A program made the position numbers and the translations under genes. From NCBI GenBank assembly GCA_002869535.1, contig PKUK01000002.1:186001-250000 (forward strand): a stretch of DNA of 64,000 nt. The letters are read 5' to 3'. This DNA is from Arcobacter sp. Lineage in GTDB: Bacteria; Campylobacterota; Campylobacteria; Campylobacterales; Arcobacteraceae. A model generated the notes under the pieces. It did not search any database and had not been told where the DNA came from. It saw only the letters and a list, made by a program, of their open reading frames with translations. Positions 1-64,000 of the stretch are shown here, piece by piece. Numbering within the stretch: position 1 is the first letter of the stretch; each line of letters opens with the position of its first letter.

Positions 1-452
1 ATATGCTCATACAAAAATTCAATATTGTTTTTAATGCAGTTATCATAGAGTGTATGAAGTATCTTTAGTCCTGTGTAATCTGCACTGTAACAAGTTCTTT
101 TGAATTTTGTCCCACCAAAATATCTTTGTTCTATTTTGCCATCATTGTCTTTACTAAATGGTACACCAAGTTTATCAAGCCAGGTTATAGTGTCTTGGGC
201 ATTTGTGCACATAGTTTCAATACTTTTTTTATCAGATAAATGTTTTGATGAATTATATGTGTCTATTATGTGCTTTTCAACTGAGTCATTTTTTGTATCA
301 AAAACACAGTTTATCCCTCCTTGAGCTTGTACTGTTTGGGAGTGTGTTGGGAATGTTTTGGAGATAATCAAGACTTTATCTGTATTCTCTTTAGCACTTA
401 ATCCTGCACTTAATCCTGCGCCCCCTGCACCTATAATAATTACATCTTTCAT
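1..452 (-). CDS. Succinate dehydrogenase/fumarate reductase-type flavoprotein, N-terminal part
   Basis: The gene begins at an ATG (complement of 450-452) and runs off the left edge, so only about 150 residues are visible. The start reads MKDVIIIGAGGAGLSAGLSA, a Rossmann FAD-binding motif (GxGxxG). It is followed by SKTFPTHSQTVQAQGGI, which matches the FAD-linking and substrate region of SdhA/FrdA flavoproteins, where the His of the HSxxAQGG-type motif carries the covalent FAD. The family oxidises succinate or reduces fumarate as part of a membrane complex. Succinate dehydrogenase, fumarate reductase and a periplasmic-type relative cannot be told apart from this fragment, so no symbol is given. 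The next gene (454-897) lies one base upstream, so the two are probably cotranscribed. Confidence 0.85.
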   Translation of the reverse strand, partial: MKDVIIIGAGGAGLSAGLSAKENTDKVLIISKTFPTHSQTVQAQGGINCVFDTKNDSVEKHIIDTYNSSKHLSDKKSIETMCTNAQDTITWLDKLGVPFSKDNDGKIEQRYFGGTKFKRTCYSADYTGLKILHTLYDNCIKNNIEFLYEH

Positions 453-453
453 A

Positions 454-897
454 TTACTCCCAAAAATCTTTTAGATTATCTTGAATTACTGTTTTATCGT
501 TGTTTATAATTCCTTCAATATTATCAAGTTTGTCAAGAAGAGCACTCTTTTTTGATTGATGTTCTATATTTATCTCTTCATTTATTTCTTTATCTATTGT
601 ACTAGTATCTATTTTTTCTTCGATTCTTTCTGTTTCTTTTATATTTATAGTTTCTAGCATTGCTAACTCTTTATCAACTGAGAGCTTATTTGAGATAAAA
701 AAATTGATAAGTTCTTCATATTTTCCAAAATCCATTAATAAAAATGAAGGTTTTCCATCTCTTAATATTACAGCTTTATCAACTTCATTGTATTGTATAG
801 CATCAAATACTTGTTTACTCTTTCTAATGAGCTGTGTTGATGGTATCATCTCATTTGATTTATATTGTAACAATGATCTTAATTTATCTTCATTCAT
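454..897 (-). CDS. Phd/YefM antitoxin-like protein with acidic C-terminal tail, no toxin partner
   Basis: This is a 147-residue protein. Residues about 18-65 (IPSTQLIRKSKQVFDAIQ, then VILRDGKPSFLLMDFGKYEEL) follow the pattern of the Phd/YefM antitoxin fold: an N-terminal DNA-binding part, then the VILRxGKP strand and a [D]xxxYE helix. The rest is a charged Glu/Lys/Ile-rich tail with coiled-coil character. Normally such proteins neutralise a small RelE or Doc toxin encoded next door. Here the neighbours are a flavoprotein and a dehydrogenase, and I see no toxin. It overlaps the start of the upstream dehydrogenase end by 8 bases, so it belongs to that operon. It may be a domesticated DNA-binding regulator. 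The fold call is fairly good; the function is unknown. Confidence 0.7.
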   Translation of the reverse strand: MNEDKLRSLLQYKSNEMIPSTQLIRKSKQVFDAIQYNEVDKAVILRDGKPSFLLMDFGKYEELINFFISNKLSVDKELAMLETINIKETERIEEKIDTSTIDKEINEEINIEHQSKKSALLDKLDNIEGIINNDKTVIQDNLKDFWE

Positions 898-1819
898 TTA
901 TAAATCCTTTTATATTTTTATATACGCCCTCTATTAGTTTTTTTCTTGACTCTCTTGATGCCCAAGCTATATGAGGTGTGATAATTATATTTTCTAACTC
1001 TAATATACTATTTAAGGGAGAATCTTCTTCTATTGGCTCTGTAGATATGGTATCTAAACCAAAATATAAATTTTTCTCTTTTATTATTTTAGTAATATCA
1101 TATTCATTTATTATTCCACCTCTAGCAACATTTATGATAATTGCATTATTTTTTAACAATTTCATATTTTCATAATTTAGTAAATCTTTTGTTTTTTCAT
1201 TTAGAGGGCAATGTATGGATATTATATCAGATGTTTCCAATAGTGCTGTAATGTTAGTCGTATTGTAGTTTGTATTAAAATTCATATTTGAAGTTGAATA
1301 ATAGTTAATATTACAGTCAAAAGCAGTTGCAATTTCAGCTACTTTTTGACCAATATTCCCAAGTCCTATTATTCCCCAGTTTTTGCCACTCAATTGTGAA
1401 AAGGGTTTATCAATATGTGTGAAGATCTTTGATTTGTGCCAATTACCTTCTTTTACGTAGTCAGAATAGTAATTGATTTCTTGCATAAAATGAAGCACTA
1501 AAGATATAGTTAATTGTGCAACGCTTGCAGTTGAATATCCTGCTACATTTCTTACTTCAATCTTTTTGTGTTTTGCATATTCAAGATCTACATTGTTTGT
1601 TCCTGTTGCACTTATACATATTAATTTTATGTCTGTATTATCCATAACATCTTTAGTAATTAGTACTTTATTTGTAATTACAACATCACAGTTCTTTAAT
1701 CTTTCAATTGTATCTTCTTCTTTAGTGTAAGCATATTCAGTTATTTCGCCAAATTCACTAAGCATAGATAAGTCTATGTCTGGTCCTAGAGTTGATCTAT
1801 CAAGTATTACAATTTTCAT
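890..1819 (-). CDS. D-2-hydroxyacid dehydrogenase (glycerate dehydrogenase-like)
   Basis: This 309-residue protein belongs to the NAD-dependent D-2-hydroxyacid dehydrogenase family. The NAD-binding motif is GIIGLGNIGQKVAEIA (about residues 148-163). The substrate/catalytic Arg lies in INVARGGIINE, and the catalytic His in ITPHIAWAS near the C-terminus. Length and motif spacing are normal for the family, which reduces hydroxypyruvate, glyoxylate or similar 2-oxoacids. The specificity is not visible; hydroxypyruvate/glycerate is the closest impression. Its end overlaps the Phd-like gene by 8 bases. A glycerate role would be notable because the window also encodes glycerate-producing enzymes at 50-54 kb, but that link is inference. 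Confidence 0.85.
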   Translation of the reverse strand: MKIVILDRSTLGPDIDLSMLSEFGEITEYAYTKEEDTIERLKNCDVVITNKVLITKDVMDNTDIKLICISATGTNNVDLEYAKHKKIEVRNVAGYSTASVAQLTISLVLHFMQEINYYSDYVKEGNWHKSKIFTHIDKPFSQLSGKNWGIIGLGNIGQKVAEIATAFDCNINYYSTSNMNFNTNYNTTNITALLETSDIISIHCPLNEKTKDLLNYENMKLLKNNAIIINVARGGIINEYDITKIIKEKNLYFGLDTISTEPIEEDSPLNSILELENIIITPHIAWASRESRKKLIEGVYKNIKGFINE

Positions 1820-1878
1820 TTTGTATTCCTTTACGTATTATAATACGTAAAGGTATCAAAGTTAAGCTAAAATTTTGA

Positions 1879-3297
1879 TTATTTATTTTTATTAGAAAAG
1901 ATATTTTCTGCCCATTCTGTAACAGGACCTCTTAATACTTTTTGTAGTTCAATAGCAAATATATTTACTAAAGATGATTCTTCTTTTGTGGATTTTAATA
2001 GTGTAGTTAATGAGTTGGTATATTTATTTACATAGAAATTATCTATTTGTTTGTTACTACCAAGAATTACAACTTTACAAGTATTATCTATTCTAGAAAG
2101 TACCATTTGCATAGTTTTATTTGACATGTTTTGAGCTTCATCTATTATTACAAATGCATTTGATAGTGTTCTCCCTCTCATCTCTCCTACCCACATAGTT
2201 TCAATAAAGTAGTTTTGAATCATTTGATCAACTCTAGTTTTTAACTCTTGTTCATCAATCTCTTGTTCTTCTTTACTTTTATTTGTTCTTCTTTTTTTGT
2301 ATTCTGATCTAACTATATGATCTATACTGTCCATTAGGTGATGATTATATATTTTGAACTTCTCTTCCAATCCTGGTAAATATCCAACATCTTCACCTTT
2401 GTCTAAAGACTCAATTGAGTTTCTTATATATATAATTCTTTGGTATTGTTTATTTTTAACAAGTTTTAGTGCTCCACTTAGTGCTAATAATGTTTTACCA
2501 GAACCTGCTTTTGCTTCTATAATTAGTACATTAAAATAGTGCTGAATGATAGCATTTGAGAAAAAAAGTTGTTCTTTATTAAGTGGAGAAATTATTTGAC
2601 TTATTACTTCATCTTCATTTAAAACTCTAATTTTACCATTTTGTATAGAGGCTAGTACAACTTGGTCGGAACCTTTTACTTTAAAACAATAAGAGAAGTT
2701 AGAAACTTGATAATCTTTATCTAACTCTTTAATATCTCTATTTTCAATAAATTCTAAATCTTCAAATTTAATTTGAATAGTCTTTATAAATTCATGTACA
2801 AAGTCATCTTTATTTGAACCAATTAGCGATTCTGTTTTTATATCAAGAGATATAGCTCTTGTTCTTGCCATGATATCCATTGATAAAAATGTTGAGTCTT
2901 TATCATAATAAGTTGTAGTAAATTGCGCAATTTCTAATATCTTTCTATCATTAGCAATATTTAGTGAAGTTGTTTTAGATACTAATTGATATTCAAGTTT
3001 TGAAATAATATCAATTGAAACTGGTATTTCATTTTCAATATTTAATCTAACTATTTTAAAGTCTTTTATACTTTTAGTAAAGATAATTGTTGAGTTTTCT
3101 AATATTCTTGCAAACTCTCTTGCTTGAAAATTGATTTCATCAAAACCACTTTTTTTAGAATCTATTTCATCTAAAACTGTTTCGGGAAGAATTATAAGAT
3201 TTTTATTATCATCTGATAATTTAAAAATATTATTAGCATCTTCTAGTAGGATATTTGTATCAAGTACATAGTACTTATCAAAGTTTTTATTGTTCAT
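1879..3297 (-). CDS. PhoH family protein with N-terminal PIN domain
   Basis: This 472-residue protein has two parts. Residues about 8-150 are a PIN-like nuclease domain: YVLDTNILLED with the first acidic residues, VLDEID, and a later acidic RKILEIAQ region. Residues about 225-465 are the PhoH P-loop ATPase, with Walker A EAKAGSGKTLLALSG and Walker B FVIIDEAQNMS followed by SRIDNTCKVVILGS. This is the PIN-PhoH (PhoH2-like) architecture, in which an RNA helicase-like ATPase is fused to an RNase. A role in RNA turnover follows from the family. The start overlaps the stop of hemJ by 11 bases, so the two are translationally linked. Confidence 0.9.
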   Translation of the reverse strand: MNNKNFDKYYVLDTNILLEDANNIFKLSDDNKNLIILPETVLDEIDSKKSGFDEINFQAREFARILENSTIIFTKSIKDFKIVRLNIENEIPVSIDIISKLEYQLVSKTTSLNIANDRKILEIAQFTTTYYDKDSTFLSMDIMARTRAISLDIKTESLIGSNKDDFVHEFIKTIQIKFEDLEFIENRDIKELDKDYQVSNFSYCFKVKGSDQVVLASIQNGKIRVLNEDEVISQIISPLNKEQLFFSNAIIQHYFNVLIIEAKAGSGKTLLALSGALKLVKNKQYQRIIYIRNSIESLDKGEDVGYLPGLEEKFKIYNHHLMDSIDHIVRSEYKKRRTNKSKEEQEIDEQELKTRVDQMIQNYFIETMWVGEMRGRTLSNAFVIIDEAQNMSNKTMQMVLSRIDNTCKVVILGSNKQIDNFYVNKYTNSLTTLLKSTKEESSLVNIFAIELQKVLRGPVTEWAENIFSNKNK

Positions 3298-3808
3298 TTT
3301 TAGCTCTCTTAGGTTTCATTATCATGTATATTATAAATGCAAAAAGTAGTATCATAGCTGCAGTAAAAGTTATGGAAACAGTTTTTACTACAACGTATGT
3401 AACAATCAAAATTGCTAGTAAAGTAGGTATTTCATTATATGCTCTAAAAAACTTGCCGCTCTTTGTACAAATATTTTCTGCTAGGTTTTTTCTAAAATAT
3501 TCTAATGAAAATGAGTAGATTATAAGTATAATCACAACTGTTAGTTTTGCATGTAGCCATACACCAGTTTTAAATAAATCTTCTGCAAGGTATATCATAA
3601 CTATACCACTTATAATTGTTGCCCACATTGCTGGCATACCAATATATTTGTAGATTTTATACTCTTGTATCTTTACAATTTCAACATACTCTTCTTTATC
3701 TATATTTTCTACATGGTATACAAAAAGTCTTGGCAAATAGAACAGCATAGCCATCCAAGACATAACTGCAACTATATGAAATGTTAATATCCAACTATAA
3801 TATTCCAA
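3287..3808 (-). CDS. hemJ: Protoporphyrinogen IX oxidase HemJ
   Basis: This 173-residue integral membrane protein has four to five hydrophobic segments. The N-terminal helix carries the conserved His in FHIVAVMSWMAMLFYLPRLF, with FVYH just after. The second signature KFFRAYNEIPTLLAI is also typical of HemJ (formerly the UPF0093/TIGR00701 family). HemJ oxidises protoporphyrinogen IX to protoporphyrin IX in the inner membrane and is itself a b-type haem protein. It is the usual oxidase in bacteria lacking HemG and HemY. The gene directly follows rarA with no gap and overlaps phoH by 11 bases. Confidence 0.9.
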   Translation of the reverse strand: MEYYSWILTFHIVAVMSWMAMLFYLPRLFVYHVENIDKEEYVEIVKIQEYKIYKYIGMPAMWATIISGIVMIYLAEDLFKTGVWLHAKLTVVIILIIYSFSLEYFRKNLAENICTKSGKFFRAYNEIPTLLAILIVTYVVVKTVSITFTAAMILLFAFIIYMIMKPKRAKNEQ

Positions 3809-4990
3809 TCATTTATCCTTTATTTTTTTTATCCATTCATCTAAAGTTTTTTCAAAACCTATACCTTTAGAAGTGTATAAGTTGATTGATTCGCTTAAAT
3901 ATGTTTGTTCAACATATCCACCAAAGTTGTGTGGATATAAATAATCTTTATGAAATGAGTCTATATTTTTTGGTATATCAAAGATTTTACCATTTTTAAC
4001 TTCACTTATTCCTTTATTTATTGCTTCATAACAAGAATTTGACTTGGGAGAAGAAGCTAAATATATTACACATTGAGATAGTATTATTCTACTTTCTGGA
4101 TAACCAATCTTTGAAGTTGCAAGCATAGTACTTACTGAAAGATTAAGAGCATTTGGATTTGCATTCCCTATATCTTCGCTTGCTAATATTACTAATCTTC
4201 TAGTAATAAACTCAACACTTTCTCCACCTTCAATAAGTCTTGATAAGTAATAAAGTGCAGCATCAATATCTGAGCCTCTTATTGACTTAATCATAGCACT
4301 TGCTAAATCATAGTGTGTATTAGAAGATGATACACCATCTCCTATTACATTTTGTCTTAACTCTTTTAATGTTTCACATGAAACATTGCTATCAACTTTA
4401 TAAGCAAACTCTAGCAGGTTTAACATTGCTCTTGCATCACCTGATGAACTATTTATTAAATAATCTTTAGTATCATCTGTTAAGGAAATATCTAATTTTG
4501 ATTGTGCAACATCAAGTATTTGAATTAAGTCATCTTTTGAGTGTGGCATAAATTCAAATAAAAAACTTCTTGATCTAATGGCATTTGTTAATGTAAAAAA
4601 TGGATTCTCTGTACTTGCACCGATAATTATTGCTTGATAATTTTCCATTATAGGAAGTAAAACTTCTTGTTGATTTTTAGAGAGTCTGTGAACTTCATCA
4701 ATAAATACTATTGGTTTAATTAAACTGTTATCATACTTATTAAAGACTTTTCTTAGGTCTTCAATTTTAAGTGAAGTTGCATTGAAATAAAAGTAATCAG
4801 TGTTGATAGTTTTTGCAATAATTTTTGCTAAGGTAGTTTTTCCAGTTCCTGGTTTACCATAAAAAAAAAGGTGAGGAATCTCACCTTTTATAATAAGTTT
4901 ATATAGGACTTTATTTTTTGAGATTATGTGACTTTGACCGACAAAGTCTTCAAGTCTATTTGGACGTAGTATTGAACTTAAATTAGTCAT
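3809..4990 (-). CDS. rarA: Replication-associated recombination protein A (RarA/MgsA)
   Basis: This 393-residue AAA+ ATPase is of the clamp-loader-like RarA/MgsA/WRNIP1 family. It opens with LRPNRLEDFVGQSHII. Walker A is FFYGKPGTGKTTLAKII (about residues 42-58), Walker B is IVFIDEVHRLSKNQQ, sensor 1 lies in IIGASTENPFF, and the arginine finger region is NAIRSRSFLFEF. The C-terminal tetramerisation region includes DIGNANPNALNLSV, characteristic of RarA. It acts at stalled replication forks with SSB. A parS-like palindrome (4370-4385) lies inside the coding sequence. The start overlaps the end of the pseudouridine synthase by 8 bases. Confidence 0.93.
   Translation of the reverse strand: MTNLSSILRPNRLEDFVGQSHIISKNKVLYKLIIKGEIPHLFFYGKPGTGKTTLAKIIAKTINTDYFYFNATSLKIEDLRKVFNKYDNSLIKPIVFIDEVHRLSKNQQEVLLPIMENYQAIIIGASTENPFFTLTNAIRSRSFLFEFMPHSKDDLIQILDVAQSKLDISLTDDTKDYLINSSSGDARAMLNLLEFAYKVDSNVSCETLKELRQNVIGDGVSSSNTHYDLASAMIKSIRGSDIDAALYYLSRLIEGGESVEFITRRLVILASEDIGNANPNALNLSVSTMLATSKIGYPESRIILSQCVIYLASSPKSNSCYEAINKGISEVKNGKIFDIPKNIDSFHKDYLYPHNFGGYVEQTYLSESINLYTSKGIGFEKTLDEWIKKIKDK
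4370..4385. other. parS-like ParB binding site (one mismatch)
   Basis: The sequence TGTTTCACATGAAACA differs by one base from the widely conserved chromosomal parS palindrome TGTTTCACGTGAAACA. It lies inside rarA. Its exact reverse complement occurs again at 11525-11540, and a perfect consensus copy lies at 6104-6119. Three such 16-mers within 7.2 kb are very unlikely by chance in AT-rich DNA. ParB loads at these sites and organises the origin region for segregation. Confidence 0.75.
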
Positions 4991-5777
4991 TATCTTTTGT
5001 AGCTAGATAATCTTTTAAATTCTTGTACTCTTCTCTTGTAAGGTATCTACTTTTTCCAGTAGGTAGATTATTTAAAGATATACCACCATACTCTACTCTT
5101 TTTAAGTCAAGTATATCAAGTCCAAAGTGAGCAAAAAATCTTCTTAATTCTCTATTTTTTCCTTCTGTGATTGCAACTTTTAGTTTAGAAAAAGTATCTT
5201 TTATAGAATCTACTTTGTATCCTAAAAATGGTGCGAAGTTCATAGACTTGATTTTGCTATCTTTTCTTGCACCTTTTGTTGCATCTTCTAACTCTAGACC
5301 ACTATTCATTGCATCTTCTACTTGTTTAGTTAGTGCTCCATTTAGTTTAATTTTATATACTCTTTGTAAGTCTGAATGCATAAGTCCATTAGCAACCTCT
5401 ACGCTGTCTGTCAGAAGCAAAACTCCCTCACTTGAATAGTCAAGTCTACCTATTGGTAAAAAGTGCTTATATTTGCTTCCTAGAGTATCAAAAATTATTC
5501 TTCTACCTTGTGGATCATTCTTAGTTACTAATTCACCCTTTGGTTTATTATAAACTAGCACTGTATACATTTTATTTTTTTCAAATTTAATAACTTTGTT
5601 ATCTATTAGAACAATATCCATCTCTGTTACTTTTGTTGATAAGTCAGTAATAGTTTTTTTATTTACTTTTACTCTTCCTTGCTCAATTAAAGTGTCAGCT
5701 TCTCTTCTTTAATATTTACTATTGTGTGAGATAAATTTGTTTAATCTTACTTGGTTTGTTTCTGGAGTTTCATTCAT
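4983..5777 (-). pseudogene. RsuA/RluB-family rRNA pseudouridine synthase, interrupted by an in-frame TAA
   Basis: An uninterrupted reading of this frame would give 264 residues, the normal length of an RsuA/RluB enzyme. The natural start is the ATG at 5775-5777, right after kdsD. It begins an S4 RNA-binding domain (RLNKFISHNSKY), but codon 23 is TAA (complement of 5709-5711). The same frame continues with RREADTLIEQGRVKVN, the rest of the S4 domain. Homologues read [S]RREA here, so TCA to TAA is the simplest change. The catalytic domain is intact: GRLDYSSEGVLLLTD holds the catalytic Asp, and EGKNRELRRFFAHFG is the family signature. Translation could restart at the ATG at 5621, giving 212 residues without a full S4 domain. 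The gene may be truly broken, or the base may be a sequencing error. Confidence 0.8.
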
Positions 5778-5782
5778 ATTAC

Positions 5783-6742
5783 CTACTTTATTCCTGCTTC
5801 TATTAAATCATGAATATGTAATACACCAATAAGTTTATTACTTTCATCAACAACAACTAATAGTTGTATCTTATAATCTTCTACAATCTTAAGTGCATCA
5901 CTTGCTAATAAATCTTTGTTGTTTAAAAGTCTTGGATTCATTGTTGCTATATCTTCAACTTTACACTCAAGAGAAAAGTCATCATTCATTAGTGCACGTC
6001 TTAAGTCACCATCACTTAATAAACCTACAACTTTGTCATTATCAATAATGATAACATTTCCAAGTCTACCCTCACTCATTTTTACAATAGCATCTTTAAG
6101 AAGTGTTTCACGTGAAACAAGTGGCAAGTTATCAGTTCTAATTAAATCAGAAACTTTTATAAAAAGTTTTTTACCTAAGCTTCCACCCGGATGAAAAGAT
6201 GCAAAATCACTTTTTTGGAAATCTCTTTTTTTCATTAAACAAACAGCCAATGCATCTCCCATTGCCATTGTTAATGTAGTAGATGTTGTGGGTGCGATAT
6301 CTAAAGGACAAGCCTCTTTTGTAACACTGATATCAAAAAATATATCTGCATAATTTGCTAAAGTAGAGTTTGGAGTTTTTGCCATTGCAATCATTGGAAT
6401 ATCAAATCTTTTAAGATGGGGAAGAATTTGTATTAACTCTTCACTCTCCCCTGAATATGATATAGCTAAAACAGCATCATCTTTTCCAATCATACCTAAG
6501 TCACCATGCATAGCTTCTGTTGGATGAAGGAAAAAAGAACTTGTACCTGTACTAGCTAGTGTTGCAGCTATTTTTGTCCCTACAAGTCCAGATTTACCTA
6601 CACCTGTAACAATGAGTTTACCTTTAGTTTTAAAAATAAGCTCAACAGCTGCATTCATATCAAAAGTATTCTCAACTGAGGCTCTTTCTAACTCTTTTGC
6701 TTCAGTTAGTAAAACCTCTTTTGCAATCTCATTATAATTCAT
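5783..6742 (-). CDS. kdsD: Arabinose-5-phosphate isomerase KdsD/KpsF
   Basis: This 319-residue protein has an N-terminal SIS sugar isomerase domain (about residues 25-175, with VTGVGKSGLVGTKIAATLAS and ISYSGESEE) and two CBS domains (about 205-319). It interconverts ribulose-5-phosphate and arabinose-5-phosphate, the first step towards Kdo for lipopolysaccharide or capsule. HPTEAMHGDLGM and FHPGGSLGKKL are strongly conserved in this family. No capsule genes are nearby, so a general LPS role is more likely than a KpsF capsule role. A perfect parS palindrome (6104-6119) is embedded in the coding sequence. Confidence 0.93.
   Translation of the reverse strand: MNYNEIAKEVLLTEAKELERASVENTFDMNAAVELIFKTKGKLIVTGVGKSGLVGTKIAATLASTGTSSFFLHPTEAMHGDLGMIGKDDAVLAISYSGESEELIQILPHLKRFDIPMIAMAKTPNSTLANYADIFFDISVTKEACPLDIAPTTSTTLTMAMGDALAVCLMKKRDFQKSDFASFHPGGSLGKKLFIKVSDLIRTDNLPLVSRETLLKDAIVKMSEGRLGNVIIIDNDKVVGLLSDGDLRRALMNDDFSLECKVEDIATMNPRLLNNKDLLASDALKIVEDYKIQLLVVVDESNKLIGVLHIHDLIEAGIK
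6104..6119. other. parS, perfect match to the ParB consensus
   Basis: TGTTTCACGTGAAACA is a perfect 16-bp palindrome identical to the known bacterial chromosomal parS consensus. It lies within kdsD, where it encodes part of VSRETL. It is the best of three sites in the window (the others are at 4370 and 11525). Intragenic parS sites are common. Confidence 0.88.
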
Positions 6743-6832
6743 AATAGATCCTTACTGAACAAATATAGTAGGCACAATCATAGGGTATTTTTTATATTTT
6801 CTAACACAATGTTTTCTAACAACTTTTCTAAT

Positions 6833-8686
6833 TTAATCTTCTAAATATTTATTATTTTTAAAGACACCCTCTTTTGCATTTGTTAAGAATATTTCTAAAA
6901 TATCTTCAATCTCTTTTGCAAAGAATCTATCTTGTTTATCTGGAACTAATCCAAATGAAGTGACTCTTGTTCTTTCTGAAAGTTTTCTATCACTTTCACT
7001 TATTTGTGCAACAATCATAACAACACCTTCATTTGCCATTGTTTGTCTATCTAAAACAATGTCATCAGCTATTTTATGATTTAGTTGATTATCAATATAA
7101 GTTTTTCCAGTCTTAACTGTTTTTACTTTTTTAAGATATTTAGGTGTAACTTCAACTTGCTCACCATCACTCATGATATAAGTATTTCTCTCTAGTACAC
7201 CACATGCAATACCTGTTTGTTGATGTTTAACTGCATGGTTGTATTCTCCATGAATTGGCATAAAGAATTTTGGTTTTACAAGTCTAAGCATAAGTTTTTG
7301 TTCTTCTTGTGCAGCATGTCCTGAAACATGAATTTCTGAGAAGTTTTGATATGCAACTTCCGCACCAGCTTTTAAAAGGTGGTTGATGATTTGAGAAACA
7401 CTCGCTTCATTTCCAGGAATTGCTTTAGCAGAAAGAATGATTTGATCACCTGGCTTAATTTTAATATGTCTATGCTCATGTATAGACATTCTATATAGTG
7501 CACTCATAGATTCACCCTGAGAACCAGTTGTTATGATTAAAACTTGCTCATCATTGTACTTGTGAACTTCATGTGGATCAATAAATTGATCTCTTGGGAA
7601 TTTGATATATCCTAAAGCCATTGCAAGCTCTAAGTTTTTCTCCATAGATCTTCCAATAACACAAACTTTTCTTCCATATTTTAAACCATGTTCAATTGCT
7701 TGAGAAACTCTATGGATATTTGATGAGAAAGTTGACATTATAACTCTACCTTTAGCTTTTGAGAAAAGGTTGTCAAATGTAGGACCAACAGTTGATTCAG
7801 ATTTTGTGAAACCTGCTGTATGTGAGTTTGTAGAGTCAGACATTAATAATAAAACACCCTTCTCTCCATAATGTGCAAATCTATGTAAATCTGTTGGAAA
7901 TCCATCAATTGGAGTGTGGTCGATTTTGAAATCTCCCGTATGTATGATTGTTCCAGCTTCAGTTGTAATAGCTAATGATGAAGCATCAATTATAGAGTGA
8001 GTAACATGCATCCATTCTATTTCAAAATCCCCTATTTTAATAGGAGTTCTTTTTTGAATTGCTTTAAAATAACTTCTGTGTTGTCTCATTTTATGTTCAT
8101 CAAATTTTGAACCAATCATCTCTAATGGTAAAGATGTTCCATAAACTGGAAATTGCATCTCTTTAAATAAATATGGCATTGCACCAATATGATCTTCATG
8201 ACAATGAGTGATAATAATTGCAGCGATTTTATCTTTGATTTCTCTAATATAAGTTAAATCAGGGATTAAAATATCAACTCCATGCATATCTTCATCAGGA
8301 AAACTCATACCAACATCAACAATAATTGCACTTTTTTCAGTCTCAATTACCATCATGTTTCCACCAATTTCACCTAATCCACCAAGTGGAGTAATTCTAA
8401 CTTTTTGTGTAGCGTTTAGATTTAATTTATTGTGTGGGTTAAGTCTATCTTTGTGGATTCTTTCATTTATAACATGAGCTTTTCTAAGGTCTGTTATCCA
8501 ACCATCACCAGATTGATCTTCCATTTTAGGAACAACTATTTTTTTTCTTTTGTTCATTGGTCTTTTTGGTTTTTGCTTTTTTGGAGCAGCCTCTGTTGCT
8601 TGTGTAGTGTTTGCAACTTTTGAAGTTGCTGGAGCAGAATTTTCTACAACTGGAGTATCAGTCTGTACTGTTTTGTTTTCTTCCAT
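6833..8686 (-). CDS. rnj: Ribonuclease J
   Basis: This 617-residue metallo-beta-lactamase/beta-CASP ribonuclease has its zinc-binding motif in ITHCHEDHIGAM (HxHxDH). Further metal ligands are in MHVTHSIID and TGDFKID, and beta-CASP motifs in SDSTNSHTAGFT, IMSTFSSNIHR and HVSGHA. Residues 1 to about 65 form an extra Ala/Pro/Lys-rich extension (PKKQKPKRPMNKRKK), as in Helicobacter RNase J. RNase J combines 5'-to-3' exonuclease and endonuclease activity and is the main mRNA-decay enzyme in this phylum, where RNase E is absent. The gene overlaps the end of rsmA by 29 bases. Confidence 0.94.
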   Translation of the reverse strand: MEENKTVQTDTPVVENSAPATSKVANTTQATEAAPKKQKPKRPMNKRKKIVVPKMEDQSGDGWITDLRKAHVINERIHKDRLNPHNKLNLNATQKVRITPLGGLGEIGGNMMVIETEKSAIIVDVGMSFPDEDMHGVDILIPDLTYIREIKDKIAAIIITHCHEDHIGAMPYLFKEMQFPVYGTSLPLEMIGSKFDEHKMRQHRSYFKAIQKRTPIKIGDFEIEWMHVTHSIIDASSLAITTEAGTIIHTGDFKIDHTPIDGFPTDLHRFAHYGEKGVLLLMSDSTNSHTAGFTKSESTVGPTFDNLFSKAKGRVIMSTFSSNIHRVSQAIEHGLKYGRKVCVIGRSMEKNLELAMALGYIKFPRDQFIDPHEVHKYNDEQVLIITTGSQGESMSALYRMSIHEHRHIKIKPGDQIILSAKAIPGNEASVSQIINHLLKAGAEVAYQNFSEIHVSGHAAQEEQKLMLRLVKPKFFMPIHGEYNHAVKHQQTGIACGVLERNTYIMSDGEQVEVTPKYLKKVKTVKTGKTYIDNQLNHKIADDIVLDRQTMANEGVVMIVAQISESDRKLSERTRVTSFGLVPDKQDRFFAKEIEDILEIFLTNAKEGVFKNNKYLED

Positions 8687-9470
8687 TTATTATTGCCTTT
8701 GTATATATTTGGCTATACAAAGATGAACTAACCTCATGAGGTCGAATATTATCACTAATTCCAAGCTCTTCAAATAAAGAAAGAATAGTCTCTTTTGGAA
8801 CAACAGATGAAATATTTTTAGATAGCTTTTTTCTAGGCTGTTGAAAACAAGCCTTTAAAAAACTATTAAAATCCTTATCCATTTTTTTAGACATATCTTT
8901 TTTTATGTAAAGAATTGAAGAGATAACTTTTGGAGGAGGATCGAAAGATTCTGGTGGCACATCAAATAAAATCCTAGACTCTTTTGAGCATAGTTTTGAT
9001 ATTACACCCAATGCAGAAAACTCTTTGTCTCTTTCATTGGCAGAAAATTTTTCAGCAACCTCTTTTTGAACCATTACAATAATGTGTTCACAAGCATCAT
9101 CTTCAAATGCTCTTAATATTATATTAGTCGCAATATAATAGGGCAAATTAGCGATTAAATCATACTTACTATCATGTAAACTTTTTTGTTTATCCCAAGC
9201 TTCTAAAACATCGGTGTGGACCAGTGTTAGAGAACCATTTTCTATAGGAGTAGCAAACTTAGTTTTTAATATAGTAAATAGATCTGTATCGACCTCGTAG
9301 GCAGTTACATCTTTGCATTTGACTAAATTTTTCGTCAAATCACCTAATCCAGGCCCAATTTCGACAATATGATTATTGTTCTTGGGCATCGATTGGATGA
9401 TTCTTGATAAGACTGTGTCATCTTTTAAAAAGTTCTGACCATATTTCTTTTTTGCTTTTACTTTTTCCAT
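8658..9470 (-). CDS. rsmA: 16S rRNA adenine(1518/1519)-N6 dimethyltransferase RsmA/KsgA
   Basis: This 270-residue SAM-dependent methyltransferase begins AKKKYGQNFLKDDTVLSRI, the KsgA N-terminal signature. The SAM-binding motif is IVEIGPGLGDLTKNLV, and the catalytic motif is IANLPYYIAT (NLPY). FDPPPKVISSI and CFQQPRKKLSKNI are also characteristic. It dimethylates two adjacent adenines in the 3' terminal helix of 16S rRNA. It is the first gene of the minus-strand run that continues into rnj. Its upstream region (9471-9544) is shared with the divergent hisF. Confidence 0.95.
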   Translation of the reverse strand: MEKVKAKKKYGQNFLKDDTVLSRIIQSMPKNNNHIVEIGPGLGDLTKNLVKCKDVTAYEVDTDLFTILKTKFATPIENGSLTLVHTDVLEAWDKQKSLHDSKYDLIANLPYYIATNIILRAFEDDACEHIIVMVQKEVAEKFSANERDKEFSALGVISKLCSKESRILFDVPPESFDPPPKVISSILYIKKDMSKKMDKDFNSFLKACFQQPRKKLSKNISSVVPKETILSLFEELGISDNIRPHEVSSSLYSQIYTKAIINGRKQNSTD

Positions 9471-9544
9471 AAGAAGAAAGATTATATATGAACTTAACTT
9501 ACATTTAGATAAGATAAAAAGTTAAAAATGATTAAGGATAAGAA

Positions 9545-10306
9545 GTGAGCAATTTTGCAAAGAGAATAATTCCATGTTTAGATGTAAAAGATGGAAGAGT
9601 TGTTAAAGGTGTTAATTTCGTTGGATTAAAAGATGCAGGTGACCCTGTTGAGGTTGCAAAACGATATAACAATGAAGGTGCAGATGAAATTACTTTCTTA
9701 GATATAACAGCTAGTCATGAAAATAGAGATACAATAGTTCATATAGTAAAAGATGTGGCAAAAGAGGTCTTTATCCCCCTAACAGTAGGTGGTGGTATAA
9801 GAACTTTAGAAGATATATATAAACTACTAAATGTAGGGTGTGATAAAGTTTCTGTAAACTCAAGTGCAGTTGTAAACCCTGGGTTTATAGATGAAGGTGC
9901 AAAAAGATTTGGTAGCCAATGTATAGTTGTTGCTATTGATGTAAAAAAAGTAGCAGATGGCTCTTATCACGTTTTTGTAAAGGGTGGTAGAGAAGATACT
10001 GGACTTGATGCACTAGCTTGGGCAAAAGAGGTTTATAATAGAGGTGCAGGTGAGATATTACTTACTTCTATGGATACAGATGGTGCAAAAACCGGTTTTG
10101 AATTAAATATTACACAACAAATATCAAGTTTAATAGATATCCCCGTAATTGCAAGTGGTGGTGCGGGAACTATGGAGCATATGAAAGAAGCTTTTGAGCA
10201 TGGAGCAAGTGCAGCATTAGCTGCTTCAATTTTCCATTTTAAAGAGATAGATATTATGGATTTAAAACACTATTTAAGAGATAACAATATACCAGTAAGG
10301 ATTTAA
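9545..10306 (+). CDS. hisF: Imidazole glycerol phosphate synthase cyclase subunit HisF
   Basis: This 253-residue TIM-barrel protein starts at GTG (9545), preceded by a purine-rich GGATAAGAA stretch. [20 protein letters not shown] carries the first catalytic Asp ([12 protein letters not shown]). Asp130 is in VAIDVKK. The phosphate-binding motifs [11 protein letters not shown] and [11 protein letters not shown] are present. HisF forms the cyclase half of IGP synthase with HisH, using ammonia to form imidazole glycerol phosphate and AICAR in histidine synthesis. HisH is not in this window. Confidence 0.95.
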
Positions 10307-10307
10307 T

Positions 10308-10979
10308 ATGAAAAAATACTTATTTTTACTAATACCTTTTCTTCTAAATGCATATGAAATTAACTTTAGTAAAAAATTTACAAAAGATTTAATACCAAAT
10401 ATTTTGGGTGCAGATATTTCAATAATTGTTGAAGATAAAAAAGAAAAAGAAGTGATTGAAAGATTGGACATTTTTAATAATAAAATTAAAGAGTACAATA
10501 AAGTGGAGAAACAATTAGGTTCATTTAATGTAAGACCTCAATATCAAAGAAGCAGTAATAGCCCTAAAATATATGGCTATAAAGGGACTTTAAATTATAA
10601 AATAGAAACTACTGATGCATTAAATATGGGAGAGTTTATCTCTATGATAACTTCACTAAAAGAGGATAGGGATACTTCAGTATCTTTAAATAATCTTTCA
10701 TGGAGAGTAAAAGATGATAGCTACAATGTAATATTAGACTTGCTAAGACTTGAGTCAATAGAGTGGGTAGAAAATTATGCAAAAAATCTTTCTGCTGATT
10801 TAAATAGAACTTGTAGTGTAAAAGTAGTAGATTTACAAAATAACATTTTACATACATATAGAGAAGCAGTTGCAAGTTTAAGAATTGATTCATCTCTTAA
10901 AAGAGAAAATGTACCAGTACCTGAAGTATCACAACAAAAAATCTCAATCACTACCAACTATAAATTGGAGTGCAAATGA
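10308..10979 (+). CDS. Secreted SIMPL (DUF541)-like protein
   Basis: This 223-residue protein has a short signal peptide (MKKYLFLLIPFLLNAYE) and probably acts in the periplasm. The middle reads FNVRPQYQRS then KIYGYKGTLNYKIET, the pattern of the SIMPL/DUF541 domain (repeated strands with a PxYxY core). Its C-terminal part has a helix and strand pair (ENYAKNLSADLNRT then KVVDLQNN), also seen there. The domain's function is poorly known; members are linked to oxidative stress or outer-membrane proteins. It begins one base after hisF and overlaps the next gene by 4 bases (ATGA). Confidence 0.65.
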   Translation: MKKYLFLLIPFLLNAYEINFSKKFTKDLIPNILGADISIIVEDKKEKEVIERLDIFNNKIKEYNKVEKQLGSFNVRPQYQRSSNSPKIYGYKGTLNYKIETTDALNMGEFISMITSLKEDRDTSVSLNNLSWRVKDDSYNVILDLLRLESIEWVENYAKNLSADLNRTCSVKVVDLQNNILHTYREAVASLRIDSSLKRENVPVPEVSQQKISITTNYKLECK

Positions 10980-11512
10980 TTGTTTGTGCTGGAGATATAG
11001 AGAGTTTTAAATATGCAGAACCTATGGGAATAGGCTTAGTTGATATGGCAATAAACCTAACTCGAAGATGTCTGTTCAATAAGCCTGAGTTTATTTTATT
11101 TATAGGAACAGCTGGAAGTTATGGAAATCACAATATATTAGATATTGTTGAATCAAAGCGTGCTTCAAATTTGGAGTTGTCATTTTTAGAAAACAACTCT
11201 TATACACCTATTGATAATGTCCTAGAATCAGAAAATAAATTTGTAAAAAATGACACCATAGTAAATAGTTCAAACTATATTACTACAAACTTTGAACTTG
11301 CAAAAAAGTATAATGACTATGGAATAGGTATAGAAAATATGGAGTTTTTTTCTGTTGTAAAAGTGGCAAAGGAGTTTGAAATTCCAGTTGCTGGAATATT
11401 TGCAGTAACTAACTATACAAAACAAAATGCCCATGAAGATTTTAAAAAGAATCACAATGCGGCAATGGAAAAAATCACAAAATATTTATTAGAAAAAAAT
11501 ATAATTAAGTAA
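10976..11512 (+). CDS. Nucleoside phosphorylase-like protein (PNP/MTAN fold)
   Basis: This protein of about 178 residues carries the purine-nucleoside phosphorylase superfamily core: ILFIGTAGSYG (GTAG motif) and GIENMEFFSVVKVAKEF (the ExME-type ribose-binding Glu/Met segment), then a GIFAVTNYT strand. It is much shorter than MTAN or PNP (about 230 residues), lacking part of the N-terminal region. I prefer the ATG at 10976, which overlaps the upstream stop as ATGA with TTGGAG six bases before it. A GTG six bases further upstream (10970) is in frame. The substrate is unknown. Related short proteins occur across this phylum. Confidence 0.72.
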   Translation: MIVCAGDIESFKYAEPMGIGLVDMAINLTRRCLFNKPEFILFIGTAGSYGNHNILDIVESKRASNLELSFLENNSYTPIDNVLESENKFVKNDTIVNSSNYITTNFELAKKYNDYGIGIENMEFFSVVKVAKEFEIPVAGIFAVTNYTKQNAHEDFKKNHNAAMEKITKYLLEKNIIK

Positions 11513-11524
11513 TATGATGTTTCA

Positions 11525-11540
11525 TGTTTCATGTGAAACA
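11525..11540. other. parS-like ParB binding site (one mismatch)
   Basis: TGTTTCATGTGAAACA lies in the 46-base gap before rlmN and differs from the parS consensus by one base. It is the exact reverse complement of the copy at 4370. A partial repeat TGTTTCATG immediately precedes and overlaps it. It could also influence rlmN transcription, but the match to parS is the better explanation. Confidence 0.75.
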
Positions 11541-11558
11541 TTATAAAAAAGGAAAAAA

Positions 11559-12626
11559 TTGCAATCAATATATGACTTTACTTTAGATGAATTAAAAGGG
11601 AAACTAAAACCTTCATTTAGAGCAAAACAGGTTTATAATTGGATATATAAAAAATATGCTACTTCTTATGATGAGATGAAAAACATACCAAATGATTTAA
11701 AAGATGATTTAAAAAAGAACTATGCAATTGATATTTTAAAGATTATAAAAAAAGAGAAAAGTAGTGATGGAAGTATAAAATATCTTTTCCAACTTCATGA
11801 TGGGCATACTATTGAAACTGTATTTTTATTAATGCGTGAGAAACAAATAGGTGATGATGGAGTTGTTGAAAAGGGTGAAAAATATACTGTTTGTATATCA
11901 ACACAAGTAGGATGTAAAGTAGGGTGTACTTTTTGTTTGACTGCAAAGGGTGGTTTTGTTAGAAATCTAAGTGTTGGAGAAATCGTTGCCCAAATTGTAA
12001 ATATGAAAAGAGATAATAATATTGACGAAAATAAATCACTGAATATAGTATTTATGGGAATGGGTGAACCACTAGACAATTATGATAACTTTGTTCATTC
12101 TGTAAAAGTATTCTCACAAGAAGAGGGCTTATTTATTAATAGAAGAAGACAAACAGTCTCAACTTCAGGAATATCTTCAAAGATAGAAAAACTAGGAAAT
12201 GAAGATTTAGGAATACAACTTGCTATCTCTTTACATGCAGTTGATGATGGATTAAGAAGTGAATTAATCCCTATGAATAAAGCATATAATATCAAATCAA
12301 TAATAGATGCTGTGAAAAAATTCCCAGTTGATGCTAGAAAAAAAGTGATGTTTGAATACCTTGTAATAAAAGATAAAAACGATGATACTGCAAGTGCTAA
12401 AAAACTATTATCATTACTTGATGGAATAAAAGCAAAAGTAAATCTAATATATTTTAATCCATATCCAGGCACTACATATCAAAGACCAGAAAGCAAAAAA
12501 ATGGTAGAATTCCAAAATTACTTAATAGGTAAAGGTTTACTTTGCACAATTAGAGAATCAAAAGGTTTAGATATCTCAGCTGCATGTGGACAACTTAAAG
12601 AAAAGGATGCTGATGGAACCGCTTGA
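11559..12626 (+). CDS. rlmN: Dual-specificity 23S rRNA/tRNA (adenine C2) methyltransferase RlmN
   Basis: This 355-residue radical SAM enzyme starts at TTG (11559) behind AAAAAAGGAAAA. The [4Fe-4S] cysteines are in GCKVGCTFCLTAKGG (CxxxCxxC). VFMGMGEPLDN and QTVSTSG follow as in RlmN. The C-terminal catalytic Cys is in ISAACGQL. RlmN methylates A2503 of 23S rRNA and A37 of some tRNAs. The last 14 bases overlap a 32-residue ORF in another frame. Confidence 0.95.
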   Translation: MQSIYDFTLDELKGKLKPSFRAKQVYNWIYKKYATSYDEMKNIPNDLKDDLKKNYAIDILKIIKKEKSSDGSIKYLFQLHDGHTIETVFLLMREKQIGDDGVVEKGEKYTVCISTQVGCKVGCTFCLTAKGGFVRNLSVGEIVAQIVNMKRDNNIDENKSLNIVFMGMGEPLDNYDNFVHSVKVFSQEEGLFINRRRQTVSTSGISSKIEKLGNEDLGIQLAISLHAVDDGLRSELIPMNKAYNIKSIIDAVKKFPVDARKKVMFEYLVIKDKNDDTASAKKLLSLLDGIKAKVNLIYFNPYPGTTYQRPESKKMVEFQNYLIGKGLLCTIRESKGLDISAACGQLKEKDADGTA

Positions 12627-12711
12627 TTTAGCAATGTTAATATTTATAGTAGGCGTTATTATAGTATCGGCAATAGGATTTTTTAAAAGTTATAAGAATA
12701 AGGAAGATTAA
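12613..12711 (+). CDS. 32-residue single-span membrane microprotein
   Basis: The frame from ATG at 12613 reads MEPLDLAMLIFIVGVIIVSA, then IGFFKSYKNKED and stop. That is one hydrophobic helix of about 20 residues with a basic, charged C-terminal tail. An AAGGA Shine-Dalgarno lies six bases before the start. The start overlaps rlmN and its TAA shares one base with the gltX ATG (TAATG), the arrangement of translational coupling. No family is recognised. The hydrophobic design, ribosome site and tight packing make a real gene likely. Confidence 0.65.
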   Translation: MEPLDLAMLIFIVGVIIVSAIGFFKSYKNKED

Positions 12712-14123
12712 TGGTAGTAACAAGATTTGCACCAAGTCCAACAGGTTATTTACATATTGGTGGACTACGAACAGCTTTATATAGTTATTTATGGGCTAGA
12801 AAGTCAAAAGGTGAGTTCAAGTTAAGAATTGAAGACACTGATACAGCAAGAAATAACGAAGATGCACTCGGTGCAATTATGGAAGCTTTTGAGTGGGTTG
12901 GTTTAGATTATGATGGAACAGTAGAGTATCAATCAAAAAGAAACGACATTTATAAAAAGTATATAGATCAACTTTTAACTGAAGGGAAAGCTTACCATTG
13001 TTATATGAGTAGAGAAGAGCTTGATGCTTTACGAGAGACTCAAATGGCAAATAAACAGACTCCAAGATACAATGGAACATGGAGACCAGAAGATGGTAAA
13101 ACATTGCCAGCTATTCCAGAAGGTATTGAACCAGTAGTTAGAATAAAATCACCTCAAAGTGGAACTATTACCTTTGTTGATGGGGTAAAAGCTACTATGA
13201 ATTTTGAATGTAGTGAAGTTGATGATTTTGTAATAGCTAGAAGTAATGGAGTACCTACTTATAACTTTGTTGTTGCAATTGATGATGCCTTGATGGGTAT
13301 GACAGATGTAATAAGAGGTGATGACCACTTAAGTAATACTCCAAAACAAATAGTAATTTATAATGCTCTTGGTTTCACTCCACCAAAATTTTATCATATC
13401 CCAATGATAAATAATCCATCAGGTAAAAAACTATCTAAAAGAGATGGTGCAATGGATGTAATGCAATATAAAAAAGATGGATATTTACCAGAAGCACTTT
13501 TAAACTTTTTAGTAAGACTTGGTTGGTCAAATAAAGATCAAGAGATATTTTCAATGGAAGAGATGTTAGAACTGTTTGAACCAACAAATATAAATAAATC
13601 AGCATCAGCTTATAATGAAGAAAAACTTTTATGGTTAAATTCACACTATATAAAAAATGTATCAAACGAGAGATTGGCACGTGAGTTAGAGTTTTTTGAC
13701 TGTCATATTCATGGACATGATAAAAAAGAGATGCTATTAGATTTAACAAAAGAGAGAGCTCAAACATTGGTTGAGCTAAAAGATGCTATTAATATTATCT
13801 TAGAAACACCAAGTGACTATGAAGCAAAGGGTGTTAAAAAATTTGTTAAAGATGAGACTAGTTTAAAAATGTTAGAAAACTATGTAAAACTACTTGAAGA
13901 GAAAAGTGATACTCTTCATTTAAGTATTGATTATGAAGCTATAACTAAACCTTTTATTGAAGAGTTTGAACTAAAATTTCCTCAACTATTTCAACCAATA
14001 AGATTAGCTTTAACAGGAACTACACAAGCACCATCAGTTTATGATATCATGGAGGTACTTGGTGCAAAAGTAACATGTGAAAGAATTAAAACAGCATGTG
14101 AAAAAAACTTTAATAAAGAGTAA
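12711..14123 (+). CDS. gltX: Glutamyl-tRNA synthetase
   Basis: This 470-residue class I aminoacyl-tRNA synthetase has the HIGH-type motif in SPTGYLHIGGLRTALYSYL (about residues 9-27) and the KMSKS-type motif in KKLSKRDGAM (about residue 240). The domain order and length fit bacterial GluRS. Members of this phylum usually carry two GltX paralogues, one charging tRNA-Glu and one charging tRNA-Gln for the transamidation route. Which one this is cannot be decided here. It starts on the last base of the microprotein stop. Confidence 0.94.
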   Translation: MVVTRFAPSPTGYLHIGGLRTALYSYLWARKSKGEFKLRIEDTDTARNNEDALGAIMEAFEWVGLDYDGTVEYQSKRNDIYKKYIDQLLTEGKAYHCYMSREELDALRETQMANKQTPRYNGTWRPEDGKTLPAIPEGIEPVVRIKSPQSGTITFVDGVKATMNFECSEVDDFVIARSNGVPTYNFVVAIDDALMGMTDVIRGDDHLSNTPKQIVIYNALGFTPPKFYHIPMINNPSGKKLSKRDGAMDVMQYKKDGYLPEALLNFLVRLGWSNKDQEIFSMEEMLELFEPTNINKSASAYNEEKLLWLNSHYIKNVSNERLARELEFFDCHIHGHDKKEMLLDLTKERAQTLVELKDAINIILETPSDYEAKGVKKFVKDETSLKMLENYVKLLEEKSDTLHLSIDYEAITKPFIEEFELKFPQLFQPIRLALTGTTQAPSVYDIMEVLGAKVTCERIKTACEKNFNKE

Positions 14124-14140
14124 TCTCACTCTTTATTAAA
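14109..14140 (+). terminator. 13-bp perfect hairpin at the end of gltX
   Basis: TTTAATAAAGAGT (14109-14121) and ACTCTTTATTAAA (14128-14140) form a perfect 13-bp stem with a 6-base loop, overlapping the gltX stop. No U-run follows on the plus strand, so it is a weak intrinsic terminator or a 3' stabilising hairpin. Confidence 0.5.
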
Positions 14141-14141
14141 A

Positions 14142-14193
14142 CTCACACTACACACAATTTTTATATAAAAACAATATAATACCTTTTAAAGGA
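14142..14193 (+). promoter_or_regulatory. Promoter region of the copZ-copA unit with CACAC motifs
   Basis: CTCACAC (14142-14148) and TACACAC (14149-14155) lie about 20 bases before a TATAAT box (14175-14180). An AAAGGA ribosome site (14188-14193) leads to the ATG at 14200. The CACAC motifs resemble those before the other metal-resistance promoters in this locus (17299, 19171, 24929). Confidence 0.5.
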
Positions 14194-14199
14194 TATATT

Positions 14200-14403
14200 A
14201 TGAAAAAAATCTACAAAGCAAATAATATAAACTGCGAAAGTTGCAAAAACCTAATAAAGGCCTCTTTAGAAGATGAATTTGGAACAATAGAAGTTGATTT
14301 GACAAAAACTCCAAAAGAGATTACTTTAGAGATAAATTCTAATGAAGAAGAGAATAAGTTAAAAGAAGAAATGAAAGACTTAGGCTTTGATATATTAGAT
14401 TAA
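14200..14403 (+). CDS. CopZ-like heavy-metal-associated (HMA) protein
   Basis: This is a 67-residue single-domain protein. NINCESCKNLIKASLE carries the metal-binding CxxC (Cys12, Cys15), and the rest fits the ferredoxin-like HMA fold, ending in LKEEMKDLGFDILD. The usual GMTC motif is changed to NINC. It probably acts as a cytoplasmic Cu(I) chaperone passing metal to CopA, whose gene follows after 10 bases. It could be called copZ by position. Confidence 0.8.
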   Translation: MKKIYKANNINCESCKNLIKASLEDEFGTIEVDLTKTPKEITLEINSNEEENKLKEEMKDLGFDILD

Positions 14404-14413
14404 AGGTTAAATT

Positions 14414-16594
14414 ATGGCAAAAGAGAAGATTAATTTAAACATATCAGGTATGACTTGTGTTAATTGCTCTGGTGGAATAGAAAAGTTTTTAAATAAAAAA
14501 AAGGGAGTAATCTCTGCAAATGTAAGTTTTGCTTCAAGTGAAGGGGAGTTTATTGTAGATGATACTCTTTATTCTAAAGAAAAATTATTTAACGACATAC
14601 AAAAACTAGGGTATAAACCAGAAGAAGATTTAAAAGCTTTAGAAAAAGAGCAACTACTCTCTTTTTCTAAACTAAGAAAAACATTTATTATATCTATAAC
14701 TTTGACTATTGCCATTTTTTGTCTAGCATTCTTAAATATATTTAATGATGAGTTGACAAAATATTTAGTGTTTTTTATAGCTTCAATTGTTCAATTTTAT
14801 TGTGGGTTTAGATTTTATAAACTAGGTATAAAATCAGTAATAAACAGAAACTATGACATGAATGTACTAGTAGCCTTAGGTACAAGTGCTGCATATTTTT
14901 ATTCCTCTGCTGTTGTTTTCTTTCCAAGTTTATTTCCAGAAAACCTAATGTTTTTATACTTTGATGGAGCAGCTGTTATTATCACTTTCGTTCTTTTAGG
15001 TAGATACTTAGAAGAAAACTCAAAACTAAAAGCTAGTGACTTTTTAAAAAAACTTATGAATTTAGCACCTGTAAATGCTAATTTAATAGATGAAAATAAG
15101 AATATAAAAACAGTATTGGCAAGTGATTTAAAACTAAAAGATATAGTCCTCGTAAAAAGTGGAGAAAAGATACCCACAGATGGCCTTATTATTGAAGGAA
15201 ATGCAGATATTGATACTTCAATGATAACAGGTGAATCAATGCCAGTTTTTAAAAAGATTGGTGATGAGGTTTTATCTGGAACATTAAATAGTAATGGTGT
15301 GATAAAAGTTGAGGTAAGTAAAGAATCTGCTGATACAACTCTATCAAAAATTATAACACTTTTAAAAACAGCCCAAAGTAGACAAATACCAATTAGTAGA
15401 TTTGCAGATAAAATTGCAAATATTTTTGTACCTACAGTGATTGCTATTTCAATAGTCACATTTTTAATTTGGGGCTTGATGTTTGGTGATTTTCAAAAAG
15501 CAATAATAGCTTCAATTAGTGTTTTAATTATCTCTTGTCCTTGTGCTTTAGGATTGGCAACTCCCATAGCAATAGTGAGTTCAGTAAGTAGGGGAGCAAA
15601 AGAGGGAATTTTAATAAAAAATCCAGAAATTTTAGAAGAGATAAAAGAGATAAAATACGCAGTATTTGATAAAACAGGAACTTTAACTAAAGGTGAAATA
15701 ACTGTTTCAAAAACAAATATTGATGAAAAATATTTTGAATTAATAGGCTCTATTGAAAACTATAGTGAACATCCCATCTCTAAAGCTATAGTAAATTTTA
15801 TCAAAGATAAAAAATATGATGTAAATAAAGAGATAAAAGATATTGATATTATCCCTGGAAAAGGTATAAAAGCTTTTTTTAATGATGATGAAATAATTTT
15901 AGGTAATAAAAAGTTATTAGATGAAAATGACATTGAAATAGATAAAAAACACGAAGAGTTTTATTTAGAAGAGTTAGAAAAATCAAATGGATTAATCTAT
16001 GTGGCTATAAATAAAAAAACTATAGGCTCTTTTTCTTTGGAAGATAAGTTAAAAGAAGATGCCATAAAAGTAATAAAAGAGTTAAAACTGTTAAATATAG
16101 AACCTATTTTATTAACAGGTGATAATAATATAACAGCTCAAAAAATAGCTGAGAAACTTGGTATTAAAAAAGTTTATAGTGAAGTTTTACCAACCCAAAA
16201 ATATGAAATAATAAAACAGTTACAAGAGAAATCAAAAGTGATGTTTATAGGAGATGGAATTAATGATGCTCCTTCAATAAAACAGGCAAATATAGGTATT
16301 ACTTTAAATTCTGGTTCTGATATTAGCAAAGATGCTGGAGATATAATTTTAGTAAATAATGAGTTGATGTCTATTATAAAAAGTATTAATTTGTCTATTG
16401 AAACTATGAATGTAGTAAAACAAAATCTATTTTGGGCTTTTGCTTATAATATACTTGGTATTCCCCTTGCAGCAGGTGTTTTATACCCAATCTTTGGACT
16501 TATGTTAAATCCTATGTATGCAGGTATTGCTATGAGTTTTTCTTCTGTAAGTGTTGTGTTAAATTCATTGAGGTTAAAAATTAAAAAGTTGTAA
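14414..16594 (+). CDS. copA: Copper-exporting P1B-type ATPase CopA
   Basis: This 726-residue protein has one N-terminal HMA domain (GMTCVNCSGG, Cys15 and Cys18) and the P-type ATPase core. The actuator domain has MITGESMPV. The metal-site membrane helix has ISCPCALGLATPIA (CPC, the P1B-1 Cu(I) signature). The phosphorylation motif is FDKTGTLTKGE, the SEHPISKAI motif is the nucleotide-binding HP locus, and the hinge is GDGINDAPS. It exports Cu(I), and often Ag(I), from the cytoplasm into the periplasm, where the downstream Cus-type pump could take it further. A perfect terminator hairpin follows. Confidence 0.95.
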   Translation: MAKEKINLNISGMTCVNCSGGIEKFLNKKKGVISANVSFASSEGEFIVDDTLYSKEKLFNDIQKLGYKPEEDLKALEKEQLLSFSKLRKTFIISITLTIAIFCLAFLNIFNDELTKYLVFFIASIVQFYCGFRFYKLGIKSVINRNYDMNVLVALGTSAAYFYSSAVVFFPSLFPENLMFLYFDGAAVIITFVLLGRYLEENSKLKASDFLKKLMNLAPVNANLIDENKNIKTVLASDLKLKDIVLVKSGEKIPTDGLIIEGNADIDTSMITGESMPVFKKIGDEVLSGTLNSNGVIKVEVSKESADTTLSKIITLLKTAQSRQIPISRFADKIANIFVPTVIAISIVTFLIWGLMFGDFQKAIIASISVLIISCPCALGLATPIAIVSSVSRGAKEGILIKNPEILEEIKEIKYAVFDKTGTLTKGEITVSKTNIDEKYFELIGSIENYSEHPISKAIVNFIKDKKYDVNKEIKDIDIIPGKGIKAFFNDDEIILGNKKLLDENDIEIDKKHEEFYLEELEKSNGLIYVAINKKTIGSFSLEDKLKEDAIKVIKELKLLNIEPILLTGDNNITAQKIAEKLGIKKVYSEVLPTQKYEIIKQLQEKSKVMFIGDGINDAPSIKQANIGITLNSGSDISKDAGDIILVNNELMSIIKSINLSIETMNVVKQNLFWAFAYNILGIPLAAGVLYPIFGLMLNPMYAGIAMSFSSVSVVLNSLRLKIKKL

Positions 16595-16616
16595 ATATAA
16601 TTTACAACTTTTTTTT
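16583..16616. terminator. Bidirectional intrinsic terminator between copA and the DUF411 gene
   Basis: AAAAAGTTGTAAAT (16583-16596) pairs perfectly with ATTTACAACTTTTT (16600-16613) around a 3-base loop, with a T-run to 16616. On the minus strand it has the mirror A/T runs. It sits between the convergent ends of copA and the DUF411 gene. Confidence 0.85.
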
Positions 16617-17043
16617 AATGTATTTCATAAACTCCACTGCTACCATCTTTATTTATATATATTATGTTGTAGGCTTGTTTCATATTACCCTGTTCCATAC
16701 CTGGACTGCCTATTGGCATACCTGGAACTGAAATACCTAAAATATCAGGTTTTTCATTTAGCATTTTTTGCACAGCACTATAATCTACATGTCCTTCTAT
16801 AAAATAACCATCTACAATTGCTGTGTGACAAGAAGTCTGTCCTGCTTGTAAGCCAACTCTTTTTTTTAATTTATTGACATTGTTTGTTTCTATGGTTTTT
16901 ACGTCAAAACCTTTACTTTTCATTATGTTTATCCATTTTTCACAACAACCACAATAAGGAGATTTGTAGACAGTCATAGTTTTACCTTCCATTGCGAAAA
17001 TTGATGTTGCAATGAATAATAGTGATAATATTACTTTTTTCAT
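16615..17043 (-). CDS. DUF411 periplasmic metal-binding protein
   Basis: This 142-residue protein has a signal peptide (MKKVILSLLFIATSIFA). The mature part begins with a thioredoxin-like strand and a cysteine cluster, VYKSPYCGCCEKWINIM (Cys31, Cys33, Cys34). It then has QTSCHTAIVDGYFIEGHV and VPGMPIGSPGME, the three conserved blocks of DUF411. DUF411 proteins occur in copper and cation resistance loci and are thought to bind metal in the periplasm. It overlaps the upstream SHOCT gene by 4 bases and is read towards copA. Confidence 0.88.
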   Translation of the reverse strand: MKKVILSLLFIATSIFAMEGKTMTVYKSPYCGCCEKWINIMKSKGFDVKTIETNNVNKLKKRVGLQAGQTSCHTAIVDGYFIEGHVDYSAVQKMLNEKPDILGISVPGMPIGSPGMEQGNMKQAYNIIYINKDGSSGVYEIH

Positions 17044-17264
17044 TTATTTTCCTCTAATACTTTCTTTTTTGATTTATACTCTTCTTCAGATATGTCGCCA
17101 CTTGCAAACTTTTCTTTTAAGATATTAATTGCAGTATCTTTTTCATATTTATTCTCTTTATTACTAAAAATTGAAAATATTAAAAAAACAATAATTCCCC
17201 AAAAAATAAGCATTCCAAATCCATGAAGCAGTGTCATGTTCATATTCATAAAATGAAACATCAT
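17040..17264 (-). CDS. Small membrane protein with SHOCT domain
   Basis: This is a 74-residue protein. A Met/His-rich N-terminus (MMFHFMNMNMTLLHGFGM) leads into one membrane helix (about residues 15-34). The C-terminal AINILKEKFASGDISEEEYK segment is a textbook SHOCT (short C-terminal) domain. Such small SHOCT proteins are common beside copper genes. The N-terminal Met and His residues could bind metal. It is the first gene of a two-gene operon with the DUF411 protein, divergent from the response regulator. Confidence 0.8.
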   Translation of the reverse strand: MMFHFMNMNMTLLHGFGMLIFWGIIVFLIFSIFSNKENKYEKDTAINILKEKFASGDISEEEYKSKKKVLEENK

Positions 17265-17282
17265 ATCCCTTTTTTTTGTGTT

Positions 17283-17360
17283 ATGTTATCAAGCCTATGT
17301 GTAGAGTGTGTGGAAAAGAACTAAGAGAAACAAAATCTTAAAAAAATATTATGCTACAAT
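17283..17360. promoter_or_regulatory. Divergent promoter region between the SHOCT gene and the response regulator
   Basis: GTGTAGAG (17299-17306) and GTGTGGAA (17308-17315) form imperfect repeats, the reverse-strand form of the TCTCCACAC repeats at 19171. On the minus strand they stand about 10 bases before a TAACAT box (17283-17288) serving the SHOCT/DUF411 pair. On the plus strand a TACAAT box (17355-17360) and AAAGGA lead to the response regulator. Confidence 0.45.
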
Positions 17361-17381
17361 TACTTTTTTAAAAGGAATAAG

Positions 17382-18041
17382 ATGAAGATACTTTTGATGG
17401 AAGATGATTTGATTTTAAATGAGATTATTGAAGAACACCTTCAAGACAAAGGTCACACAGTTATTTCTACATATGATGCAAACTCAGCCCAAAATCATCT
17501 TTATGAAGATACCTTTGATTTACTTTTACTAGATGTAAATGTTCCAGGATTTACGGGATTTGAGTTACTAAAAGAGTTAAGAGATAATGGTATAAAAATC
17601 CCTGCTATATTTATCACTTCCCTTGATATGATAGATGATGTTGAAAAAGGTTTTGCTTCAGGTTGTGATGATTATATTAAAAAACCTTTTGAACTCAAAG
17701 AGCTTGATTTACGAATAAACAATATAAAAAGACTCTTTAATATTTACCTTTCAACACTAAAAATATCTGAGAACTGCATAATTGATAAAGAAAATCTTAT
17801 GATTATCATAGAAAATAAAAACATACATATTACTCAAAAAGAGTTAGATGTATTGATTTACTTGTATAATAATAAAGAAAAAGTAGTAAGTATAGATGAA
17901 CTTAGTTTAAATCTTTGGAGTTATGAAGATAGTCCAAGTTCAGCAACAATAAGAACATATATAAAAAACTTACGAAAACTATTAGGTGAAAACTATATAT
18001 TAAATATAAGAGGAGTAGGTTATCGATTTAACAACAACTGA
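17382..18041 (+). CDS. OmpR/PhoB-family response regulator (copper-responsive, CusR/CopR-like)
   Basis: This 219-residue protein has a receiver domain (acidic pair EDD at residues 7-9, phosphoacceptor Asp51 in LLLLDVNVPGFTG, Lys in IKKPFELKEL) and a C-terminal winged helix (about 130-219) ending in RTYIKNLRKLLG and IRGVGYRFNNN. Its partner kinase follows. The position between copA and the Cus-type pump, and the shared repeat motifs before the neighbouring promoters, suggest that it senses copper or silver through the kinase and activates the whole locus. The metal is inferred from context. Confidence 0.9.
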   Translation: MKILLMEDDLILNEIIEEHLQDKGHTVISTYDANSAQNHLYEDTFDLLLLDVNVPGFTGFELLKELRDNGIKIPAIFITSLDMIDDVEKGFASGCDDYIKKPFELKELDLRINNIKRLFNIYLSTLKISENCIIDKENLMIIIENKNIHITQKELDVLIYLYNNKEKVVSIDELSLNLWSYEDSPSSATIRTYIKNLRKLLGENYILNIRGVGYRFNNN

Positions 18042-18096
18042 GAAGAATACCTTTTTTAGATTTCTGTCTTTATATTTAGGCTCTGCTTTTATTCTA

Positions 18097-19170
18097 ATGA
18101 TTTTAGTAGCCTTTTTATATTTTCAAAATGAAAAAACTCTCTATTTTGATTTAACAAAATCAAATATGCAAAATGTAGTTTCAAAGCTTTCCAATGAGAT
18201 TATCTTTGCACATATGAGAGGAACACACTTTAATCAAGATGAATACTTAGAAAATAGAGATTACAGACTCTCTTTTTATGATGAAAACCAAAAGAAACTT
18301 TTTGGAAATATTGATGAAGAGATAGATTTTGATAAAAAGTTTATAAAAAATGATGATTTTATAATGATTATTGATAACTCTACTGTAGGACATTTGGGTA
18401 TAGATTATATAGTTATAAAAGATAACTCTTTTACTAAAAAAATAGATAATCTTATGGGTAAGATTATAGTTGCTTTTATTAGCTCTTTTTTGTTTATCTC
18501 TTTTGTTGGATTCTATTTGGCAAAACTATTTTTAAAGCCAATTAAAGATGAGAGGGAAAAGTTAAATAATTTCATCAAAGATACTACCCATGAGTTAAAT
18601 ACACCAATTAGTGCAATATTGATGTCAACAGAGAGTGAAAACCTAAACTCAAGACAAATAGAGCGTATAAAACTAAGTGCAAAACGAGTATCTGAAATAT
18701 ATAAAGATTTAACGTATGTATTTTTGAGAAAAGATATAAAAGCAAACGAGTCAGAAGAACTTGATTTGGCTTTTTTAATAAAAGAGCAATTAGCCTACTT
18801 TGAACCTTTAGCAAATAAAAAAAAGATAGAGATTACTTTAAATATTGAACAGTTCTTTTATAAGATTGAAGAGGATGAGTTTATAAGACTATTTAACAAT
18901 ATAGTCTCTAATGCTGTAAAGTATAATAAAATAAATGGGAAAATAGAGATATCTTTAAAAAATAGAGTATTGACAGTAAAAGATACAGGTATAGGAATAG
19001 AGACTCCAAAACTAAAAGATATATTTAACAGATATTATAGAGCTACCACAGAACAGGGTGGTTTTGGTATAGGACTAAATATTGTTTATGAAATTGGTAA
19101 AAAATATAATATTAAAGTAGAAGTTGAATCTATTTATAATGAAGGTACAACAATAACTCTTCGATTTTAA
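18097..19170 (+). CDS. Sensor histidine kinase of the copper locus (start codon unclear)
   Basis: From the first ATG (18097) the protein has 357 residues, but that start cuts off the first half of the N-terminal membrane helix. The frame is open back to 18019 and encodes TFFRFLSLYLGSAFIL just before the ATG, a convincing start of a transmembrane segment. No ATG, GTG or TTG lies in that extension. A periplasmic loop (about 20-110) and a second membrane helix (about 121-142) follow. Then come HisKA (DTTHELNTPISAIL) and the ATPase (NIVSNAVKYNK, DTGIGIETPK, GGFGIGLNIVYEI). It is the cognate kinase of the regulator upstream. The true start may be a rare codon, or the original start may have been lost by mutation. 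Confidence 0.85.
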   Translation: MILVAFLYFQNEKTLYFDLTKSNMQNVVSKLSNEIIFAHMRGTHFNQDEYLENRDYRLSFYDENQKKLFGNIDEEIDFDKKFIKNDDFIMIIDNSTVGHLGIDYIVIKDNSFTKKIDNLMGKIIVAFISSFLFISFVGFYLAKLFLKPIKDEREKLNNFIKDTTHELNTPISAILMSTESENLNSRQIERIKLSAKRVSEIYKDLTYVFLRKDIKANESEELDLAFLIKEQLAYFEPLANKKKIEITLNIEQFFYKIEEDEFIRLFNNIVSNAVKYNKINGKIEISLKNRVLTVKDTGIGIETPKLKDIFNRYYRATTEQGGFGIGLNIVYEIGKKYNIKVEVESIYNEGTTITLRF

Positions 19171-19204
19171 TCTCCACACAATCTCCACACTAAAAAGATA
19201 GAAT
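19171..19204 (+). promoter_or_regulatory. Direct repeats TCTCCACAC x2 and -10 box before the efflux operon
   Basis: TCTCCACAC occurs at 19171-19179 and 19182-19190, an 11-bp period typical of OmpR-family binding on one DNA face. It covers the -35 position of a TAGAAT -10 box (19199-19204). This layout fits activation by the adjacent response regulator. An imperfect hairpin, CCTAAA and TTTAGG (19206-19224), lies near the ribosome site. Confidence 0.55.
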
Positions 19205-19233
19205 TCCTAAACTAAAAATTTAGGAGTTCAAGA

Positions 19234-19617
19234 ATGAAAAACTTATTTAAACTGTTTGCTGGTTTATTAATAGCATTTAATTTAGTACATGCTGATCCTT
19301 TACTTCAAGAAGGAAGTAAAGATGGCTATGATATAAAACTAAGTAGTGAAAAATCATTAGTTGTTGGTAGTAATGAAATAGTAATCGAGTTATTTAAAGA
19401 TGAAGCTATTTTAACAAGTGCAAAAGTTAAAATTAAATTTTATATGCCTGAAATGCCGGGTATGCCATATATGGAAGATGAATCTAAAGCAAAACTTATT
19501 GATGGCAAATATAAAACAAATGTAAACTTTTCAATGGGTGGAACTTGGCAATACCAATTAAAGTTTAAAACAGAAGATGGGAAAGTTCATAAAGTAAGAG
19601 GGAGTGTAAACCTCTAA
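19234..19617 (+). CDS. Secreted YtkA/FixH-like protein with Met-rich motif
   Basis: This 127-residue protein has a signal peptide (MKNLFKLFAGLLIAFNLVHA). The mature domain is a predicted immunoglobulin-like beta sandwich of the YtkA/FixH-like type, with VVGSNEIVIELFKDEA, then FYMPEMPGMPYMED and GTWQYQLKFKTEDGK. The Met-rich MPEMPGMPYM could bind Cu(I) or Ag(I). It is the first gene of the efflux operon, and its stop overlaps the next start by one base. A periplasmic metal-binding or pump-accessory role is inferred. Confidence 0.75.
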   Translation: MKNLFKLFAGLLIAFNLVHADPLLQEGSKDGYDIKLSSEKSLVVGSNEIVIELFKDEAILTSAKVKIKFYMPEMPGMPYMEDESKAKLIDGKYKTNVNFSMGGTWQYQLKFKTEDGKVHKVRGSVNL

Positions 19618-20813
19618 TGCTAAGAAATAGTTTTATTCTGCTTTGTTTGATGATTTCAAGCTCATTTGCCCAAAGTTTGGAAGAGATAATAAATAGTGCC
19701 ATAAATAATAACAGAGATTTACAAGCTATTGAAAAATCTATACAAATAGCAAATGAGCAAATTAAGCTATCAAATAAGTGGGATAATCCTATTTTGACCA
19801 TTGGTGCCAATGACTTGCAGTTCGACACTTCTCGTAGAGATTTGGAGCCAATGCAAGCACAATATCTAGGCTTCTCACAGAATATTCCAATAAATGATAA
19901 ATTTACTCTACAAGAAGAGATAGCACAAAAAGATAAAAACATTGCACAGCTAAATTATGAAGATGCAAAACTAAAATTAAAATCAAAACTTATTCAATAT
20001 GTATATAGTATAAAAATATTAGAAAATAAGTATTCATTGCTAAATGAGTATCAAAAAAATATAAAAAGTTTGGAAGATTTAACTACTTCTTTATACGAAA
20101 ATAGTAAATCAAATCAAAACATGATAATAGACCTAAAAACAGACTATTTAAAAATTGAAGTTCAAAAAGAAAATCTAAAAAATATAATCAATAACAGCTA
20201 TTTAAAACTTGAAGAGATAACTTATGACAAAGTATCAAGTATAGATATTGCTTTGGATATAAAAGAGCTAATTTTTGTAAAAGAGATATCAACTCATCCA
20301 AAAATAAAAATATTAGAACAAAACAGTGAAAAGTTTAATAAACAAGCCCTTTTAGAAGATGCAAAAAAATTATCAGATGTAAAAGTAAATGTAGCATATT
20401 TCCAAAGGGATGATAAGTATAAAGATTACGCAAATATCTCTTTATCTATTCCCTTAGCACTATATGGCAAAGAGAATATAAAGATAGTGCAAGCAAAAAT
20501 GAAAGCAAGTGAGTTTAAAGATAAGCTTGATGATATGAAAAAAAGTTTTGAGTTAAAATTAGCTTCTCTTCAAAATGATATAGATAGTTCATATAAAAAA
20601 TATCAGCTTATAAAAGAGAGGATTATTCCTCTGCAAGTGAATAATCAAGATACTATTGAAAAATACAATAGTTTAGGAATAACACAGCCAAATGAGATAT
20701 TAAAAAATCTAAATAAAATAATCAAAAATAGAGTTGCAGCATATGATGAGATGAAAAATTATTTTGATGCATATGGCAAAAGCTACTACTTCACCCAAGG
20801 AAAAATTAGATGA
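19617..20813 (+). CDS. TolC-family outer membrane efflux protein (CusC-like)
   Basis: This 398-residue protein has a signal peptide (MLRNSFILLCLMISSSFAQS) and a long alpha-helical content with two repeated helical halves, as in TolC-family proteins. ANEQIKLSNKWDNPILTIGA and LGFSQNIPINDKF are typical of the first half. It should form the outer-membrane channel of the tripartite metal pump with the two following genes. It overlaps the adaptor gene by 4 bases. It is a little shorter than E. coli CusC (about 460 residues). Confidence 0.85.
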   Translation: MLRNSFILLCLMISSSFAQSLEEIINSAINNNRDLQAIEKSIQIANEQIKLSNKWDNPILTIGANDLQFDTSRRDLEPMQAQYLGFSQNIPINDKFTLQEEIAQKDKNIAQLNYEDAKLKLKSKLIQYVYSIKILENKYSLLNEYQKNIKSLEDLTTSLYENSKSNQNMIIDLKTDYLKIEVQKENLKNIINNSYLKLEEITYDKVSSIDIALDIKELIFVKEISTHPKIKILEQNSEKFNKQALLEDAKKLSDVKVNVAYFQRDDKYKDYANISLSIPLALYGKENIKIVQAKMKASEFKDKLDDMKKSFELKLASLQNDIDSSYKKYQLIKERIIPLQVNNQDTIEKYNSLGITQPNEILKNLNKIIKNRVAAYDEMKNYFDAYGKSYYFTQGKIR

Positions 20814-21793
20814 GAAATATACAAAAACTATTTTTATTTTTACTATTTGTAGGGGTCTTAAATGCCCAAATTCTTGAGGTAAATCAGCTATTTAATAAAA
20901 AGATTGTAAAAGTTAAAGATGAGACTATTTATGAGACAAAAAGCTTTTACGGAGAGACTTTGTTTGCAGAAGATAGTATCAAAGATATAGTTCTTAGATT
21001 TGATGGGTATGTAAGTTCTTTAGAGGCAAATAAAAACTTAATGGAAGTAAAAAAAGGTGATAAGCTATTCTCTTTATACTCAGACAAAATAGAGAGTATA
21101 AAAAAAGAGATAGAGCTTACAAAGTCTATAAATAAGGCCTTGTATAAAAGCTCACTTGAAAAGCTTGACTCTTTGGATGTAAAATTATCCCAAATAAAAA
21201 ATAAAGATATATCATATTATGCCCCATTTGATGGGATAGTTTTAAATAAAAAGATAAATGATGGCTCATATATAAAAACTGGCACTTTAGTTATGCAACT
21301 TGCAAACATAGATAAGATTTGGTTTATTTCAAAGGTTTATCAAAGTGATTTAGGTTTTTTATCAAATGATATGGATGCCAAAATCAAAATAGATGGTATC
21401 GATATGAACTTTAAAACAAAAGTTGATTATATCTATCCCTTTGCAAACAATCAAAGTAAAACTATAGATGTAAGGTTTGTAATTGATAATAAAAACAAAA
21501 AACTTTTTCCAAATATGTTTGGAAAAGCCCTTATCAAAAGTAGTTCAAAAAAGGTGCTAACCTTACCAAAAACTGCGGTCTTAGCTAAAGGAGATAAATA
21601 TTATGTATTTAAGCCAATTTCAAAACAAGAGTTTGAGCCAGTTTTAGTGGAAGCTAGACGGGTATCTTCTTCAAAATATGAGATTGAAGAGGGATTAAGT
21701 GCTGGTGATGAGGTAATTGACAACGCTTTATTTTTATTGGATTCTGATGCCATTACAAATAGTTTGTATGATTCAGAAGATGAAGACTGGTAA
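20810..21793 (+). CDS. RND efflux periplasmic adaptor (CusB-like membrane fusion protein)
   Basis: This 327-residue protein has an N-terminal signal sequence. It carries the lipoyl/barrel arrangement of HlyD-type adaptors: VLRFDGYVSSLEANKNLMEV, a short helical hairpin, then YYAPFDGIVLNKKINDGSYI (the second lipoyl half) and a beta-barrel with LFPNMFGKALI. It connects the inner-membrane pump to the TolC-like channel. The compact length and the absence of an obvious N-terminal Met cluster differ from E. coli CusB. It lies 4 bases into the end of the TolC-like gene and 6 bases before the pump. Confidence 0.87.
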   Translation: MRNIQKLFLFLLFVGVLNAQILEVNQLFNKKIVKVKDETIYETKSFYGETLFAEDSIKDIVLRFDGYVSSLEANKNLMEVKKGDKLFSLYSDKIESIKKEIELTKSINKALYKSSLEKLDSLDVKLSQIKNKDISYYAPFDGIVLNKKINDGSYIKTGTLVMQLANIDKIWFISKVYQSDLGFLSNDMDAKIKIDGIDMNFKTKVDYIYPFANNQSKTIDVRFVIDNKNKKLFPNMFGKALIKSSSKKVLTLPKTAVLAKGDKYYVFKPISKQEFEPVLVEARRVSSSKYEIEEGLSAGDEVIDNALFLLDSDAITNSLYDSEDEDW

Positions 21794-21799
21794 TAAGTA

Positions 21800-24700
21800 A
21801 TGGTAGAATATATAATAAATAAAAGCGTACAGAATAAGTTTTTAGTTCTGTTTTGCGTAGTTATTTTGACAGTTGCCTCTTTTTGGGCTGTAAAAAACAG
21901 CTCTTTAGATGCACTTCCTGATTTATCACCTCCTCAAGTGATTGTTCAAGTAAAATGGGCAGGACAAAGTCCTAAAACAATAGAAGAGCAAGTCTCTTAC
22001 CCTCTTATTTCAAACTTGATGAGCTTACCAAATATAGATACAGTAAGAGCTATGAGTTCATTTCAAAATGCTTTGATTTATATAATATTTAAAGATGGAA
22101 CAGATCTTTATGACTCTAGAAATAGAATACTAGAACAACTATCCCAACTACAAGGAGCTTTTCCCGAGGGTGTTGATGTAGCAATTGGTCCAGATGCTAC
22201 AGGTGTTGGTTGGGCTTATGAATATGCTTTAAAATCAAAAACAAAATCCCTAGAGGAACTAAGAACTTTACAAGACTATTATTATAAATATGCACTTTTA
22301 GGAGTGGATGGAGTATCAGAAATAGCCTCTATTGGTGGATTTATAAAAAACTATGAGATAACACTAAATCAAGATAAATTAGTTCAATACAACCTTAGTA
22401 TCAATGAAGTAAAAAAAGCCCTTACTTCTAATAATGATGAAAAAGGTGGTCGAATCATCTTAGAAAATGGTTTTGAGCAGATGATTCAAGCAAAAGGTTA
22501 TTTACAAAGTGTGGTTGATATAGAAAACATCACTGTTAAAACCTATGATTCCATACCTTTAAAGATAAAAGATATAGCAGAGGTCAATATAACTTCATCA
22601 AACAGACGTGGAATGGCTGATTTAGATGGTGAGGGTGAAACAGTTGGAGGGATTGTTGTTGTAAGATTTGGTGAAAATCCATATAAGGTTATAAAAGCAG
22701 TTAAAGAGAAGTTAAAAACTCTGCATGTGGATGATGTAGAAGTTGTGGAAACTTATGATAGAAGTTCTTTGATTGATAAAGCTATTGATACACTTAAAAA
22801 CACATTATTGGAAGAATCAATTATTGTTATGGTGGTTACTGCTTTATTTTTATTTCATATTCGAAGTGCTTTAATTATAATCATAACTTTACCCTTAACA
22901 GTTTTATTTACTTTTCTTTGTATGAAACTCTTTGGAATGGGCTCAAATATTATGAGTCTAGGTGGAATTGCAATTGCTATTGGAGCAATGGTTGATGCAA
23001 GTATTGTAATGGTTGAAAATGCCCATAAACACCTACAAGGAAAAGAGAATATAAGCAACGAAGAGAGAATAAAAATCATCATAAAATCAGCAAAACAAGT
23101 GGGCCGTCCCATCTTCTTTGCTTTGATTTTAGTTGTGGTTTCATTTTTACCAATATTTGCCCTAACAGGACAAGAGGGAAGACTTTTTTCTCCTCTAGCT
23201 TTTACTAAGTCATTTGCTATGATTTCAGGTGCCATTTTATCTATTACACTGGTACCTATTTTAATGATATTTTTTATACGTGGAAAAATCATGGATGAGA
23301 AGAAAAATTATATAAATAGATTCTTTATAGCTTTATACTCTCCATTGTTAAAATTATCACTTAGATTTAGATATTTGGTTGTAGTTATATTTTTCGCAAC
23401 TTTAATTTTGGCATATCCAGTTTATAAAAATCAGAATTGGGAATTTATGCCAATGATGAATGAACAAACCTTTATGTACATGCCCGTAACCCCCTATGGT
23501 ATTGGTGTTGATTTAGCAAAAGAGCTTACACAAAAGACTGATAAGATTTTAAAATCATTTCCAGAAGTACAAACTGTATTTGGAAAAGCAGGGAGAGCTG
23601 ATACGGCAACGGATCCAGCACCCTTAGCTATGATTGAGACTATTATTCAATTTAAACCCCAAGACCAATGGCGAGAGGGAATGACTTATAAAAAGCTAAT
23701 GCAAGAGATGGATGAAAAACTAAGAGTTACTGGACTTATAAACTCTTGGACATATCCTATTCGAGGAAGAATTGATATGCTTCTAACAGGGATTAGAACT
23801 CATTTAGGAATAAAGTTGTATGGAAATGACCATCAAAAGTTAGAAGAGATAGCTTTAAAGATAGAGCAAAAGCTTAAAAAGTTTGATAAAACCCTATCTG
23901 TATCATCTGATAAGATGAATTCGGGATACTATTTAAATATAAATTTAGATGAAGAGATGTTATCAAGATATGGAATAACTAAAAATGATATTTTATCAAC
24001 TATCTCTTTAGGAGTTGCAGGAGCTAAAATATCTACTTATCTTGATGCACTAGAGCGATATCCCATAAGTTTACGGTATGAAACAACTCAAAGGGAAGAT
24101 ATAACATCTTTAGAAAATCTTCAAGTAAAAACAAAACTTGGCTTTCAACCTTTAAAAGAGTTCGCAAGTTTAAATTATGAAGAGGGACCATCTGTAATAA
24201 AATCAGAAAAAGCTTTAAATGTAAACTTCACATATATAACTCCTAAAGCTGATGTTTCAGTAAAAGAGTATAAAGATAAAGCCCAAGAGCTTTTAAAAGA
24301 GATAAAACTGCCTTCAGGTTTTTATTATGAGTGGGCAGGGCAAAGTGAGTATTTAGAGTCTGCCATGAAAAAGTTAGCATATATTATACCTTTGACTTTT
24401 GTGATTATATTTATACTTATCTTTTTTGCTCTTAGAAATCTTACATATACGATGATTATATTTTTTACTCTGCCTTTTGCAATTACTGGGGGAATATTTT
24501 ATTTAGATTATCTAAACTTCAATATCTCAATTGCAGTAATCGTTGGATTTCTAGCTCTCCTTGGTGTTGCAGCAGAAACTTCAATCGTAATGCTTGTATA
24601 TTTGCATGAAGCTATGGTAGAATTAAAAGATAAATGTATATCACTAGATGATGATAAGCATGTTTTTCATGCCATTTATAAAGGAGCAGTTTTAAGACTT

Positions 24701-24919
24701 AGACCAAAGCTTATGACACTCTTTGCTATTTTGGGTGGATTGATACCTATTATGTATATTGATGGGGTAGGAAGTGAAGTGATGCAAAGAATTGCAGCAC
24801 CTATGATTGGAGGAATGATAAGTTCAGCCTTTTTAACGCTGATTATTATCCCTTCTATATTTTATATTTTAGCTTTAAAAAGAAGAGATAAAATCTTAGA
24901 ACAGCAGTTATCTCATTAA
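21800..24919 (+). CDS. cusA: CusA-type heavy-metal RND efflux transporter
   Basis: This 1039-residue transporter has twelve membrane helices in two halves and two large periplasmic loops. The N-terminus has the RND motif LPDLSPPQVIVQVKWAGQSP. TM4 contains IAIAIGAMVDASIVMVENA, the pattern of monovalent-cation (Cu/Ag) HME-RND pumps rather than the zinc/cobalt type. The pump exports Cu(I) or Ag(I) from periplasm or membrane to outside through the CusBC-like partners. The length matches CusA (1047). It is the fourth gene of the operon, so regulation by the upstream two-component system is likely. Confidence 0.92.
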   Translation: MVEYIINKSVQNKFLVLFCVVILTVASFWAVKNSSLDALPDLSPPQVIVQVKWAGQSPKTIEEQVSYPLISNLMSLPNIDTVRAMSSFQNALIYIIFKDGTDLYDSRNRILEQLSQLQGAFPEGVDVAIGPDATGVGWAYEYALKSKTKSLEELRTLQDYYYKYALLGVDGVSEIASIGGFIKNYEITLNQDKLVQYNLSINEVKKALTSNNDEKGGRIILENGFEQMIQAKGYLQSVVDIENITVKTYDSIPLKIKDIAEVNITSSNRRGMADLDGEGETVGGIVVVRFGENPYKVIKAVKEKLKTLHVDDVEVVETYDRSSLIDKAIDTLKNTLLEESIIVMVVTALFLFHIRSALIIIITLPLTVLFTFLCMKLFGMGSNIMSLGGIAIAIGAMVDASIVMVENAHKHLQGKENISNEERIKIIIKSAKQVGRPIFFALILVVVSFLPIFALTGQEGRLFSPLAFTKSFAMISGAILSITLVPILMIFFIRGKIMDEKKNYINRFFIALYSPLLKLSLRFRYLVVVIFFATLILAYPVYKNQNWEFMPMMNEQTFMYMPVTPYGIGVDLAKELTQKTDKILKSFPEVQTVFGKAGRADTATDPAPLAMIETIIQFKPQDQWREGMTYKKLMQEMDEKLRVTGLINSWTYPIRGRIDMLLTGIRTHLGIKLYGNDHQKLEEIALKIEQKLKKFDKTLSVSSDKMNSGYYLNINLDEEMLSRYGITKNDILSTISLGVAGAKISTYLDALERYPISLRYETTQREDITSLENLQVKTKLGFQPLKEFASLNYEEGPSVIKSEKALNVNFTYITPKADVSVKEYKDKAQELLKEIKLPSGFYYEWAGQSEYLESAMKKLAYIIPLTFVIIFILIFFALRNLTYTMIIFFTLPFAITGGIFYLDYLNFNISIAVIVGFLALLGVAAETSIVMLVYLHEAMVELKDKCISLDDDKHVFHAIYKGAVLRLRPKLMTLFAILGGLIPIMYIDGVGSEVMQRIAAPMIGGMISSAFLTLIIIPSIFYILALKRRDKILEQQLSH

Positions 24920-24928
24920 AAAGATAAC

Positions 24929-24960
24929 TACACGAAAAGTACACAAAGATTTTATAGAAT
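24929..24960 (+). promoter_or_regulatory. TACAC direct repeats and TAGAAT -10 box before the Cys-rich gene
   Basis: TACAC at 24929-24933 and again at 24940-24944 has the same 11-bp period as the repeats at 19171, and the same TAGAAT box follows (24955-24960). The small Cys-rich gene therefore probably has its own promoter under the same regulator. Confidence 0.5.
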
Positions 24961-24999
24961 AATAAAAGCTAAAAATCAAACAAAAAAAAGGATCTAAAA

Positions 25000-25296
25000 A
25001 TGAAAAAATTTATGTTATTAGTAGCTGCGTTACTATTTACTGCTGGTGTTGCTATGGCTGATGGTAAATCAGGTTCATGTGGAGCTGGAAAATGTGGAGA
25101 CTCTAAAAAAGAGATGAAAAAATCTGCTTCTTGTGGTAGTGGAAAATGTGGTGGTGAAATGAAAAAAGGTATGAAAAAAGATGGATCATGTGGAACTGGA
25201 AAATGTGGTGATTCAATGAAAGAGAAAAAAGAGATGAAAAAATCAGGTTCATGTGGAACTGGAAAATGTGGTGATTCTAAAAAAGATATGAAATAA
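25000..25296 (+). CDS. Secreted small protein with four SCGxGKCG repeats (metal-binding or modified-peptide precursor)
   Basis: This 98-residue protein has a signal peptide (residues 1-20, ending AGVAMA). The mature part is low complexity: four SCGxGKCG motifs (Cys pairs 27/32, 45/50, 64/69 and 85/90) separated by Lys/Met/Asp/Glu linkers such as DSKKEMKKSA. All eight cysteines are in the motifs. Similar GKCG-rich secreted peptides occur as substrates of MNIO (DUF692) enzymes that turn Cys into copper-binding heterocycles, but no such enzyme is encoded in this window. It may instead bind Cu(I) through free thiols. Its own promoter carries the locus repeats, and an AAAAAGGA ribosome site precedes it. 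Expression and secretion look sound; the chemistry is unknown. Confidence 0.82.
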   Translation: MKKFMLLVAALLFTAGVAMADGKSGSCGAGKCGDSKKEMKKSASCGSGKCGGEMKKGMKKDGSCGTGKCGDSMKEKKEMKKSGSCGTGKCGDSKKDMK

Positions 25297-25316
25297 TTTT
25301 TGTTTTCATATAGTTA

Positions 25317-25336
25317 GGGTGTAGACTTCTACACTC
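25317..25336. terminator. Short hairpin between convergent genes
   Basis: GTGTAG (25319-25324) pairs with CTACAC (25329-25334) around a four-base loop, in the gap after the Cys-rich gene and overlapping the stop of the MATE gene. A T-rich stretch precedes it. It is a plausible shared terminator, of modest strength. Confidence 0.45.
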
Positions 25337-26684
25337 TAATATTACATAAAACTTTCAACTTATACATTGTATAAAAATAAGCAAATATTGCAGCAGAATA
25401 AATCATAAAAAACATACCAACAAACAAATAGATGTAATCTAGTTCAAAATATTTAACAATAATATATGAAACCAATGTTTTAGCAATAATTTGTCTATAT
25501 ATTCCTATATAAAATATCATCTTAGGTTGTTTGATAGCTTGAAGTGTTGATACACAAACAAATAAAACAACATAAGCATAAAATATCCAAACTTCAACAA
25601 GTAAATAATCAAAGCCATATTGAACAACACCTATGTCATCATCAAATTGTGCAACTATGAGTTTCCCAAAAATATATAAGAAAATAATCCCAAAAGTTGA
25701 TATTATAAAGCCATATTTAAAAGCTAATAAAACAATCTCTTTTACTCTATTAAATTGTTTTGCACCATAATTATTTGAGACTAATGAAAGAACAGCAGTA
25801 CTTAGTCCAAGAGCTGGCAATAACATAAGTTGTTCTACTCTAAATCCAATTCCATATCCCGCTACTGCTTTATATCCATAATGTGTAACAAAATATGTAA
25901 GAATTATAGAACCAAAGGCCATTGTTAGCATATTGAGACTTGATGGGGTTCCTTGCTTGATAAAAGCCTTATAAACTCTAAAGTTGGGTAAATAGTACTC
26001 TAGCTTTTCAAAGTGTATAATCTTTGTTTGTAGGACTTTATAGAGCATATAAAACATATTTATAATTTGTATTAAAACAGTTGCAAAGGCAATACCTGCA
26101 ATTCCCATACCTGGAATAACCCAAAAACCATAGATAAACAAGGGATTTAATGCCAAGTTTGCAAAAAAACCAAAAATCAAAGAGTTTCTATATGTTTTTG
26201 TATCTCCCCTTGAAACTAGTATGGCATTTAATGAAAAGTTTGTCATAAAAAATACTGCACCTAAAAGTATAATATTCATATACTCTAAACATATTTCAAG
26301 GTATTTACCTTCAGCACCTAGGATTTTAAATAGCAATGGAGCAGTAAAGTATCCCATAATAGAAAAAAGAACTCCAAGAATAATTAAAAAGCTAATACCT
26401 TTGTGGGCATATATGGAGGCAAGATGATTTTTTTTTCTTCCAAAAGAGTTTCCAATAAGTGCTGTAATTGCAGATGAAAAACCATATCCAAAACCAATAA
26501 TTAAGAAAAATATCATAAAAGATAGGGATAAAGCAGCAATGGCTTGTGTTGAAATAAGTCCAGCATAAAATGTATCTACTACATTATACATGGTATTAAA
26601 AAACATACCAGTACTTGCTGGTATGGCTAACTCTTTTAAGAGTTTTGGAATTGGGGCTTCAAGCAAGTATTGCGTTTTATTCAA
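25329..26684 (-). CDS. MATE-family multidrug/Na+ antiporter
   Basis: This 451-residue protein has about twelve membrane helices in two related halves, the MATE fold. The N-terminus LLEAPIPKLLKELAIPASTG and FYAGLISTQAIAALSLSFM match the NorM/DinF group. The second half contains FIKQGTPSSLNMLTMAFGS. It exports cationic compounds in exchange for Na+ or H+; the substrate is unknown. It is convergent with the metal operon and upstream of nothing obviously related. Confidence 0.9.
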   Translation of the reverse strand: MNKTQYLLEAPIPKLLKELAIPASTGMFFNTMYNVVDTFYAGLISTQAIAALSLSFMIFFLIIGFGYGFSSAITALIGNSFGRKKNHLASIYAHKGISFLIILGVLFSIMGYFTAPLLFKILGAEGKYLEICLEYMNIILLGAVFFMTNFSLNAILVSRGDTKTYRNSLIFGFFANLALNPLFIYGFWVIPGMGIAGIAFATVLIQIINMFYMLYKVLQTKIIHFEKLEYYLPNFRVYKAFIKQGTPSSLNMLTMAFGSIILTYFVTHYGYKAVAGYGIGFRVEQLMLLPALGLSTAVLSLVSNNYGAKQFNRVKEIVLLAFKYGFIISTFGIIFLYIFGKLIVAQFDDDIGVVQYGFDYLLVEVWIFYAYVVLFVCVSTLQAIKQPKMIFYIGIYRQIIAKTLVSYIIVKYFELDYIYLFVGMFFMIYSAAIFAYFYTMYKLKVLCNIRV

Positions 26685-26716
26685 AAGTGTTCCTTACTTG
26701 AATTATATTATATAGT

Positions 26717-27979
26717 TTAGTCTTCGATTCTTATCATTACAGGTTTTATAGTAACAACTTTTGAGTTTTCTAATTGTGAAATCGCTTTGTGAATATTTTT
26801 TTCAATACAAGTATGCGTTGAAAGTAAAAGATGAGCACAAGTTTTATTAAATGGTTTTTGAATCATTTTTTCAATTGATATTTCATTTTCACCTAAAATA
26901 GTTGCAATTTTTGCTAAAACACCAACTTTATCTTCAATTCTTAGTCTCAAATAATATTTTGTTTCTATTTCATCTTTTGGCATAATTGTTAGGTTTTCTT
27001 TATTGTCACTCTCAAATCCTAACATTGGTGAACCTTTCCCACGTCGTGCGATATCTACGATATTTGCAATAACAGCACTAGCAGTTGCATCACCACCTGC
27101 ACCTGGTCCATAATACATAGTTTCACCAACCTTATCTCCAATTACAGAGATACCATTCATAACTCCATCAACCTTTGAAATCATCTCATCTTTTGAGATA
27201 AATACAGGATGAACTCTAAGTTCAATTTGACTTCCTATTTTTTTAGCGATAGTTAGAAGTTTAATTGTATAGTTAAACTCATTTGCAAAATCAATATCAG
27301 GAGTATCAATATCTTGAATACCTTCAATTAAGATATCTTCAGGTTTTGCATCAATACCATAAGCAATAGAACCTAAAATAAGAAGTTTATGTGCTGCATC
27401 AAAACCACCAACATCAAAAGTTGGATCAGCTTCTGCATAACCTAACTCTTGAGACTCTTTTAAAATAGTATCGTAGTCTACACCTTCATTTATCATTTTT
27501 GTAAGCATATAGTTACAAGTACCATTCATAATCCCTCTAATAGACTGAATATGATTAGCTGTCAATCCATCTCTTAAGGCATTAATAATTGGAATACCAC
27601 CAGCAACTGCTGCTTCATATTCAAAAGGAATATTTCCTGCAAGTTTTTCTAGGTCATATCTATGATAAGCAAGAAGTGCTTTATTAGCAGTAACTACTGA
27701 TTTACCCTTTAAAAGGGCTTTTTGTACGATTTCATAAGGTTTTTCAATTCCACCCATTAGTTCAACAATAATATCAATAGAGTCATCTTCTAAAACTTTA
27801 TCAATATCATTTGTTAATTCAATAGTTACATCTCTTTTTTTACTCAAATCGTTTACAACACCAATAGTAGGAACAATTTCAATACCAGCACGTGCGGTTA
27901 TAATATCTTTGTTATCTTTTAATATGTTTGCTACACTTGCACCAACAGTTCCTACACCAATAATTGCGACTTTTAACAT
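26717..27979 (-). CDS. hom: Homoserine dehydrogenase
   Basis: This 420-residue protein has an N-terminal Rossmann domain (VAIIGVGTVGASVANIL), the catalytic region with VVTANKALLAYH and GIMNGTCNYMLTKM, and an ELGYAEADPTFDV segment holding substrate residues. A C-terminal ACT domain (about 345-420, LRLRIEDKVGVLAKIATIL) senses amino acids. It converts aspartate semialdehyde to homoserine on the way to threonine and methionine. In Campylobacter, as I recall, hom is followed on the same strand by the aminotransferase now found at 29778. Here two foreign-looking genes lie between them. Confidence 0.95.
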   Translation of the reverse strand: MLKVAIIGVGTVGASVANILKDNKDIITARAGIEIVPTIGVVNDLSKKRDVTIELTNDIDKVLEDDSIDIIVELMGGIEKPYEIVQKALLKGKSVVTANKALLAYHRYDLEKLAGNIPFEYEAAVAGGIPIINALRDGLTANHIQSIRGIMNGTCNYMLTKMINEGVDYDTILKESQELGYAEADPTFDVGGFDAAHKLLILGSIAYGIDAKPEDILIEGIQDIDTPDIDFANEFNYTIKLLTIAKKIGSQIELRVHPVFISKDEMISKVDGVMNGISVIGDKVGETMYYGPGAGGDATASAVIANIVDIARRGKGSPMLGFESDNKENLTIMPKDEIETKYYLRLRIEDKVGVLAKIATILGENEISIEKMIQKPFNKTCAHLLLSTHTCIEKNIHKAISQLENSKVVTIKPVMIRIED

Positions 27980-27994
27980 TTTTATTAATCCTTC

Positions 27995-28426
27995 TTATAT
28001 TTCAATAGCAGTTGTATTATAAATTTTATGAGATAATGTAATGTGTTTAATTCTTTTGTTTAATAATCTTTTTTTTACCATACTATCACTAAATTTTTTA
28101 CATATAAATATGCATTTGTGTATATTTATACCTTGGTTTTCTAAAATTCTGTAAACATTAGATATTTGTTCAATAATCTCTTTTAATATATGATTTGTAA
28201 CTGTACCACATTTTATTTCAAGAAGTGTAATCTTATCATTCTTATGGATAATTAGACAGTCACAAAGCGTTGGTTCTATTGAACCAAATATTGATTTTTT
28301 CATTTTTAAGTCTTTTATTCCTAAATCTGGCTTGTATATTTGTTTAATATCTTTTTTACTTAGTTTACACGTATTATCTTTACATTCTGATGATGTATTA
28401 AATATTAAATTTAAAGTATTAATCAT
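27995..28426 (-). CDS. PD-(D/E)XK-like putative nuclease, partner of the ATPase
   Basis: This 143-residue protein is not a recognised family. Its middle reads EPTLCDCLIIHKNDKITLLE then IKCG. A strand with Asp56, a short turn, and Glu70-x-Lys72 is the core of PD-(D/E)XK nucleases, followed by a helix (HILKEIIEQISNVYRIL) as expected. The N-terminus has several cysteines (Cys15, Cys20) before the core. It overlaps the end of the upstream ATPase gene by 8 bases, so the two form one operon. An effector nuclease of a two-gene defence system is a reasonable guess. It could also be a DNA- or RNA-binding protein with a dead fold. Confidence 0.6.
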   Translation of the reverse strand: MINTLNLIFNTSSECKDNTCKLSKKDIKQIYKPDLGIKDLKMKKSIFGSIEPTLCDCLIIHKNDKITLLEIKCGTVTNHILKEIIEQISNVYRILENQGINIHKCIFICKKFSDSMVKKRLLNKRIKHITLSHKIYNTTAIEI

Positions 28427-29765
28427 TTTTATTTAATATTCTTTCATTTAATTCATCACTTCTATCTAAAAGTTCATCTAGAACTTCATCAAAATTATCA
28501 TTTGAAATACCAAATTTGTCTATTTCAAGTTTATTGACAGTTGTCTTTGTTTTTTCATTTTTAAATAAATAGGCTGAAACATCATCTTTTGATATTGCAA
28601 ATTCATTATCTTTTTCAATATTGTCTAACTTGATACAGTTATTAATTTCATTTAAAATATAATCACTATGTGTAGTTACTAAAACTTTTGCTCCTGAATT
28701 AGAAAGTAAGACAATAAATTTGGCCATTTGTATTTGTGCTTTTGGATGGAGGTGAGCTTCTGGTTCTTCTATAACAAAAAAAGTTTTAGAAATATCTTCT
28801 GTATTTTTTAAAAAAACAATAAAAGGTAAAGTTTCCAATGTTGCTGAAGAGGCTAAATGCAAATCTAACCTTGTATTATTTTTTGTTTTTAAGTAGAAGT
28901 TTTTATAATTATCATCCAATTTTTCTTCTTCAATTGAACCCTTTATTATATTTCTTTGTAAAAAGTCAATAAGAAGTGTTTGAAGTTTTTTATTATCTGG
29001 ATTGTCATGTTTAAAAATAGACAACCATTTAATATCTAATTTATTTGATCTAATATCAGAATAGTTTGTAATGAAATCTATCGTTGGTTTTGTAAGTCTT
29101 GCAGAGCTTGATTGTCCTTTATATTTGTCTCTTAATAATCCAGAGACAATTTCATCAAATGCTAAGATGAAACCTGTTCTTGAGGCTGGAAAATACTTTA
29201 TACCTGAATAGCTAGAAAGATTATTTTTAAAGTATAAGAATATTTTATCAAGTATGTTACTTAAAAGCATGTATATGATTAAATCGTCATCAACATCTTT
29301 TGTATCATTAAATATTTCAATTTCATATTGATTTTCTTGAAATAAATCAGCTAGATTTAAATTATTTTCATAAAATATTTTTTCTAAAACATTTGAATTA
29401 TTATTAAAACTTTTATTGATTAATTTTGTAAATAATGTATTTATTAAAAAATACATATGATTGATAAGATTATTAAAATCAGTTCTTTTATTTTCAAATG
29501 AAAAAATTACATGAGTAAATTTTCTATTTGTTTCTTTGATGTCTCTTCTTTCTATAATTGTTTCAATAAGAAACTTTGATTTTGGAAATAAAAGAAATAG
29601 AATTTCTTTTTCTTCAGGTTTCTCTTTTATTAAAGTTAAAAATTCATAAATAATGTGAGCCATATAACTCTTATGAGTAGAATTTTGTCCTACAAAAAGA
29701 GTTAAGTTTTTAACTTCAACTTCTGCTTCTTTTATATTTGCAAGATTTTCTACTCTAAGCTTCAT
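28419..29765 (-). CDS. OLD/AAA_15-like ABC-type ATPase, probable defence-system sensor
   Basis: This 448-residue protein opens KLRVENLANIKEAEVEVKNL, the strand of SMC/OLD-like ATPases. The P-loop is VGQNSTHKS (residues 25-33), where the usual Gly before Lys is His31, an odd but patterned change. The Walker B and signature region (about residue 330) read FFVIEEPEAHLHPKAQIQMA, then VLVTTHSDYILNEI (switch His). The middle (about 60-290) is unlike known domains. The C-terminal DNFDEVLDELLDRSDELNE resembles tails of antiphage ATPases. It heads a two-gene unit with the PD-(D/E)XK-like gene. Both are very AT-rich and sit between genes that are adjacent in relatives. A role in phage or plasmid defence is inferred. 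Confidence 0.75.
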   Translation of the reverse strand: MKLRVENLANIKEAEVEVKNLTLFVGQNSTHKSYMAHIIYEFLTLIKEKPEEKEILFLLFPKSKFLIETIIERRDIKETNRKFTHVIFSFENKRTDFNNLINHMYFLINTLFTKLINKSFNNNSNVLEKIFYENNLNLADLFQENQYEIEIFNDTKDVDDDLIIYMLLSNILDKIFLYFKNNLSSYSGIKYFPASRTGFILAFDEIVSGLLRDKYKGQSSSARLTKPTIDFITNYSDIRSNKLDIKWLSIFKHDNPDNKKLQTLLIDFLQRNIIKGSIEEEKLDDNYKNFYLKTKNNTRLDLHLASSATLETLPFIVFLKNTEDISKTFFVIEEPEAHLHPKAQIQMAKFIVLLSNSGAKVLVTTHSDYILNEINNCIKLDNIEKDNEFAISKDDVSAYLFKNEKTKTTVNKLEIDKFGISNDNFDEVLDELLDRSDELNERILNKND

Positions 29766-29777
29766 TATTTATATCTC

Positions 29778-30986
29778 CTATAAACTATTTAAATATTTTT
29801 TTATATTTTTTGCTGCTTGTCTAATTCTTTTTTCATTTTCAATTAAAGCAATTCTTACATATTGGTCACCATATTGTCCAAATCCAATACCAGGACTAAC
29901 TGCTACTTTTGCTTCTGTAAGAAGTTGTTTAGAAAATTCCATACTTCCAAGATGTGCAGCTTTTTCAGGGATTTTTGCCCAAATAAACATAGAAGCATTT
30001 GGTTTATTCATTTTCCATCCAGCATCTTTAAATGCTTCAAGCATAACATCTCTTCTATAATTATATTTTGCAATATGCTCTGCAACACAATCTTGTGGAC
30101 CATCAAGGGCAATAGTTGCTGCAACTTGAATAGGTGTAAACATTCCATAGTCAAGCCATGACTTGATTCTTTTTAAAGCACCTATTAGTTTCTCATTTCC
30201 AACCATGAAACCAACTCTCCATCCTGCCATATTGTATGATTTACTTAAAGTAAATGATTCAACAGCAACATCAAGTGCACCTTCAGCTTGGAAAATTGAC
30301 GGAGTTGTATATCCATCAAAAGTGATATCAGCATAAGCAATATCAGAGATAATATAAAATCTCTCTTTTTTAGCAAGGTCAACTAATCTTTGGTAAAACT
30401 CAGGTCTAACTGTTGCACAAGATGGGTTATGTGGGAAGTTAACTAAAACATATTTTACTTTTGGAATAGACTCTTTTAATGTTTTATTTAATCTTTCGAA
30501 AAATAACTCTTCATCTACTTCAAAACCTTCACCAAATGGTAATTCAAAATTATGAATAGCAGCACCTGCTAACATAAATGCATAAGAGTGAATAGGGTAT
30601 GTAGGGTCTGGAACAACAGCCACATCTCCAACATTTACAATAGCTTGTACTAAGTGAACATATCCCTCTTTACTTCCCATTGTAGCAACGGCATGTTTAT
30701 CTGGGTCTAAATAATCTACACCATATTTTCTTTTGTACCAATTACAAATAGCAAGTCTAAGTTTATAAATACCAGCACTTGCACTATAGCCATGGTTTTT
30801 TGACTTATCAGCTGTCTCTTTTAATTTATCTATAATATGTTGAGGTGCAGGACCATCTGGATTTCCCATTGAGAAATCTATGATATCTTCACCTTTTCTT
30901 CTAGCTTCCATTTTTATATTATTAACTTCAGCAAACACATAGTTTGGAAGTCTTTTCATTCTTTCAAATTCAATTTCGGGGAACAC
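29778..30986 (-). CDS. Class I/II aminotransferase (AlaC / LL-DAP aminotransferase-like)
   Basis: This 402-residue PLP enzyme of fold type I has the PLP lysine in SFTLSKSYNMAGWRVGF. The cofactor phosphate region is VATMGSKEGYVHL, the VNFPHNPSCATV motif follows, and the C-terminal Arg lies in QYVRIALIEN. The start MFPEIEFERMKRLPNYVFAE resembles alanine and LL-diaminopimelate aminotransferases of this phylum. The substrate (pyruvate/alanine, aspartate or LL-diaminopimelate) is not fixed. It belongs to the hom-rpmE gene block. Confidence 0.88.
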   Translation of the reverse strand: MFPEIEFERMKRLPNYVFAEVNNIKMEARRKGEDIIDFSMGNPDGPAPQHIIDKLKETADKSKNHGYSASAGIYKLRLAICNWYKRKYGVDYLDPDKHAVATMGSKEGYVHLVQAIVNVGDVAVVPDPTYPIHSYAFMLAGAAIHNFELPFGEGFEVDEELFFERLNKTLKESIPKVKYVLVNFPHNPSCATVRPEFYQRLVDLAKKERFYIISDIAYADITFDGYTTPSIFQAEGALDVAVESFTLSKSYNMAGWRVGFMVGNEKLIGALKRIKSWLDYGMFTPIQVAATIALDGPQDCVAEHIAKYNYRRDVMLEAFKDAGWKMNKPNASMFIWAKIPEKAAHLGSMEFSKQLLTEAKVAVSPGIGFGQYGDQYVRIALIENEKRIRQAAKNIKKYLNSL

Positions 30987-30988
30987 AT

Positions 30989-31810
30989 TTACTCCTTGAT
31001 TAATACACTTAATCCACGCTTTATATTAAATAGCGTGTATAAGTCTGTTATTTTTATATATTTTGTATTTTCTGGTATAGAAAGTGTTATACTTCTATAA
31101 ACTTTTTCCTCTTTTGAAACCTTTAGTATATTCAAGTGTTCATCATAAAAAACAACATAAGGTAACCATCTATTTAGTGTTCTACTTACTATGTATATTT
31201 TACTTGCTTTATCAACTCGTATAAAGTAAGGAGATAAAGGTTTTGAAAAAACTACTTTTTCATTATTTGTGATATATGTTGCATCAAATAAAGAAGCATT
31301 TGTAGTATCTAGTTCATAAGTCCATTTATCATTATTTCCTTTTGTTATATCCAATACTCTACAGTCATGTTGAAATAACTCATTTGATAATACCAAAGGG
31401 TCAATGGCGGCTTCTGTTTTCAACTTTATTGTCCAAGTTAAACTTTCACTTCCATCATATATTGTGTGTTTTGTAAAATAGTAGTAATAACCTAGTGATT
31501 TTAGAGTATATTTTAATATCTTAAATGATTTTACAGGATTACTATTTATTTTAAAAGTAACTTCTATATTTTTAGGATTGTTGAATGCTAAGTTTAAAAG
31601 TCCATTATCTTTTAAAGTTTTTAATATAGTTTGATAATTGAGTCCATCTACTGTTGTGTATTGGTACTCTTTTTTAAAGATAAAATTTATTAAATTTTTA
31701 TGTGTTAGATAGTTTTGTGTACCTATAAAGTTTTCAATCTTTTGATTTAATAGCTCATTTGCATTTAAACTTATTACTAAAAAAATAGAAATTAAAATTT
31801 TTTTTATCAT
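30989..31810 (-). CDS. Conserved periplasmic protein of unknown function
   Basis: This 273-residue protein has a signal peptide (MIKKILISIFLVISLNANEL). The rest is a mixed alpha/beta sequence with aromatic-rich strands (for example YYFTKHTIYDGSESLTW) and no motif I recognise. Its place between the aminotransferase and rlmB equals the position of a periplasmic protein in the same Campylobacter block. It probably acts at the cell envelope. It starts 11 bases after the rlmB stop and ends two bases before the aminotransferase start. Confidence 0.7.
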   Translation of the reverse strand: MIKKILISIFLVISLNANELLNQKIENFIGTQNYLTHKNLINFIFKKEYQYTTVDGLNYQTILKTLKDNGLLNLAFNNPKNIEVTFKINSNPVKSFKILKYTLKSLGYYYYFTKHTIYDGSESLTWTIKLKTEAAIDPLVLSNELFQHDCRVLDITKGNNDKWTYELDTTNASLFDATYITNNEKVVFSKPLSPYFIRVDKASKIYIVSRTLNRWLPYVVFYDEHLNILKVSKEEKVYRSITLSIPENTKYIKITDLYTLFNIKRGLSVLIKE

Positions 31811-31821
31811 TATCTTCTCTT

Positions 31822-32514
31822 TTATTTCATTAAATTATATATTAAAATACCAGCTGCAACAGACACATTTAAAGAATCAAAATTGTTTTCCATACCTATT
31901 GAAACTTTTAAATCCAATTTACTAATAATCTTATTAGATAAACCTTCCCCTTCACTTCCTAGAAAAAGTGCAACTTTATCCTCTTTTGTGATGGTTCCAT
32001 ATTTTTTTAAATCTGTACCATTCATAGTTGCACCAATAAGTGCATAACCACACTGCTTTAACTCATTTGCAAGATCCAAAGAGTTTGGATACAAAGAAAA
32101 TGGCATGTCTAGCATAGCACCAGAACTAGTTCGTATAACACCTGATTCATTCAGTGATTTTACTCCAGAAGCAACTATTCCATCAACACCTAGTGCGTAA
32201 GCAGTTCTTGTGATTGCTCCAATGTTACCCACATCTGTAAGACCATCAAGCACTACTATAAAATTGTTTTGTTTCATTTCGTTTATTGGAGTGTAATCGA
32301 ACTCTTCTTTTAGTTTTAGAAAAAATCCTTGATGATTCCCACCTTTTGCCAAAGATTGGGCTTTTTTATTGTCAAGTCTGATTATTTTTTTACCAAGTTT
32401 TAAAAACTTTGAAAAAATCTTTTTATCTAATTCTTTAGAAAACATAACCTCTTCAATGATTGAAGGATGATTCTCTAAAACGTATAAAACTATTTGTTTG
32501 CCATATATTATCAT
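31822..32514 (-). CDS. rlmB: SpoU-family 23S rRNA ribose methyltransferase (RlmB-like)
   Basis: This 230-residue protein has an N-terminal RNA-binding (L30e-like) part and a C-terminal SPOUT knot. The three motifs are present: VLDGLTDVGNIGAITRTAYA (motif 1, with the catalytic Arg), VALFLGSEGEGLS (motif 2) and IGMENNFDSLNVSVAAGILI (motif 3). It methylates the 2'-O of a guanosine, in RlmB G2251 of 23S rRNA. Another SpoU target cannot be excluded, but the gene order fits RlmB. Confidence 0.88.
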   Translation of the reverse strand: MIIYGKQIVLYVLENHPSIIEEVMFSKELDKKIFSKFLKLGKKIIRLDNKKAQSLAKGGNHQGFFLKLKEEFDYTPINEMKQNNFIVVLDGLTDVGNIGAITRTAYALGVDGIVASGVKSLNESGVIRTSSGAMLDMPFSLYPNSLDLANELKQCGYALIGATMNGTDLKKYGTITKEDKVALFLGSEGEGLSNKIISKLDLKVSIGMENNFDSLNVSVAAGILIYNLMK

Positions 32515-32603
32515 AGGGGGATTCTATCCAAAATATGTTGATAATTATCTTTTGTATAAGTATATTTTTATTTAATAGTTATTCTAGTGTAAAATTGTGA
32601 TGA

Positions 32604-33419
32604 TTAATTTTTGTCTAAAAGTTTTTGATAGATATCTTTAATCTTTTCACCTGTTATTTTTGCAAGGAGTTTTGCTTTTACTTTTGGTGGTAAATCAAGC
32701 TCTTGAATGTCACTTAGTCCTAAGTTTTTACCAGAAGTCTTAATAGGTTCAATTATGACAACCCATTCACCTCTTATATTTGTGTCTTTAAGGTTTTTGT
32801 ATAGATTTATTGAGCTATCTTTGAAAGTTGTTTGGTATTGTTTTGTTAACTCTTTTGCTAAAAAAACAGTTCTATTTTCATCAATATCTTTTAACTCTTC
32901 TAAAAGTTTTAAAAGTCTATGTGGAGATTCGTATAAAATTGGTAGAATCTCACTATTCATTACTTTTTGTAGTTTCTCTTTTCGATCAGTTCCCTTATGG
33001 GCTAAGAAACCAAAAAAAGTAAATTCAGTATGCTCAAATCCACTCATGGCAAAAGCTGTTAAAACTGCATTTGCTCCGGGAATCACATCATATTTTATAT
33101 CATTTTGTATAGCAAACTCTACTAAGCTAGCTCCTGGGTCTGAAACACAAGGCATACCTGCATCACTTACGTATACAATATTTTTATCAAAATCATCTTT
33201 ACTAAGAGTTTTTAAAACTTGTTGTTCATTATGTGAATGAAATGATTTAAAATCTGTACAAGGGAAAGTTAGGTTGTATTTTGAAGCAAAAAGTGTTAGA
33301 AGTTTTTTTGTGACTCGTGTATCTTCACAAAAAATTAGTTCCGCTTCCAATAGGGCATCAAGTGCACGCTTAGAGATATCTTCTAAGTTTCCTATTGGTG
33401 TTGGAACTAAAGTAAGCAT
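32604..33419 (-). CDS. rsmI: 16S rRNA (cytidine(1402)-2'-O)-methyltransferase RsmI
   Basis: This 271-residue protein of the tetrapyrrole-methylase fold begins LTLVPTPIGNLEDISKRALD, with the RsmI signatures CEDTRVTKKLL, VSDAGMPCVSDPGASLV and PGANAVLTAFAMSG. FFGFLAHKG and ESPHRLLKLLEEL follow. It methylates C1402 of 16S rRNA together with RsmH. It directly precedes (on the minus strand, follows) rpmE in the ribosome-maturation block. Confidence 0.95.
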   Translation of the reverse strand: MLTLVPTPIGNLEDISKRALDALLEAELIFCEDTRVTKKLLTLFASKYNLTFPCTDFKSFHSHNEQQVLKTLSKDDFDKNIVYVSDAGMPCVSDPGASLVEFAIQNDIKYDVIPGANAVLTAFAMSGFEHTEFTFFGFLAHKGTDRKEKLQKVMNSEILPILYESPHRLLKLLEELKDIDENRTVFLAKELTKQYQTTFKDSSINLYKNLKDTNIRGEWVVIIEPIKTSGKNLGLSDIQELDLPPKVKAKLLAKITGEKIKDIYQKLLDKN

Positions 33420-33435
33420 AATAAGACTTGTGGTC

Positions 33436-33636
33436 TTATTTTTGTGCGTATTTAGCTTTGAATTTTTCTACTCTACCAGCAGCATCAACGATTTTTTGCT
33501 CACCTGTGAAGAATGGGTGACAAGCTGAACAAATATCAATTCTTAATGTTTCAACATTTGATCTAGTTTCAAAAGTGTTACCACAAGAACAAGTTATAGT
33601 ACAAGCTTTATAGTCTGGGTGAATTTCTTTTCTCAC
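33436..33636 (-). CDS. rpmE: Ribosomal protein L31, zinc-binding (C+) type
   Basis: This 66-residue protein has [18 protein letters not shown] and [13 protein letters not shown]. The Cys residues and CxxC pair form the zinc ribbon of C+-type L31, and HPFFTGxQ is universal in the family. It is part of the large-subunit central protuberance and can act as a zinc store in some bacteria. It starts behind an AAAAGGAAAC ribosome site. The region upstream holds its own promoter and a hairpin leader. Confidence 0.96.
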
Positions 33637-33667
33637 TTTGTTTCCTTTTAATTATGTAATATGTAAC

Positions 33668-33727
33668 AAAAGGTCGCGTCTCATTTGTCGCCCTTTATTA
33701 AATATTTAAAATAAGATTGGGATTATA
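33668..33727 (-). promoter_or_regulatory. rpmE promoter and leader hairpin
   Basis: On the minus strand a TATAAT box (complement of 33722-33727) overlaps the miaA stop and gives a leader of about 80 bases. In it AAAGG-GCG and CGC-GA-CCTTT pair to form a hairpin (33668-33696). It could be a terminator for miaA transcripts or a site for autoregulation by L31. I cannot decide which. Confidence 0.35.
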
Positions 33728-34601
33728 CTGTAAAATACTTAAGAATATCTGAATTTAAGTTCTCTATAATATTGGTTTCTTGGCTTTTATTAAATTGTGA
33801 TTTATTAAAGGTAGTTTGTCTTTTAGCCAGTTTTGCTGTGTTTAGAGCTACCTTTTCTTCTAATTGTTCTTTTGTAAGTTTGCCATCAAGATATTCTAAG
33901 GTTTCAATAATGCCAATAGAACTCATGGCATTTGGCTTTCTTGTATATTTTTTTTCTAAAAACAAAACTTCATCAATAACCCCATCTTTTATCATCTGTT
34001 TTGTACGAAGTGCTATTCTTTTTTTAAGTTCTTCTTTTTCCCAATGGATTTCAAAAAGTTTAAGCTCAGGAGATATTGGTTTTTTGGGATTTTCTAAAAA
34101 ATACTGAGTAGGAGTTAATCCACTCTTTCTATAGATAGAATAGGCTTTTTGTATTCTATACTTGTCATTTGAAGCGATTTTTTCCATATGTTTTTTATCT
34201 AACTCAAAAAGTAATTTATAAATCTTCTCGTGGGGCATATCAAGTTCTACATCTTCACCAACACCTTGGCTTATTCCTTCAATTAGAATCTTTAGGTAAA
34301 AGCCAGTACCACCTACGATGATAAGATTTTTATCATTTTTAGTGGCATATTTCTTAGCTTTTTTATAGCAATCTAGGAATTCAACCACATCAAACTTCTC
34401 ATTTACAAAAACTTCATCTATACCAAAATGTATGATTCCCTCACGCTCTTTAAGTGTAGGTTTCGCTGAAGCTATATCTATCTCTTTATAAACTGAAAGT
34501 GAATCAAGAGATAATATTATAGAGTTTGTTTTGTGGGCTATATCTATTGATAAGCCCGTTTTACCAGAAGCTGTTGCCCCTATGATTGCTATTTCTTTCA
34601 T
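33723..34601 (-). CDS. miaA: tRNA dimethylallyltransferase MiaA
   Basis: This 292-residue protein begins with the P-loop IAIIGATASGKTGLSIDIA. It then has SLDSLSVYKEIDIASAKPT, GGTGFYLKILIEGI and the C-terminal MSSIGIIETLEYL (variant of the usual AIGYKE motif) and LAKRQTTF (RQxxW-like, here with Phe). MiaA adds an isopentenyl-type group to N6 of A37 in tRNAs reading U-starting codons. The first gene of this group, the GNAT-nitrilase protein, lies 13 bases upstream. Confidence 0.93.
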   Translation of the reverse strand: MKEIAIIGATASGKTGLSIDIAHKTNSIILSLDSLSVYKEIDIASAKPTLKEREGIIHFGIDEVFVNEKFDVVEFLDCYKKAKKYATKNDKNLIIVGGTGFYLKILIEGISQGVGEDVELDMPHEKIYKLLFELDKKHMEKIASNDKYRIQKAYSIYRKSGLTPTQYFLENPKKPISPELKLFEIHWEKEELKKRIALRTKQMIKDGVIDEVLFLEKKYTRKPNAMSSIGIIETLEYLDGKLTKEQLEEKVALNTAKLAKRQTTFNKSQFNKSQETNIIENLNSDILKYFTV

Positions 34602-34614
34602 AACCTTTGATTTC

Positions 34615-36141
34615 CTATACTCTTATAACATCATAAATATCTGTTCTTCTATCTTTTAGATTATTTACACTTCCTACACTATGTAGTTCTGTTAAAAGTT
34701 CTAAATCCACATCTGCTATTAGTATCATCTCTGTATTTGGCGTTGATTCTGCTTTTACACCATTTGCAGGGAAGGCAAAATCACAAGGTGTAAATACTGC
34801 TGATTGGGCATATTGGATATCCATGTTTTCAACCTTTGGTAAGTTTCCAACACATCCAGCTATTGCAACATAACATTCGTTTTCTATTGCTCTTGCTTGT
34901 GCACAAATTTTTACTCTTGAGTAACCATTTTGGGTATCCGTTAAAAATGGTACAAAAAGTATATCCATACCTTCTTTTGCAAGAAGTCTGCTTAGTTCTG
35001 GAAACTCACTATCATAGCAAATAAGAACTCCAATTTTCCCACAATCAGTATCAAAGGCTTTTATCTTATCTGAGCCTTTCAATCCCCAAACTTTTTGTTC
35101 ATCTGGAGTTACGTGTATTTTGGCATATTTTTCAACTTCACCATTTCTCTTACATACAAAACCTACATTGTTTAGAGTTCCGTCAATAAGTTCTGGCATA
35201 CTTCCTGATATAATATTTATATTATATGCAATAGCTAGTCTTGAGAAGTCTTCTTTAAATCTTTCAGTGTATTTTGCAAGTTCTCTTATGGCATCTGCTT
35301 CACTTAGGTGGTTAAACTCTGCCATTAAAGGTGCGTTAAAAAACTCTGGGAAAAGGGCAAAGTCACTTCTATATCCAGATACTGCATCTATAAAGTATTC
35401 AGCTTGTTCAATTACCTCTTCATAATTTTTATAAAGTCTCATTTGCCACTGTATTAGTCCTAGTCTTATGACTTTTTTCTGTGCCATTGGTTTAACTGTT
35501 GGTTTTGCATAATATATATTATTCCACGCAAGTAAACAAGCATAGTCTTTGCTGTATATGTCACCTTCAAGATAGTTTTTTATAACTCTTTTTACATAAA
35601 AGTCGTTTGATAGTTGAAAGTTAAGTACGGGATCATATATTTCCCGCTCTTTTACTTTTTGTATATACTCTTTTGGTGTTATTTCATCTGCATATTTAGA
35701 ATAATTTGGAATTCTACCACCAAAAATTATTCCTTGTAAATTAAGTTCTTCACAAAGCTCTTTTCTAAAGTCATACAATCTTCGGCCAAGTCTTAGCCCT
35801 CGAAATTTCTTATTGATAAAAACATCTACCCCATAAAGCATATTTCCATTATCATCATGGGTATCAAAAGTATAGTTACCTGTGATTTCTTTGTAAGTGT
35901 GCGTATCGTCAAACTTTGTATAGTCAACGATAATACTAAGTGCGAAACCTGCAAACTCACCATCAATTTTTATAGCTACTTGACCATTTGGAAACTTTTC
36001 AATTAAAGAGTCATACTCTTCTTTACTCCAAGCTGATTCATCAAGATGTCTATATTCATCTTCCATTAAAGTGCAAATACTATTGTGATTTTCTTTTTTT
36101 AAATAGACTAATTCAATTTTGTCTATATGTTTTATATCCAT
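34615..36141 (-). CDS. Fusion of GNAT acetyltransferase and carbon-nitrogen hydrolase
   Basis: This is a 508-residue protein with two domains. The N-terminal GNAT acetyltransferase (about 1-170) has FINKKFRGLRLGRRLYDFRK as the acetyl-CoA binding loop (RGLRLGRR). The C-terminal nitrilase-like amidase (about 230-500) has its catalytic triad visible: Glu in ALFPEFFNAPL, Lys in KYAKIHVTP and Cys in IGVLICYDSEFPELS. Bifunctional proteins of this architecture are widespread, but their substrate is not established. No metabolic partner is obvious beside it. Confidence 0.88.
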   Translation of the reverse strand: MDIKHIDKIELVYLKKENHNSICTLMEDEYRHLDESAWSKEEYDSLIEKFPNGQVAIKIDGEFAGFALSIIVDYTKFDDTHTYKEITGNYTFDTHDDNGNMLYGVDVFINKKFRGLRLGRRLYDFRKELCEELNLQGIIFGGRIPNYSKYADEITPKEYIQKVKEREIYDPVLNFQLSNDFYVKRVIKNYLEGDIYSKDYACLLAWNNIYYAKPTVKPMAQKKVIRLGLIQWQMRLYKNYEEVIEQAEYFIDAVSGYRSDFALFPEFFNAPLMAEFNHLSEADAIRELAKYTERFKEDFSRLAIAYNINIISGSMPELIDGTLNNVGFVCKRNGEVEKYAKIHVTPDEQKVWGLKGSDKIKAFDTDCGKIGVLICYDSEFPELSRLLAKEGMDILFVPFLTDTQNGYSRVKICAQARAIENECYVAIAGCVGNLPKVENMDIQYAQSAVFTPCDFAFPANGVKAESTPNTEMILIADVDLELLTELHSVGSVNNLKDRRTDIYDVIRV

Positions 36142-36253
36142 AATTATTCCTATGATTTGTATAAAAAGATTATATTATATTATTTGATTGTTACTCATAA
36201 AACAATTAAACGTAAAATATCTTTCAAATAAATTATTTGATAAAATGCGCCAC

Positions 36254-37117
36254 ATGAATAATATATTGAAAAAACTTAATGATTTTAACGAACTAGTAAT
36301 GTTTAAACACTCTATTTTCTCTCTGCCTTTTATCTTTATAGCAATGGTTGTAGCAGCCAATGGCTGGTTTGGGTGGAACTTACTTTTTCTAGGTGTTTTA
36401 GCAGCACTAACTGCTAGAAATTTTGCTATGGGATTTAATAGATATTTGGATAGAGATATTGATGCTTTGAATCCAAGAACAGCAAATAGACCAAATGTTG
36501 ATGGAAGATTATCTGCTAACTCAATTTTATCATTTACTTTACTTAATGCTGCTGGATTTATAATAGTTGCATTTTTAGTAAATAAATTAGCTTTGGTTTT
36601 ATCAATTCCTATTTTGATAGTGATTGGTTCATACTCATATTTTAAAAGATTTTCATATTTGGCCCATCTTATTTTAGGTGTCTCTTTAGGTCTAGCTCCT
36701 ATTGCTGGAGTAGTTGCTGTTAGCCAAACGATTACTTTATGGTCAGTCTTTTTAAGTCTTGGAGTAATGTTTTGGGTTGCAGGATTTGATTTACTTTATT
36801 CGCTTCAAGATATAGATGTAGATAAAAAACTAGGACTTCACTCTGTTCCAAGTAAATTTGGGGCTAAAAAAACAATGCTTTTTTCAAAGATAGCACATAG
36901 TTTTACAGTACTGTTTTGGCTACTTTTTGTTATTAACTCGGAAGGTACATTATTTGCATATTTAGCTGTTATTGTAAGTGCTTTGATGTTAAGTTATGAA
37001 CACTACTTAGTAAATAAAGATTTTAGAAAAATAGACAAAGCTTTTTTTACAGTAAACGGATACTTAGGGATTATATTTTTTATCTTAATAATAATAGATG
37101 TAGCCTTTGTTAAGTAA
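36254..37117 (+). CDS. mqnP: Menaquinone biosynthesis prenyltransferase MqnP (UbiA family)
   Basis: This integral membrane prenyltransferase has 287 residues from the ATG at 36254. The two Asp-rich motifs are NRYLDRDIDALNPRT and DLLYSLQDIDVDKKLGLHS. About nine membrane helices follow. An in-frame ATG at 36188 would add 22 residues with no membrane or family features, so I prefer 36254. MqnP attaches the isoprenoid chain in the futalosine menaquinone route used by this phylum. An alternative reading is a UbiA-like 4-hydroxybenzoate prenyltransferase, less likely here. It diverges from the GNAT-nitrilase gene. Confidence 0.88.
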   Translation: MNNILKKLNDFNELVMFKHSIFSLPFIFIAMVVAANGWFGWNLLFLGVLAALTARNFAMGFNRYLDRDIDALNPRTANRPNVDGRLSANSILSFTLLNAAGFIIVAFLVNKLALVLSIPILIVIGSYSYFKRFSYLAHLILGVSLGLAPIAGVVAVSQTITLWSVFLSLGVMFWVAGFDLLYSLQDIDVDKKLGLHSVPSKFGAKKTMLFSKIAHSFTVLFWLLFVINSEGTLFAYLAVIVSALMLSYEHYLVNKDFRKIDKAFFTVNGYLGIIFFILIIIDVAFVK

Positions 37118-37184
37118 TTCTTTACAAATAGCATAGAAAAAAAATATAGTTGAGATTTAGATTTATTTTTTAATAATAAACTAT

Positions 37185-37219
37185 TATAATCAATATGATT
37201 ATTTTTTTAATTTAGGAGT
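37185..37219 (+). promoter_or_regulatory. Promoter and ribosome site of the GGDEF gene
   Basis: TATAAT (37185-37190) lies about 30 bases before the start, and TAGGAGT (37213-37219) is a strong ribosome-binding site for the ATG at 37223. Confidence 0.5.
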
Positions 37220-37222
37220 ATT

Positions 37223-38029
37223 ATGGAAAATAAATTAAAAGAAGTGACGTACTTAACGTTAAAAAACTTGAAAAAACATAATATTGTTCTACCTGAAACT
37301 TATTTAAAAACATTTCAAGATATCGCAAAAGAACTTCATGTTGATATAAAATATGAAGATTTAGCTCTAAAGAGTTTTGAAAAAGATGCTAAACATGTAG
37401 AGAATATTGTTAAAAAAACTAACGAAAGCCTGACTAATTTAAATAAATCTACTTCTGAGGCTAGAAAAGCAATTGAAAATAAAGATGATAACTCCTTAAA
37501 AAAAATAAATGCTGATTTAGAGAGAATGCAAAAACAAATAGACTTTTTACAAAAGGAACTATTTGCTGACCCTTTAACAAGTGCGTATAATAGAAAATGG
37601 TTTTCAGATTATTATCTTAAAAATGATAAATTTCAAAATGATGGACATATAGTTTTTATAGACATAAATAACTTTAAAAGAGTAAATGATACTTATGGAC
37701 ATGTAATTGGTGATCAAGTCTTAAAATACATGGTGAAGTTTTTAGAAAAAGAGTTAGCACATCCAAATATTGATATAGTAAGATTTGCAGGAGATGAGTT
37801 TATTATTTTATTTAATAATAAAAAAACTTCAAAAACAGTTGATGCAAATAAATGTATGCAGGAACTTCAAGATAAACTTTCAAAAAGAAGATTAAAAACA
37901 GAAAAAATCAAAGAGTTTGGTTTTACTTTTTCGTATGGAATCACAGCTTTTAAAAAAGAACAAGAAGTCGAGCCAGTCTTAGAATTGGTCGATAGTTTGA
38001 TGTACAAAAATAAAGAGGCTAATAGATAA
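37223..38029 (+). CDS. Cytoplasmic GGDEF diguanylate cyclase with N-terminal coiled coil
   Basis: This is a 268-residue protein. Residues about 50-115 form a predicted coiled coil (EARKAIENKDDNSLKKINAD, then LERMQKQIDFLQKE). The GGDEF domain follows: DPLTSAYNRKW, VFIDINNFKRVNDTYGH and VRFAGDEFIILF. The active-site motif is AGDEF instead of GGDEF. Ala at the first position is tolerated in several active cyclases, so c-di-GMP synthesis is plausible. No membrane segment is present. It is followed by tRNA-Arg, the left border of the island. Confidence 0.9.
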   Translation: MENKLKEVTYLTLKNLKKHNIVLPETYLKTFQDIAKELHVDIKYEDLALKSFEKDAKHVENIVKKTNESLTNLNKSTSEARKAIENKDDNSLKKINADLERMQKQIDFLQKELFADPLTSAYNRKWFSDYYLKNDKFQNDGHIVFIDINNFKRVNDTYGHVIGDQVLKYMVKFLEKELAHPNIDIVRFAGDEFIILFNNKKTSKTVDANKCMQELQDKLSKRRLKTEKIKEFGFTFSYGITAFKKEQEVEPVLELVDSLMYKNKEANR

Positions 38030-38084
38030 ATTTATAAAACATTTATAAGCTTATATGTGATACTATTCCCATCTACTTTTAAAC

Positions 38085-38161
38085 GCGTCTGTGGCTCAAC
38101 TGGATAGAGCACTGGGTTTCGGCCCCGGCGGTTACAGGTTCGACTCCTGTCAGGCGTACCA
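38085..38161 (+). tRNA. tRNA-Arg (anticodon UCG)
   Basis: The 77-base gene folds into a standard cloverleaf. The acceptor is GCGTCTG/CAGGCGT with encoded CCA (38159-38161), the D-stem is GCTC/GAGC, the anticodon stem is CTGGG/CCCGG with loop TTTCGGC (anticodon TCG at loop positions 3-5), and the T-stem is ACAGG/CCTGT with loop TTCGACT. The anticodon reads CGA and probably CGG/CGU. Its 3' end is the left border of the accessory region, as expected for a tRNA used as an integration site. Confidence 0.95.
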
Positions 38162-38165
38162 TCTT

Positions 38166-38213
38166 AAAGCTCGATTTATTCAATCATTGGATTGTTTAGG
38201 TCGGGCTTTTTTT
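38166..38213 (+). terminator. Intrinsic terminator after tRNA-Arg
   Basis: AAAGCTCGAT (38166-38175) pairs with GTCGGGCTTT (38200-38209), with an inner CAATC/GATTG stem and a T-run to 38213. It is a strong terminator just downstream of the tRNA. Confidence 0.8.
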
Positions 38214-38289
38214 ATATTTTAGTGATACTAACTCCCACTTATTTCCCACTAAAAAAGATTTATGATTATACTATATTAAATAATCTATT

Positions 38290-38652
38290 ATGCATATCAA
38301 ACTTATAAAATATTTTCGCTGGCGAAAATTTCAATATAGAAGGAATATGTTTATTTACTATATATTAGGAAATACATATATTTATAAAGAAGAAATCAAG
38401 AAGTTAAAACTTACAAATAAAGGCTTTAAAAAATGGTGGAAATACAATAAAGACTTTAAGTCTTGGGAACTTGAAGTATCAAATGTATTTAATACTAAAA
38501 AGTTTGAAGATAGTGTGCGAGCTTTTTGTAAAGAGTATACGTTAGAACTGAAGAGGTTAGAGAATCCAAGAGGAGTAACGAAGTCTAGTAAGGACTTTTA
38601 TACTCCAGAGGTTTTTTTTGAGTATTTTCATGGAGAAAATAGTATGTTATAG
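38290..38652 (+). CDS. Hypothetical basic protein of the tRNA-Arg island
   Basis: This 120-residue protein is rich in Lys, Phe, Tyr and Trp (KGFKKWWKYNKDFKSWELEV). No family is recognised. The N-terminus is basic and aromatic (KYFRWRKFQYRRNMFIYYIL). It has no signal peptide and no clear membrane helix. The C-terminus RGVTKSSKDFYTPEVFFEYF suggests a small folded domain. It converges on, and overlaps by 6 bases, the end of the Roco gene. It may be a decayed piece of a larger mobile-element protein. The ribosome site is weak, so confidence is moderate. Confidence 0.5.
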   Translation: MHIKLIKYFRWRKFQYRRNMFIYYILGNTYIYKEEIKKLKLTNKGFKKWWKYNKDFKSWELEVSNVFNTKKFEDSVRAFCKEYTLELKRLENPRGVTKSSKDFYTPEVFFEYFHGENSML

Positions 38653-41600
38653 ATGTTTTATATGAATTCTCATTAATGTATCATTTATTTTGTTATATAA
38701 CGATTCTAAGTTAATTTCTGCAATACCTAAATTGGCTTTCAATGTTAATATTTTTTCTTCAATTGTTTTTTTCTCAATTTTTTCAACTTTTTCATTAAGT
38801 TTTAAGAGTTCTTGAAGAACAGTTTGAATTAATAAAAATTCTTCTTCTTCTTTTGAGCGAACACTTCCTAATAATTCTCTAATATCATATTCTTTACAAA
38901 TACTATTATTAGCAGATTCAGGTGTGAATTTTAGTATTCCTGCTTTTTCTAATTGTTTTAGGTAAAGGTAAGAAATAGGTTTAGGCTCAGTATTTTTTTC
39001 TTCAATTTTTAAAAGCATATTAGGTGCTTCAATAGTATCAAAAAAAGGTTTGTGTATTTTTTCAATTGTATTTCTTATTATTGCTAAGTACTCTTTCTTA
39101 TCATCTCCTGAAACTTTTACATGGAGCGTTTTTCTCTCTTTATCTGCTTTTATCTCTGCTTTACAATTAAATATTTTACTTTCTAATAAAACACCTTGTT
39201 TCCAAACAATATCATTTAAAATATCTTCATTTAAATTAACAATTATTTGAGGCATTATAGATGCTGGCATAAAAACATATTGATAAATTACATAAATGTA
39301 ATCATTTAATGGTGCATAATCATGATAGTCACCGGATAATAGATCTGGCAGGAGCATTTTGTTGTCAATCATAAATCCTAATTTAAAGACTTTAAATAAT
39401 GTAATAATAAATTTACCTTCTAAACGGTTATAGGTATAGTTCTCTAGTTCAGGATATTTTTTAAACTCTTTAAAGTCATTAAAGTTTAAAATATCAAGGA
39501 TGTTCGATTCATTTAATTCTCCCTTATTCAGTTTAATCGTAGGAGAATTAATAATTTTATATGCGGCGTCTAATACCCATTTTGGTTTGAGAATATAATA
39601 ATTTTCTAAAATTAGATCACCTTCAAAATGTAACATTATCCCTAATTCATGCAATAAAGATATTAACTCTTTTCTATGACTTTGGGGAATATTATATTTT
39701 GTACAAAGGTTATCGAACATATTATATTCTTGATGATTTTCTTTTGAGCCTAAAAGAGTGTCTTTTATTTTAACCCATTTTGTTGGAATTGGTGTTCCCA
39801 ATGACAAATGTTCGTTATTGGAGGTATGTATAAAGTTAAAGAGTTCTTTTTCTAATTTTTTTGTGCCTTGTTCATTTTCTTTAAGACAGTTTAATTCAAT
39901 AAAATTTACTATTGAAGGATATTGCTTATGTAAGTCTTTTTGGCTTATATCAAAAACATTAGAGTCTTCTTTTTTATTTAATGCTACAAATATAGGAGAA
40001 TCACCTCCAAAACTTTTAATCATATCAAGCCAATATTTAGGTTTTTCATCTTTTCTTCCATCTAAGACCAAAACATATACACATCTTTTTGATAGAAAAA
40101 ATTGGTGTGTAGAATGCATTATATCCTGTCCACCAAAATCCCAAAAATAGATAGTTTTATCTTTATCTATTTTTTGATTAATTCGTATTCCATGTGTTTT
40201 TGGTTCATCAATATTAAAAATATTTTTTGTAATTCTATTAATAATTGAAGTTTTACCAGCTGAACCTTCTCCAATAAATATAATTTTTACTTCTTTAAGC
40301 TCTTCACTACCTTCTTCAAGAGCTTCAATGTAAGTATGTAGTGTATCACCACCTTTTTCAATAAATTCTAGTGGAGGGAAAATAATAGGATTATTGAAAA
40401 CAAAAATACCCTCATCTTGTTCTGTAACCTCTTCTTTTAATTTAATTTTATTAAATAATGTAGAAGGTATTTCTTTCAATTTATTATTATTTAAATCTAT
40501 AACATTAATATAATCTATATTATCTGGAATAAAGCTAATATAGTTATGTTCTAAATCTAAAGCTCTTAAATTTTTTAACAATACAATGTCTCTTGATATT
40601 TCAGTAAGATGATTAAAGCCTAGAAATATACTTTTTAAAGAAGTCACCTTTAGCAATTCTTCTGGAAATTTAATAAATTCATTATGCCTTAATTCTATAA
40701 GAGCTAATTTTTTTAGAGATTTGATTTCTGATGAAATTGCATCAATTTGATTATTGTTTGCATATAAGTATTGTAGTTTTGTGAGGTATTCAATTTCTTT
40801 GGGTATTTCCGCAAGCTTATTTTCAGAAATATTTAAAAAGGATAAATTGGGAAGTTGCCCTTTCTCAATATTAAAAGTAGTAAGTTGATTTTTAGAAATT
40901 TCTAATCTATCTAGTTGTTCGAATTGAAATATTTCACTAGGGAAGATAGTGAATTGATTTTCATTAATTTCTAAAGTGGTTAATTTTTTTAGATTTGTAA
41001 GTTCAGGTATTAATTCTCTTAATTCATTGTTGTTTAATTGTAATGTATTGAGCATACTAATTTTAGATATTTCTTGAGGAAGATTAGATAATTTATTAGA
41101 ATTAATAGTTAAAATTCTAAGTTTATGCAAATATCTAATTTCAGCAGGAAGACTAACTATATTATTGTTAGAAAGATCTAACATATTTAATTCTGAAAGG
41201 TTTCCAATTTCAGCAGGTAAAGTACTTAAATTATTGTGTGAAATATCTAAACTGTCCAATTTTTCAAGGTTCCCAGTCTCTGATACTAAATTGGTTAAGT
41301 TATTGTTTGATATGTAAAAAGATTCTAAATTCAAAAGGTTTCCAATTTCAATTGGCAAACTAGATAGTTTATTATTACTGATAAAAAAAGATTTTAAATT
41401 TAAAAGATTTCCAATTTCAGTTGGCAAATGAGATAGTTTATTATTACTTAGATATAAATATTGTAAATTTAAAAGGTTTCCAATTTCAGTTGGTAAATTA
41501 GATATATTATTGTTATCAAAATTTAGAAAAGTTAACTTTTCTAAATTTCCAATTTCAGTGGGTAGAATTGATATATTATTGTTAGAAATCTCTAATCTAT

Positions 41601-42324
41601 TTAAATTCTTAAAATGTGAAATAATAGATGGGAATTTTGTTATTGCATTACTAGAAATATGTAAGGTGTTTAAATTTAAATGATTTTTAATTTCAACGGG
41701 GAAGCTAGATAAATTATTGTTAGAAATGTCTAAAAAATTTAAATTTAAAAGATTTTCAATTTCAACGGGGAAGCTAGATAAATTATTATTAGAGATGTCT
41801 AAGAAATTTAAGTTTGAAAGGTTTTTAATTTCCTTAGGCAGGGTAGTGATGTTATTGTGAGAGATAGTTAAATTATTTAAATTTTTTAGGCTTAAAATAT
41901 TATCATTAAGTTTTACTGAATTAGAATATGTAATTGATAAAGTTGTCAATTTAGTTAAATTTTCTATTTCAGGAGGGAAGTCTGAAAATTCACATTTTTC
42001 GAGCGCTAATGAGTTTAAATTAGGAATTTCAGTAATTTCTAATGGAAATTCTTTTAAATATTCGCAATTTATATCTAGTAGTTCTAAATTTTTTAAGTTT
42101 TTAATTCCTTTAGGTATGGATGTACCTAGATATAGACTTTCTAATGTATCTATAAGAGTAATATAATCTAGTATATTTTGTTCTTGCATATTTATTAAAT
42201 TTAAACCAATAATATCTTTTTTATCATCTAAACAATAACTATTGCTTTTATATCCTAACTGTTTATAAGTAGTTACTTCTGTTGCAATTTCAAATAGATT
42301 TGATTTTAAAATATTGATATCCAT
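38647..42324 (-). CDS. Roco protein: leucine-rich repeats, Roc GTPase and COR domains
   Basis: This is a 1225-residue protein. About 24 or more leucine-rich repeats of 23 residues (residues about 50-620) have the pattern LNxLDISNNNLSxLPxEIxN. The Roc GTPase (about 675-830) has P-loop IIFIGEGSAGKTSIINRI, the switch DFGGQDIMHSTHQFFL and the nucleotide motif ALNKKED. The COR dimerisation domain (about 850-1090) has KPKWVLDAAYKII and PLNDYIYVIYQYVF. The C-terminus (about 1155-1225) is a predicted coiled coil. Bacterial Roco proteins (the Chlorobium one is the model for LRRK2) have no firmly known cellular role. The position beside an integrase remnant at a tRNA suggests horizontal acquisition. 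A signalling or immunity role is inference. Confidence 0.92.
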   Translation of the reverse strand: MDINILKSNLFEIATEVTTYKQLGYKSNSYCLDDKKDIIGLNLINMQEQNILDYITLIDTLESLYLGTSIPKGIKNLKNLELLDINCEYLKEFPLEITEIPNLNSLALEKCEFSDFPPEIENLTKLTTLSITYSNSVKLNDNILSLKNLNNLTISHNNITTLPKEIKNLSNLNFLDISNNNLSSFPVEIENLLNLNFLDISNNNLSSFPVEIKNHLNLNTLHISSNAITKFPSIISHFKNLNRLEISNNNISILPTEIGNLEKLTFLNFDNNNISNLPTEIGNLLNLQYLYLSNNKLSHLPTEIGNLLNLKSFFISNNKLSSLPIEIGNLLNLESFYISNNNLTNLVSETGNLEKLDSLDISHNNLSTLPAEIGNLSELNMLDLSNNNIVSLPAEIRYLHKLRILTINSNKLSNLPQEISKISMLNTLQLNNNELRELIPELTNLKKLTTLEINENQFTIFPSEIFQFEQLDRLEISKNQLTTFNIEKGQLPNLSFLNISENKLAEIPKEIEYLTKLQYLYANNNQIDAISSEIKSLKKLALIELRHNEFIKFPEELLKVTSLKSIFLGFNHLTEISRDIVLLKNLRALDLEHNYISFIPDNIDYINVIDLNNNKLKEIPSTLFNKIKLKEEVTEQDEGIFVFNNPIIFPPLEFIEKGGDTLHTYIEALEEGSEELKEVKIIFIGEGSAGKTSIINRITKNIFNIDEPKTHGIRINQKIDKDKTIYFWDFGGQDIMHSTHQFFLSKRCVYVLVLDGRKDEKPKYWLDMIKSFGGDSPIFVALNKKEDSNVFDISQKDLHKQYPSIVNFIELNCLKENEQGTKKLEKELFNFIHTSNNEHLSLGTPIPTKWVKIKDTLLGSKENHQEYNMFDNLCTKYNIPQSHRKELISLLHELGIMLHFEGDLILENYYILKPKWVLDAAYKIINSPTIKLNKGELNESNILDILNFNDFKEFKKYPELENYTYNRLEGKFIITLFKVFKLGFMIDNKMLLPDLLSGDYHDYAPLNDYIYVIYQYVFMPASIMPQIIVNLNEDILNDIVWKQGVLLESKIFNCKAEIKADKERKTLHVKVSGDDKKEYLAIIRNTIEKIHKPFFDTIEAPNMLLKIEEKNTEPKPISYLYLKQLEKAGILKFTPESANNSICKEYDIRELLGSVRSKEEEEFLLIQTVLQELLKLNEKVEKIEKKTIEEKILTLKANLGIAEINLESLYNKINDTLMRIHIKHL
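40460..42180 (-). repeat. Leucine-rich repeat region of the Roco gene
   Basis: About 24 tandem units of 69 bases (23 codons) encode the consensus LxxLxxLxLSNNxLxxLPxEIGN. Neighbouring units between about 41180 and 41800 are nearly identical in places, for example two adjacent LNFLDISNNNLSSFPVEI units at about 41690-41800, showing recent duplication. Such stretches can expand, contract or be misassembled. Confidence 0.85.
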
Positions 42325-42360
42325 TTCATTCCTTTACTAAGATATTAGCTAAATAAGATT

Positions 42361-42640
42361 TTAATTATTATTATATAAGTTATTAATAGCTTCTCTTCCA
42401 CTATCAGTAGATAATTTAGCATATCTCAATGTCATATTTATATCCCTATGATTCATCAGTTTTTGAATAGTATAAATTGGAGTACCTTTTATTGCAAGAT
42501 TACTTGCAAAACTATGTCTAAAAGTATGTATTACAACTCTATTCTTTGAGTCTTTAACATCTAAACCATCATTAAATAAATCATCTAGGATTGGTTTTAA
42601 TCGCTTTTGAGTTTGGCTTGTTATTGATTTACATACTCAT
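42361..42640 (-). pseudogene. Tyrosine recombinase (phage-type integrase), C-terminal remnant
   Basis: On the minus strand a frame encodes QKRLKPILDDLFNDGLD, then VVIHTFRHSFASNLAIKG with the catalytic HxxR, then LMNHRDINMTLRYAKLS with the last catalytic His and the nucleophile Tyr, ending NNLYNNN at a TAA (42361-42363). This is the last roughly 90 residues of an integrase of about 400. Upstream the frame runs into stops, and a short matching stretch (TNQSFKTNEYV) continues only in another frame. The N-terminal two thirds are gone. It marks the right part of the island next to tRNA-Arg and cannot be active. Confidence 0.85.
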
Positions 42641-42818
42641 TTGTTTTAAATGATTGATTAGTACCCATCTTGGTTGTAATAAAATCTTTATACATACTAT
42701 TATTCTATACATCCCTAAAATAGGGATTTCCAAAGTTTCTTAAAGTTGATTGTGCTAAAACTGTGCCAAAATATGTTTTAACTTTTATAATAATTAAAAA
42801 ATGTATATTTGTTAAAGA
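42641..42818. other. Gap with decayed integrase sequence, a palindrome and CA-rich repeats
   Basis: The gap between the Roco start (42324) and the next gene (42819) is about 490 bases. Beyond the integrase remnant it holds a 7-bp inverted repeat ATCCCTA-AAA-TAGGGAT (42711-42727) and two TGTGCYAAA repeats (near 42750-42770). No copy of the tRNA-Arg 3' end is seen, so a clear right attachment site cannot be named. Confidence 0.4.
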
Positions 42819-44777
42819 TTAATCTAACAGTGGTGCTGGCATACCGAAATAATACCCTTGTGCATAGTCGACACCAATTTCATGTACTTTATTGTAGACA
42901 GCTTCTGAGTGAATAAACTCTGCTACAGTTTGAATATTCATTTTTTTAGCAAAATCAATAATAGTCTCTGTAACCATTTGTGAATCTCTATTTGTATCAA
43001 TATCTTTTATCATCGAAGCATCAATTTTAATATAATCAACTTTTAGTTTCATAAGATATTCAAAATTAGAGTAGCCTGTACCAAAATCATCAATAGAGAT
43101 TTTAGCCCCAAATGTTTTTACCTCTTTAATAAACTCTAATACCTCTTCAAAATTCTCAATACCATCTGATTCAATGATTTCGAATATGATTCTATCACCT
43201 AGTTGATACTCTTCTAATTTTTTTAAAATGGCTGCGTGGACGGTTTCATTTAATATATCTGATACTGAAAGATTAATTGAAACCTTTTCTTCTCTATTTT
43301 TAAATTTCTCAAATGTTTTATCTAACATAATTAAGGTTAGTTGAGGATAAAGTTTATTTTTCTTTGCTAACTCTAAAAAGAAAAAAGGTGAGATGTATTT
43401 CCCATCATCATCAAGTATTCTCATAAGAGATTCATATTTTATGATTTTTTTAGTATTAATATCAACAATTGGTTGATAAAGTGGTACTACTTTGTCATTT
43501 TTGATTGCATTTTTAATTCTTTTTGCCCATTTGAGATTTTGGTCATACTCATGCTCAATATTCATAAAAGAGTCATATACCAAATATTTTTTCTTGGTTC
43601 TTTTTGCTAATTTTAGGGCAATATCTGAATTTGTCAAAAGAGAAGTACTTCCATACGCAATTCCAAAGGTAGCATTGATAAAAATTTCAGAACCATCAAT
43701 ATAAAAAGTTTCATTTTCAATTATATTTGTTAAATGAATGGCGATACTTTTAATCTCTTCTATATCAACATCTGCCTCATAATAAAGAGCATATTCATCG
43801 GCGTGTAGTTTAAAAAGCTTTGATTCTGGTGATTTACTTCTCTCTAAAAGTTGTGCGGTTTCTTTTAAAATCTCATTCCCAAGAGCATCACCATATAAAT
43901 CATTAATCTCTTGAAACTTATCAATATTTATTATCATCAGTACTGCATTTTTAGTTGTTGTAATAGTTTCAATAAGACGTTTACGATTTGGTAAACCAGT
44001 TAATGTATCATTATAAAATTGGTATTCTATAGAATCAAGCATTTTATTAAATACTACTTGCATGGAATGTAGCTCTTCCACATCATTTTCTAAATCAATT
44101 CGTTTAGTAATATCTTTCTCTTTTGAGATTGCAAGTATATTGCTAATGAGTTTATTGATAGGTTTTACTAAGTATTTATCAAATTCAAAAAATAAAGCAA
44201 CAAAAATTGCCAATGAAAAAATAAGGACAAATATAATAAAAAAGTTGATGATTGAAGAGAGCGAGATTTTAAGTTCATCAATTGGATAACTAATGGCTAT
44301 GACACCTAAAACTTCTCCTGTAGTAGCATTTGTATGGCATTTCTTACACTCTTGTGTTGCAATAATTGGATAATAATAATCAATTTTTGAATCATTTCCT
44401 AGATTAAGTATTTCATCTTTTTGAAAAGCTTTTTTCACATAAAAGTTCTCTTTTCTCACCTTTACATCTCTTGGTATATCTCCAAACATTTCAGCAACTG
44501 TTTCACCACGATAGATATTAACAACCATATTTTTTTCTATGGAGTTAATTCTTTTGATAATATCATTTAAATCTTCTTTAGTCCAGCCTCTTGCCATGGC
44601 TGAATAAAAACTCTCAAATATTAATTTTGTGGTTTTTTTTGCTTCAATTTTTGATAATGATTCAATCGCATCTTTTTTCATGATTTGAGCATAAAAAAAA
44701 GCAATGGCTAGTGAAATAGTGAGGGTCATAATGATTATTCTTAATATTAGTCGTGTATAGGTTGTCTTGTTTTGCAT
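42819..44777 (-). CDS. Membrane GGDEF-EAL protein with periplasmic CxxCH haem-binding sensor
   Basis: This 652-residue protein has one membrane helix near the N-terminus, a periplasmic domain (about 40-165), a second helix (about 170-195), HAMP-like linker, GGDEF and EAL. The periplasmic part contains TQECKKCHTNA (Cys and Cys-His, about residues 142-146), a c-type haem attachment motif, as in DUF3365/Tll0287-like sensors. The GGDEF motif is degenerate (HADEY), so cyclase activity is unlikely. The EAL part keeps YESLMR, IDDFGTGYSNFEYL, IKIDASMI and the QGYYFGMP end, so c-di-GMP breakdown is plausible. It could sense redox or NO through the haem. The start ATG is at 44775-44777. Confidence 0.88.
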   Translation of the reverse strand: MQNKTTYTRLILRIIIMTLTISLAIAFFYAQIMKKDAIESLSKIEAKKTTKLIFESFYSAMARGWTKEDLNDIIKRINSIEKNMVVNIYRGETVAEMFGDIPRDVKVRKENFYVKKAFQKDEILNLGNDSKIDYYYPIIATQECKKCHTNATTGEVLGVIAISYPIDELKISLSSIINFFIIFVLIFSLAIFVALFFEFDKYLVKPINKLISNILAISKEKDITKRIDLENDVEELHSMQVVFNKMLDSIEYQFYNDTLTGLPNRKRLIETITTTKNAVLMIINIDKFQEINDLYGDALGNEILKETAQLLERSKSPESKLFKLHADEYALYYEADVDIEEIKSIAIHLTNIIENETFYIDGSEIFINATFGIAYGSTSLLTNSDIALKLAKRTKKKYLVYDSFMNIEHEYDQNLKWAKRIKNAIKNDKVVPLYQPIVDINTKKIIKYESLMRILDDDGKYISPFFFLELAKKNKLYPQLTLIMLDKTFEKFKNREEKVSINLSVSDILNETVHAAILKKLEEYQLGDRIIFEIIESDGIENFEEVLEFIKEVKTFGAKISIDDFGTGYSNFEYLMKLKVDYIKIDASMIKDIDTNRDSQMVTETIIDFAKKMNIQTVAEFIHSEAVYNKVHEIGVDYAQGYYFGMPAPLLD

Positions 44778-44988
44778 ATAAATCCATAGTTTTGTTAGTT
44801 ATTTAATTAATAATCTATAAGTATATATAAAATTAGCTTCAAAGTATGATTTTTAACATCTTATGAGTTTATTTTAAAACTTATAGATAACTTTTTTATT
44901 TATACTTTTTGTTAAAGTTTTGTTCATGTTAGTTTGTTAAAGTTCTCTTCTAAATTTGAATGTATTATTAGAAAGGAAAATGAGTTGA

Positions 44989-45105
44989 ATGACTAACTAC
45001 TCATATTTCCTCTTCTTACTTACTTTAAACGTACAATTATTATCTCTCGTATATATATTATTTCATTTTGTAATATTTTTTATAGTAGTTTTCTATTTTA
45101 GATAA
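44989..45105 (+). CDS. 38-residue very hydrophobic membrane microprotein
   Basis: ATG at 44989 opens MTNYSYFLFLLTLNVQLLSL followed by VYILFHFVIFFIVVFYFR and stop. Almost the whole sequence is hydrophobic, enough for one long or two short membrane spans with an Arg at the end. An AAAGGA site is 11 bases upstream of the ATG. No family is recognised. It lies in a 368-base stretch (44778-45145) where I see nothing else but AT-rich DNA. It is plausible but short, so confidence is limited. Confidence 0.4.
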   Translation: MTNYSYFLFLLTLNVQLLSLVYILFHFVIFFIVVFYFR

Positions 45106-45145
45106 TATTTTATTATAAGAAACTTTGTAGAAAAAAGGGGTTAAA

Positions 45146-45271
45146 ATGATAAATATATTTACTAGCACAATATTAATTGTAGCTATTTTAGGAATATACA
45201 CTTATATAAAAGTTAAAATTGAACAAAGAAAAAAGATACCTTTTAATATTAGATATGAAAAAAGGGATTAG
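45146..45271 (+). CDS. 41-residue single-span membrane microprotein
   Basis: The ATG at 45146 is preceded by AAAAAAGGGG (a strong ribosome site). The product reads MINIFTSTILIVAILGIYTY, then a basic cytoplasmic tail (KVKIEQRKKIPFNIRYEKRD). One membrane helix with a positively charged tail gives an N-out, C-in orientation. Its stop overlaps the end of the convergent gene at 45268 by 4 bases. No family is recognised. The strong ribosome site and classic design make it likely to be real. Confidence 0.6.
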   Translation: MINIFTSTILIVAILGIYTYIKVKIEQRKKIPFNIRYEKRD

Positions 45272-45636
45272 CCTGCCTGTCTTACTTTCTCTTTGCCAAA
45301 AGGTATGTATCCATCTATAATTCTTGAATAACTATCATTTCTACAATTAGGACATTCAATATTGTAGGTTGATTCATCTTTTTCACACATTACACAAGGA
45401 TTTTTTGAAGAGAGTGAATCATTTAAATCTATTTTTTCAACAGCATGTATATTTGCTATAAAAGCAACATTGAAAGAGGGATCATGTTGTAAGATATTTA
45501 GTGTTTCTTGGGAAGTATTTGGATTTCTTGCTACTGCTCTTCTTACTTTATAATCAAAAGAGTTTGAAAGCTCATCTAATTCACGGACATCATTACTTCT
45601 TTTTGCTTTAATTATATTCTCAACACACTTTTCCAT
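45268..45636 (-). CDS. LRV-like repeat protein with C-terminal zinc ribbon
   Basis: This is a 122-residue protein. The N-terminal half (DYKVRRAVARNPNTSQETLN, then NVAFIANIHAVEK) matches short HEAT/LRV-type helical repeats (VRxAVAxNPxTPxExL). The C-terminal half carries CVMC and CPNC, a four-Cys zinc ribbon. Such combinations occur in small unnamed proteins around protein-protein contacts. No signal peptide is present. It has an AGGAGA site before its ATG (45636). The function is unknown. Confidence 0.6.
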   Translation of the reverse strand: MEKCVENIIKAKRSNDVRELDELSNSFDYKVRRAVARNPNTSQETLNILQHDPSFNVAFIANIHAVEKIDLNDSLSSKNPCVMCEKDESTYNIECPNCRNDSYSRIIDGYIPFGKEKVRQAG

Positions 45637-45806
45637 GGATATCTCCTAATGTAGTTTAAAATTCTTGTAGTAACAATATTATAATGACAAATCAGAAAAA
45701 AATTAATAACTTTTAAAGTAACTTTAATTGAGTTTTTCATTATATTTAACAGTGATAAAAGTAGTTGACATAATAACATAATTAATTTAATTATGCAAAG
45801 GAATAG

Positions 45807-45908
45807 TTATTTATTTTTATTTTGAAGTTTTTGGGTTAGAAAAGCTAAAGCAATTATAACTATAGAAACAATTATAAATCCAATTAATTCACTTTGTAAA
45901 TCTGACAT
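45807..45908 (-). CDS. 33-residue single-span membrane microprotein
   Basis: The minus-strand frame from the ATG at 45906-45908 reads MSDLQSELIGFIIVSIVIIA followed by LAFLTQKLQNKNK and stop (45807-45809). It is one clear membrane helix with an acidic N-terminus and basic C-terminus. An AGGAT ribosome site lies seven bases before the start. It directly follows the 64-residue membrane protein (gap of 8 bases), forming a small operon. No family is recognised. Confidence 0.6.
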   Translation of the reverse strand: MSDLQSELIGFIIVSIVIIALAFLTQKLQNKNK

Positions 45909-45916
45909 TTAAAATC

Positions 45917-46111
45917 CTAATCTTTAGTAAAATATACAACAAAATAACCCAATGCCATCTCTGCAAAACTTACTAATGCCCACATTGGTGTATAAAAAAA
46001 TCCAGAAACTATGGATATACAAAGAATAATAAAAAAAGATTTTTTAGGCTCTTTTATAACTTTTGCTATTATAAAACCAACAATAGCAAATATAATTAGG
46101 TAGGTCAACAT
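45917..46111 (-). CDS. Small two-span membrane protein, unknown function
   Basis: This 64-residue protein, MLTYLIIFAIVGFIIAKVIK then EPKKSFFIILCISIVSGFFY, has two or three hydrophobic stretches separated by a KEPKKS turn. It ends VVYFTKD. The second gene (45807-45908) follows at once. Both lie downstream of the interrupted histidine kinase, 19 bases from its stop, so they may be cotranscribed. No homology is recognised. Confidence 0.55.
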   Translation of the reverse strand: MLTYLIIFAIVGFIIAKVIKEPKKSFFIILCISIVSGFFYTPMWALVSFAEMALGYFVVYFTKD

Positions 46112-46130
46112 TGTATACTCTCTTGTTTTA

Positions 46131-48389
46131 TTATATTAGGCAGGCATCTTTAAAAGTAATTTGAAAGTATGCTCCTGTGTGTGTTTTATCATTATATTCG
46201 TATGTACTATTAAATACTTCAATTGTGGCATTATGATGTTCTGCTATTATTTGATACGCCATTGAAAGACCAATTCCTGTTCCTATGCTTTTGTGTTTTG
46301 TGGTAAAGTAAGGTTCAAAAATTTTATGGATAATATCATCTTTTATTCCACCTGCACTATCTTTTATAATCAAAAATAACTCATCTTTTATAAATTGTGT
46401 TTCAACAAAAATTAATTTGTCTTTATCAACTGTTTTTTCTTTTAGAGCATCTTTTGCATTATTTAGGATATTTATAAAAGCTTGAATAAGCTGGTTTTCA
46501 AAGCCATCGATATAAATATCATCTTTTAAATTAACAATTAAATTAATATGATTATTACTTATTGATGGCTTTATAATAGATAAAGACTTTTCTATTGTAT
46601 TAACTAATGAAATTCTTTCTTTATCATTATTCTCTTTTATGAAATTTCTAAAGTCATCTATTGTATTAGATAGATATTTTGTTTGTGATATGATTTTTTC
46701 CATATTTGAAGATACATCTACATTATCTGTTATATTTAGTTCATTTTTTACTAATATTCCACTTGCAATTGTTGAAATCATACTTAATGGCTGTCTCCAT
46801 TGATGAGCAATATTTCCTATCATTTCTCCCATAGAAGCTAACTTTGATTGTGACTCTAAGGCTTTTCTTTGGGATATATCTTGTGCAATACCAAGATATC
46901 CATATGTTTCATCATTTTTATTTTTTAAGGCTGTAATATTTAATAAAACAGGAATGTGTTCACCTTTTTTTGAAATATATGTCCATTCATTTTCATTTTT
47001 TAAGCCTAGTTTTGTCTTTTCAACAAATACTTCAAACCCTTTTTGAATCTTTTTGTTTAGTTCTTTTGAAAGATATTCTGCTTTTAAAATAATTTCAGAT
47101 TTTAAATGAAAGATTTCTGGGGTATGGATATTTATTACCTCTTTTGCTTCATATCCTAAAAGTTTTTCTGCTTCTTTATTAAACTGTTGAATAATTCCAT
47201 TTTTATCTGTACTTATCATCAAATATCCAGAGTTATCAAAAATTGTTGTTTGTAACTCTAGTGCTTTATAAAGGCTAGCTTCATTTACCTTCTCATTTGT
47301 TACATCATAAAACCAACCAATAATTGCTTTCTAACCATCAAAGTCAATATTCATATATGAAGCTAATGCCCATGTTTGTTTATTTTCAATATTAAGTTCA
47401 ATCATTATATTGTAAATACGATCACCATTTTCTAGAGTTTTTATAATATGTTCGTAAGTATCTTTATTTACATAATAATCTTTTGGGTTTTTTCCACTAA
47501 TTGTTCCCTCTTTAAGATGCAATAATTTTGAATATGCCTTATTTGCAAAAATTACGTATTCTCCTCTATTTTTTGCAATTCTTACAGCTATTGGACTTAA
47601 TTCCAAAAGATATTCAAGTCTGTGTTCATTTTTTTCTAAATTATCTCTTGAGGTCTTTATTGACTTAATCATTGTGTTTATACTATTTGTTAGTGCGGAA
47701 ACTTCTTTACTACTAGAGTCAGGTATTAAAGTATTTGGAATCCCTGTTCCATCACCATCATTAATTGTATTTATAATATTTGAAATAGGATTTAAAATAT
47801 AATACCTAATACTTATATAAAGAAATAGAGTTAAGAAAATAGATAATAAAATTGTATTAAACAGTGTATCACTTACTATTTTTTTTAGCTCTTTTTCAAT
47901 CTCATTGTTTGTAATATAGATAGAAAGTGTTCCTAAAATTTCATTAGAAGAGTTTGTGATATTAACACTTTTTGTAAAAAAAGCATTTTCTAAGAGTTTA
48001 TTTTGATTTTTATCTTTAATATTATAATCAAGAATATTTACTTCTGAATTTTTTATTTTACCTGTAATGTAGACATCTTTACCTAGGATTTTACCCATGG
48101 CATAATCTTTTACAATAATCGCAAATATATCTTTACTTTGGAGTTCATTGATTATAAGTTTTTCATATTCATTTATTGAATAAGAGATAATTAGGTTTGT
48201 AATATTACTTTTCAATGAAAGGATAGCTTCATTTGAATTATCTTTAATCTCATCTATAATTCTATTTTTTATATGGTAATAATTATATGCAGCGTTTATA
48301 GTTAAAATAGATGTAACGGAAATAGTTATTATTAGGGCAAGAGTTAAAAATAGAGATAGTTTATATTTTTTTGTTTGGGTATTTTTCAT
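46131..48389 (-). pseudogene. PAS-domain sensor histidine kinase split by an in-frame TAG
   Basis: Read through, the frame gives about 750 residues. It holds a membrane helix near the start, an extracytoplasmic domain, a second helix, a HAMP-like segment, PAS 1 (with ANKAYSKLLHLKEGTISGKN), PAS 2 (STDKNGIIQQFNKEAEKLLG), HisKA (GEMIGNIAHQWRQPLSMIST) and the ATPase (FEPYFTTKHKSIGTGIGLSM). A TAG codon (complement of 47331-47333) ends the first ORF after MNIDFDG. The same frame goes on with KAIIGWFYDVTNEKVNE, the normal end of a PAS domain. Two separate ORFs of about 352 and 363 residues result. The ATG at 48387-48389 follows the binding-protein gene by one base. Confidence 0.82.
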
Positions 48390-48390
48390 A

Positions 48391-49365
48391 TTACTTTTCA
48401 ATACCAAGTACATTTAATTTTATAATAGGAAGTTTTTCTTCTATATTTTTTGCTGAGATAATAAGTATAGGTAGTTGTAAATCTTTTTTAACACTTATAC
48501 CATTTATATGATTATCTAGTTGTACTAATGCTGTCTCTCCCATCAAATGAGGTTGTTGCATACCTGAAGCAATAATTACTCCTTTTGGAATAAGATTTAA
48601 AAACTCTGGTTCTGCATCAAAAGTAACCAATAAAATTTTATCTTTTTTTTCGGATTCATTTATAGCTTTTAATGCACCTTTATAAATATGAGATGTCTGA
48701 AGCCATATGGCGTGAAGATTAGGAAACTTATCTATCATCTCTTTTGTGTATTTATATGTTTTTTCATTTGTCATGGATTCAAACTGTTTTAAATCTGCAT
48801 TTACTATATTTGATTCATCTAGTGCTTTTATAAAGCCAATAGTTCTCTCTTGTCCGTTTAATCTTTTTTGAGGTATTGCTATAATTCCAACTTTTCCATT
48901 TGAAAAGCCTTTTTCAATCATCTTATTTGTTAGAAGTTTTCCTATTTTGTAAGCACCATTTTTATTATTAGAAGATACATAAGAGACATATTCTCCCCCA
49001 TCTGTACCAACATCAGAAATTACAACAGGAATGTTTGCTTCATTTGCAAGCTTCAAAATAGTAACACAAGCAGATGAATTTGTAGGAGATACAATTATTC
49101 CTATGACTTTTTCTTTTATGGCTTTTACTGTATTTTCTAACTCTTTTTTAGCACTATTTTGTGTGTCAAGTATTTCAAAGTCATAGCCCAATAAAGTAGC
49201 TCTTTTTTCTATTCCTTTTGCCATAATATTCCAAAATGGAATATTTATATTAGGGACTATATATACAATCTTTTTTTTGGTAGGTTGATTTTGTACTAAT
49301 TCATTTGCATTTGCATATAAAAAGAAGAAAGTCAAAAAAGCAAGTAAAAGTTTTGATATATTCAT
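48391..49365 (-). CDS. Sugar-type periplasmic binding protein (Peripla_BP_4/RbsB-like)
   Basis: This 324-residue protein has a signal peptide (MNISKLLLAFLTFFFLYANA). The mature part begins IVYIVPNINIPFWNIMAKGI, typical of RbsB/TorT/LuxP-like proteins (a ligand-contacting PFW). KVIGIIVSPTNSSAC and VPVVISDVGTDG follow. No ABC permease or ATPase is nearby. Instead a membrane histidine kinase follows, as in LuxP-LuxQ or TorT-TorS pairs, so it probably senses a ligand for the kinase rather than transporting it. The ligand may be a sugar or AI-2-like. It is divergent from the glucosylglycerate operon. Confidence 0.85.
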   Translation of the reverse strand: MNISKLLLAFLTFFFLYANANELVQNQPTKKKIVYIVPNINIPFWNIMAKGIEKRATLLGYDFEILDTQNSAKKELENTVKAIKEKVIGIIVSPTNSSACVTILKLANEANIPVVISDVGTDGGEYVSYVSSNNKNGAYKIGKLLTNKMIEKGFSNGKVGIIAIPQKRLNGQERTIGFIKALDESNIVNADLKQFESMTNEKTYKYTKEMIDKFPNLHAIWLQTSHIYKGALKAINESEKKDKILLVTFDAEPEFLNLIPKGVIIASGMQQPHLMGETALVQLDNHINGISVKKDLQLPILIISAKNIEEKLPIIKLNVLGIEK

Positions 49366-49541
49366 TTAGTATCCCACTTTAAAATAATTATTTAGTTTTT
49401 TATTTTATCATGTAAAAAGGTGGTTTTTTATTAAATAATAAAAAAAGAGAAAAAATAGTATATTTGAATGGATATATGAATGTATAAAAATTATACAGTT
49501 TACTTCTTAAATTGAAGAAAGGGTTAAGCTATACTAAAAAG
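49366..49541 (+). promoter_or_regulatory. Divergent promoter region of the glucosylglycerate/ED operon
   Basis: The 176-base gap between the binding protein and the operon contains an extended -10 (TGTATAAA, 49481-49488). A purine-rich AAGAAAGGG stretch (49515-49523) lies before the first ORF. A TTG (49512) and an ATG (49542) are both in frame. I see no clear operator. The divergent sensor genes suggest that this region is regulated. Confidence 0.45.
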
Positions 49542-50327
49542 ATGTTACAAAAAGATAATAAAACGGAATATCTGATTTTTACAGACTTAGATGGAACACT
49601 ATTAGATCATGAAACATATGATTTTAGTGAAGCTAATGATATGCTTAATTTTATAGATAAGCAAAAAATACCTCTAATTATTGTTACAAGTAAAACAAAA
49701 GATGAGGTTTTAGAACTTCAAAAAAAGCTAAATATATCTATGCCATTTATTATAGAAAATGGTGCAGGAATATTTATCCATAAAAACAATGGTTTTGATC
49801 TTATTGCTTTAGGAAAAACTTACGAAACTACAATTACAACTTTTAAAAAGTATTAAAAAAACTTTCCCTTAAAAGGTTTCCATGAAATGAGTGATGCTGC
49901 GGTGTCATTATATACGGAACTTCCTATAGACAAAGCAAAACTTGCAAAAAGAAGAACATTTAGTGAACCTTTTATTTTAGAAGATGAGAGTAAATTAGAG
50001 GCTTTGAAAAAACTTGCAATTGCAGATGGCTTTGATGTGGTGAAAGGTGGTAGGTTTTATCACTTAATTACTTATGGACAAGATAAAGCAAAAGCAGTAA
50101 AATATATGAAGAGTTATTATGAAAACTTGTATAATAAAAGTTTTCAAACTATAGCTTTGGGTGATGGGGAAAATGATATAACCATGCTTGAAAGTGTAGA
50201 TACTGCTATCTTGATAAAAAAATATGATGGTACTTTTACAAAATGTGGTATTAAAAATCTTATAAAATCAGAATATATAGGTCCAAAAGGTTGGAATGAG
50301 AGTTTAAAAAGGATTCTAAATGCTTAA
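49542..50327 (+). pseudogene. Glucosyl/mannosyl-3-phosphoglycerate phosphatase (MpgP-type HAD), split by an in-frame TAA
   Basis: Read through, the frame gives about 260 residues of the HAD (Cof-type) phosphatase family. It begins LIFTDLDGTLLDHETYDFSE (DxDGT nucleophile), then IVTSKTKDEVLELQ and FIIENGAGIFI. After TTTFKKY comes a TAA (49854-49856), and the same frame continues KNFPLKGFHEMSDAAVSLYT, KLAKRRTFSEPFIL and LGDGENDITMLE. These are the MpgP-specific cap and final motif. The ATG at 49887, with AAAAGG 11 bases before it, could restart translation. The enzyme would remove phosphate from glucosyl-3-phosphoglycerate to give glucosylglycerate. A TTG at 49512 would add 10 residues. Confidence 0.83.
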
Positions 50328-51633
50328 TAAAAAAGAGTTAGAAAATTGTTTTTTATCTATATTAGAAGAGATACATCCTAAAAAGCTTATAAAAAAACAG
50401 TGCAAATTTGAAGATGATAAATTTTATATAAATAGTGACTTTCTTGAAATTCCTAAAAATAAAAAAATACATATTTTAGGTTCAGGAAAAGCAGTTATTA
50501 GTATGGCTGAAGCTTTATATGAAATCATGGAAGAAAAAATACAAAAGGCCACTTTAGTAGGTGCCTATGAAAACAATTTAGAAAAAAACAATCTTACATA
50601 TATAAAGAGTACTCATCCCCTACCAAGTCAAAAGAGTATAGAAGGGGCAAAGGCTTTGATAAAAGAGTTTGAATCTTTAGGGGAGGATGATTTTTTTATA
50701 TATTTATTATCAGGAGGAAATTCAGCTTTAGTTGAACTGCCTATTGATGGAATAAGCCTTGAAGAGTTTCAAGAAACTACTCAGCAGATGCTTCAAAACT
50801 CCATGCCAATTGAGTCAATAAATTGTGTAAGAAAACATCTCTCAGCAGTAAAAGGTGGAAGATTGGCAACTTTTACAAAAGCAAAAGGAGTTGTTTTAAC
50901 TCTAAGTGATGTTTTAGGTAATAATTTAGAGGCTATTGGTTCTGCTCCTCTTTATTTTGATAGTACTACTTTTCAAAATGCCCTTGATGATTTGAAAAAG
51001 TTTGATATTTTAGAAAGCTTACCTTCTAGTGTAAGAGGATATCTTGAAAATGCAGTTCAATCAAAAACTTTAGAAACACCTAAAAAAGAGTTCCCAAATA
51101 TTAAACACTATTTAATAGGGTCAAATGATATTTTACTTAATAAAGCTAAAAATATTTTAGAAAAGAAAAATCTAAATCCTATAATAGTAGATGAAAAAAT
51201 AGAAGATGATGTAGAAATTGTATGTGAAAATCTTTTGAACTTTTGTAAAGACAAAGAGGAAGGATGTTTTATTTACGGTGGAGAAGCAACTGTAAATGTA
51301 AAAGGCAAGGGAAAAGGTGGAAGAAATCAACACCTTGTGTTATCCTTTTTGAACTCTTATCCCAAAGATAAAGATATTATATTTTTAAGTGGAGCAAGTG
51401 ATGGCATTGATGGTAATTCTGATGCTAGTGGTGCTATAATTGATAAAGATACAATAAAAAAAATGCAAGAGTTAGATTTAGATATAAAAACTTATATGGA
51501 AAACTTTGATTCAAATGGGTTTTTTGAGAAGTTAAATCAACTCTTAAAACCAGGACCTACACACAATAATATGTTAGATATTGTAATAATATATATAAAT
51601 TCAAACAAAAACAAAGGAGATAAAAATGTCTGA
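50320..51633 (+). CDS. Glycerate 2-kinase (MOFRL/DUF4147 family)
   Basis: This 437-residue protein has an N-terminal DUF4147 part (ILGSGKAVISMAEALYEI, STHPLPSQKSIEGAKAL, LLSGGNSALVELP and VRKHLSAVKGGRLA) and a C-terminal MOFRL domain (YGGEATVNVKGKGKGGRNQH and SGASDGIDGNSDASGA). This family phosphorylates D-glycerate to 2-phosphoglycerate, which enters lower glycolysis. Glycerate would come from phosphorolysis of glucosylglycerate by the enzyme at 52834. The gene overlaps the phosphatase and the next gene by 8 bases each, a sign of tight coupling. Confidence 0.9.
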   Translation: MLNKKELENCFLSILEEIHPKKLIKKQCKFEDDKFYINSDFLEIPKNKKIHILGSGKAVISMAEALYEIMEEKIQKATLVGAYENNLEKNNLTYIKSTHPLPSQKSIEGAKALIKEFESLGEDDFFIYLLSGGNSALVELPIDGISLEEFQETTQQMLQNSMPIESINCVRKHLSAVKGGRLATFTKAKGVVLTLSDVLGNNLEAIGSAPLYFDSTTFQNALDDLKKFDILESLPSSVRGYLENAVQSKTLETPKKEFPNIKHYLIGSNDILLNKAKNILEKKNLNPIIVDEKIEDDVEIVCENLLNFCKDKEEGCFIYGGEATVNVKGKGKGGRNQHLVLSFLNSYPKDKDIIFLSGASDGIDGNSDASGAIIDKDTIKKMQELDLDIKTYMENFDSNGFFEKLNQLLKPGPTHNNMLDIVIIYINSNKNKGDKNV

Positions 51634-52837
51634 TTTCTTTCAAAATGGTGTAATAACTACCTTACAAAAATTGGGGGATAGAACACTAGAAGATATGGAA
51701 AAAGAGCTTGAAAAATATAGTGATAGAAGAAAAATGGTACTTCTGCTTCCTGCCCTTTATTCAGAGTTTGAGACTCCCGCCATGCACAAGATTATAGAAG
51801 AGTTAAAAAATGTAAAGTATCTGTATAAGATAATTTTAGGTTTAGATCAAGCTACAAAAGAGCAGTTTGAAGAGGTAAAAAAACTTATGTCAGTACTTAC
51901 GTGTAAGGTTGACGTTTTATGGAATGATGGTCCAAAAATCAAAGAACTTTATGAGGACTTAACAAAAGAGGGGTTTCCCGGACTTGATACTCCTGGAAAA
52001 GGAAGAAATGTTTGGACAATGATGGGCTATGGTTTAGCAGATAAAGATGCTTACGCCTTTGCACTTCATGATTGTGATATTGTAAATTATAATAGAGAGA
52101 TTCCAGCCCGTCTTTTTTTCCCAATAGTTCATCCCGCATTGGATTTTGAGTTCAACAAAGGGTTTTATTCAAGAGTTACAGATAAGCTTCATGGACGAGC
52201 TACTAGATTACTTTATACTCCTTTAATTAACTCCCTTAAAAAAGTTTATGGAGTAAATAGGTATTTAGATTATATGGAAAGTTTTAGATATGCATTATCA
52301 GGAGAGTTTTCATTTATAAGATCTCTTGGTCGAGGGATTGCTATTTCTCCAACTTGGGGATTAGAAGTTTCAACACTTAGTGAAGTTTATAAAAATACTT
52401 CAAATAAAAGAATTTGCCAAACAGAAATAATGGAAACATATGAACACAAACACCAAGAGCTAGGAAGTCAAAGTGAAGGTGGAGGTATTTATAAAATGGC
52501 AAATGATATTGCTAAAACTATTTTTAGAGTGATGGCTCAAGAGGGAGTTGTTTTCTCTTCTAGTTCATTTAAAACTCTACTTGCAAGATATTATCAAGAA
52601 TCTAGATTTGAAATATCAAAATTCAATGCTTTGAGTAAATTAAATGCCTTAGAATATAATAGAGAAAAAGAGATACATGCTGTAAATGCTTTTGAGGATG
52701 CTATAAAAGAAGCAGCTGAAGAGTTTTATGATGATCCTATGGGTATACCATCTTTATCTCCTTGGATTACTGTTCGTTCAGTTATGCCAGATTTTTCAGC
52801 AAAGTTTGTTAAATATGTAAAAGAAGATAATCAATGA
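51626..52837 (+). CDS. gpgS: Glucosyl-3-phosphoglycerate synthase-like glycosyltransferase (GpgS, GT81)
   Basis: This 403-residue protein has the GT-A nucleotide-sugar site ALHDCDIVNYNREI (a DxD-like DCD) and GKGRNVWTMMGYG, characteristic of GpgS/MpgS-like enzymes. LLLPALYSEFETPAM is the N-terminal strand, and EIMETYEHKHQELG holds conserved His/Glu residues. The enzyme moves glucose from NDP-glucose (UDP-glucose from the galU product is available) to 3-phosphoglycerate. Glucosyl-3-phosphoglycerate is then dephosphorylated to the compatible solute glucosylglycerate. The mannosyl version is less likely because the operon makes UDP-glucose. Confidence 0.85.
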   Translation: MSDFFQNGVITTLQKLGDRTLEDMEKELEKYSDRRKMVLLLPALYSEFETPAMHKIIEELKNVKYLYKIILGLDQATKEQFEEVKKLMSVLTCKVDVLWNDGPKIKELYEDLTKEGFPGLDTPGKGRNVWTMMGYGLADKDAYAFALHDCDIVNYNREIPARLFFPIVHPALDFEFNKGFYSRVTDKLHGRATRLLYTPLINSLKKVYGVNRYLDYMESFRYALSGEFSFIRSLGRGIAISPTWGLEVSTLSEVYKNTSNKRICQTEIMETYEHKHQELGSQSEGGGIYKMANDIAKTIFRVMAQEGVVFSSSSFKTLLARYYQESRFEISKFNALSKLNALEYNREKEIHAVNAFEDAIKEAAEEFYDDPMGIPSLSPWITVRSVMPDFSAKFVKYVKEDNQ

Positions 52838-54564
52838 AACATATATCAGACCCCAGTCATACAATAAATAAAAGAATTCATCGTCTTTATCCTGAAGATA
52901 TAGCTCAAAGAGCCGTAAATGATATTATTGATTTGATTTTTAAATATAAACAAAGAATTAAATCAAAAGAGTATCACTTAAGTCAAAAAGATATTGTACT
53001 TATCACTTATGGAGACCAAGTATCAAAATATCATGAACCATCTTTAGGTACTTTAAATAGTTTTATGGATAAGCATTTAAAGGGTGTTATAAACTCTATT
53101 CATATTTTGCCTTTTTATCCATACTCAAGTGATGATGGCTTTTCGGTAGTTAATTATAATGCTGTAGATCCACACATGGGTTCATGGAGAGAAATAGAAT
53201 CAATAAGTTCAAGTTATAGACTTATGGTAGATGGCGTTATAAATCACATTTCACAGTTTTCTGATTGGTTTAAAGCCTACTTGGCAGGGGATCCGTATTT
53301 TCAAGATTTTTTTATTGATATTGACCCTTCTACTGATTTAAGTAAAGTAGTTCGTCCAAGGGCAACTCCGTTATTGAGTGAATATATTGATGATGATGGA
53401 AAAATAAGAAATATTTGGACAACTTTTAGTAAAGACCAAGTCGATTTAAACTACAAAAGTCATAGAGTTTTACGAAACGTTTTAGATGCGCTTTTTTATT
53501 ATATAGAAAAAGGGGCAACTTTAATAAGACTTGATGCTATTGCATTTATTTGGAAAGAGATAGGTACTCCTTGTGCTCACCTTCCTCAAACCCATGAGTT
53601 AATACAACTTATGAGAGAAGTTCTACATGAAGTGGCTCCTGAAGTTATAATTATTACAGAAACAAATGTTCCCCACCATGAAAATATTTCATATTTTGGA
53701 AGTGGTGCTGATGAGGCACAAATGGTATATAATTTTGCTTTACCACCTTTATTGCTTCACTCAGTTTTACATGGAAATACAAAGAAGCTTACTGCTTGGG
53801 CTAAAACTTTAACCCTACCTAGTGATAAGGTTTGTTTTTTTAACTTCACAGCAAGTCATGATGGAATAGGTATGCGTCCAGTTAAAGGGCTTTTAGAAGA
53901 TCATGAGATTGAATATTTGGTAAATTGTGTTAAAGAACATGGTGGATTGGTATCTTATAGGGCTGAAGAGGATGGAAGTCAAACTCCATATGAGTTAAAC
54001 TGTTCTTATATAGATGCTCTAACAAATCCAAATGAAGACCAATATTTAAGAATAAAAAGAATGCTAGTAACTCAAGCTGCTGTTTTAGCTATGCCAGGAG
54101 TTCCTGGGATTTATTTTCATTCTCTTGTAGGTTCTAAAAATTATCATGAAGGGGTTAAACACTCTGGAATAAATAGAACAATAAATAGAGAAAAGTATAA
54201 TATTGACTGGCTTGAAAATGAACTCTCTAGTCAAGGAACTGTGGCAAAAACAATGTTTGATTCATATAAAAGACTTATCTCAATAAGAATAAATGAAGAA
54301 GCATTTAACCCTTTTGGAGATTTTGAAATTTTAGATTTAGATGATAGGCTGTTTGTAATAGACCAGTCATGTTGTGGGCATGAGACTAGAATAATAGCAT
54401 TACATAATTTTTCAAATGAAGAGGTTATTTGTAAGTTACCTGATAACATTTCTCTTCCTCTTTGTGATATACTATCTTCAAATTGTATGACAAATAATGG
54501 TCAAAATGCAGATGAACTCAAACTAGAACCTTACCAAATAATGTGGTTAAAAGGTAAAATTTAA
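52834..54564 (+). CDS. GH13_18 phosphorylase (glucosylglycerate phosphorylase candidate)
   Basis: This 576-residue protein is of the sucrose-phosphorylase group of GH13. It has VLITYGDQVSKYHEPSLGTL and HILPFYPYSSDDGFSVVNY. The nucleophile is Asp234 in LIRLDAIAF, the acid/base Glu276 is in IITETNVPH, and Asp343 is in ASHDGIGM. Family members phosphorolyse sucrose, glucosylglycerate or glucosylglycerol to alpha-glucose-1-phosphate. Next to gpgS and glycerate kinase, glucosylglycerate (to glucose-1-phosphate plus glycerate) is the best substrate guess. Sucrose cannot be excluded from sequence alone. It overlaps gpgS by 4 bases. Confidence 0.82.
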   Translation: MKHISDPSHTINKRIHRLYPEDIAQRAVNDIIDLIFKYKQRIKSKEYHLSQKDIVLITYGDQVSKYHEPSLGTLNSFMDKHLKGVINSIHILPFYPYSSDDGFSVVNYNAVDPHMGSWREIESISSSYRLMVDGVINHISQFSDWFKAYLAGDPYFQDFFIDIDPSTDLSKVVRPRATPLLSEYIDDDGKIRNIWTTFSKDQVDLNYKSHRVLRNVLDALFYYIEKGATLIRLDAIAFIWKEIGTPCAHLPQTHELIQLMREVLHEVAPEVIIITETNVPHHENISYFGSGADEAQMVYNFALPPLLLHSVLHGNTKKLTAWAKTLTLPSDKVCFFNFTASHDGIGMRPVKGLLEDHEIEYLVNCVKEHGGLVSYRAEEDGSQTPYELNCSYIDALTNPNEDQYLRIKRMLVTQAAVLAMPGVPGIYFHSLVGSKNYHEGVKHSGINRTINREKYNIDWLENELSSQGTVAKTMFDSYKRLISIRINEEAFNPFGDFEILDLDDRLFVIDQSCCGHETRIIALHNFSNEEVICKLPDNISLPLCDILSSNCMTNNGQNADELKLEPYQIMWLKGKI

Positions 54565-54583
54565 AAATGAAAAAGGATAAAAA

Positions 54584-55435
54584 ATGAATAATAAAGAAAA
54601 ATCAATAACAAGCTGTCTATTTCCAGCCGCAGGGTATGGGACAAGATTTCTTCCAGCAACAAAAGCTATGCCAAAAGAGATGTTACCAGTTCTTACAAAA
54701 CCTCTTATTCAATATGGTGTTGAAGAGGCTATGGAAGCTGGCTGTGATATTATGTCGGTAATTACAGGACGAGGGAAAAGAGCAATAACAGACCACTTTG
54801 ATATCTCTTATGAGTTAGAACACCAAATTCAAGGTTCATCAAAAGAGAAGATGTTAGCAGATATTAGAAATATCATTGATAAGTGTACATTTACTTATAC
54901 AAGACAAAATGAGATGAAAGGTTTAGGTGATGCTATCTATAAAGGTAAAGTTTTAGTAGGGGATATTAATCCTTTTGCTGTAATACTTGCAGATGACCTT
55001 TGTGTAAATCCAAAGGGTGATGGAATATTAGCTCAAATGGTAAAGCTTTATAATAAATATAAATGTTGTATCGTAGCTTGTATGGAAGTTCCTAAAGAGG
55101 ATGTACATAAATATGGGGTAATAGAAGGAAACCAGATAGAAGATGGTGTATTTATGGTATCAAATATGGTAGAAAAACCTGATAATGATAAAGCACCTTC
55201 AAATCTTGCAGTTATTGGAAGATATATTCTGACACCAGATATTTTTGAGATTATTCAAAATACAAAACCTGGGAAAAATGGAGAGTTACAAATTACAGAT
55301 GCCCTATGTACACAAGCAAAAAAAGGCATGGTAATGGCTTATAAATTCCAAGGTAAAAGATTTGATTGTGGAAGTGTTGATGGTTTTGTTGAAGCCACAA
55401 ACTATTTTTATAATTTAGAGAATAAAAAGAAATAA
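54584..55435 (+). CDS. galU: UTP-glucose-1-phosphate uridylyltransferase GalU
   Basis: This 283-residue nucleotidyltransferase has the N-terminal motif PAAGYGTRFLPATKAMPKEM (substrate and metal binding) and VITGRGKRAITDHFD. AVILADDLCVNPKG and VEKPDNDKAPSNLAVIGRYI are typical of GalU. It makes UDP-glucose from glucose-1-phosphate and UTP. In this operon that supplies the donor for the GpgS-like enzyme and competes with pgm for glucose-1-phosphate. Spacing to zwf is one base. Confidence 0.95.
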   Translation: MNNKEKSITSCLFPAAGYGTRFLPATKAMPKEMLPVLTKPLIQYGVEEAMEAGCDIMSVITGRGKRAITDHFDISYELEHQIQGSSKEKMLADIRNIIDKCTFTYTRQNEMKGLGDAIYKGKVLVGDINPFAVILADDLCVNPKGDGILAQMVKLYNKYKCCIVACMEVPKEDVHKYGVIEGNQIEDGVFMVSNMVEKPDNDKAPSNLAVIGRYILTPDIFEIIQNTKPGKNGELQITDALCTQAKKGMVMAYKFQGKRFDCGSVDGFVEATNYFYNLENKKK

Positions 55436-55436
55436 A

Positions 55437-56897
55437 ATGAATACAAAAAATAATCTATGTGATTTTATACTTTTTGGAGGGCATGGTGATTTATCATTTA
55501 GAAAACTCATGCCTGCACTATATCATTTATGCAAAGATGAATATATATCAAGTGAAAGTAGAATAATAACAATCTCAAGAAAAGAGATAAGCATAGATGA
55601 GCATATAGACTTGATAAAAGAAAAGCTCATTGAGTTTTTGAGTGAAGAAAAACTTGATGAGAAGTTTTTTGAAGTCTTTAAAAAACAACTTTTAATGGTA
55701 ACTATAGATTTTTCAAATGAAAGCTCATATGAAAAGCTACAAAATATCTTAAATGAACATACTGATAGAGATAGAATCAATTATCTATCAACTTCACCTG
55801 ATTTTTTTGGAAGTATATGCAACTCCCTAAATAATTGGGATTTGATAAGTAAACAGACAAGAGTTGTATTAGAAAAGCCTTTAGGTAGAGACCTGAAGTC
55901 ATCCCAAGAGATTAACAAAGAGGTTTTAAAATATTTTGAAGAAGACCAAGTATATAGAATAGATCACTATTTAGGTAAAGATACTGTTCAAAATATTATG
56001 GCTTTACGTTTTTCAAATAGGCTTTTTGTACCCCTTTGGAACTCTAATCATATAGACCATGTCCAAATTACAGTTGCAGAGAGTGTTGGTGTTGAGAATA
56101 GATGGGGCTATTACAATGAGTATGGAGCCCTAAGAGATATGATTCAAAATCATCTTATGCAACTACTTTGTCTAATAGCTATGGAGCCACCTTGTTCACT
56201 TGAAGCAAATAGTGTAAGGGATGAAAAAGTAAAAGTTTTACGCTATTTTAGAAAAGTAAGTGATGAGGATATTAAAACTAAAACAGTAAGAGCTCAGTAC
56301 AAAGCTGGCTCTTCAGATGGTTCAAGTGTTCCTGGATATTTAGATGGTAAAGATGAAGAAAGTAATACAGAAACATTTGCAGCAATAAGAGTTGATATTG
56401 ATAACTGGCGATGGAATGGGGTTCCTTTTTATATAAGAAGTGGTAAACGTCTTCAAAAAAGAAATTCTGAGATAGTAATACAGTTTAAAACTATTCCCCA
56501 CTCTATTTTTGGTGGAGATGAAACTTCAATAAATGCAAATAGACTTGTGATAACCTTACAACCAAAAGAGAGTATTGAGTTAAAACTTATGAATAAAATT
56601 CCAGGACTAAGTGATACTATGAAGCTTCAACAAGTAGACTTAGAACTAAACTCACCCCATAATAGCCACAGAAAACCAGATGCTTATGAAAGACTTATTT
56701 TAGATGTAATTCGTGCTAATCCAACACTGTTTATGAGACTTGATGAGGTAGAGACAGCTTGGAAATGGGCAGATAAAATTATTGATGGTTGGGAAAAAAA
56801 TCTATCACCTATGAAAACCTACACAGCTGGAAGTGATGGTCCTAGTGCGGCTATTCAATTAATCGCAAAAGATGGAAGAAGTTGGAACGATGAATGA
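55437..56897 (+). CDS. zwf: Glucose-6-phosphate dehydrogenase
   Basis: This 486-residue enzyme has the coenzyme-binding motif LFGGHGDLSFRKLMPALYHL (residues about 13-32), RVVLEKPLGRDLKSSQEI and the active-site signature RIDHYLGKDTVQNIMALRF (His and Lys). The C-terminal WRWNGVPFYIRSGKRL follows. It oxidises glucose-6-phosphate to 6-phosphogluconolactone, producing NAD(P)H. It is the entry step of the Entner-Doudoroff branch in this operon, which continues with pgl, edd and eda. It overlaps pgl by 8 bases. Confidence 0.96.
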   Translation: MNTKNNLCDFILFGGHGDLSFRKLMPALYHLCKDEYISSESRIITISRKEISIDEHIDLIKEKLIEFLSEEKLDEKFFEVFKKQLLMVTIDFSNESSYEKLQNILNEHTDRDRINYLSTSPDFFGSICNSLNNWDLISKQTRVVLEKPLGRDLKSSQEINKEVLKYFEEDQVYRIDHYLGKDTVQNIMALRFSNRLFVPLWNSNHIDHVQITVAESVGVENRWGYYNEYGALRDMIQNHLMQLLCLIAMEPPCSLEANSVRDEKVKVLRYFRKVSDEDIKTKTVRAQYKAGSSDGSSVPGYLDGKDEESNTETFAAIRVDIDNWRWNGVPFYIRSGKRLQKRNSEIVIQFKTIPHSIFGGDETSINANRLVITLQPKESIELKLMNKIPGLSDTMKLQQVDLELNSPHNSHRKPDAYERLILDVIRANPTLFMRLDEVETAWKWADKIIDGWEKNLSPMKTYTAGSDGPSAAIQLIAKDGRSWNDE

Positions 56898-57582
56898 TCT
56901 TAAAGAATTTTCTTCAAGTGAAGAACTAGCCCAAAACTTAGCTCAAAATATAGCTTTAATACTTGAAAATAGTATAAAAGCTTATGGGCAAGCCACCCTT
57001 TTAGTATCAGGAGGGAATACCCCAAAACTATTTTTTCAAAAGCTTTCAGAAATAAATATTGCATGGAAAAAGGTAACCATTGGACTAGTTGATGAGAGAT
57101 GGCTTGAAAATGATTCTAAAAATAGTAATGCTTTTTTAGTTCAGGAAAATTTACTTATCAATTTTGCAAAAGAAGCTAGATTTGTAGGGCTTTATGTAAA
57201 GGGAGTCAGTGCAAGTTCAGCTCAAAAAATTTGCTCTAAGATTTATGAAAAAGAGTTTGAAAGAACTGATGTATTAGTTTTAGGAATGGGTACTGATGGT
57301 CATACGGCATCACTGTTTCCCAATAATGAAAGACTAAAAGAGGCTTATGATTTAACAAATGACAATTTTTGTATCTCTATTGAGCCAAAAACAGCTCCAT
57401 ATGAAAGAATGAGTCTAACTCTTAGAAAAGTTCTTGAAGCCAAAAATATAATTTTACATATTGAAGGAAAAGAGAAATTAGAAGTTTATCGTAGTGCTAT
57501 AGAAGCAAAAGATATTTACAAATATCCTGTAAGCTCAGTTTTAAATCTAAAGGGCAAAGAAATCGAGGTTTATTACTCATGA
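56890..57582 (+). CDS. pgl: 6-phosphogluconolactonase (Pgl, SOL/DevB type)
   Basis: This protein has 230 residues from the ATG at 56890, which overlaps the zwf stop; an in-frame codon at 56872 would only add six residues. LLVSGGNTPKLFFQKLSEI, IGLVDERWLENDSKNSN and VLVLGMGTDGHTASLFPNN are the three signatures of DevB-type lactonases. It hydrolyses 6-phosphogluconolactone to 6-phosphogluconate, feeding Edd. It overlaps edd by 4 bases. Confidence 0.94.
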   Translation: MNDLKEFSSSEELAQNLAQNIALILENSIKAYGQATLLVSGGNTPKLFFQKLSEINIAWKKVTIGLVDERWLENDSKNSNAFLVQENLLINFAKEARFVGLYVKGVSASSAQKICSKIYEKEFERTDVLVLGMGTDGHTASLFPNNERLKEAYDLTNDNFCISIEPKTAPYERMSLTLRKVLEAKNIILHIEGKEKLEVYRSAIEAKDIYKYPVSSVLNLKGKEIEVYYS

Positions 57583-59399
57583 ACAAAATAATCAAAGATG
57601 TAACAAATAGAATAATAAAAAGGTCGCAAAATAGTAGAAAAATCTATTTAGCAAGAATAAACGAAGCTAAAAAAAATAGTGTCAATAGGGCTGTTTTAGA
57701 TTGTGCTAATTTAGCCCATGCAATTGCTCCTATGAATGATGAAGAAAAAACACATTTAAGTGATATGAAGTCTTTTAATATGGGAATTGTAACTGCATAT
57801 AATGATATGTTATCAGCCCATGAACCGTACCATGCATATCCTGACATATTAAAAAAAGAGCTTATAAAATATGGCTCTACTGCACAAGTTGCAGGGGGTG
57901 TTCCTGCTATGTGTGATGGGGTTACTCAAGGACAACCAGGTATGGAATTGTCCCTATTTTCTAGGGATAATATTGCAATGGGAACAGCAATTGCCTTAAG
58001 TCATAATACTTATGATGGAGCATTTTATTTAGGGATTTGTGACAAAATTGTGCCAGGTTTATTAATAGGAGCTTTGAGTTATGGTCATCTGCCTGCTATT
58101 TTTGTGCCTTCTGGTCCTATGCCTTCTGGTATTTCTAATAAAGAAAAAGCAAAAACACGACAAGAGTTTGCCCAAGGTAAAGTTAATGAAAAGGTACTTT
58201 TTGAAGTTGAAAAAGCTTCATACCATAGCTGTGGTACTTGTACCTTTTTTGGAACAGCAAATTCAAATCAAATGCTTTTAGAGATGATGGGACTACAACT
58301 TCCTAATGGCTCTTTTGTAAATGCTAATACACCTCTAAGATATGCTTTGACAAGAAAATCAGCTCAAAGACTTATTGATTTATGTGATAAAAAGATATCA
58401 ATATCTGATATTGTAAATGAAAAATCTTTTGTAAATGCAATAGTTGGATTAATGGCAACGGGTGGTTCTACAAATCATACAATACATTTAATTGCTATGG
58501 CAAAAGCTGCAGGTATTGTTCTTACTTGGGAAGACTTTGATGATATTTCAAAGGTAACACCATTGCTTTGTAAAATGTATCCAAATGGAAGTGCAGATGT
58601 AAATCATTTTAGAGATGCAGGTGGGATGAGTGTTGTAATCGCACAACTTTTAAAAGCTGGCTTAGTGCATAATGATGTTCAAACAGTTGTTGGAACAGGA
58701 TTGGATGATTTTATAAAAGAGCCAGTTTTACAAAATGAAGAGGTGCTGTTTAGTGATGGAGCAATTATTTCTAAAAATTATGAAGTAATATCTGACACTA
58801 AAAACCCATTTTCATCTGAGGGTGGATTGAAACTTTTACTTGGAGATATTGGTAAAAGTGTTATAAAAACTTCAGCACTTAAAGATGAACATCTATATAT
58901 AAAAGCACCTGCACTTGTATTTAATTCCCAAGAAGAGTTACAAGAAGACTTTATACAAGGAAAACTTGAAAAAGATTTTATTGCAGTTGTTAGATATCAA
59001 GGACCCAAATCAAATGGTATGCCAGAACTTCACAAACTTATGCCTCCTCTTGGAGCTTTGCAGGATAAAGGTTTTAAAGTTGCAATTATAACTGATGGTC
59101 GTATGTCTGGGGCTTCTGGAAAAGTTGCTTCTGCAATACATCTTTATCCAGAAGCCGTTGAAGGCGGACTTATTTCAAAAATAGAAAATGGTGACATAAT
59201 AGAGATGGATATTAGAAATGGAACTATAAAACTTTTAGTTGATAAGGAAGTTTTAGAAAAAAGAGAAGTTAAACAAATAGATTTAGAAAAAAATAGACAT
59301 GGCTTTGGAAGAGAACTATTTTCAGCAATTAGAGAAAATATAAGTTCAAGTGAAACTGGAGCTACAATTTTTAAACTTGTAGGAGAGGAAAATTCATGA
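57579..59399 (+). CDS. edd: 6-phosphogluconate dehydratase (Edd)
   Basis: This 606-residue [4Fe-4S] dehydratase of the IlvD/Edd family has its cluster ligands in VPAMCDGVTQGQPGMELS and SYHSCGTCTFFGTANSNQM. GGSTNHTIHLIAMAKAAGI and DGRMSGASGKVASAIHL are the other family blocks. The length matches Edd (about 600) rather than IlvD (about 560). It converts 6-phosphogluconate to KDPG, the key Entner-Doudoroff step. The cluster makes it oxygen-sensitive, consistent with a microaerobic host. It overlaps eda by 4 bases. Confidence 0.96.
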   Translation: MNKIIKDVTNRIIKRSQNSRKIYLARINEAKKNSVNRAVLDCANLAHAIAPMNDEEKTHLSDMKSFNMGIVTAYNDMLSAHEPYHAYPDILKKELIKYGSTAQVAGGVPAMCDGVTQGQPGMELSLFSRDNIAMGTAIALSHNTYDGAFYLGICDKIVPGLLIGALSYGHLPAIFVPSGPMPSGISNKEKAKTRQEFAQGKVNEKVLFEVEKASYHSCGTCTFFGTANSNQMLLEMMGLQLPNGSFVNANTPLRYALTRKSAQRLIDLCDKKISISDIVNEKSFVNAIVGLMATGGSTNHTIHLIAMAKAAGIVLTWEDFDDISKVTPLLCKMYPNGSADVNHFRDAGGMSVVIAQLLKAGLVHNDVQTVVGTGLDDFIKEPVLQNEEVLFSDGAIISKNYEVISDTKNPFSSEGGLKLLLGDIGKSVIKTSALKDEHLYIKAPALVFNSQEELQEDFIQGKLEKDFIAVVRYQGPKSNGMPELHKLMPPLGALQDKGFKVAIITDGRMSGASGKVASAIHLYPEAVEGGLISKIENGDIIEMDIRNGTIKLLVDKEVLEKREVKQIDLEKNRHGFGRELFSAIRENISSSETGATIFKLVGEENS

Positions 59400-60019
59400 A
59401 TGCAAATGATGTAATGAAAATATCACCAATTGTACCTGTTATTGCACTTGATGATGTAAAAGATGCTTTACCTTTAGCAAAAGCTTTAAGTGAAGGTGGA
59501 ATAAATATCATGGAGATAACATTAAGAACACCTGCTGGACTTAAAGCTATAGAGGTTATCTCAAAAGAGATGCCTTCTATGCATGTAGGAGCTGGAACAG
59601 TTTGTAATAATGTAGATTTATTAGAAGCAAAAGCAGTTGGAGCTAAATTTGTATTTTCACCTGGAATTAGCCAAGAGTTAATAGATAGTTCAAAAAAACA
59701 CAATATGACTTTGATTCCAGGAGTTGCTACTTCTTCAGAAGTTATGCTTGCTCAAAATAATGGTATTTATAATTGTAAACTTTTCCCTGCAACACTAAGT
59801 GGTGGTGTTGATATTTTAAAAGCATTTCAAGGACCATATTCAAAAATGAATTTTTGTCCTACTGGTGGAGTTAATTTAGAAAACCTCAATGATTTCATAT
59901 CTTTAAAAAATGTTTTATGCGTAGGTGGAACATGGATTGTTCCAAAAGATGTTATAAAAAATGGTGATTTTAATAAAATTACCCAGTTATGTATTGAAGC
60001 ACTAAAAACTATAATATAA
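59396..60019 (+). CDS. eda: KDPG aldolase (Eda)
   Basis: This 207-residue class I aldolase has the TIM-barrel markers GGINIMEITLRTPAGLKAIE (Glu and Arg of the active site), VGAGTVCNNVDLLEAKAVGA, and the Schiff-base Lys in YNCKLFPATLSGG. CPTGGVNLENLND and VGGTWIVPKD complete the pattern. It splits KDPG into pyruvate and glyceraldehyde-3-phosphate. Together with Zwf, Pgl and Edd it makes a complete Entner-Doudoroff route. Confidence 0.96.
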   Translation: MNANDVMKISPIVPVIALDDVKDALPLAKALSEGGINIMEITLRTPAGLKAIEVISKEMPSMHVGAGTVCNNVDLLEAKAVGAKFVFSPGISQELIDSSKKHNMTLIPGVATSSEVMLAQNNGIYNCKLFPATLSGGVDILKAFQGPYSKMNFCPTGGVNLENLNDFISLKNVLCVGGTWIVPKDVIKNGDFNKITQLCIEALKTII

Positions 60020-60031
60020 AAGGAGAATATT

Positions 60032-61666
60032 TTGTCAAATGATTTAGCAGGAAAAAAAGCACCCAAAGAGATTTTAGAAGATATTCCAAAACTAATTTCC
60101 TCTTATTATGATAATAAGCCAGATATAAATAAAGTAACACAAAAAGTTAGTTTTGGGACATCAGGACATAGAGGAAGTTCATTAAAAATAAGTTTTAATG
60201 AAGACCATATTTTAGCTATTTCACAAGCCTTATGTGAATATAGAAAAAGTTCAGGTATAAGTGGAACACTATACATAGGAATAGATACTCATGCTCTCTC
60301 AACTCCTGCTCAAACAACAGCTTTGCAAGTATTTGTAGCAAATGAAGTAAAGTGTAAAATTGCCCAAGATAAAAACTTCACTCCCACCCCAGTAATCTCA
60401 TATACTATTTTACAAGCAAATAAAAATAGTAAAGTTTTAAATGATGGAGTTGTTATAACTCCTTCTCACAATCCTCCAAGTGATGGTGGTTTTAAATATA
60501 ATCCACCAAATGGAGGGCCAGCTGATAGTGATGTTACAACTATTATAGAAAATAGAGCAAATGAGATTTTGGCAAATAATTTAAAAGATGTAAAAAAAGT
60601 CTCAATAGAAGAGTTAGAAAATTCTAATTTTATAGAAGAGTTTGATTTTATTACCCCTTATGTAAAAGATTTAATAAGCATTATTTATATGGATTGTATA
60701 AAAAAAGCAAATCTTAAAATCGGTGTTGACCCAATGGGTGGTTCAGGAATAGAAGTTTATAAAAAGATAAAAGAGATATATGGCTTAAATCTTGAAATTG
60801 TAAATGATAAAGTTGATCCAACATTTTCATTTATGACTTGTGACCATGATGGGAAGATAAGAATGGACTGTTCTTCAAAAGATGCGATGGCTTCATTGAT
60901 TGGCTTAAAAGACAAGTTTGATTTAGCATTTGCAAATGACCCTGACTTTGATAGACATGGAATAGTAACTCCTAGTGTTGGGCTTATGAATCCAAATCAT
61001 TATCTCTCAGTTGCTATTTGGTATTTGTATTCAAATAGACCTTGGAGTGATGACCTAGGCATTGGAAAAACACTTGTTTCAAGTTCTATGATAGATAGAG
61101 TTGCAAAGATGTTAAATAAAAAGCTTTATGAAGTGCCTGTTGGCTTTAAGTGGTTTGTTGATGGATTATATAAAGGAACATTAGGTTTTGGTGGAGAAGA
61201 GAGTGCTGGAGCTTCATTTTTAAGATTTGATGGAACTGTTTGGTCAACGGATAAAGATGGAATTATTTTAAACCTATTAGCTGCTGAAATTACTTCAAAA
61301 CTAAAAAAAGACCCAGGAATTATTTATAAAGAGTTAGAAGAAAAAAATGGAACTTCATTCTATAAAAGAGTTTATGCACCGGCAACTTTAGAGCAAAAGG
61401 CTAAATTAAAAAACCTAAGTGTTGAAGATATTGTTTCAAAAGAGCTGGCAGGTGAAAATATTGAAAATATTTTTACTAAAGCCCATGGAAATAAAGCATC
61501 CATTGGAGGGCTTAAAGTGGTCACCAAAAATGGCTGGTTTGCAGCACGTCCTTCAGGTACTGAAGATATATATAAAATCTATGCAGAGAGTTTTATTAGT
61601 AGTGAGCATTTAGAGCTTATTTTAGCCCAAGCTCAAGATATAGTAACACAAAGTATAAAAGGATAA
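60032..61666 (+). CDS. pgm: Alpha-D-glucose phosphate-specific phosphoglucomutase
   Basis: This 544-residue enzyme begins at TTG (60032), with AGGAG six bases upstream. FGTSGHRGSSLKISFNEDHI is the N-terminal signature. The phosphoserine loop is VVITPSHNPPSDGGFKYNPP, the metal loop ANDPDFDRHGI, the sugar loop GFGGEESAGASFL, and the phosphate loop AARPSGTEDIYKIYAESF. It interconverts glucose-1-phosphate and glucose-6-phosphate, joining the phosphorylase and galU branch to the zwf-eda branch. The length fits the PgmA/Pgm group (about 545). Confidence 0.95.
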   Translation: MSNDLAGKKAPKEILEDIPKLISSYYDNKPDINKVTQKVSFGTSGHRGSSLKISFNEDHILAISQALCEYRKSSGISGTLYIGIDTHALSTPAQTTALQVFVANEVKCKIAQDKNFTPTPVISYTILQANKNSKVLNDGVVITPSHNPPSDGGFKYNPPNGGPADSDVTTIIENRANEILANNLKDVKKVSIEELENSNFIEEFDFITPYVKDLISIIYMDCIKKANLKIGVDPMGGSGIEVYKKIKEIYGLNLEIVNDKVDPTFSFMTCDHDGKIRMDCSSKDAMASLIGLKDKFDLAFANDPDFDRHGIVTPSVGLMNPNHYLSVAIWYLYSNRPWSDDLGIGKTLVSSSMIDRVAKMLNKKLYEVPVGFKWFVDGLYKGTLGFGGEESAGASFLRFDGTVWSTDKDGIILNLLAAEITSKLKKDPGIIYKELEEKNGTSFYKRVYAPATLEQKAKLKNLSVEDIVSKELAGENIENIFTKAHGNKASIGGLKVVTKNGWFAARPSGTEDIYKIYAESFISSEHLELILAQAQDIVTQSIKG

Positions 61667-61669
61667 AAG

Positions 61670-62878
61670 ATGAATTATAGCGCAAATTTTAATCCAAGGG
61701 TTTCAGATGCTGAGATTTTTGAAAGTATAAAAAAAGAGAAACAAGATATTGGGTATTATAATTTACCTTTTCAAGATACAACTGAAATTAAAGAGTATGC
61801 CCAAACTGTTAAACAAAAAGATATAGCAATAATTGGGATTGGTGGGAGTACTTTAGGAACATATGCAATTTATAGTTTTCTAACAAGAACACATAATTTT
61901 TATAAAAAATTACATTTTTTTGAGTCCACTGACCCCATTGATATAAATACTAGATTGGATAGGCTAGATTTAAAAGACACGTTATTTATAGTTATTAGTA
62001 AATCAGGAACTACAATTGAGACAATAAGTGTTTTTAAATATTTGTATTCAAAAGTTAAAATTGATAAAGAAAACTGTTTGGTAATAACAGAAAATGATAG
62101 TAAGCTGAATGATTTCGCTGTGGCAAATGAGATAAAAACTTTTGAAGTACCTAAAAATGTAGGTGGAAGGTTTTCTGTTTTTTCTACAGTAGGACTTGTA
62201 CCACTTGCTATTGTTGGAATTGATATTGATAGATTATTGGATGGGTGTAAAGAGGCTTATAGTGAGTACTTTGAACAAGAACTTTTATATAAAAGAATTA
62301 TGACAAAAGCTAGATTTATGGCTGAATACAAACATAAGTTTAATAACAATGTTGTTTTTTCATATGCTTCAGAACTTGAAGGCTTTAATAAGTGGTATGT
62401 TCAACTTTGGGGTGAAAGTTTAGGGAAAATTGATAATGATAATACTCACCAAGGTCTAACACCAATTGGACTATTAGGACCTGTTGACCAACACAGTTTT
62501 TTACAACTTATTATTCAAGGAAAAAGAGATAAAACAGTTACTTTTATAAAAATAAAAGATTTTGCTGATAATTCAAAAATTCCTGATGTTAAATTAAAAG
62601 GTTTAGAAGAACTTGATTATATCAATAATTTAAAATTTTCTGAACTAATAAATCATCAAGCAGATGCAACAATAGAAGCAGTGCATAACTTACAGGATAT
62701 TCCTTGTGATACTATTACTATGGAAAAAGTTGATGGATTTAACCTAGCTAGACTGATGTATATATATGAACTTTTAACTTCAATTGTTGGTAAGTTTTTA
62801 TATATAAATACTTATGACCAACCAGGTGTTGAAAGTGGTAAGATAATATTAAAAGAGAAGTTAAAAGGTAAAAAATAG
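61670..62878 (+). CDS. pgi: Glucose-6-phosphate isomerase, short type
   Basis: This 402-residue enzyme is of the short Pgi form found in Campylobacter (about 405) rather than the 550-residue enterobacterial form. IIGIGGSTLGTYAIYSF, VISKSGTTIETISVFKYL, GGRFSVFSTVGLVPLAIVGI and LWGESLGKIDNDNTHQGLTP carry the SIS-fold and active-site motifs. It links glucose-6-phosphate to fructose-6-phosphate, so gluconeogenesis can feed the operon. It is the last gene of the run; no terminator is evident after it. Confidence 0.94.
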   Translation: MNYSANFNPRVSDAEIFESIKKEKQDIGYYNLPFQDTTEIKEYAQTVKQKDIAIIGIGGSTLGTYAIYSFLTRTHNFYKKLHFFESTDPIDINTRLDRLDLKDTLFIVISKSGTTIETISVFKYLYSKVKIDKENCLVITENDSKLNDFAVANEIKTFEVPKNVGGRFSVFSTVGLVPLAIVGIDIDRLLDGCKEAYSEYFEQELLYKRIMTKARFMAEYKHKFNNNVVFSYASELEGFNKWYVQLWGESLGKIDNDNTHQGLTPIGLLGPVDQHSFLQLIIQGKRDKTVTFIKIKDFADNSKIPDVKLKGLEELDYINNLKFSELINHQADATIEAVHNLQDIPCDTITMEKVDGFNLARLMYIYELLTSIVGKFLYINTYDQPGVESGKIILKEKLKGKK

Positions 62879-62924
62879 TCTATAGAAAGTATTTTTAGAT
62901 ATATGAATGATATTTGAATTAATG

Positions 62925-62930
62925 TATAAT
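62925..62930 (+). promoter_or_regulatory. TATAAT -10 box before the DUF523 gene
   Basis: TATAAT at 62925-62930, 27 bases before the ATG at 62958, with a GTAAGGAAAA ribosome site between. It suggests that the last full gene has its own promoter separate from pgi. Confidence 0.45.
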
Positions 62931-62957
62931 CTTATATAAAAGATGTAAGGAAAAATT

Positions 62958-63908
62958 ATGAAATTAGGAATATCATCATGTTTGATTGGAAATCTTTGTC
63001 GTTATGATGGCGCGCACTCAAAGGATGCCTTTGTATACAATATCCTTCAAAAATATTTTGAGATAGTTCCATACTGTCCTGAAGATATGATATTTGGTTC
63101 ACCAAGGGAAACTATTAGGTTAGTTAGAGAGGGTGAGGATATTAAAGTTACCACAAGTGATGGCTCAAAAGATGTGACAAAAGAGCTGGATGATATCTCT
63201 GTTGTTTGTGCACAAAAAATAGCGAAAGACGATATTTGTGGTTTTATTCTAAAATCAAAGTCCCCAACTTGTGGTATGGAGAGAGTTAAGGTATATCAAG
63301 CCAAAAATGCTCCAAGTGTAAAAGAGGGTGTGGGTTTTTTTGCAAAACGAATAAAAGAGCATTACCCTTATTTACCTGTTGAAGAAGAGGGTAGATTAAA
63401 TGATGCTTGGCTAAAAGAAAACTTTTTAATGCAAATATTTGCCTATAAAGATTTACATGAGTTGCTAAAAAAAGATATAAAATTAAATGACTTAGTTGAG
63501 TTTCATACTTCATATAAATATCTAATTTATGCAAAATCACAAGAGTTTTATAAAGAGTTAGGGAATATTGTTGCAAATCATGATAAAAAGCCTTTATCAG
63601 AGATTTTAGATGAATATAAACTGAGTTTTTTACAAGCTATTAGTCAAAAAAGCACTATCAATAAAACTTACAATGTCTTGCTTCATATCTTTGGTTATTT
63701 TAAAAAGCATATATCAAAAGAAGAAAAAGAGTTATTACTTATAACCATGGATGAATATAAAGATGGTATAGTTCCTTTGATAACAATAGTTAAGATGTTT
63801 AAAATCTATATTAGTAAACATGATATAGAATATCTAAAAAAACAAAAGTTTTTAAATCCATACCCTGCAGAGTTAGCGCTAAGGTCTGATTTAAAAGCAA
63901 ATAAATAG
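62958..63908 (+). CDS. DUF523 and DUF1722 protein
   Basis: This 316-residue protein joins an N-terminal DUF523 domain (GISSCLIGNLCRYDGAHSKD, CPEDMIFGSPRE and KSKSPTCGM, with conserved Cys residues) to a C-terminal DUF1722 (YbgA-like) part with HIFGYFKKHISKEEKELLL and KMFKIYISKHDIEYLKKQKF. Such fusions are seen near photolyase or DNA-repair genes in other bacteria, but their function is not established. The conserved cysteines could bind a metal. It has its own promoter-like sequence. Confidence 0.85.
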   Translation: MKLGISSCLIGNLCRYDGAHSKDAFVYNILQKYFEIVPYCPEDMIFGSPRETIRLVREGEDIKVTTSDGSKDVTKELDDISVVCAQKIAKDDICGFILKSKSPTCGMERVKVYQAKNAPSVKEGVGFFAKRIKEHYPYLPVEEEGRLNDAWLKENFLMQIFAYKDLHELLKKDIKLNDLVEFHTSYKYLIYAKSQEFYKELGNIVANHDKKPLSEILDEYKLSFLQAISQKSTINKTYNVLLHIFGYFKKHISKEEKELLLITMDEYKDGIVPLITIVKMFKIYISKHDIEYLKKQKFLNPYPAELALRSDLKANK

Positions 63909-63915
63909 GTTTAAT

Positions 63916-64000
63916 ATGGAAGTTTTTAATAATATCCCCCTTCATATGAATGTAATGGTAATATTTTTTTCGATATTACCCTTTGTAGTTTTATTAAGTA
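63916..64000 (+). CDS. Membrane protein, N-terminal fragment
   Basis: The ATG at 63916 opens MEVFNNIPLHMNVMVIFFSI and continues into a hydrophobic LPFVVLL stretch before the window ends. About 28 residues are visible, with the start of a membrane helix. It follows the DUF523 gene by 7 bases and is probably cotranscribed. The product cannot be identified. Confidence 0.5.
   Translation, partial: MEVFNNIPLHMNVMVIFFSILPFVVLLS

Follow-up and report, generated by a model that had tools for sequence, protein, structure and literature searches.

The closest described relatives of the protein considered here are the HvfA, oxazolin or Buf_EGKCG precursors (captophorins). Members of this family bind copper after the conversion of Lys-Cys to a 5-thiooxazole, and Lys-Cys is also where the modification of the captophorin fontiphorin was mapped (PMC13097082). 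Besides an HvfB-type MNIO and an HvfC/PME1 (DUF2063-type) partner, an MNIO-modified RiPP (oxazolin/captophorin) system is defined by a 5-thiooxazole at Lys-Cys, with a change of -4 Da per site. Precursors without an MNIO were found in 67 of 2,583 Buf_EGKCG genomes and were regarded as rare exceptions, either dead or working unmodified, with no means to decide (PMC12452194). Neither Arcobacter nor Campylobacter is named anywhere in that study. A stretch of 64,000 nucleotides from Arcobacter sp. (hereafter the window) encodes a protein with GKCG-type repeats, designated here the KCG protein. With a probability of roughly two in three, it is an orphan HvfA/Buf_EGKCG precursor at a cus-hvfABC locus that is used unmodified as a thiol-based periplasmic buffer for Cu(I)/Ag(I).

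The bounds of the KCG gene were confirmed as exact from the sequence and the list of open reading frames, with an ATG start and 98 residues (Table 1). By inspection, the N-terminus is hydrophobic, resembles a signal peptide and ends in AMA, in agreement with a preliminary description of this DNA that had placed the repeats behind a signal peptide. That description had also counted four identical SCGxGKCG units holding all eight cysteines. The four units and the position of all eight cysteines within them were confirmed, with Lys/Met-rich linkers between the units, but the units vary at x (SCG[A/S/T]GKCG). The motif CGxGKCG occurred four times, compared with a maximum of one (mean 0.002) in 100,000 shuffles of the mature sequence, and no further copy was present in the six reading frames of the window outside the KCG protein. 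At the DNA level, the repeat comprises four copies of approximately 63 nt each, with 63-86% identity. The protein matched the NCBIfam model NF050137 (“HvfA family oxazolone/thioamide-modified RiPP metallophore”) in four stretches at 33 bits (curated cut-off, 19.5), which bears out its earlier assignment to the GKCG-type repeat precursors. Orthologues at the same locus of two congeners, G032 and G033, were 75% and 67% identical, and the KCG proteins of the congeners scored 21.2 and 20.0 bits against this model. The full-length HvfA equivalog NF050188 was not reached (19.2 bits; cut-off, 95). A Pfam search with the KCG protein returned no significant family, a sequence search of the PDB only chance-level matches, and tblastn against plasmids no match.

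Table 1. Features of the KCG locus (positions are those of the window)
Feature	Position	Strand	Basis
Weaker copy of the box before the divergent SHOCT/DUF411 genes	17297..17312	-	Box search
OmpR-type response regulator (candidate CusR)	17382..18041	+	Pfam Response_reg + Trans_reg_C
Sensor histidine kinase (candidate CusS)	18097..19170	+	Pfam HisKA + HATPase_c
Putative cus-operon operator CACAC-N6-CACAC, followed by TAGAAT at 19199-19204	19175..19190	+	Repeat search
YtkA-like periplasmic protein of the cus operon	19234..19617	+	Pfam YtkA
CusC-type outer-membrane factor	19617..20813	+	Position, synteny
CusB-type adaptor	20810..21793	+	Position, synteny
CusA/CzcA-family RND pump	21800..24919	+	TIGR00914, 1018.6 bits (cut-off 701)
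Putative KCG operator, direct repeat TACAC-N6-TACAC, 11-bp period	24929..24944	+	Repeat search
TAGAAT, putative -10 box of the KCG gene	24955..24960	+	Sequence, pattern search
KCG-repeat protein (HvfA/Buf_EGKCG-type precursor), 98 aa, 8 Cys	25000..25296	+	ORF; NF050137 match; orthologues
Putative signal peptide MKKFMLLVAALLFTAGVAMA, predicted cleavage after AMA	25000..25059	+	Sequence
Unit 1, SCGAGKCG	25075..25098	+	Sequence, motif count
Unit 2, SCGSGKCG	25129..25152	+	Sequence, motif count
Unit 3, SCGTGKCG	25186..25209	+	Sequence, motif count
Unit 4, SCGTGKCG	25249..25272	+	Sequence, motif count
32-bp gap, place of hvfB (MNIO) and hvfC in relatives	25297..25328	.	Synteny tables
MATE-type transporter gene, convergent; closes the syntenic block, then hom	25329..26684	-	Synteny

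The KCG gene follows the cus genes, and genes for DUF411 and SHOCT proteins and for a CopA-type ATPase with an HMA domain lie further upstream of the two-component and cus genes. The syntenic block from cus to MATE-hom-aspAT-trmH was taken from about 80 genomes of the Arcobacteraceae. Most Poseidonibacter-, Halarcobacter- and related genomes carried hvfA-hvfB-hvfC ahead of MATE-hom, and in many of them these genes came immediately after cusCBA-(YceI). The earlier observation that no MNIO gene is nearby was correct; in the window, the convergent MATE gene ends 32 bp beyond the KCG gene, at the place where these relatives have hvfB-hvfC. This orphan state, in which KCG is followed directly by MATE, was found in the window and 16 other genomes, namely all three from the window's genus (three species), 13 from a second, Aliarcobacter-type genus, and G080. 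On a tree of five flanking genes, it corresponded to four changes and three well separated groups. G085 carried an orphan KCG gene at another locus, and G034 had, besides a separate hvfABC-doxX locus, an orphan at the cus locus whose signal peptide is similar. Two histories remain for the window's genus, namely that hvfBC were lost locally, or that the KCG gene at the cus locus is old and was always without them, the latter being suggested by the two loci of G034. A consistent position of close homologues outside metal loci had been named beforehand as evidence against a metal-related role; in this family, the KCG gene sits at the cus locus.

Other differences were observed within the block. 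A YceI-family gene (L065:8218-8796 and equivalents) lies between cusA and KCG/hvfA in most relatives and is absent from the window's genus. An insertion of two genes, for a protein of 143 aa and an ATPase-like protein of 448 aa, lies between hom and aspAT at positions 27995-29765 of the window, in an otherwise conserved block, and genes of similar size occupy the same place in G040 and G041. Some KCG copies have grown more cysteine-rich and metallothionein-like (L153:5170-5685 in G058, L068:8509-8826 in G020, and L076:8714-9022 in G004), one of them with a lipobox.

The direct repeat YACAC-N6-YACAC occurred exactly twice in the 64 kb (0.15 expected), before the cus operon and before the KCG gene. 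With a TAGAAT-like box required 7-12 bp beyond the repeat, the 2.68-Mb genome contained two matches, again before the cus operon and the KCG gene; a reversed control pattern also gave two matches, so the weight of the operator argument lies in the positions and the count by itself is not significant. The same type of box was located upstream of the KCG gene in both congeners, as well as before hvfA in eight MNIO+ relatives in which hvfA heads its own unit (G042, G072, G074, G092, G093, G096, G097, and G099). The preliminary description had proposed that the gene has its own promoter, with the repeat motif and TAGAAT box of the efflux operon, and that it is controlled with the Cus-type pump. 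The former agrees with the presence of both elements at these two places and nowhere else in the genome, and the latter is suggested by the promoter architecture that the KCG gene and the cus operon have in common. The neighbouring OmpR-type regulator (17382) probably binds the box. A sigma-70 scan was dropped as promoter evidence, since it yielded no more promoters than were found in shuffles.

The preliminary description had left a choice between a modifying enzyme encoded elsewhere and a thiol-based metal sponge, and had proposed a genome search for DUF692 and partner genes. The assembly that contains the window is a 12-contig draft with a completeness of 99.96%. A genome-wide search with PF05114 (DUF692) found no HvfB-type MNIO. 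The sole PF05114 match was partial (50 bits) and lay on another contig (C8:266692; L001:1369-2157), between an SDR gene and the aminotransferase of an aminosugar cluster. It reached 42-51 bits, compared with the 310-400 bits required by the NCBIfam MNIO models, and when aligned with true Arcobacteraceae MNIOs it was without the GCGLGLR, PENW, SEHLSFS, ELLP, and ERDNN blocks. Its aminosugar context, the partial match, and the absence of conserved residues rule it out as the missing enzyme. The gene encodes a diverged MNIO-like TIM-barrel protein. For the partner, PF09836 had no match in the genome, a weak test because even a genuine Arcobacteraceae HvfC falls below its cut-off; an Arcobacteraceae-specific HvfC profile was therefore used instead, by which HvfC was absent from the genome, whereas two positive-control genomes were matched at 1e-55 and 1e-113. 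Congener G032, a single closed contig of 3,192,235 bp, contained neither an MNIO nor HvfC. The KCG protein is thus a member of a known precursor family that stands outside the known system, as the defining enzyme and its partner were both searched for and not found. Because neither is present in the genome or the closed congener, the possible modified copper-binding peptide of the earlier title is not supported; an enzyme encoded elsewhere is now unlikely, and the thiol-based alternative is favored.

Since the lineage lacks the modifying enzymes and yet preserves every cysteine, the unmodified protein probably binds copper itself. In the mechanism that we propose from these comparisons, periplasmic copper (or silver) would activate the neighbouring two-component system, which would switch on cusCBA and the KCG gene through the same box, the latter having its own copper-responsive promoter and being expressed alongside the cus operon. 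The KCG protein would then be exported by Sec and stay unmodified, and the paired thiols of its four CX4C (CGxGKC) units would bind excess Cu(I) or Ag(I), thereby buffering the periplasmic ions for efflux by the CusCBA pump. As the known modification maps to Lys-Cys, even relatives with an MNIO may leave the first cysteine of SCGxGKCG as a thiol, and a thiol-based role is thus plausible from the outset. Function in the unmodified state is nevertheless an assumption, because family relatives bind copper after their Lys-Cys has become 5-thiooxazole, and an unrelated enzyme could modify the KCG protein.

The distribution of KCG proteins bears on this last point. Among 299 genomes drawn evenly from the order, 41 contained KCG proteins, 28 of them without a true MNIO; these counts are approximate, as the profile misses some short KCG proteins (synteny alone revealed those of G032 and G033). 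Orphans are therefore the majority of KCG genomes in this sample, compared with the small fraction in the literature. Their settings in the order include positions beside CopA (L239, L243), lipoproteins, and fusions to a YtkA domain. In the fusions, a CGAGKCG segment is joined to the N-terminus of a YtkA-like domain (L251:1447-1893, L255:1435-1734) that corresponds to the YtkA-like protein of the window's cus operon (19234-19617).

Modification by a non-MNIO enzyme, with an FAD-dependent GMC oxidoreductase and a gluconate-2-dehydrogenase-subunit-3-like partner as candidates, would account for a further feature of the orphans. One or both of these genes, often with DoxX, were located within six genes of KCG in 13/24 fetched orphan genomes and in 0/6 MNIO+ genomes. 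Genome-wide, the subunit-3 family (PF13618) was present in 25/28 orphan genomes, compared with 2/13 genomes with KCG and MNIO and 40/258 without KCG. A KCG gene next to genes for DoxX, a PF13618 protein, and a GMC oxidoreductase was observed at L070, L256, L262-L264, L268-L274, L281, and L305-L308, and this set was never seen beside an MNIO. Moreover, the gene order is KCG-MNIO-HvfC-DoxX in G084 and KCG-DoxX-G2DH3-GMC in its sister species G085, which looks like a replacement. On the other hand, the pair in the window's genome is unlinked to the KCG gene, on contig C5, and in this assembly an in-frame TAA breaks the GMC gene (L290:8652-10316), although the preceding PF13618 gene is intact and congener G032 has an uninterrupted GMC protein of 553 aa. 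Five orphan Arcobacteraceae have no subunit-3 gene at all, six MNIO+ species of the family also have one, and the GMC protein is not known to modify peptides. A literature search found no report linking GMC, the gluconate dehydrogenase subunit, DoxX, and MNIO, and Antoine et al. (PMC12452194) mention neither GMC nor gluconate. The pair was downgraded as the enzyme for the window's protein on account of its unlinked position, the broken GMC gene, and the five orphans without a subunit-3 gene, and such a modification is quite unlikely. A broader reading, which we regard as doubtful, is that the Campylobacterota KCG family has two exchangeable systems, MNIO-HvfC and an undescribed, iron-enzyme-free set of DoxX, a G2DH3-like protein and an FAD-dependent GMC oxidoreductase that would mature or service the KCG proteins, with the window's protein as a third, enzyme-free state acting unmodified.

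The absence of hvfBC from the locus and the genome would also be expected if the KCG gene were a functionless but still transcribed relic of a lost hvfABC system. Some orphan lineages have lost motif residues, including the first cysteine of unit 1 in G030 and units reduced to SCNTGKCG in G002 and G006. In the window's genus, however, the enzyme-less copies retain every motif cysteine and the operator. The motif codons of the three congeneric orphans contained 22 synonymous and 2 nonsynonymous differences (pN/pS 0.03), compared with pN/pS values of 0.53 in the linkers and 0.34 in the signal peptide. Motifs and linkers had diverged at synonymous sites to about the same extent; the low value in the motifs is therefore not accounted for by recent homogenisation, and it indicates that selection maintains the thiol motifs although the known enzyme is missing. 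Together with the occurrence of KCG in every sampled genome of the genus and in 13 species of the second genus, this makes a relic just as unlikely as modification by the GMC pair.

A role for the KCG protein in the handling of another metal or in redox, such as zinc, mercury, or thiol redox buffering, comes behind these two and is quite improbable. CusA/CzcA-family pumps carry several metals, and pairs of thiols also bind zinc and mercury. However, the locus holds a copper set (the CopA-type ATPase with its HMA domain, DUF411, and YtkA), and copper is the metal bound by the precedents of the family (PMC12452194, PMC13097082).

The signal peptides differed between MNIO-linked and orphan proteins. 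A strict leader motif, LAGxxLGA[AV], defined after the sequences had been looked at, was present in 32/35 MNIO-linked proteins and 0/21 orphans of the family. A looser form occurred in 39/41 MNIO-linked and 7/50 orphan proteins of the family and order, all seven of these orphans being from a genus that has two MNIO+ members. In G034 and G058, which have two KCG genes each, the MNIO-linked copy carried an LAG-type motif (in G034 in the looser form only) that was absent from the orphan copy. Of the five phylogenetically independent contrasts, four agreed and none opposed (p = 0.125), a number of contrasts with which significance is out of reach. Non-Ala residues at x of CGxGKCG were commoner in orphans. 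The pattern fits the preliminary evidence of Antoine et al. (PMC12452194) that the recognition sequence of the Buf1 bufferin system includes the signal peptide, and it predicts that the LAGxxLGAA motif of the signal peptide is the handle of the enzyme. Modification by an MNIO acting in trans or missed in the 12-contig draft, for which the coexistence of a cus-locus orphan with an MNIO-linked KCG gene in G034 provides a precedent, is very improbable given the completeness of the assembly, the closed congener without MNIO and HvfC, and the lack in the orphan of the leader motif common to MNIO-linked precursors, a region with a preliminary role in bufferin recognition.

Use of the KCG protein as an unmodified thiol buffer thus remains the favored reading. 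Close relatives that carry this gene in one and the same chromosomal setting, some with the enzymes and some without, form matched natural pairs; together with the retained cysteines and operator, these make it directly testable whether modification matters. MNIO-less KCG copies also point to an unexplored flavoenzyme pair, and if the three-state reading is true, KCG precursors can act without any modification.

Compared with known systems, the KCG protein shares thiol-based metal storage, its proposed mechanism, with bacterial metallothioneins and Csp copper-storage proteins; it differs from them in its CX4C units and putative secretion, and no sequence relation was found in the Pfam and PDB searches. 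The concept of periplasmic, cysteine-based copper buffering is common to the bufferins Buf1 (DUF2282) and Buf2, which have another cysteine pattern and are likewise MNIO-dependent; the KCG protein had no DUF2282 match. Unlike the HvfA/oxazolin/Buf_EGKCG precursors (captophorins; NF050137, NF050188), the KCG protein contains SCGxGKCG rather than EGKCG, is without the LAGxxLGAA leader, and is encoded in a genome without HvfB (MNIO) or HvfC, whereas the putative signal peptide, the repeated GKCG in a Gly/Lys context, and the link to copper are alike. At the cus-hvfABC loci of other Arcobacteraceae, among them Poseidonibacter and Halarcobacter, hvfB and hvfC come after the precursor gene, in contrast to the 32 bp and MATE gene of the window; these loci likewise lie between cusCBA, often accompanied by YceI, and MATE-hom, and several of them have the same operator box before hvfA.
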